Source: a virus. Taken from it: DNA of 22,094 nucleotides. Positions within the stretch are counted from its first letter, which is position 1; every line of letters starts with the position of its first letter. Shown one piece after another: positions 1 to 22,094 of the stretch. A model generated the notes under the pieces. That model did no database searches and was not told the origin of the DNA. It worked only from the letters and a program-made list of their open reading frames with translations. The stretch spans positions 1 through 22,094 of the IMG/VR virus record IMGVR_UViG_3300042691_035301. One strand, written 5' to 3'. A program made the position numbers and the translations under genes.

Positions 1-2
1 CG

Positions 3-674
3 ATGAACGTCCGCAAGCTGCTGGCCCGGCTCAACCCGTCCACGCTCAACCTGAGCGGCGCCGGCCGCGGTGCGGGCGACGTGTCCTCGCAGGACATCGC
101 CGCCGCGCTCGGCTTCGTGCCGGGGGGCCTCGGCCGCGAGGTGCTGTGCCACCTGTGGTGGCCGCTGGGCGCCATCCTCAAGCCCACGGAACTGCTGCGC
201 GAGATCGCGCTCATCCAGTCCCGAGAACACGCGCGCCTCGCCGCCGCGCTCAAGGCCGCCACCGACCAACTGGTCGACCTCGAGCTGCGCTACTACTGCA
301 GCCGCATCCCCGGCCCCGAACTGCGCGGCGAGATCCACACCGCTACCCGCGAGCGCGACAGCGCCCGCGAGCGCTGCTGGAGCTACCACCCGGAAGTCTA
401 TGCGCGCATCGGCCACGCCGTGCTGGCCGAGATGGCCGGCACCACCCTGTGTCCGTCCTGCCACGGCGACGGCTGCGCACACTGCGATGGCACCGGCGCC
501 GTGCCCATCAGCGCGCGCCAGCGCGCCGAGGCCATCGGCCGCGACGAGGCCGCCTTCCGCAAGCGCTGGGCGCGCGTCTACGAGTTCACCTATCGACGGC
601 TGCGCGACGCCGAGCAGGGCGCGGCGCGAGCCTTGGCGAAGGCCTTGCGGAATGACCAGGAGCGTGCAGCGTGA
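3..674 (+). CDS. Q-type late antiterminator-like zinc-finger protein
   Basis: Probable late-gene transcription antiterminator that lets RNA polymerase read through terminators in the late operon. The 223-residue product has a DnaJ-like zinc knuckle at residues 150-165 (CPSCHGDGCAHCDGTG; ligands C150, C153, C158, C161), followed by a basic helical C-terminus (about 183-218) rich in Arg. The N-terminus (NPSTLNLSGAG then SSQDIAAALGFV) resembles small proteins found at the end of the early region in phages of high-GC proteobacteria. A zinc finger plus basic helix just before the lysis genes is the usual arrangement of lambda-Q-like proteins. The call rests on this architecture and position, not on an alignment. 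The ATG lies two bases from the window edge, so a longer N-terminus cannot be excluded. A generic zinc-finger DNA-binding protein is the alternative. Confidence 0.55.
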   Translation: MNVRKLLARLNPSTLNLSGAGRGAGDVSSQDIAAALGFVPGGLGREVLCHLWWPLGAILKPTELLREIALIQSREHARLAAALKAATDQLVDLELRYYCSRIPGPELRGEIHTATRERDSARERCWSYHPEVYARIGHAVLAEMAGTTLCPSCHGDGCAHCDGTGAVPISARQRAEAIGRDEAAFRKRWARVYEFTYRRLRDAEQGAARALAKALRNDQERAA

Positions 675-726
675 TGCGCTCGCTGCGGACTTTCTCTGCC
701 CGCAACCCTGACCCTACGGTGCCACC

Positions 727-1068
727 ATGACCGAGACCGACCCCAACGGTCTGGCCGCGCACGTGCCCGGGGCGAAACTCGACCGCGGCAAGGTGCGCGC
801 CGGCCTGTGCATCGATGGCTTCGCGCACGCGCTGTGGGAGGTCTCGCGCGTCACCACGTTCGGCGCGGACAAGTACACCCCGCGCGGCTGGCTCAGCGTG
901 GCCGACGGCGTCGAGCGCTACACCGACGCGCTGCACCGCCACCTGCTCGCTGAGGCCAAGGGCGAGCCGGTCGACCGCGACTCGCAACTGCGCCACGCCG
1001 CGCATGCCGCGTGGAACGCGCTGGCCCGGCTGGAACTGATGCTGCGCGCCGAGCTGCCGGACTACTGA
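727..1068 (+). CDS. dATP/dGTP diphosphohydrolase-like protein (DUF5664, MazZ-type N-domain)
   Basis: A 113-residue cytoplasmic protein matching the small all-alpha nucleotide diphosphohydrolase-like domain found in many phages (DUF5664, dATP/dGTP diphosphohydrolase N-terminal domain). Visible family features: KLDRGKVRAGL near residue 17, FGADKYTPRGW near 48-58, RYTDALHRHLL near 67-77, and the C-terminal LRHAAHAAWNALARLEL near 90-106, with conserved His, Asp and Asn positions for metal and substrate. The family is thought to remodel purine dNTP pools; in phages with 2-aminoadenine DNA the related MazZ removes dATP/dGTP. No PurZ-like or polymerase gene lies in this window, so a link to modified DNA is not supported. 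The gap from the preceding gene is 52 bases, and no clear Shine-Dalgarno precedes the ATG. Confidence 0.68.
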   Translation: MTETDPNGLAAHVPGAKLDRGKVRAGLCIDGFAHALWEVSRVTTFGADKYTPRGWLSVADGVERYTDALHRHLLAEAKGEPVDRDSQLRHAAHAAWNALARLELMLRAELPDY

Positions 1069-1094
1069 CCATTTGAGCGAGATCGCGCGCAGCG

Positions 1095-1125
1095 AATAGT
1101 GCGGACTTGCCCTGTCCGCACTATT
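1095..1125. promoter_or_regulatory. 12-bp perfect dyad (operator or weak terminator)
   Basis: AATAGTGCGGAC (1095-1106) pairs exactly with GTCCGCACTATT (1114-1125) across a 7-base loop, TTGCCCT. It starts 27 bases after the stop of the diphosphohydrolase gene. Flanking A/T at the stem base gives it some terminator character in both directions, but there is no real T-run. The near-repeat CCTGTCCACACT at 1134-1145 copies part of the right arm, which also suits a protein-binding operator. The function is inferred. Confidence 0.5.
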
Positions 1126-1202
1126 TGGCATAGCCTGTCCACACTGCGGGATTCACGCGCACTCCTCTGCGCGCCGCAGTTTCCCCCGCCCGCGAGCCCG
1201 CG

Positions 1203-1230
1203 CCCTGCGCCGGCCACGACCGGCGCGGGG
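1203..1230. other. GC-rich stem-loop in the leader
   Basis: GCGCCGG (1207-1213) pairs with CCGGCGC (1220-1226) around a 6-base loop, and the stem extends outward through a T-G wobble and three C-G pairs to 1203 and 1230. No T-run follows, so it is not an intrinsic terminator. It may be part of a structured RNA leader. Confidence 0.4.
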
Positions 1231-1415
1231 TCGCTAGGCCACCGAGCGCCATCGGGGCCAGCCGGCACGCGCCCACCGTCGTCGACGGGTCGGCCCGGGT
1301 GGTACGCACAGCCCGACCGCCGGCACTCCAGCGCGGGACCCGGCGGGAGAAGCCACCCACGGCTAGCCGCGGCGCGCCAAAGCCGCGCACCTGTGCCGAC
1401 GTTCACGAATCCGCC

Positions 1416-1436
1416 GTGTCCACGGCGCGTGGACAC
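1416..1436. promoter_or_regulatory. 9-bp dyad just upstream of the first late gene
   Basis: GTGTCCACG (1416-1424) is exactly complementary to CGTGGACAC (1428-1436) with the 3-base centre GCG. It ends 14 bases before the CAGGAG ribosome-binding site of the gene starting at 1464, so it could be an operator or a 5'-UTR hairpin. Its TGTCCAC core recurs in the repeat elements at 1111-1145. Confidence 0.4.
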
Positions 1437-1463
1437 AACCGAAATCTGAACAGGAGCCCGCCC

Positions 1464-1985
1464 GTGTCCGACGCCCTCAAGACGCTGCTGACGGCCCGCC
1501 AAGCCAGCAATGCCGCCTTCGACGCGGCGATCGCCGCGCTGGGCGGCGCCGCCGATGCGGCCCACGACGACCCGCTGACGGCTCCGCTGGGCCCCTACGG
1601 CGAGTGGGGGCCGTCGTGGCTGAAGGCCAAGGCCGACGCGGCCGCCGCCAAGTACCCGAATGGCTTTGGCGAGGGCACGGAGATCGGCCCCGACGGCAAG
1701 CCGCGCATCGCGCAGTTCGCCTGGCCGTCGCACTTCGTCTGGTCCGGCGCACTGGTTCGCACCGACCTGACCGAGCAGCAGCGCCTGACGTTGCTCTACG
1801 CCGACCAGCAGGGCGTCGGGCAGGGCATCCTCAACGCCGGGGCCGACACGCCCGCGTGGCAGCCGTTCATCACCGTCACGCGCGGACCGTGGACGGCGCT
1901 GGTCAACGGCCAGCAGGTGCATGCCGACCTCGACGAGCTGCGCGCCGAGACCGAGCGGTACTTCGCGCGTTACCTGGGGGTCTGA
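1464..1985 (+). CDS. Hypothetical phage protein opening the lysis region
   Basis: A 173-residue protein I do not recognise. I chose the GTG at 1464 because CAGGAG (1451-1456) sits 7 bases upstream; an upstream in-frame ATG at 1299 would add a low-complexity leader that runs through the hairpin region and has no ribosome-binding site. The N-terminus is Ala-rich and helical. The middle is aromatic and Gly/Pro-rich (PLGPYGEWGPSW, FAWPSHFVWSGALV), and the end (DLDELRAETERYFARYLGV) is a helix. There is no signal peptide or membrane segment, which suggests a soluble protein. Its stop is followed one base later by the next GTG, so the two are translationally coupled. Being the first gene after the leader, it may be an early-late or lysis-timing factor, but nothing in the sequence shows this. 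Confidence 0.7.
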   Translation: MSDALKTLLTARQASNAAFDAAIAALGGAADAAHDDPLTAPLGPYGEWGPSWLKAKADAAAAKYPNGFGEGTEIGPDGKPRIAQFAWPSHFVWSGALVRTDLTEQQRLTLLYADQQGVGQGILNAGADTPAWQPFITVTRGPWTALVNGQQVHADLDELRAETERYFARYLGV

Positions 1986-1986
1986 C

Positions 1987-2127
1987 GTGAGCGTCGTCGC
2001 GTTTCTCGTCGGTCTCGTGCTGGGCTTCGCGGGCGGGCTGCTTGTGTCCGTGTCCGAGGACTTGCTCTACCACTGGCGCACGCGTCGGCCGCCGCGCGAC
2101 GATGGCACGGCGGATCGGGACGGCTGA
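1987..2127 (+). CDS. Small single-TM protein (46 aa), possible lysis accessory
   Basis: A 46-residue protein starting at the GTG one base after the previous stop. Residues 2-22 form one hydrophobic segment (VVAFLVGLVLGFAGGLLV), followed by SEDLLYHW and a charged tail (RTRRPPRDDGTADRDG). The basic residues just after the TM suggest N-out/C-in, by the positive-inside rule. The stop is one base before the lysozyme ATG. Small one-TM proteins next to phage lysozymes are often pinholins, antiholins or holin accessories, so this is a lysis candidate, but no specific family is recognised. The frame is open upstream to 1921, but that extension lies inside the previous gene. Confidence 0.55.
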   Translation: MSVVAFLVGLVLGFAGGLLVSVSEDLLYHWRTRRPPRDDGTADRDG

Positions 2128-2128
2128 C

Positions 2129-2794
2129 ATGCGCCGCATCTCCAAAGCCGGCCGCGACCTGATCAAGCGGCACGAGGGCCTGCGCCTGGATGCCTACGTC
2201 GACCCGGTCGGCGTGTGGACGATCGGCTACGGGCACACCGGCCCAGCCGCGCGCAAGGGCAACACGATCACCAAGGAGCGCGCCGACAACCTGCTCACGC
2301 AGGACGTGCGCGAGGCCGAGGCCGCCGTCACGCGGCTGGTCAAGATGCCATTGAGCGACGGCCAGTTCGACGCGCTGGTGTCGTTCGTCTTCAACGTGGG
2401 CGCGGCCGCGTTCGCGCAGTCGACGCTGCTCCGCGAATTGAACGCGGGCCGGTTTGCAGCCGTTCCTGGCCAGCTTCGCCGCTGGGTCTACGGGACGGTC
2501 AGCGGCCAGAAGGTCATCCTGCCCGGCCTCGTCAAACGCCGCAACGACGAAGCGGTGTTGTGGGCATCGGCCAGCGCAATCGAAACGGATGAAACGGCTG
2601 AGGCTGGCGTGATCGCCGAGCCGCCGCCGGCTAATCCGGCCGCCGCGCAATCGGCTGCTGGACTCAGCGTCGGCGGGGTGTTGTCCGTGGTGGGCGCACG
2701 CGCCACGGAATCCGACGCCGCACTCTATGTATTCGTCGGGATCGCGCTGGCGGTTTCGATCTATTTGTGGATCCGCCGGAATAGGGCTGCTTGA
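2129..2794 (+). CDS. GH24 (T4-type) lysozyme with C-terminal membrane anchor
   Basis: Endolysin that cleaves the glycan strand of peptidoglycan during lysis. The catalytic triad of the T4-lysozyme family is in place: E16 (KRHEGLRLDAY), D25 (VDPVG) and T31 (WTIGYGHT), with the 9- and 6-residue spacing of T4 E11/D20/T26. Family signatures follow: SDGQFDALVSFVFNVG and LPGLVKRRNDEAVLW. The GH24 domain fills about residues 1-150. An Ala/Pro linker follows, then a hydrophobic segment near residues 199-215 (LYVFVGIALAVSIYLWI) and the basic end RRNRAA. There is no N-terminal signal or SAR segment, so export would depend on a holin or on this unusual tail anchor. At 221 residues it is longer than a plain GH24 endolysin (about 150-165). 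The ATG at 2129 is chosen because it directly follows the preceding stop. Confidence 0.92.
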   Translation: MRRISKAGRDLIKRHEGLRLDAYVDPVGVWTIGYGHTGPAARKGNTITKERADNLLTQDVREAEAAVTRLVKMPLSDGQFDALVSFVFNVGAAAFAQSTLLRELNAGRFAAVPGQLRRWVYGTVSGQKVILPGLVKRRNDEAVLWASASAIETDETAEAGVIAEPPPANPAAAQSAAGLSVGGVLSVVGARATESDAALYVFVGIALAVSIYLWIRRNRAA

Positions 2795-2795
2795 A

Positions 2796-3116
2796 ATGGC
2801 ACTCGATCCCGCCGAAGCCATGCTAATCGGCCGACTGCAGCAGTCCGTTGAGGGACTGGAGCGCGTCGTCAACGGGCTCAATCATGCGCTGCACGAATTT
2901 CGTGAGGCAGCCAGCGACGAACGCCGCGCCGTCGAATCGCGTATCGCGGCGCTCGAAGCGCGCAACTTGCAGGCGCAGGCGCGAGACGAAGGACACGCGG
3001 CTGGCTACACCACGGGCCAAAAAGCGGGAATCCTGGCCGCTACGATCTTTCTGCTTTACGGCATGAAGGCGACAGCGGTAGACCTATGGGAGCTGGTCCA
3101 GCGGATATTCAGATGA
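2796..3116 (+). CDS. Small coiled-coil membrane protein, holin candidate
   Basis: A 106-residue protein with an amphipathic coiled coil (about residues 12-62, LQQSVEGLERVVNGLNHALHEF onward) and one membrane segment near 76-93 (KAGILAATIFLLYGM), ending VQRIF-R. Its ATG is one base past the lysozyme stop, and its own stop overlaps the next start in an ATGA junction at 3113-3116. The position and size fit a lysis-cassette membrane protein, either a holin/antiholin or a coiled-coil partner of one. It is not clearly a class I or II holin because only one strong TM is seen. Codon use is less G/C-biased than in most of the window. The function is inferred from context. Confidence 0.65.
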   Translation: MALDPAEAMLIGRLQQSVEGLERVVNGLNHALHEFREAASDERRAVESRIAALEARNLQAQARDEGHAAGYTTGQKAGILAATIFLLYGMKATAVDLWELVQRIFR

Positions 3117-3478
3117 CGCCGGACGATGTGCATCGGCTTTCGGATGCCGTTGCCGAGATGACCGGCGAAATCAGTGCCGCCGCAAATCGGATGCGGCTCG
3201 GGTTGTCATCCCCTGTTGCAACCACCCAAGCCACGGCGCAGGTCTGGACAGGCGCAACCGCGGTGTCCTGGGCGGTGGGCATTGTCGGGGTGTTTGCGAT
3301 AGTCGTCGCTGTTGCGGCGGTGTTTGTGGTTGAGGCATACCGACAAGCTGACGCGCGTGTAGCGGCTGAGCGGCACGCGATGCAAACCGAGAAAAACGAA
3401 AACCTCACGGATCGCGTGGCGGTTTTGGAACGGATCATCGCGCGCATGGAGCGCGAACAACAGCCATTGAGGAGATGA
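3113..3478 (+). CDS. Small membrane protein with TM and C-terminal coiled coil, second holin candidate
   Basis: A 121-residue protein. The ATG at 3113 is chosen because it forms an ATGA overlap with the previous stop; an in-frame ATG at 3086 would need a deeper overlap. Residues 1-45 are polar and helical. Residues 51-73 are one long membrane segment (VSWAVGIVGVFAIVVAVAAVF), followed by a charged coiled coil to the end (LTDRVAVLERIIARMEREQQ). Its layout mirrors that of the preceding protein in reverse, with the coil after rather than before the TM, so the two could associate. The likely role is holin or antiholin in inner-membrane permeabilisation. The closest-known family is not recognised. 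Confidence 0.65.
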   Translation: MTPDDVHRLSDAVAEMTGEISAAANRMRLGLSSPVATTQATAQVWTGATAVSWAVGIVGVFAIVVAVAAVFVVEAYRQADARVAAERHAMQTEKNENLTDRVAVLERIIARMEREQQPLRR

Positions 3479-3481
3479 GTT

Positions 3482-3709
3482 ATGGCCGACGCAGCATGTG
3501 CGGAAGAAGAAGAGGCTCTCAAGCGCGTGCTCACGCGCACCACGGATCTGCTCGCCACAGTGCGGCGCATCGAAGCCGGCGAAATCGATGTGGATCGCGG
3601 TGCCATCCTGAAATCTCGCGACGACGTGCTGCACGCGCTGCGGCATTTGGACTGTGCGGACACAGTGATCTGCCGATCGATCCTTAGCTGCCGCGGCTGT
3701 CCTCAGTAA
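3482..3709 (+). CDS. Small soluble cysteine-containing protein (75 aa)
   Basis: A 75-residue protein with a strong GAGGAG ribosome-binding site (3469-3474) 7 bases before the ATG. It is mostly helical and charged (EEEEALKRVLTRTTDLLATVRRIEAGEID), then has a C-terminal cluster of four cysteines (LDCADTVICRSILSCRGCPQ), with one more Cys at residue 6. There is no TM or signal peptide. The Cys pattern could bind a metal or make disulfides, but the spacing does not match a standard zinc finger. It sits between the holin candidates and the spanins. I do not recognise a family and assign no function. Confidence 0.6.
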   Translation: MADAACAEEEEALKRVLTRTTDLLATVRRIEAGEIDVDRGAILKSRDDVLHALRHLDCADTVICRSILSCRGCPQ

Positions 3710-3756
3710 TCGTTGAGACCGGAGAACGGCGCGCGCAAGGTTAAGGAATCACGCCT

Positions 3757-4185
3757 GTGCTTACTGCGATCCTGACCCGCCTCGCCGGCGTCGCCTCGCC
3801 GCTGCTAGGCAAGGCCGTACTCGGATTGGGTACGACCGTGCTCATTCTGGCAACGGCCCTGTACGTCCAGACCTGGCGCCTCGGCGAACTGCAGGACGAC
3901 GTCGCGCTGCACGAGGCGCAGGCCCAAGCCGCCGCGGCATCCGCCAAGGCGCTGGTGGACGTGCTTAACGCCGAGCGCGCCGCGGCCGACCAGGCCACGC
4001 AGGACGCCATCGCCGAGGCCCTGGCCAGCCGGCCCGCCGAGGTTCGCACCATCACGCGCACCGTGGAGCGAATAGCCCGTGAAGACCCGACTTTCGCTGC
4101 TGCTGTGCGCCCTGCTGAGCTTGCCGCTCTCCGGGTGCGCCAGCTTCGGGAAGTGGACGCAGCTAACGGCCATCGACTGCCCTGA
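3757..4185 (+). CDS. Rz-like inner-membrane spanin (i-spanin)
   Basis: Spanins fuse the inner and outer membranes at the last step of Gram-negative phage lysis. This 142-residue protein has one N-terminal membrane segment (about residues 18-37, GKAVLGLGTTVLILATALYV) and then a long periplasmic coiled coil (about 40-100, Ala/Gln/Glu-rich), the classic N-in/C-out Rz plan. The GTG start is supported by AAGGAA at 3743-3748, 8 bases upstream. Family sequence conservation among Rz proteins is poor, so the call depends on topology, length (lambda Rz is 153) and above all on the lipoprotein gene that overlaps its end in the +1 frame. Confidence 0.8.
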   Translation: MLTAILTRLAGVASPLLGKAVLGLGTTVLILATALYVQTWRLGELQDDVALHEAQAQAAAASAKALVDVLNAERAAADQATQDAIAEALASRPAEVRTITRTVERIAREDPTFAAAVRPAELAALRVRQLREVDAANGHRLP

Positions 4186-4363
4186 CGACGCTTTCATGCC
4201 CGGCGACCCGATGGTCTACAGCGACGCCACCGACCTCGTCACCACCGAGGTTGAGGACGCCGAGAACCGACACCGCACCTACGTGCTGGCCCTGCGCTAC
4301 AAGCTCGCGCGCGGCTGCCTGACCCGAGCCGAGCAGGCCGGCTACATCCGCCGCGTGAACTGA
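4079..4363 (+). CDS. Rz1-like outer-membrane lipoprotein (o-spanin)
   Basis: A 94-residue lipoprotein starting at a GTG inside the i-spanin gene, in the +1 frame, and overlapping it by 107 bases. The signal peptide MKTRLSLLLCALLSLPLSGC carries a lipobox (LSGC, lipidated C20). The mature chain would be 75 residues, longer than lambda Rz1 (40), and it lacks the usual proline-rich stretch; instead it has a Thr/Asp/Glu-rich segment (VYSDATDLVTTEVEDAENRH) and a helical tail. Two extra Cys (near 34 and 80) could bridge. The overlapping, out-of-frame lipoprotein is the diagnostic feature of a two-component spanin. Lipidation places it in the outer membrane, facing the i-spanin in the periplasm. Confidence 0.8.
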   Translation: MKTRLSLLLCALLSLPLSGCASFGKWTQLTAIDCPDDAFMPGDPMVYSDATDLVTTEVEDAENRHRTYVLALRYKLARGCLTRAEQAGYIRRVN

Positions 4364-4367
4364 CATC

Positions 4368-4787
4368 ATGCCGAGCCTCATTTACAACCGCGGCATCGAG
4401 GCCGCGGCCCGCGGCACGATCGACTTCGACACCGACACCTTCCGCGTGCTGCTGACGACGGCGTCGTACACCGAAAACAAGGACACGCACGATTTCCGCG
4501 ACGACGTGACCAACGAGGTCGCCGCCGGCGGCGGCTACAGCAGCGGCGGCAACGTGGTCACCGTCACGGTCACCCGCGACGACGCGAACGACCGCGTCGA
4601 CATCAGCCTAGGCGGCACCACCTGGCCCACCAGCACCATCACCGCGCGCAAGGCCGTCTACTACAAGTCGCGCGGCGGCGCCGCGAGCGCCGACGAGCTG
4701 ATCGCCGTCATCGACTTCGGGACCGACGTGATCAGCAGCGGCGCCACCTTCACGCTCACCGGCTCAACGCTTCGGATCCAGAACTGA
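4368..4787 (+). CDS. Phage virion-associated protein of the LIYNRGIEAAARG type
   Basis: A 139-residue, beta-rich protein. Its opening (SLIYNRGIEAAARGTIDFDTDTFRVLLTTASYT) and the pattern DFRDDVTNEVAAGGGYSSGGNVV followed by W and Y strands match a small family common in siphophage structural regions: an LYN(K/R)G start, D-TDT-(F/I)-(R/K)-V-L, then a (T/S)GxGY(T/S)-GG block. Members are annotated as structural or accessory proteins; the exact position in the virion is unknown. The ATG is 4 bases after the spanin stop. It begins a block of virion accessory genes placed between lysis and head genes. Confidence 0.65.
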   Translation: MPSLIYNRGIEAAARGTIDFDTDTFRVLLTTASYTENKDTHDFRDDVTNEVAAGGGYSSGGNVVTVTVTRDDANDRVDISLGGTTWPTSTITARKAVYYKSRGGAASADELIAVIDFGTDVISSGATFTLTGSTLRIQN

Positions 4788-4788
4788 C

Positions 4789-5235
4789 ATGGCCGACGAC
4801 GTTACTCTTCCAGCAACTGGCGAAGTTGTAGCCACCGACGACATTGGCGGAAGGCAATTCCAGCTTGTCAAGATGGTGCATGGTGCCGATGGTATCGCGC
4901 ACCTAACTTCGAACGGCAATCCACTCCCGACAGAAGAAAAAGGCGAGCTGGTAGAAGCAATTGAGGCGCTGCGCTTTGCCGTGCAGTCGCTGACGCGTTC
5001 TATCGGATTCGCGCTGCCGTCCACGCAGGGCTGGCCGATCATGGAAGTCCGCCAACCCACGGCGGCAAACCTCAACGTGACGCTCGCCTCGACCACGATT
5101 TCGAGCGGCACGGTGACGACCGTCTCGACGCTCACGAACCAGTCGCAGCAGGGCGGCCTCGCAACCAACGACTACATCCCGACGCTCATGCGCATGGGCG
5201 CAGACAATCTGCGCCGCAACATCTCCGTCACCTAA
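4789..5235 (+). CDS. Small phage structural protein (MADDVTLPATG family)
   Basis: A 148-residue protein with the start MADDVTLPATGEVVATDDIGG followed by FQLVKMVHGADG, a hallmark of a widespread small phage protein often encoded with tail-fibre or capsid-decoration genes. A central helix (EKGELVEAIEALRFAVQSLTR) is followed by a Thr/Ser-rich beta stretch and a polar end (DNLRRNISVT). There is no signal or TM. The first 60 codons are visibly less G/C-biased than the rest, which suggests a mosaic joint inside the gene. It probably forms part of the virion surface or a fibre base. The family resemblance is from memory of the motif, so placement in the particle is uncertain. Confidence 0.62.
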   Translation: MADDVTLPATGEVVATDDIGGRQFQLVKMVHGADGIAHLTSNGNPLPTEEKGELVEAIEALRFAVQSLTRSIGFALPSTQGWPIMEVRQPTAANLNVTLASTTISSGTVTTVSTLTNQSQQGGLATNDYIPTLMRMGADNLRRNISVT

Positions 5236-5247
5236 CTTCCTACGACG

Positions 5248-6672
5248 ATGCCCACGACCAACGGCAACCGCAAGATCCTTGACCTCAAGCGGTGGGAGTT
5301 CTGCGCGTCGCTGCCCGCTGCGACCGTGACGGGCTCGTTCATCTCGTCCTCGCGCCACTTCCGGCAGCAGCAGTTGTACTTGCGCGGGCAGAACGAGTCG
5401 TACATCTACAACCCGGCCGAGGACGGATGGGTGACGCTCCCCTTGGCCGGGCTTGCCGGCGCGGTCGGCGCGGGCACGTGCGGGGTGGCCGGCGCGTGGA
5501 GCACCGGCACCACGACGGCGGCGGCGTCGCTCACCGCGACGGGTGGCACGACATCGACCATCGTCACGAACCAGACGCTCGCGCGCGACCTGCGCGGCTA
5601 TCGCGTCCACATCCTGGCAGGGCCGAACGCGGGCGCGGTGCTCGACATCGTCAGCAACACCGTAGCCACGAACGCCACGATCACCGTCGCGACGCAGGCG
5701 TCGGCGTTCACCGCGTCCACCGTATACCGGCTGCTCACGCCCGTGTGGTACGTCGGCGTCAACGGATCGGTCGCCGCCGCGTCGTTCCGAAAGTACGATT
5801 ACGCCACGAACACGTGGACGACGCTCGCCAACATGCCCGCGTCGTTCGGCACGGACGCGAAGATGGTGGCGACGCCGTCCATCGTCGACGGCACGTTCCG
5901 GTCGTTCGCGACCGGCACGGCGACGAGTGCCACCAGCACGACGCTGGTCCAGACCGGCAAGACGTGGACGGCCTCCCAGTGGATTAACGCGCAGGTGCGG
6001 ATTACGGCGGGCACGGGCGCGGGCCAGATTCGCGCGATCACCGCGAACACCGCCGACACGCTGACCGTCGCGACGTGGACGACGACGCCGGACGCGACCT
6101 CGCAGTATGCGATCGAGGGGAACGACGATTTCCTGTACCTGCTCGGCAACAACGCCGTCACGCTGTATCGCTACTCAATTTCAGCCAACACGTGGTCCAC
6201 GCTGACGCCGGGTGCGGCGCGCGCGGCGGCCCCTGGCACGGGCATGAGCGCGCATTGGGTCCACAGCGCGGAGGGCGCGGACTGGAACGCGGAGTCAGCG
6301 ATCATCAACGGCCGCTGGATCTACTCCCTGCAAGGCGCGGCCACCGGCGCGCTGCACCGCTACGACATCGCGGGCAACACATGGCAGACCGTGACGTATT
6401 CGCCCTCGTCGGAGACCTTCACGACGGGCAGCAAGTACGCGCTCCACAAAGGGCTGCTCTACGTCCAGAAGGACGCGACGGGCCGTTGGTTCGCTTTGGA
6501 CGTCGTGCGATCCGAACTGTTTCCGTGGGCGACGATGCTGTATCCGCAGGGCACGGCGATCGTCGGCGACACGGCATTTGACGTGATCTACAAGGACGGC
6601 GCGACGGAGATCTACTACGTGTACATGGCACTTAACAGCATCACCATCCAACTTCGCCAGCAGGTGGTGTAG
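5248..6672 (+). CDS. Kelch-like beta-propeller virion protein with two inserted repeats
   Basis: A 474-residue beta-protein likely on the virion surface. Kelch-type blade ends recur: YDYATNTWTTLANMP (about 183-197), YSISANTWSTLTPG (309-322) and YDIAGNTWQTVTYSP (372-386), with earlier YNPAEDGWVTLPL (54-66). Two related segments interrupt the blades, at about 84-163 and 221-289. Both run from a Thr/Ala-rich start through an LAGPNAGAVLDIVSNT or TAGTGAGQIRAITANT motif to an ITVAT or LTVAT strand. That inserted domain is a common module in phage virion proteins. There is no signal peptide. Propellers in tail or head fibres often bind host glycans, but the ligand here is unknown. The gene follows two other virion accessory genes with short gaps. 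Confidence 0.68.
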   Translation: MPTTNGNRKILDLKRWEFCASLPAATVTGSFISSSRHFRQQQLYLRGQNESYIYNPAEDGWVTLPLAGLAGAVGAGTCGVAGAWSTGTTTAAASLTATGGTTSTIVTNQTLARDLRGYRVHILAGPNAGAVLDIVSNTVATNATITVATQASAFTASTVYRLLTPVWYVGVNGSVAAASFRKYDYATNTWTTLANMPASFGTDAKMVATPSIVDGTFRSFATGTATSATSTTLVQTGKTWTASQWINAQVRITAGTGAGQIRAITANTADTLTVATWTTTPDATSQYAIEGNDDFLYLLGNNAVTLYRYSISANTWSTLTPGAARAAAPGTGMSAHWVHSAEGADWNAESAIINGRWIYSLQGAATGALHRYDIAGNTWQTVTYSPSSETFTTGSKYALHKGLLYVQKDATGRWFALDVVRSELFPWATMLYPQGTAIVGDTAFDVIYKDGATEIYYVYMALNSITIQLRQQVV

Positions 6673-6674
6673 TA

Positions 6675-6842
6675 ATGAAGATCCAAGAAATCATTGTCAT
6701 GCTTGAGCGCCGGATATCCCGCACGGTTTCCCTTCGGTCGTCGTATGAAAGTCTGGGCGAATTCGATCACGTCGAACGCCTCACCGAAGAGATCGAGCAA
6801 ACGCAATCGTCGCTCGCACTGCTGCGGACCCTTGTGGAGTAA
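6675..6842 (+). CDS. Small 55-residue coiled-coil protein
   Basis: A short ORF that starts at ATG 6675, two bases after the propeller gene stop, and ends at the TAA at 6840-6842, three bases before the next GTG. Translation gives MKIQEIIVMLERRISRTV and then a charged helix (FDHVERLTEEIEQTQSSLALL). Gapless packing between two virion genes, a plausible helix-rich composition and lack of alternatives support it as real. Codon use is clearly less G/C-biased than that of its neighbours, a sign of separate origin. No Shine-Dalgarno is obvious, so translational coupling is likely. The function is unknown; it may be a small chaperone or connector for the propeller protein. Confidence 0.6.
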   Translation: MKIQEIIVMLERRISRTVSLRSSYESLGEFDHVERLTEEIEQTQSSLALLRTLVE

Positions 6843-6845
6843 GTA

Positions 6846-7376
6846 GTGCTGCTGCTGCTGCTCAACCAGCCGGCGGCTGCGGGCAGCGCGACCGCCAACG
6901 GCGCCACGCTTACTGCCACTGCCTCGCTGATCGCGGGCACGGCCAACGGCGGCGCGCTGGCGGCCGGCGTCACGCTGACCGCAACGAGCTCGCTGGTCGC
7001 CGGCACGGCCAACGGCGGCGCAGTCGCGGCGGGCGCTACGCTTACCGCCACCGCCAGCCTGATCGCAGGCTCAGCCAGTGCGAGCGGCGGCGGCGCCGCC
7101 GCGGCGGGCGCCACGCTCACCGTCACGGCCAGCCTGATCGCAGGCTCGGCCACGGGCGGCGCATCGGGCGATGCCACGGCGACTGGCGCGGTGATCACCG
7201 CGGTCGCCAGCCTGCTTGCTGGTGCGGCGCAGTCGCTGCCCAACGCGCCCGCCAGCCTGCGCCGCATCGGCGAAACGCCGGCCGACGCCGACCGCCGCAT
7301 CGGCGGCGCGATCGCCGACGAGGTCGCCCGGATCGGCACCACCACCGCGCGGCCCCTGGGCCGGCGCATCGGATAA
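6846..7376 (+). CDS. Five-repeat Ala/Gly/Thr-rich protein
   Basis: A 176-residue protein whose residues 19-128 are five imperfect units of about 22-26 residues with the consensus GATLTATASLIAG(S/T)A followed by a Gly/Ala spacer. The alternation of beta-branched and small residues suggests a beta-solenoid or fibrous stack rather than a membrane helix bundle. The last 45 residues change character (PASLRRIGETPADADRRIG) and end with Arg-rich polar sequence. The GTG start follows the preceding stop by three bases. Similar repeat proteins lie next to phage connector genes and are usually annotated hypothetical. A structural fibre or collar role is inferred only from position. Confidence 0.6.
   Translation: MLLLLLNQPAAAGSATANGATLTATASLIAGTANGGALAAGVTLTATSSLVAGTANGGAVAAGATLTATASLIAGSASASGGGAAAAGATLTVTASLIAGSATGGASGDATATGAVITAVASLLAGAAQSLPNAPASLRRIGETPADADRRIGGAIADEVARIGTTTARPLGRRIG
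6894..7229 (+). repeat. Five imperfect coding repeats of about 66-78 bp
   Basis: Direct, in-frame repeats that encode the GATLTATASLIAG units of the preceding gene. Units begin near 6900, 6966, 7032, 7107 and 7185. They differ in sequence and in spacer length, so this is an old, diverged tandem expansion and not a recent slippage product. Confidence 0.65.
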
Positions 7377-7380
7377 CGCC

Positions 7381-7935
7381 ATGCAGCAGCAGCGACTCAT
7401 CGCCGGCGACTCGCTGGTCTTCGCGACCAGCGTGCCCGACTACCTGCCGAGCGCGGGCTACACGCTGACCTACCGCCTGGTGCGCCGCGACGCGGCTGGT
7501 GCGGCCATCACCTTCGCCGCCGGCGTGTCGGGCGACCTCTACAGCGTCAGCGTGACCCCGGCCACCACCGCCGGCTGGACCGCAGGCCGCTACACCTGGG
7601 CCAGCTACGTCACCAAGGCCGGCGAACGCTACACCGTCGGCCAGGGCGAGCTGGTCATCGAGGCCGACCCGGCGCTGATCACCGCGCCCTACGACAACCG
7701 CAGCCACGCCCGCAAGGTGCTGGACGCGATCGAGGCCGTGCTCGAAGGCCGCGCCAGCACCGATCAGCAGCAGGTCAGCGTCGCCGGTCGCACCCTGACC
7801 CGCATGCCGATCACCGAGCTGCTGCTGCTGCGCGACCGCTACCGCGCCGAAGCCGCCAGCGAAGCCGCCAGCGAGCAGATCCGCACCACGGGCATCAACC
7901 CCCGGTTCATCGGCGTGAGGTTCAACCGTGCGTAA
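7381..7935 (+). CDS. gpW-like head completion protein with N-terminal beta-domain
   Basis: A 184-residue protein with two parts. Residues 1-97 are a beta-sandwich-like domain (LIAGDSLVFATSVPDYLP... YTLTYRLVRRD... GRYTWASYVTKAGERYTVGQGELVIEAD), split here into short motifs. Residues 108-162 resemble lambda gpW: HARKVLDAIEAVLEGRAS, then a beta-hairpin VSVAGRTLTRM, then PITELLLLRDRYRAEAA. gpW closes the filled head and prepares the tail-joining surface; lambda gpW is only 68 residues. The ATG at 7381 follows the repeat protein by four bases; the frame is open upstream but without family features. The stop overlaps the portal start by 8 bases. Its place directly before a lambda-B-type portal, as in the lambda W-B order, supports the call. 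Confidence 0.7.
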   Translation: MQQQRLIAGDSLVFATSVPDYLPSAGYTLTYRLVRRDAAGAAITFAAGVSGDLYSVSVTPATTAGWTAGRYTWASYVTKAGERYTVGQGELVIEADPALITAPYDNRSHARKVLDAIEAVLEGRASTDQQQVSVAGRTLTRMPITELLLLRDRYRAEAASEAASEQIRTTGINPRFIGVRFNRA

Positions 7936-9547
7936 GATCTACGACAGCCCGCTGTTCCAGTCGGCGCTCGCGGCCGCACCGCCCGCGCGCCCGCGCACGG
8001 CACCGCTGGCCGGCGTCGAGTCGCGCATGTACGCGGGCGCGCGCAAGTCGCGCCTCACCGCCGGCTTCGGCAGCGGCGAAACCAGCGCCGACGCCGAGCT
8101 GGACAGCAGCCTCATCAACCTGCGCGCACGCTCGCGCGAGCTGGTGCGCGACGCCGCCTTTGCCCGCCGCGCGCGCCAGGTGGTGGTCAACAACGTCATC
8201 GGCTCCGGCATCGGCGTGCAGGCGCAGATCCGCAGCACGCGCGACACCCTGCGCAAGGACGTTAACGACGCGGTCGAGACGGCGTGGTGGAAGTGGTGCG
8301 ACGCCGATAGCTGCCACACCGGCGGCCAGCTTCACTTCCACGACCTCGAACGCGCCGCGATGGCGCAGGTCTTCGAGGCCGGCGAGGTGCTGATCCGCAT
8401 CCACCCGCGTCGCTTCGGCGGCTCGCGCGTGCCGCTGGCGCTCGAACTGATCGAGGCCGAGCGTCTCGCGTCGCACTACGTCCAGCCGACGGGCCTGCCG
8501 CCCGGCGCCGAGTACCGGATGGGTGTGGAGCACGACGCCTACGGCCGCCCGGCCGCCTACTGGCTGCGCGAGCGCCACCCCGGCGACCTCAAGTGGACGG
8601 TCGGCGGCAGCGAGCGCCTGACGCGCGTGCCGGCGGATCAGATCTTCCACCTGCGCGTGATCACCCGCTGGCCGCAGACCCGCGGCGAGCCCTGGCTGCA
8701 CGCGGTGGTGCGCAAGCTCCACGATGTCGACGGCTACAGCGAATCGGAAGTGGTCGCGGCGCGTGCCGCCGCGGCCTACATGGGCATCATCGAAACGCCT
8801 GACCAGGAATCGCCGCTCGCCGGCACCCCGCAGGCCGATGGCTCGCGCGCCTTCGACCTGGAACCCGGGCTGTCGGTGCGCCTCGCGCCCGGCGAGAAGT
8901 TCTCAAGCTACTCGCCCAACCGCCCGAACGCCGCGATGGAGGCGTTCATGCGCCACATGCTGCGCGAGATCGGCGTCGGCGCCGACGTGCCCTACGAGTC
9001 GATCAGCGGCGACTACTCGCAGTCCAACTACAGCAGCAGCCGCCTGTCGCTGCTCGAATCGCGCGATACCTGGAAGCACCTGCAGCAGTGGTTCATCCGC
9101 TCGTTCCGCGAGCCGCTGCACCGCATGTGGCTGCAGCAGGCCGTGCTGTCCGGCGCGCTGCCGCAGGTCAACCGAAGCGAATACGCCATCGACCCCAGCA
9201 AGTACGAGGCGGTGCAGTTCAAGCCGCGCGGCTGGTCGTGGGTCGACCCGACGAAGGAAGTCGCGGCCTACAAGGAAGCGGTCATGGCCGGCTTCACGAC
9301 GGTCAGCGACGTCATCGCCGCCACCGGCAACGGGCAGGACCTTGAGGAAGTCCTCGACGCCCGCGAGCGCGAGCTGCAAATGATGGACGACAAGGGCCTC
9401 AAGTTCGACACCAGCCCGGGCATGGCCACGGGCCAGCAGCCACCCGCGCCGCCGGCCCCGCCGGCGCCCGCGGCCGACGAAGAAGACGACGACGACGACC
9501 AGCCCGAGGCGGCCCAGCCGCAGCGGGTGGTGTCGCTTCGGAGGTAA
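7928..9547 (+). CDS. Portal protein, lambda gpB family
   Basis: Forms the dodecameric ring at the capsid vertex through which DNA enters and leaves. The 539-residue product matches the Phage_portal_2 (lambda gpB) family along its length: RARSRELVRDAAFARRAR near 66, VVNNVIGSGIGVQAQI near 86, then MAQVFEAGEVLIR, LELIEAERL, GVEHDAYGRPAAYWL, and DQIFHLRVITRWPQTRGEPWL, with a helical end (GADVPYESISGDYSQSNYSS; DTWKHLQQWFIR). The C-terminus is a Pro/Ala linker and an acidic run (DEEDDDDD) before a basic tail, perhaps contacting scaffold or terminase. The GTG start overlaps the gpW-like gene by 8 bases. The length is typical of the family (lambda B is 533). Confidence 0.94.
   Translation: MRKIYDSPLFQSALAAAPPARPRTAPLAGVESRMYAGARKSRLTAGFGSGETSADAELDSSLINLRARSRELVRDAAFARRARQVVVNNVIGSGIGVQAQIRSTRDTLRKDVNDAVETAWWKWCDADSCHTGGQLHFHDLERAAMAQVFEAGEVLIRIHPRRFGGSRVPLALELIEAERLASHYVQPTGLPPGAEYRMGVEHDAYGRPAAYWLRERHPGDLKWTVGGSERLTRVPADQIFHLRVITRWPQTRGEPWLHAVVRKLHDVDGYSESEVVAARAAAAYMGIIETPDQESPLAGTPQADGSRAFDLEPGLSVRLAPGEKFSSYSPNRPNAAMEAFMRHMLREIGVGADVPYESISGDYSQSNYSSSRLSLLESRDTWKHLQQWFIRSFREPLHRMWLQQAVLSGALPQVNRSEYAIDPSKYEAVQFKPRGWSWVDPTKEVAAYKEAVMAGFTTVSDVIAATGNGQDLEEVLDARERELQMMDDKGLKFDTSPGMATGQQPPAPPAPPAPAADEEDDDDDQPEAAQPQRVVSLRR
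9540..9545 (+). promoter_or_regulatory. Strong ribosome-binding site for the capsid gene
   Basis: GGAGGT, a near-perfect Shine-Dalgarno, lies 5 bases before ATG 9551 and overlaps the portal stop codon (9545-9547). It is the best such site in the window and precedes the gene that should be expressed most. Confidence 0.7.
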
Positions 9548-9550
9548 CGC

Positions 9551-11389
9551 ATGAAGCTCAAGCCACAGACCCGCTTGATGAAAGCCGAACGGGTCGACGC
9601 CGACGCGCGCACGGTCGCGCTGTCGTTCAGCAGCGAAGCGCCGGTGGAACGCTACTGGGGCAAGGAAGTCCTGAGCCACGAAGGCAAGGCGGCCAACCTG
9701 GACCGGCTCAACGCCGGCGGGCCGCTGCTGTTCAACCACAACCTCGACGACGTCGTCGGCGTGGTCGAGCGCGCATGGATCGACAAGGGCCGCGGCTACG
9801 CCGACGTGCGCTTCCCCAGCGCAGGCACCAGCCCGCGCGCCGATGAAGTGTTCGGACTGGTGCGCGACGGGATCCTGCGCAACGTCAGCTTCATGTACCG
9901 GATCAACCAGGTCGTCGAGGACAAGAAGTCCGAGACCTTCACCGTTACCGACTGGGAAGCGATGGAGGTTTCCATCGTCACCGTGCCGGCGGATCAGTCC
10001 GTTGGCGTGGGGCGCACCGCGCCCATGGATGAACTCGAAGTACGCATCTGCAACACCGAAGCACCGGCCGCTGCAGACCGCGCTTCCGCAATCCCCCCCG
10101 CGGCACCCGCCGCAACCCAAGAGGCTCCAAAGATGACCGAAGCAACTGCCGCGGCGGGCGCAAGCGCCGAAGCTGTGAACCCCGAGCGCCTGCGCATCAA
10201 GGCGATCACGGCCCTCGCCCGCCAGCACAAGATCGACGACGCCCAGCGCGATGCGTGGATCGACAGCGGCGCGGACATGGACGTCGTGACCGGCAAGATC
10301 CTCGACGTGATCGCCGAGCGCGGCGCGAAGAACCCGCAGTCGGAAGCCAAGCTCGATCTGAGCAAGTCCGATCTGAAGCGCTACAGCATGCTGCGCGCGA
10401 TCGAAGCCTGCGCTTCGAAGGATTGGAGCAAGGCCGGGTTCGAGGCCGAGTGCTCGATCGAGATCGCCAAGCGCATGGGCAAGTCGCCGGACAACCGCCG
10501 CTTCCTGGTGCCGTTCGACGTGCTGCAGCGCTCGGTCGGCACCGGCAAGCGCGACCTCAGCGTGACGCCCGCGAGCGCCGGTGGTGCGCTGGTCGAGACG
10601 CAGAACGTCGACTTCGTCACGCTCCTGCGCAACCGCAGCGTTCTCTACGCGATGGGCGCCCGCCGCCTGTCGGGCCTGACCGGCAACGTGACCATCCCGC
10701 GCCACACCGCCGCGGCCACCGCGTTCTGGCTCGGCAGCGAAACCACCCCGGCGACCGAGAGCCAGCAGACCTTCGGCCAGATCGCGATGACGCCAAAGAA
10801 CGTCGCCGCCTACACCGAGATCAGCCGCCAGCTCGCGCTGCAGTCGTCCCCGGACGCCGAGTCGCTGGTCATGGCTGACCTCGCCGCCGTCGTGGCGCTC
10901 GCGGTCGACGCCGCCGGCCTCGTGGGCACGGGTGCAGGTGGCCAGCCCACCGGCATCAACAACACCGCCGGCATCGGCGCGGTCACGGGCACCACCATCG
11001 GCTACGCCGGCATGCTCGAGTTCCAGACCGACACGGCGACCAGCAACGCGCTGTTCGAGTCGGCCGGCTACGTCTGCCCGCCGGCCGTCGCTGCGCTGCT
11101 GATGCAGCGGGTGAAGTTCGCCAGCACCGCCAGCCCGCTGTGGGACGGCAACGTGCTCAACGGCAACGCCTGCGGCTTCCGTGCCATGTCGTCGAACCAG
11201 CTCCCGGCCAGCAACCTGCTGTTCGGTGCATTCGACCAGGTGGTCGTGGGCGAGTGGGGCGTGCTCGAGGTCGAGGTCAACCCATACGCGAACTTCGCCG
11301 CGGGCATCATCGGCGTGCGCGCGTTCTACAGCACCGACATCGGTGTGCGCTACCCGGCCGCGTTCTCGCTGTCGACCAACATCAGCTGA
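9551..11389 (+). CDS. Prohead protease - HK97-fold major capsid protein fusion
   Basis: A 612-residue precursor that joins maturation protease, scaffold region and capsid subunit in one chain. Residues 1-160 are an HK97-type prohead protease: H63 in LLFNHNLDDVVG and S113 in LRNVSFMYRI match the catalytic His and Ser, with EVSIVTVPADQSVGVGR at 139-155. Residues 165-330 are Ala-rich and then helical, a delta/scaffold-like part. From about 335 (LSVTPASAGGALV) to the end is the HK97 capsid fold: ARRLSGLTGNVTIPRHT, EISRQLALQSSPDAESLV, GTGAGGQPTGINNTAGI, and a C-terminal YANFAAGIIGVRAFYSTD. Phages with separate genes make these as two or three proteins. The fused precursor presumably cuts itself after assembly. 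A hairpin follows the stop. Confidence 0.92.
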   Translation: MKLKPQTRLMKAERVDADARTVALSFSSEAPVERYWGKEVLSHEGKAANLDRLNAGGPLLFNHNLDDVVGVVERAWIDKGRGYADVRFPSAGTSPRADEVFGLVRDGILRNVSFMYRINQVVEDKKSETFTVTDWEAMEVSIVTVPADQSVGVGRTAPMDELEVRICNTEAPAAADRASAIPPAAPAATQEAPKMTEATAAAGASAEAVNPERLRIKAITALARQHKIDDAQRDAWIDSGADMDVVTGKILDVIAERGAKNPQSEAKLDLSKSDLKRYSMLRAIEACASKDWSKAGFEAECSIEIAKRMGKSPDNRRFLVPFDVLQRSVGTGKRDLSVTPASAGGALVETQNVDFVTLLRNRSVLYAMGARRLSGLTGNVTIPRHTAAATAFWLGSETTPATESQQTFGQIAMTPKNVAAYTEISRQLALQSSPDAESLVMADLAAVVALAVDAAGLVGTGAGGQPTGINNTAGIGAVTGTTIGYAGMLEFQTDTATSNALFESAGYVCPPAVAALLMQRVKFASTASPLWDGNVLNGNACGFRAMSSNQLPASNLLFGAFDQVVVGEWGVLEVEVNPYANFAAGIIGVRAFYSTDIGVRYPAAFSLSTNIS

Positions 11390-11395
11390 GCGAGC

Positions 11396-11417
11396 GGGGC
11401 CCGGGCAACCGGGCCCC
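11396..11417 (+). terminator. Hairpin with GCAA tetraloop after the capsid gene
   Basis: GGGGCCCGG (11396-11404) pairs with CCGGGCCCC (11409-11417) around a GCAA loop, a GNRA tetraloop that makes very stable RNA hairpins. Only ATT follows, so it is a poor intrinsic terminator; it may instead protect the 3' end of the capsid message or reduce translation of the next gene, whose ATG is 7 bases beyond the stem. Confidence 0.6.
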
Positions 11418-11424
11418 ATTCCCC

Positions 11425-11604
11425 ATGGCCGATCAACTCATCAAGGTCACCCGCGCGTTCTACCTGGGCGGCACGCGACGCGAAGTCGGCGACGTGTTCC
11501 CGGTCGACGCCAAGCTCGCCCTCGATCTGCGCGGCCTGCGCAAGGCCGAGTTCACCACCCAACCCGCCAAGCCGGCCGCCAAGGCCGCACCGAAGGAATC
11601 CTGA
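11425..11604 (+). CDS. Small head-tail region protein (59 aa)
   Basis: A 59-residue protein, MADQLIKVTRAFYLGGTRREVGDVF followed by a short helix (KLALDLRGLRKAEF) and an Ala/Lys/Pro tail. The pattern of a beta-strand, a 'YLGG-RREVGDVF' turn and a helix matches small proteins that often sit just after the capsid gene in siphophages, of unknown but probably connector or decoration role. No Shine-Dalgarno is visible because the hairpin at 11396-11417 fills that position. Its stop is two bases before the next ATG, so the pair is coupled. The frame is open upstream to 11140, but inside the capsid gene. Confidence 0.68.
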   Translation: MADQLIKVTRAFYLGGTRREVGDVFPVDAKLALDLRGLRKAEFTTQPAKPAAKAAPKES

Positions 11605-11606
11605 TC

Positions 11607-11978
11607 ATGCTCAACAACGAAGGTTCGGCCAGCACGACCGTCATCGTGCTCAATCCGGTGTCGGCCGCTGCCACCGCCAACGCCACGTCGGGCTGGATCG
11701 ACATCCGCCCCTACGAGGGCGAGATCATCATCATCCAGCAGGTCGGCGCCGTGACCGGCTCGATCACCACCACCGTGGAAGATGCCACCGACGGCTCGGG
11801 CACCGGCTCGGCCGTGCTCACCGGCTACGCCTTCACGGCGGTCAGCTCGGCGAACAACGTGCAGAAACTGGTGATTCCTGCCGGCGCGGCGCGGAGCCAT
11901 TTGCGCATCGTCGGCACCATCGTCACGGGCCCGGCGATCGTCGCGGCGTCGCTGACCGGCCGCAGCAAGTACACCTGA
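11607..11978 (+). CDS. Phage head/decoration-like structural protein
   Basis: A 123-residue beta-rich protein with sequence such as TTVIVLNPVSAAA, SGWIDIRPYEGEIIIIQQVGAVTGSITTTVED and NNVQKLVIPAGAARSHLRIVG. It resembles a family of small siphophage proteins located between the major capsid and the head-tail joining genes, described as decoration or minor structural proteins. The ATG at 11607 has GAAGGA (11592-11597) about 9 bases upstream. There is no signal or TM. The call is from the pattern and position; the virion location is not certain. Confidence 0.62.
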   Translation: MLNNEGSASTTVIVLNPVSAAATANATSGWIDIRPYEGEIIIIQQVGAVTGSITTTVEDATDGSGTGSAVLTGYAFTAVSSANNVQKLVIPAGAARSHLRIVGTIVTGPAIVAASLTGRSKYT

Positions 11979-11981
11979 GCC

Positions 11982-12311
11982 ATGGGCCAGCAGTCCACCC
12001 TGCGGGCGATCGACGCGGAGCTGCACGCCGGGCTGCTGGCCGCCGGCCTGGCCGACACGGGCACCTACACGCCGCCTTCGCCCCCGGGCGGGGCGGCGTT
12101 TACGGTGCGGTTGCTGCGCGACGACATTCAGGTCGACACCTTCGGCGAGAACCGCGCCGTGGCCAGCACGCGCACGGAGGTGGTGCTCTACAAGGCCGAC
12201 TTCACCACGCCCGCCGCCCGCGGCGGGTCGCTGGTGGTCGACGGCGCCACGCTGATCCTGGAAGCGCTGGTCGAGGAAGACCAAAGCATCACCCGCTGGA
12301 TCACGCGCTGA
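11982..12311 (+). CDS. Head-tail joining protein, lambda gpFII-like
   Basis: A 109-residue protein that probably makes the ring joining capsid to tail. It has the family's build: an N-terminal helix (LRAIDAELHAGLLAAGLADTG), a short Pro-rich loop (TYTPPSPPGG), then strands FTVRLLRDDIQVDTFGEN, RTEVVLYKADFTTPA, and a last unit RGGSLVVDGATLILEALVEEDQ. lambda FII is 117 residues with the same order. The gene lies after capsid and decoration genes and before the tail terminator and tube, as expected for FII. The ATG is 3 bases past the previous stop, and the stop overlaps the next ATG by one base (TGATG). Confidence 0.68.
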   Translation: MGQQSTLRAIDAELHAGLLAAGLADTGTYTPPSPPGGAAFTVRLLRDDIQVDTFGENRAVASTRTEVVLYKADFTTPAARGGSLVVDGATLILEALVEEDQSITRWITR

Positions 12312-12751
12312 TGGCCACGCACACGCCCTACACCACGCTGCTCGTCGAGCACGTGGCGTCGCAGCTCACCCTGGTGCAGCCGCCGGCCTACCGCACCAGC
12401 ATCGGCACCGCCGTGAGCACCGAGCGCCCGCAGGCGCTGGCTGCCGGCGCGCCGTTTTGCAGCGTGCGGCTGGTGGCGTGGGAGGTGGTGCCCGACACGA
12501 CGCTGGTCACCCGCGACTGCGAACTGCGCATCGAAGCCGTGCTCGCCGCGAGCGACAACACCGCCGAAGACCTCGCGCGCGATGCCGCAGAAGACATTCA
12601 CGAACTCTTCCGCGCCGTCGGCGCCAGCGTTGCGCTCGGCGCTGCGCAGGCCGCGATCGGCGCGGTGTCCGGTGCCGAGATCGAGCGGCCCGAGGGCAGC
12701 GACGCCGTCCTGGTGTCGCTGACCCTGCGCGCGCAGATCTACGAGCCCTGA
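12311..12751 (+). CDS. Tail terminator / tail completion protein (gpU-like role)
   Basis: A 146-residue alpha/beta protein with helix-strand order TTLLVEHVASQLTLVQPPAY, then SVRLVAWEVVPDTTLVTRDCELRIEAVL, a helix TAEDLARDAAEDIHELF, and final strands VSLTLRAQIYEP. Small proteins with this fold cap the finished tail tube and make it ready to join the head. It lies just before the tail-tube gene and overlaps the FII-like gene in a TGATG junction. Sequence conservation among terminators is poor; the call depends mostly on position and the alpha/beta pattern. A gpZ role is excluded here because a better gpZ-like gene lies further on. Confidence 0.6.
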   Translation: MATHTPYTTLLVEHVASQLTLVQPPAYRTSIGTAVSTERPQALAAGAPFCSVRLVAWEVVPDTTLVTRDCELRIEAVLAASDNTAEDLARDAAEDIHELFRAVGASVALGAAQAAIGAVSGAEIERPEGSDAVLVSLTLRAQIYEP

Positions 12752-12788
12752 TTCCACCCGCTTCGCCGCCGGGCGCCCCCGGCACCCG

Positions 12789-12815
12789 AAAGGCCCGCCT
12801 CGCGCGGGCCTTTTT
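12789..12815 (+). terminator. Rho-independent terminator before the tail-tube gene
   Basis: AAAGGCCCGC (12789-12798) pairs with GCGGGCCTTT (12804-12813) around a 5-base loop, and a run of five T (12811-12815) follows. This is a textbook intrinsic terminator, symmetrical enough to work in the other direction too. A smaller hairpin, CGCCGC/GCGGCG at 12822-12836, lies between it and the next start. Confidence 0.88.
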
Positions 12816-12856
12816 CATCTCCGCCGCGCTGCGGCGTCACCTCGAGGACCTGCAAC

Positions 12857-13513
12857 ATGCCCATCATCAGCGCACGCGGCGCCGCCTTTGACATCGCCGC
12901 GACCTTCGGGACCACCGTCACCGTCACCGCCGCCACCAACGTGGCCTCGTCCGTCGTGACCGTCGGCGCCGGCCACGGCACCGCCGTCGGCGACTTCGTC
13001 GAGATCCTCACCGGCGCCGGCTGGCAGCGCGCCGAGGGCCGCATCTTCCGCGTGTCGGTGGTCTCGACCAACGACCTTACCTTCGAAGGTTTCGACACGA
13101 CCAATACCTCACTCTTCCCGGCGGCCGGCTTCGTCGGCGCGACGGTGCGCCGCGTCGCGACTTGGACCACGATCTCGCAGGTCCAGAACCTCGAGCTGAC
13201 GGGCGGCGAGCAGCAGTTCACGGACATCACCGGCATCGGCGACCTCATCGGCAAGCAGTTTCCCACCCTGCGCTCGGCCGTGAGCGCAAACCTGCCGGTG
13301 TTCTATGACCCGAGCCTTTCCTGGCTGTCGACCGTGCGCGCCGCGGCGGATGCGTCGGCCATCCGCGCGCTGCGCGTGCGCGCCGCGTCCGGCATGCGCC
13401 TGCTCATTAACGGATATGTCGGCTTCGTCGACTCGCCCACGATCGAGGGCGACGTGCTGCGCGGCGCCGTCAACTTCGCCGGCGTCAGCATCCCGACGGT
13501 CTACGCGACCTGA
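12857..13513 (+). CDS. Major tail (tail tube) protein
   Basis: A 218-residue beta-rich protein likely to form the stacked hexamers of the tail tube. It has a Thr/Val-rich N-terminus (FGTTVTVTAATNVASSVVTVG), a central ATWTTISQVQNLELTGGEQQFTDITGIGD that matches the beginning of common tube-protein folds, and a C-terminal DSPTIEGDVLRGAVNFAGVSIPTVYAT, where the 'EG-D---G-VNF-GV' strand pair is typical. A GAGGA site (12844-12848) lies 8 bases before the ATG. The gene stands alone between two terminators (12789-12815 and 13523-13579), unlike its tightly packed neighbours, consistent with a very abundant product. Position before G/GT chaperones supports lambda-V equivalence. Confidence 0.82.
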   Translation: MPIISARGAAFDIAATFGTTVTVTAATNVASSVVTVGAGHGTAVGDFVEILTGAGWQRAEGRIFRVSVVSTNDLTFEGFDTTNTSLFPAAGFVGATVRRVATWTTISQVQNLELTGGEQQFTDITGIGDLIGKQFPTLRSAVSANLPVFYDPSLSWLSTVRAAADASAIRALRVRAASGMRLLINGYVGFVDSPTIEGDVLRGAVNFAGVSIPTVYAT

Positions 13514-13522
13514 TCCACCCTG

Positions 13523-13579
13523 CCGGGGGCAGCGCCCCCGGCCCGACGCCGCCCCCGCGTGGGGCGGCGTCTTTCTTTT
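13523..13579 (+). terminator. Double hairpin with terminator after the tail-tube gene
   Basis: Two stem-loops in tandem. The first is CCGGGGGC (13523-13530) with GCCCCCGG (13534-13541). The second is GACGCCGCCCC (13545-13555) with GGGGCGGCGTC (13561-13571), an 11-bp perfect stem with a 5-base loop, followed by TTTCTTTT (13572-13579). The second is a strong intrinsic terminator; the first may stabilise the message. Confidence 0.87.
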
Positions 13580-13599
13580 CCCACTGCAAGGAGTCCAAG

Positions 13600-13974
13600 A
13601 TGCCAAAGTCCATCCGCGAACAAGCCATCGACGCCGCCGCCAAGGTCGGCGCGGTCAAGCAGATCAGCGTCGAGGGCATCGACGAGGTCATTCACGTCGC
13701 ACGCCTGTCCATCGAGGATCGCGCCGGCGTCAGCGACACCGGCCAGACTCCCGGCCGCCGCGCCAACGTGGCCGCCGCGATCAACCTGCTGTTTCTCGCC
13801 GTGGTCACCGGCGCGCGTGGGCCCGACGACAAGCTGCAGCCGTACATGTCGCGCGACGAATGGGCCGCCTGGGCCGGCGACCACCCCGAAACCTTTACCC
13901 GCCTCTCGCTGGCCGTGCAGGCCGCGCAAGGCGACACCACCGCCGACGACGCCGTCGCGCTGGGAAACGGCTAG
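13600..13974 (+). CDS. Tail assembly chaperone, gpG-like
   Basis: The shorter tail assembly chaperone, 124 residues, needed to bring tape measure and tube protein together; absent from finished virions in lambda. AAGGAG (13588-13593) lies 6 bases before the ATG. The N-terminal half has a short strand pair (VKQISVEGIDEVIHVARLS), then helices (RRANVAAAINLLFLAV; SRDEWAAWAGDHPETFTRLSLAVQAAQG). The gene ends one codon after a GGGAAAC slippery heptamer, so some ribosomes continue in the -1 frame to make a longer protein. The place between tube and tape-measure genes is diagnostic. Confidence 0.8.
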   Translation: MPKSIREQAIDAAAKVGAVKQISVEGIDEVIHVARLSIEDRAGVSDTGQTPGRRANVAAAINLLFLAVVTGARGPDDKLQPYMSRDEWAAWAGDHPETFTRLSLAVQAAQGDTTADDAVALGNG

Positions 13975-14261
13975 CCACCGACCTGCAGGAACGCGTCATC
14001 ACGGCGCTGTGCTTCCGCCTGGGGCGCACCCGGGCTGAACTGCGCGCCAGCATGACCGCGCAGGAGTTCGCCCAGTGGGTCGCGCTGTTCCTGGTGCGCC
14101 CGTTCGACGACTACCACCTGCACGAGCTCCCGCAGGCCTTGATCCGCGCCACGCTGATCCAGCTACAGGGCGGCAAGCCGAAGCTGGAAGATTTGCTGTA
14201 CAGCAAACGCGCCGAGTCGGCATCGCTCGAAGGCTTCGCCGAGCGCATCAAGGGCGACTGA
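13600..14261 (+). CDS. gpGT-like frameshift fusion (tail assembly chaperone)
   Basis: Predicted -1 frameshift product of about 220 residues: 123 residues of the G-like protein, then 97 from the second frame, read from base 13968 (RLATDLQERVITALCFRL). The T part has the family features RAELRASMTAQEFAQWVALFLVRPFDD, then a helix, and ends GGKPKLEDLLYSKRAES and a short acidic tail; the 'F--W----L-RPFDD' block is typical of gpT/DUF4035 partners. The T reading frame has no good start of its own near 13968, and its open extension upstream runs antithetically through the tube gene with Arg-rich nonsense. In lambda the T domain recruits tube subunits and the G domain binds tape measure. Confidence 0.82.
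13962..13968 (+). promoter_or_regulatory. -1 ribosomal frameshift site GGGAAAC
   Basis: The heptamer G-GGA-AAC is in the correct phase with the G frame (codons GGA 13963-13965, AAC 13966-13968), a canonical X-XXY-YYZ site and one base different from lambda's GGGAAAG. The zero-frame TAG stop follows after one codon (13972-13974). I see no clear stimulatory hairpin just downstream. Confidence 0.85.
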
Positions 14262-14274
14262 CGAAGGAGGGGGC

Positions 14275-14865
14275 GTGGCGCTGAGCATCACCATCGACGA
14301 TCGCCGCGCCCTTCGCGCCCTCGAGCGGCAACTTGACCGGGTGGCGAAGAACGTCGGCCGCGAGCTGGAGCGGGCCACCATCAGCGTGCAGCGCGCGACG
14401 TTCACCGAATCGAAGCGCGCGATCACCGAGGTCTACAACCTGCCGCAAAACCGCGTCGCCGGGCCACTGAGCGTCAACACGGCGGCCAACCGGCGCGGCT
14501 TCGTGGTGCGCGGCAACCCGACGCCGATCACTTTCGTGAGCTACCGCGCGCGCGCCCTGACCCGTGGCGGCGTGCAGGTGGCCATCTTAAAGGGAAAGGC
14601 CAAGGTCATCCGCAAGGGCTTCAAGGCACCCAGCCCGCAAGGCACCGACCTGTTCTGGATCCGCACCGGCGAGGAACCGCGCCGCATGACCCGCGGGCGG
14701 TACGCCGGGCAGACCCGCGAGCCGATCCGGCCGCTGACGGGCCCGAGCGTGGCGGATCACCTCAACAACCGCAGCGTCCGCGGCCGCATCGAGCGCTTCT
14801 ACTTCACCCGCATGAACCGCGAATTGCTGGCCCGCATCAACCGGCTGCAGCGCAACAGGACCTGA
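14275..14865 (+). CDS. Minor tail protein Z-like
   Basis: A 196-residue basic protein of the prophage minor tail protein Z family, in lambda required to finish tails that can join heads. It has a helical N-terminus (RALRALERQLDRVAKNVGRELERA; VQRATFTESKRAITEVYNL), a 'NPTPITFVSYRARALTRGGVQVAI' beta section, then TDLFWIRTGEEPRRM and the family's PIRPLTGPSVADHL before the last helix. AAGGAGG (14264-14270) lies 4 bases before the GTG. It stands between the GT chaperones and the tape measure, while in lambda Z comes before U and V. The stop is 3 bases before the tape-measure start. Confidence 0.75.
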   Translation: MALSITIDDRRALRALERQLDRVAKNVGRELERATISVQRATFTESKRAITEVYNLPQNRVAGPLSVNTAANRRGFVVRGNPTPITFVSYRARALTRGGVQVAILKGKAKVIRKGFKAPSPQGTDLFWIRTGEEPRRMTRGRYAGQTREPIRPLTGPSVADHLNNRSVRGRIERFYFTRMNRELLARINRLQRNRT

Positions 14866-14868
14866 CCC

Positions 14869-17800
14869 GTGGCGCAAACTGAAACCACCATCGTCTTCGG
14901 CGCAGTTGACAAGATCACGCCGGTGCTGCGCGGGATCGAGGGGCAGGTCAAGGGCCTCAATACCGCGTTCGCTGCGGCCGCTGCCGGCGGAATCGCCGCA
15001 CTGGCTGCGACGGTCGCGGCCACCGTCGATTCGCTCGACAAGCTCGGCGACCAGGCGCGCGCGCTCAACATCACCACCGAATCGCTCAGTGGCCTAGGCT
15101 TCGCCGCGCAGCAGTCCGGCAGCAGCGCGGAGACGCTCAACGCGGGCCTCACGCGGCTCAACAAGACGCTAGGCGATGCCGCCAACGGCAACAAGCAGGC
15201 CGCGGCGCTGTTCGACAGCCTCGGCATCAGCATCAAGGACGCGCAGGGCAAGGTCATCAGCGCCGACGCGGCGCTGCTGCAGGTGGCGTCGCGCTTTGAG
15301 TCCTACCAGGACGGCGCGCAGGAAGCCGCGATTGCCACGCAACTGTTCGGCCGCTCGGCCGGGCCTGAGCTGCTCGCGCTGCTCAACGAGGGCCAAGGCG
15401 GCATTGCCGCGCTGACCGACGAGGCGGCGCGGCTGGGCGTCGTTGTCGGCGGCGACGCGGTTGCGGCGGCGCAGGCCTTCAGCGACAACCTCGACAAGCT
15501 GAAGGCCGCCGGCTCCGGCTTCGCCACCGCGCTCACCACGGCCATCCTGCCAGCGCTCAACGAGTTCAGCACCGATGCCGCCGAGGCCGCCAAGAACGGC
15601 GGGCTGCTGGCCGAGGCGGGCAAGTTCATCGGCAACGAGCTGAACCTGTTCTCGGTCGACCTGATCGAGGCGGCCAGCGAGATCGAGGTGCTCGGCGCCG
15701 AAGTCGCCAACGCGGTGGCGTTCCTGACCGACTGGTCCGAAAACCTCGGCGTGGTCGGCAACATCGCCATCGTCACCTTCCAGTCGATCGAAGCCGCCGC
15801 CAGCGGCAACTTCGCCGCGGCCGAGCGCGGCCTGGACGCCATCACCCGTGCCGTCGACGCGCTGGGCAACAAGGCCGCCGCCGACGCCGCCAAGCGGATG
15901 GGCGACCTGGCGTCAAGCATCAGCAGCATCAAGGCCGACGCAGCCGTCAAGATCGAGCGGATCAAGGGCGGCGTCGAAGGCCTCGCGAAGTCGGCCAAGC
16001 CCGCCGCCGACAACGCCGCAAAGCTGCCGCCGCCGATCATCGAGATCGGCGAGGAAAGCGAAAAGGCCGCGGCAAAAGTTAAGAAGCTGGGGCAGGAAGT
16101 CGAGCGACTCACCGGCTTCAACCTGGCGTTCCAACGCAGCCTCGCGCCGGTCAGCGAGTCCATGCAGTCGCTGGTCGAGGACATCGACCTTGGCGCCATC
16201 TCGTTCGACAACCTGCGCGAGTCGCAAGCGGTCCTGAACCAGACCACGACCGAGGAAGCGCAGTTCTTCGCCGACAACTGGGCCGGCGCGGTCGACGCAG
16301 CCAGCGACGCCTTCGCCGACTTCATCGCCGGCAACATCAAGTCGTTTGAGGACTTCGGCGACGCGCTGGAATCGATCGCGCGGCAATTTCTTTCGAACTT
16401 GGTGCGGCAGTTCCTGAGCACGAACCTGCAGTTCAACGTGTCCGGCGGTCCCGGCGGTGGGCTAGGGGCTGTCGGCGGCTCTGGATTCCTCAACATGCTG
16501 AACGGGGGCGGCGCAGCGCTGTCCACGCTGGGCCCTGCCGCATTGCTGCTGGCAGGGGCCAGCACCGGCAACCGCGGCACCGGCGCGCTGTCCGGTGGCC
16601 TCGCGGGCGGGCTGTTCGCCTCGACCACGTTCGGCGCTGGGGTGATCGGTTCCGGCCTTTCCGGCCTTGGGTTGGGCGCCTCGCTCGGCTCTGTGGTCCC
16701 GATTGTCGGCACGATCATCGGCGCCATCATCGGCGGGCTTGCTGCCAATCTCTTTGCAGCCAAACCGCCAAGCATCAACGTTATCGGCGACGACATCGTC
16801 GGCACGCCGGGGTTCCGCAACTTCGCGCCGGGCTCAACGTTTGAGTCGCGGCTGGGCGGCTTCACCTTCGCGTCGATCGACAGCGTCGACCGGCAGACGC
16901 GCGACCAGATCGGCCAGTCGGTCGTGCAGTTCGACAACACCATCGCCGACCTGCTCAACGCCGACCAGCTCGACAAGGTCACCGACGCGCTGGCAGGCTT
17001 TAACCTGCGCCTGCAGGAGGGCGCGATCAGTGCCGAGAACATCCTCGGGCAACGTTTCGACGCGATCCTCGCCACGTTCGACCAGGACGTGCAGGACTTT
17101 GTCAACGGCGCGGCGACCCTTGAGGAACGCACTGCGCGACTCGCGGAAATCCTTAGCCGCCCGCAGCGCCTGAACGCGTTGATTGAGTCCCTGGAAGAGG
17201 TCGACCGGCTCTCCGGCTTGACCCCGTTCGAGCGCGAGCTGGACGCCATCAATCGGCAGTTCGACGCCGCGGCCGAGGAAGCGCGCAAGCTGGGCGCCGA
17301 CCAGGCGCAACTGGCTCGCATCGAGGAACTGCGCGGCAACGCGATTGAGCGTCTCAACGACTTGCAGCGGCAGAACCTGGACGCGCTGCTCGACGACCTG
17401 CGCTTCGACGACCTTACCGATGGCCTGACCCCGGCCGACCGGGCTATCGCCGACATCAACCGTCGATTCGACAGACTGCGCGAGCAGGCGATCGCATTGG
17501 GCGCGTCCCAAGAAGACCTCGAACTGATCGAGCGTCGCCGCACAGCCGCGCTGCGCGAACAGGCGGACGCCACCCGAGATTCAACCGACGCCATCCAAGA
17601 GTTCACGGACGCCGCGCAACAGTCGTTTCAACTCTACCTGGACTATCAAGCGGACTGGCTCGAAGGGCTGGGCAACGCGCTGCAGCCAGTGCGCGACTGG
17701 CTTAACCGCGGGGGTAGCGTCACCAGTGAAAACCCGTTGCAACAACTCACCCGCAGCCAGCAGCAATTTGAGGACTTGGCACGGCGCGCATCGTTGGGCG

Positions 17801-18120
17801 ACTTCGACGCCATCCGCGGCATTGCGGGCGCCGGTGACGCGCTGTTGCAACAGGCAGCGCGATTCTACGGCGTGGGATCGGCTGATTTTCAGCGTTACGA
17901 GGCGCTCGTGCGCGGCACGCTCACGCCGTTGGCTAGCGTCGATGGGAGCCAGTCGATGGCAGTCGCGCTCGGACAGTTGCGCGAGATTTATCAGGCGTTG
18001 CTGCGATTCCTTCAGGGCGGCAATGGGGCAACCAACAGCGGCGTCATGAGCGGCGCGCAGGCACAGCAACTGCTCAACTCGCTTGATCGCCTCTCGCGGC
18101 GTACGGATCGGGTGACCTGA
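14869..18120 (+). CDS. Tape measure protein
   Basis: The 1083-residue ruler that sets tail length and helps DNA cross the envelope. The N-terminus (FGAVDKITPVLRGIEGQVKGL, then LGDQARALNITTESLSGLGF) is a standard tape-measure core, with long helices rich in Ala. Residues about 525-632 form a Gly/Ala hydrophobic stretch (SVVPIVGTIIGAIIGGLAANLF) that could insert into membrane. The segment just before it (EDFGDALESIARQFLSNLVRQFL) resembles the lambda H-type C-terminal domain. Two copies of a helix-rich unit start near 783 and 852 (GLTPFERELDAINRQFD; GLTPADRAIADINRRFD), 69 residues apart. At about 0.15 nm per residue it predicts a tail near 160 nm. Codon use loosens after roughly 17,400. The GTG start is 3 bases after the gpZ-like stop. 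Confidence 0.92.
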   Translation: MAQTETTIVFGAVDKITPVLRGIEGQVKGLNTAFAAAAAGGIAALAATVAATVDSLDKLGDQARALNITTESLSGLGFAAQQSGSSAETLNAGLTRLNKTLGDAANGNKQAAALFDSLGISIKDAQGKVISADAALLQVASRFESYQDGAQEAAIATQLFGRSAGPELLALLNEGQGGIAALTDEAARLGVVVGGDAVAAAQAFSDNLDKLKAAGSGFATALTTAILPALNEFSTDAAEAAKNGGLLAEAGKFIGNELNLFSVDLIEAASEIEVLGAEVANAVAFLTDWSENLGVVGNIAIVTFQSIEAAASGNFAAAERGLDAITRAVDALGNKAAADAAKRMGDLASSISSIKADAAVKIERIKGGVEGLAKSAKPAADNAAKLPPPIIEIGEESEKAAAKVKKLGQEVERLTGFNLAFQRSLAPVSESMQSLVEDIDLGAISFDNLRESQAVLNQTTTEEAQFFADNWAGAVDAASDAFADFIAGNIKSFEDFGDALESIARQFLSNLVRQFLSTNLQFNVSGGPGGGLGAVGGSGFLNMLNGGGAALSTLGPAALLLAGASTGNRGTGALSGGLAGGLFASTTFGAGVIGSGLSGLGLGASLGSVVPIVGTIIGAIIGGLAANLFAAKPPSINVIGDDIVGTPGFRNFAPGSTFESRLGGFTFASIDSVDRQTRDQIGQSVVQFDNTIADLLNADQLDKVTDALAGFNLRLQEGAISAENILGQRFDAILATFDQDVQDFVNGAATLEERTARLAEILSRPQRLNALIESLEEVDRLSGLTPFERELDAINRQFDAAAEEARKLGADQAQLARIEELRGNAIERLNDLQRQNLDALLDDLRFDDLTDGLTPADRAIADINRRFDRLREQAIALGASQEDLELIERRRTAALREQADATRDSTDAIQEFTDAAQQSFQLYLDYQADWLEGLGNALQPVRDWLNRGGSVTSENPLQQLTRSQQQFEDLARRASLGDFDAIRGIAGAGDALLQQAARFYGVGSADFQRYEALVRGTLTPLASVDGSQSMAVALGQLREIYQALLRFLQGGNGATNSGVMSGAQAQQLLNSLDRLSRRTDRVT

Positions 18121-20597
18121 TGGCCGGCCTGCCTTGCATTGCGGTGGAAATCGGCATTCCTGGAGGCGGCACGCTATACGCATGCACGCATCCCTACATC
18201 ACCCGGTCGTCGGACACGCCAGCCAGCACAGTGTTTGAGCCACGCATCGCGGAGGATTTGTCTTTTGACCGCAGCGTGGGGTGCGTGTTCTGGGGCGAGC
18301 GTCCGCGTGGCGCGCAAAACGTCGGGCGCGTGCGGCTCGTCAACGCGGACGGCGCCTACGATGCGCAGGTCGGACGGTCCTATCGCGATCAAGTGGTGGT
18401 TATCAAGCGCGGCGAAACCGGCGACGCCTACAGCACGTTCGCCACCGTCGCCACGCTGCTGGCGGATGCCACGGAGATCGACGAGCGGTATTTTACACTG
18501 ACGCTTAAAGACCGAACCGCGCGGCTGGAACGCCCGCTGCAGACAAGCCTGTACCCGACGACCGTCACCAATCAGGCGCTGCGCGGCAAGCCCCGGCCGA
18601 TCACGCTGGGTACGTGCTTTCAGGTGCCGCTGCAGCAGCCCGACGTTTTCGGGAATGGGCACTTTGACGTGCACGAGGACGACCAGTGGGTCGGCACCAC
18701 GCAGGTGCTGGACCAGGGCGCTGCGTTGATCGAGGGCACCGGCTATCGGCGTTCGGCGAAGTCCGGCATCTATGGGATCGAGCGCCTGACCGCGATCGGT
18801 GGCACGCAAGTCGCTAACGTGCAGGGGCGGTTCCGCATTCTCAGCACCGAGCTAACAAACGACTTTGTTGACCTTGCGGCGTGGACGGAATTTAACGGCG
18901 GCGTCGCGGGTCGCGACGCGACCATCGTCACCAACACGTTGCGCATGCAAAACACGGCGGGCGGCGCCGATCTGACGCTGCAGTCGAACACCACGATCAC
19001 CGCCACGGAAAGCGAACTGTTTTTCTACGAGATTGATTGTCCCAGCTATACGAGCGGAAGCGTACGCCTCCGCATGGGGGCGTTAGGCACGCAAGTAGAG
19101 CGCATCATCGACGGTGTAGGGCGCTACACGGGGATCTTTCGGATTGCGGTCAACTTTGCCATGCGGATCGCGGCGGTCGACGGGTCCAATGCCGACCTGA
19201 CGCTCGACAACCTGCGCATCCGCAAGATCGCGCTGGACGACCGCCTGCAGGACATCGTGCCCTACCTGTGCACGGTGAAAGGACCGCTGCTTTCCGGCGA
19301 CCTCGACACCACGGGCATCGCGCAGATCGACACCGACACCGGCTACCGATACGGGGTGCATGTGTCTGAGCCGGTGACTATCGCGGACGTGCTGGACCAG
19401 CTTGCGGGCAGTATCGGCGGATGGTGGTACGTCCGGCGCGGCGGCACGCTCACGTTCGGCCGCCTGCTGGCCCCGACCGGCACGGCGGCCTTCGCCTTCA
19501 ACCAAAGCAACATCAAGCGCGACACCGGCGTACGCATTACCTTCGACGGAGCGCCGGGCCTCTCTAACGTGTGTCTGGCAAAGCGCAACTGGCGTGCGTA
19601 CACCGAGGGCGAGCTGGTCGGGGCCCTCAATTACTTGCAGCTCAACACCACCGACAAAGATGCAGACGTTGCGCTGTCCAACTCCAACTACACCTATAGC
19701 GCTACCAATGTCGGCAGCGTGCGCAGCACGCCGGGGCTTTTTGGCGAGCGGCTTTACTTCGAAGTCCGGGTGACCGCGATTGGCGCTGCGCAGCAGCACT
19801 ACATCGGGGTAGGCAACGCGGCCGCCACGATCACGAGCTATCCGGGGGCAACCACCGATAGCCTGTCCTATCGGGCCAACGGTCAGTCATTTTTGAACGG
19901 CACCGGGTCTGCTTACGGTGCGGCGTGGGCGGCAAATGATGTGATACAAGTCGCGATTGACGGGCGCCCGGCGGCGATGGGTGCCAACCAGCGCCATTTT
20001 CGCGTCTACTTCGGCCGCAATGGTACGTGGCAGAACGCCAGCAACCCGGACACGGAAGCCGGCTTCCTGGTAGCAGCCATCGGCACCGAAGGTATTGCGC
20101 ACGTCATGACGGGCGGAAACGCCGCGGAAACCAATACCGGCGTCGTCAACTTCGGCCAAGCGGCCTTCGCGCACACGCCGCCGGCAGACTATTACGCGCC
20201 CGCGTGGCATCGCCAGCAGTCGCTTGCGGACTACCGATTTAAGTTCGAGAGCGCAACAGCCCTAGCGGCTGCGTACACGCATGCGGACGGTGCACGAGGC
20301 ATCACCGGCAGTGCGGACAACGAACGCGAGTATGTCGGCGGCATCCCAACCCTGCTGGCGCGCGACGCGGACGCCGTAGCGGAGGCCAACCGCTGGGCTG
20401 CGCTGTACAGCGTGGAACGGTTTTTCTACGAGTTCACGGCTTTGCTCGACGCCGGCATCAACGCCGACCAGATCGAGCCGGGCGACCTGATCGAAATCAC
20501 CTGGCCGCGCTTCGGGCTGTCCGCCAAGAAGCTGCGCGTCGTGCGCGTGCGTGGCGCGCTCATGGGGCGCGAAGTCCAGATCACTGCGTGGGGGTAA
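18120..20597 (+). CDS. Tail tip / hub protein with two inserted beta-domains
   Basis: An 825-residue protein at the tail tip. The N-terminus (residues 1-245) has family motifs such as RVRLVNADGAYDAQVGR and ALRGKPRPITLGTCFQVPL, and the C-terminus (700-825: DADAVAEANRWAALYSVERFFYEFTALL, then EPGDLIEITWPRFGLSAKKLRVVRVRG) is a hub-like strand unit; both match tail proteins that follow the tape measure in other siphophages. Two segments interrupt them. Residues about 246-370 look like a carbohydrate-binding jelly-roll (WTEFNGGVAGRDATIV ... LTLDNLRIRKI). Residues about 515-692 resemble a SPRY domain (GERLYFEVRVTAIGAAQQHYIGVGN, split here; NDVIQVAIDG). The ATG overlaps the tape-measure stop by one base. 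Receptor binding by the inserts is inferred. Confidence 0.72.
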   Translation: MAGLPCIAVEIGIPGGGTLYACTHPYITRSSDTPASTVFEPRIAEDLSFDRSVGCVFWGERPRGAQNVGRVRLVNADGAYDAQVGRSYRDQVVVIKRGETGDAYSTFATVATLLADATEIDERYFTLTLKDRTARLERPLQTSLYPTTVTNQALRGKPRPITLGTCFQVPLQQPDVFGNGHFDVHEDDQWVGTTQVLDQGAALIEGTGYRRSAKSGIYGIERLTAIGGTQVANVQGRFRILSTELTNDFVDLAAWTEFNGGVAGRDATIVTNTLRMQNTAGGADLTLQSNTTITATESELFFYEIDCPSYTSGSVRLRMGALGTQVERIIDGVGRYTGIFRIAVNFAMRIAAVDGSNADLTLDNLRIRKIALDDRLQDIVPYLCTVKGPLLSGDLDTTGIAQIDTDTGYRYGVHVSEPVTIADVLDQLAGSIGGWWYVRRGGTLTFGRLLAPTGTAAFAFNQSNIKRDTGVRITFDGAPGLSNVCLAKRNWRAYTEGELVGALNYLQLNTTDKDADVALSNSNYTYSATNVGSVRSTPGLFGERLYFEVRVTAIGAAQQHYIGVGNAAATITSYPGATTDSLSYRANGQSFLNGTGSAYGAAWAANDVIQVAIDGRPAAMGANQRHFRVYFGRNGTWQNASNPDTEAGFLVAAIGTEGIAHVMTGGNAAETNTGVVNFGQAAFAHTPPADYYAPAWHRQQSLADYRFKFESATALAAAYTHADGARGITGSADNEREYVGGIPTLLARDADAVAEANRWAALYSVERFFYEFTALLDAGINADQIEPGDLIEITWPRFGLSAKKLRVVRVRGALMGREVQITAWG

Positions 20598-20599
20598 GT

Positions 20600-21562
20600 A
20601 TGGCCAGCGTTTTCGCGTTCAACGATTCGATCTCTGACGCTGTGCGCTGGTCAACACGAAGCGTGACAGTTTCAGGATCAGGCACAACCACCGGGGCGTT
20701 CCCCGTAACCAACATTTTCAGCCCTGACCCGGGCGTCTACTGGGAGCGCACGGGCATCGCGTCCTCGAGCACCGTCACGCTCGACCTGACTTTGGCGAGT
20801 TCCATAGCGCCAGCGCCGCCGCTGAACAACAACTCTATCGTCTGGGGGTTTCTCAACGTGCAGGCGTTTCAGGAAAGCTCTGGATCTGCAATCGACCTCA
20901 CGGTGAGACTGCGTGAATCGACCGTAGCATTTACTGGCCCGTACAACGTCGATCAGCAGCGAGACGTTCGCCTTGCGAACGTGGTAGAGGCGGCAGTGCG
21001 GCAGACATGGATGCCGCGACTCGGGGCGACCAGTGAGCCCATCAACAGTCCGCTGCTTCGCCCGCTGGGCGGCATCGTGCCGCGCGGGTTCAATCGAATC
21101 GAGTTCACCGCCGCGCCCGGGTCAAACTGGACGCTCCGCGTTGGCAGGCTGGCGCTGATGAGTGGCCTGGTGTGCACAGTGAGCCCGCAACCCACCCGCG
21201 GCGGCGCAGACCAATCGGAAGTCGTGAGGTCATTCTCCGGGCGCCCCTACGTATTCAAAAGAAACAGACTACGCCGACACGCCGGCACGCTTGTCGGTCT
21301 GACGGACAACGAAGTGCGAGGCAACCTCGAATTCACGGTGCAGCAGTGGGCAAGCGTTTTCTCAATCGTGCAGCTTGCAGGTGTTTCGCAAGAAGTGTGT
21401 GTGATCGAGGACATCGCAGCGGCAGCATCCTCATCCGCCTGGCAGCAGCAGCCCGTGTTTGGCCTGCTGCAATCTGACCTGCAGGCGCAGCGGCAGTCGA
21501 ACGCCAGCGGCGGCGGCATATCAACCTGCGATTTCGATATTGTGGAGACGCCGCTGAGCTAG
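20600..21562 (+). CDS. Second tail-tip protein of unknown family
   Basis: A 320-residue beta-rich protein after the hub. I chose ATG 20600, 2 bases past the hub stop, because GGGGGT (20590-20595) lies just upstream; a GTG at 20588 would add four residues. The first 180 residues look like a jelly-roll (VTVSGSGTTTGAFPVTNIFSPDPGVYWERTG in parts; TVTLDLTLASS; FNRIEFTAAPGSNWTLRVGRLALM). The second part (GGADQSEVVRSFSGRPYVFKR; EVRGNLEFTVQQWASVFSIVQLAG; CVIEDI) is an alpha/beta domain, ending CDFDIVETPLS. It has no TM or signal. Position implies a tip or distal-tail component, but I cannot match it to gpM, gpL or gpJ. Codon use is looser than in the head genes. Confidence 0.66.
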   Translation: MASVFAFNDSISDAVRWSTRSVTVSGSGTTTGAFPVTNIFSPDPGVYWERTGIASSSTVTLDLTLASSIAPAPPLNNNSIVWGFLNVQAFQESSGSAIDLTVRLRESTVAFTGPYNVDQQRDVRLANVVEAAVRQTWMPRLGATSEPINSPLLRPLGGIVPRGFNRIEFTAAPGSNWTLRVGRLALMSGLVCTVSPQPTRGGADQSEVVRSFSGRPYVFKRNRLRRHAGTLVGLTDNEVRGNLEFTVQQWASVFSIVQLAGVSQEVCVIEDIAAAASSSAWQQQPVFGLLQSDLQAQRQSNASGGGISTCDFDIVETPLS

Positions 21563-21888
21563 TAGCAAATGGACCACGGCGGCTGCGGCGGGCACAGGCA
21601 AAGTGCGGTCGGCTCCTGCACCGACGCGCACGGATTGGGGGGCGTGCTCGACTCGCCCCCGCTAGCGAAGATCAAGTCGCCGGCCGCCTTGAGTTCCTCC
21701 GCGTCGAGCACCGCCATCGCGTACCCAAACCACTCGACCTCGGCCGAGATGCGGCGATCCTCGACCGTCGCCCCCGCGCCCGCGGCCATCAGCGCCGCGG
21801 CCAGACTGCCCACGAATCCCCCACGGCGGATCGCAAGCCGCTGATTCGTGAGGCCCTGTCGTTGCCCTTCACCGGCATCATTCACCAT
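21559..21888 (-). CDS. Convergent minus-strand gene of unknown function, possible moron
   Basis: A 109-residue protein on the opposite strand, overlapping the last tail gene by 4 bases at the stop codons. I chose the ATG at 21888 because GGGAGT (positions 21900-21895, minus strand) lies 6 bases upstream. The product is MVNDAGEGQRQGLTNQRLAIRRGG, a hydrophobic stretch (FVGSLAAALMAAGAGATV, residues 25-42), an acidic amphipathic part (EDRRISAEVEWFGYAMAVLDAEELKAAGDLIF), and a Cys/Pro-rich end (CLCPPQPPWSICY). Third-position G/C is high and the composition is protein-like. The frame is open upstream to the window edge (22092) with plausible residues, so the gene could be a longer one cut by the edge. 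The function is unknown; opposite orientation at the end of a late operon suggests a host-conversion gene. Confidence 0.5.
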   Translation of the reverse strand: MVNDAGEGQRQGLTNQRLAIRRGGFVGSLAAALMAAGAGATVEDRRISAEVEWFGYAMAVLDAEELKAAGDLIFASGGESSTPPNPCASVQEPTALCLCPPQPPWSICY

Positions 21889-22094
21889 TTTTGCACTCCC
21901 TACGTGATTGACCGGGATCGCCCGGATTGGCCCCGGATTCAACGCCTTACGGCCTGAACCGAGGATGACTGTTTCCCGTAATTCGGCCGCCTCTCGTCGG
22001 CCGCCTGGGCCGTCCGCGGCGATCTTCGGGGCGATTCGGTCGCTCATGTTATGCGTCACTTTGGGGTCGATGATGCGTTGGGCGTCACGCGGCG

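Follow-up and report, generated by a model that had tools for sequence, protein, structure and literature searches.

Across long-tailed phages the G/GT frameshift is widely conserved; lambda makes G and GT at a ratio of about 30:1 (PMC5009743). In that phage the heptamer GGGAAAG lies near the end of G, with the stop codon 15 nt past it, and is followed by a T-domain extension in the −1 frame between the tube and tape measure genes. The variant GGGAAAC is not new as a tail-chaperone slip site, having already been reported for Burkholderia phage KL1 (PMC3483164), Caulobacter phage CcrColossus (PMC3556154) and HCTV-1 (PMC5009743). Usual 3′ stimulators of such sites lie 5-9 nt away, the range discussed being 3-15 nt (PMC5009743).

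For KL1 gp18/gp19, GGGAAAC is followed directly by the stop codon (PMC3483164), a gene intervenes before the tape measure gene, and the annotation likens the proteins to those of Pseudomonas phage 73. The HK97-like phage HK446, like KL1, carries an extra gene between T and the tape measure gene. The nearest described relatives of the T domain studied here, at 38-42% identity, are those of Burkholderia phages KS9 (gp11/gp12) and Bcep176 (gp69/69′), which have A-rich slip sites (AAAAAAA/AAAAAAG) and a stop at +33. A joined GT gene is annotated for the same arrangement in KS9, Bcep176, HK446 and KL1.

The slip site and its gene context

The window, that is the whole stretch of viral DNA of 22,094 nt that was analysed, contains the following features.

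12857-13513, plus strand: major tail tube protein (PF08813, E 4e-33; phrog_584, E 3e-51)
13545-13571, plus strand: terminator-like hairpin and T tract in the gap between the tube gene and G (hairpin scan)
13588-13593, plus strand: AAGGAG, ribosome-binding site of G, read in the sequence, 6 nt from the ATG at 13600
13600-13974, plus strand: gpG-like tail assembly chaperone, frame-0 product of 124 aa (predicted fold)
13962-13968, plus strand: −1 slippery heptamer G_GGA_AAC, in phase with the G ORF and kept in relatives
13968-14261, plus strand: T extension after the −1 shift, 97 aa (PF06223, phrog_337, phrog_14766, dN/dS)
14275-14865, plus strand: gpZ/Neck1-like tail completion protein, between T and the tape measure gene (phrog_27, E 2.4e-13)
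14869-18120, plus strand: tail tape measure protein, 1083 aa (several tape-measure PHROGs; PF10145, E 1e-10)

As stated in a first-pass annotation, made from the letters of the DNA, GGGAAAC occupies 13962-13968 in X_XXY_YYZ phase with the ORF 13600-13974, one codon ahead of TAG; this was confirmed by reading the sequence. Positions 13960-13974 read ct G GGA AAC GGC TAG, the frame-0 codons being GGA (13963-65), AAC (13966-68), GGC and TAG (13972-74). The comparison with lambda drawn in that annotation was right: in both, a GGG AAA heptamer close to the 3′ end of G leads into a −1 T-domain extension, placed between tube and tape measure genes. The window differs from lambda in the last base of the heptamer, in its stop 3 nt after the heptamer and in the gpZ-like gene that separates T from the tape measure gene. 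An intervening gene is found in KL1 and HK446 as well, and KL1 also has the identical heptamer next to the stop. With the pre-tape measure chaperone of CcrColossus, which belongs to a different phage group, the GGGAAAC slip site is shared.

The site is very probably a programmed −1 ribosomal frameshift of the lambda G/GT type between the tail-tube and tape-measure genes. The G/GT reading, already claimed in the first-pass annotation, is supported by T-domain profiles, the predicted G fold, the tube and tape-measure context, selection in the T frame and the kept heptamer. We infer the occurrence of slippage, its efficiency and the roles of G and GT in assembly as follows. Most ribosomes would read the ORF 13600-13974 and release G, a predicted tail assembly chaperone. 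In a minority, the tRNAs paired to GGA and AAC would slip back one base onto GGG and AAA; translation would then bypass TAG in the −1 frame and yield the 220-aa GT fusion. If assembly follows that of lambda, G and GT would coat the tape measure protein, the T part would recruit tube protein, and neither product would stay in the virion.

The surrounding genes fit the positions given to them earlier. The tube gene ahead of G was borne out by its PF08813 and phrog_584 matches, and the Z-like label after T is acceptable for a match to phrog_27 (tail completion or Neck1 protein). G and T thus lie between the major tail protein and the tape measure, with one gpZ-like gene intervening. An ORF of the same size as the latter (197 aa) follows T in L003 (2703-3296) and L020 (2904-3497), and in L028 and L063 a long ORF of tape-measure size follows T directly. 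The terminator-like hairpin and T tract at 13545-13571 is strong, and annotated rho-independent terminators likewise flank the major tail gene of HK446; a second GC hairpin followed by T's is visible at about 12790-12820, absent from the hairpin scan output. The major capsid ORF (9551-11389, 612 aa) carries a Peptidase_S78 prohead protease domain, PF04586 preceding PF05065.

Pfam and PHROG profile searches gave no sequence-family match for G. Its AlphaFold (AF2) model, built from six sequences, reached a pLDDT of 83, and in a fold search of the PDB the HK97 tail assembly chaperone 2ob9 ranked first (E 0.017, probability 0.97, 18% identity). At this E value the match is modest and not significant, and it is suggestive of a chaperone-like fold. 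Viral fold matches of the same model include entries named 'tail assembly chaperone', and the CcrColossus pre-tape measure chaperone is also a fold match of G.

As a bare 7-mer GGGAAAC is unremarkable, with 5 copies in the window on both strands against 2.0 ± 1.5 expected; it is meaningful through phase, position and conservation and not through rarity. Across 12 of the main genes of the window only two in-phase heptamers of the XXXAAAN/XXXTTTN type occur, GGGAAAC at 13962 and GGGAAAG at 14592. With the codon usage of the window, a Leu-Gly-Asn triplet would give the present heptamer with a probability of about 0.025, which is low because GGA makes up 4.4% of the window's Gly codons. The lambda-like GGGAAAG at 14592-14598, in phase inside the gpZ-like gene, was rejected as a second shift site because it is missing at the matching place in L003; its occurrence is probably due to chance.

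The reading frame of T

Past the heptamer the −1 frame reads RLATDLQERVITALCFRLG... (RLATDLQER...), its stop ending at 14261. The gpGT product thus comprises the residues encoded by 13600-13968 followed by those of 13968-14258, 220 aa in all. The T extension matched PF06223 (Phage_tail_T) with an E value of 8.1e-8, above the curated cut-off, and phrog_337 with an E value of 1.2e-11, while the longer profile phrog_14766 was matched at its positions 130-204 of 224; the gpT-like domain proposed for the −1 frame through 14261 is therefore borne out by these profiles. The T model (pLDDT 67) was too uncertain for a fold search.

Between the window and its relatives, dN/dS was 0.40-0.53 in the T frame, and 0.69-1.43 and 1.6-3.0 for the same DNA read in the other two frames. 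Only for the T frame was the ratio below 1 in every pair. As judged from these substitution patterns, purifying selection acts in the T frame only.

Were T an independent gene, started within the overlap or ahead of it, the heptamer would be incidental. The T frame is open from 13284 and offers an ATG at 13860, upstream of the junction. However, 13860 has no Shine-Dalgarno sequence ahead of it, and the −1 frame from there to the junction gives an Arg-rich, out-of-frame translation. From the heptamer to T residue 29 the frame has no ATG, GTG or TTG, so that the first start codon past the heptamer lies at residue 29, beyond conserved sequence: conservation starts at residues 1-9, and the stretch ahead of residue 29 ranks with the best conserved parts of T. 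A separate gene also leaves the retention of GGA and AAC at the nucleotide level unexplained. We consider it very unlikely, and T is treated below as the −1 extension of G.

The junction in relatives

The heptamer is in phase in all four close relatives (L018, L003, L019 and L020); three of them have GGGAAAC and the fourth has GGGAAAA. By a criterion named beforehand, the shift would have been contradicted had close relatives with both frames lost the heptamer; with 4/4 retaining it, the claim was not refuted. In L019 the G stop is shifted to +27, the heptamer being unmoved. In each of the four, the GGA of the site is the sole GGA among the 28-34 Gly codons of the tube gene and G.

Further junctions were collected by scanning with a tail-tube alignment, giving 57 distinct junctions with the window included. 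In all 57 an XXXAAAN heptamer stands in phase ahead of a −1 extension, namely AAAAAAC (34), GGGAAAC (16), AAAAAAA (5), GGGAAAA (1) and CCCAAAG (1). A search of genome_contigs returned no G/GT relatives. The T module varies while the shift site persists, since among 28 sampled extensions 8 match PF06223 and 6 match DUF1799, the remainder mostly having no Pfam family match. Extensions of the AAAAAAC group are often devoid of the PF06223 T domain. At one further locus, L087 (5011-5103), GGGAAAC is in phase and the T frame stops about 28 codons on, unlike in its neighbour L088; the interruption perhaps reflects a decayed prophage or a sequence error.

These junctions bear on two other explanations of the broken frame. 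Had a single base been gained or lost in sequencing or assembly, a continuous gene would look alike, and the window is a single metagenomic contig; yet the four independent relative contigs, and 57 distinct junctions overall, repeat this frame arrangement together with a slip heptamer, by which an indel is refuted for practical purposes. Slippage of RNA polymerase instead of the ribosome, as the source of the longer product, is made conceivable by the A6-A7 runs of some relatives. At the window site the runs are just three G and three A long, too short for polymerase slippage. Nor would such slippage need the X_XXY_YYZ phase, yet the relatives keep it, making this route extremely improbable. 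Slippage of the ribosome is the reading retained.

The first-pass annotation had set AAC in the second slot apart from lambda. The codon is there as described, but it is not unusual, being the second slip codon in 50 of the 57 junctions, and GGGAAAC has published precedent. In E. coli, A_AAA_AAC is far less shift-prone than A_AAA_AAG (PMC5009743), which counts against the frameshift reading. With AAC in this slot at 50/57, most genes of this sort would escape a search built solely on the AAG motif of E. coli. The preference for AAC may plausibly stem from hosts that have a separate tRNA-Lys(CUU), in which slippage on AAG would be poor.

Stimulators and the distal hairpin

The features of dnaX/IS-type stimulated cassettes, a stem-loop at 5-9 nt and a Shine-Dalgarno-like sequence 10-14 nt upstream, were not found in the window. 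Considering stem-loops only, the five sequences of the window clade gave no structure 5-9 nt past the heptamer, the usual spacing (at +5, mean z 0.05), and no Shine-Dalgarno-like stimulator was present within 25 nt upstream of the window heptamer. Folded as a single sequence, 13969-14060, the interval singled out in the first-pass annotation, gave nothing beyond chance (z −0.6, stem-loops only), and neither did 13974-14020 (z +0.8). RNAalifold applied to the five close relatives returned a multibranch fold in which covariation was nearly absent (a single pair, with an unfavourable covariation term).

In the AAAAAAC sister group a stem-loop begins about 5-7 nt past the heptamer, with a mean z of −2.0 against a background of synonymous-codon shuffles and a z below −2 in 22 of the 34. 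Compensatory changes were found in 5/6 of its consensus pairs, and many loci of the group have GAGG 11 nt upstream of the heptamer. Several of them (L028, L035, L048, L061 and others) show the canonical cassette of a stop adjoining the heptamer and a covarying stem-loop at +5-7.

Further downstream in the window, the following element was noted.

14013-14039, plus strand: distal mRNA hairpin, a putative element, 44 nt past the heptamer (+45 to +71; folding z, paired changes)

The earlier statement that no downstream stimulator is visible therefore stands at the canonical distance, but a conserved hairpin of unproven role lies 44 nt on. Its stem has 11 bp in the relatives and one mismatched pair in the window copy (col 55-75). 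With a mean z of about −2.6 over five sequences, it is the strongest region of the T gene and the only one with a mean z below −1.6. Following addition of the more distant L037, two pairs were changed on both sides, and 97% of the hairpin cells were paired, as compared with 26-58% when the partner strand was slid. The comparison suggests that the hairpin is conserved at the nucleotide level. Its function is a lead only, because the offset was picked post hoc, the few sequences are related to one another, and inverted repeats arise readily from the RLGxTxAEL protein motif.

KS9 and Bcep176 have strong hairpins (z to −4.4) at a similar distance past their shift sites, and KL1 has one as well (z to −2.3); the lambda hairpin is weaker (z to −2.3) and closer to the shift site. 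The element is not general, and is missing where a proximal stem exists (L024, L040 and most of the AAAAAAC group). A role in queueing ribosomes is disfavoured, frame-0 ribosomes of the window stopping at +3, before they would reach the hairpin.

The AAC second codon, the missing proximal stem and the mismatch in the window's distal hairpin could together mean that the site is genuine by descent, with slippage negligible and T not usefully made in this phage. Against this, T is unbroken, and comparison of the window with its relatives shows it to be under purifying selection; lambda needs only a low GT:G ratio of about 1:30 (PMC5009743). Negligible slippage is hence judged highly unlikely, and production of GT by frameshifting is preferred.

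The T domain of this uncultivated phage group can now be annotated correctly; a standard gene caller would omit T or give it the wrong start. More tentatively, a hairpin about 30-44 nt past the heptamer may be under selection in G/GT cassettes that have no proximal stem-loop, possibly setting the amount of GT or shielding a sparsely translated T. If true, the hairpin would be a distal element beyond the usual spacer range of 3-15 nt, and it offers a testable lead on how the level of GT is set where a proximal stimulator is absent.
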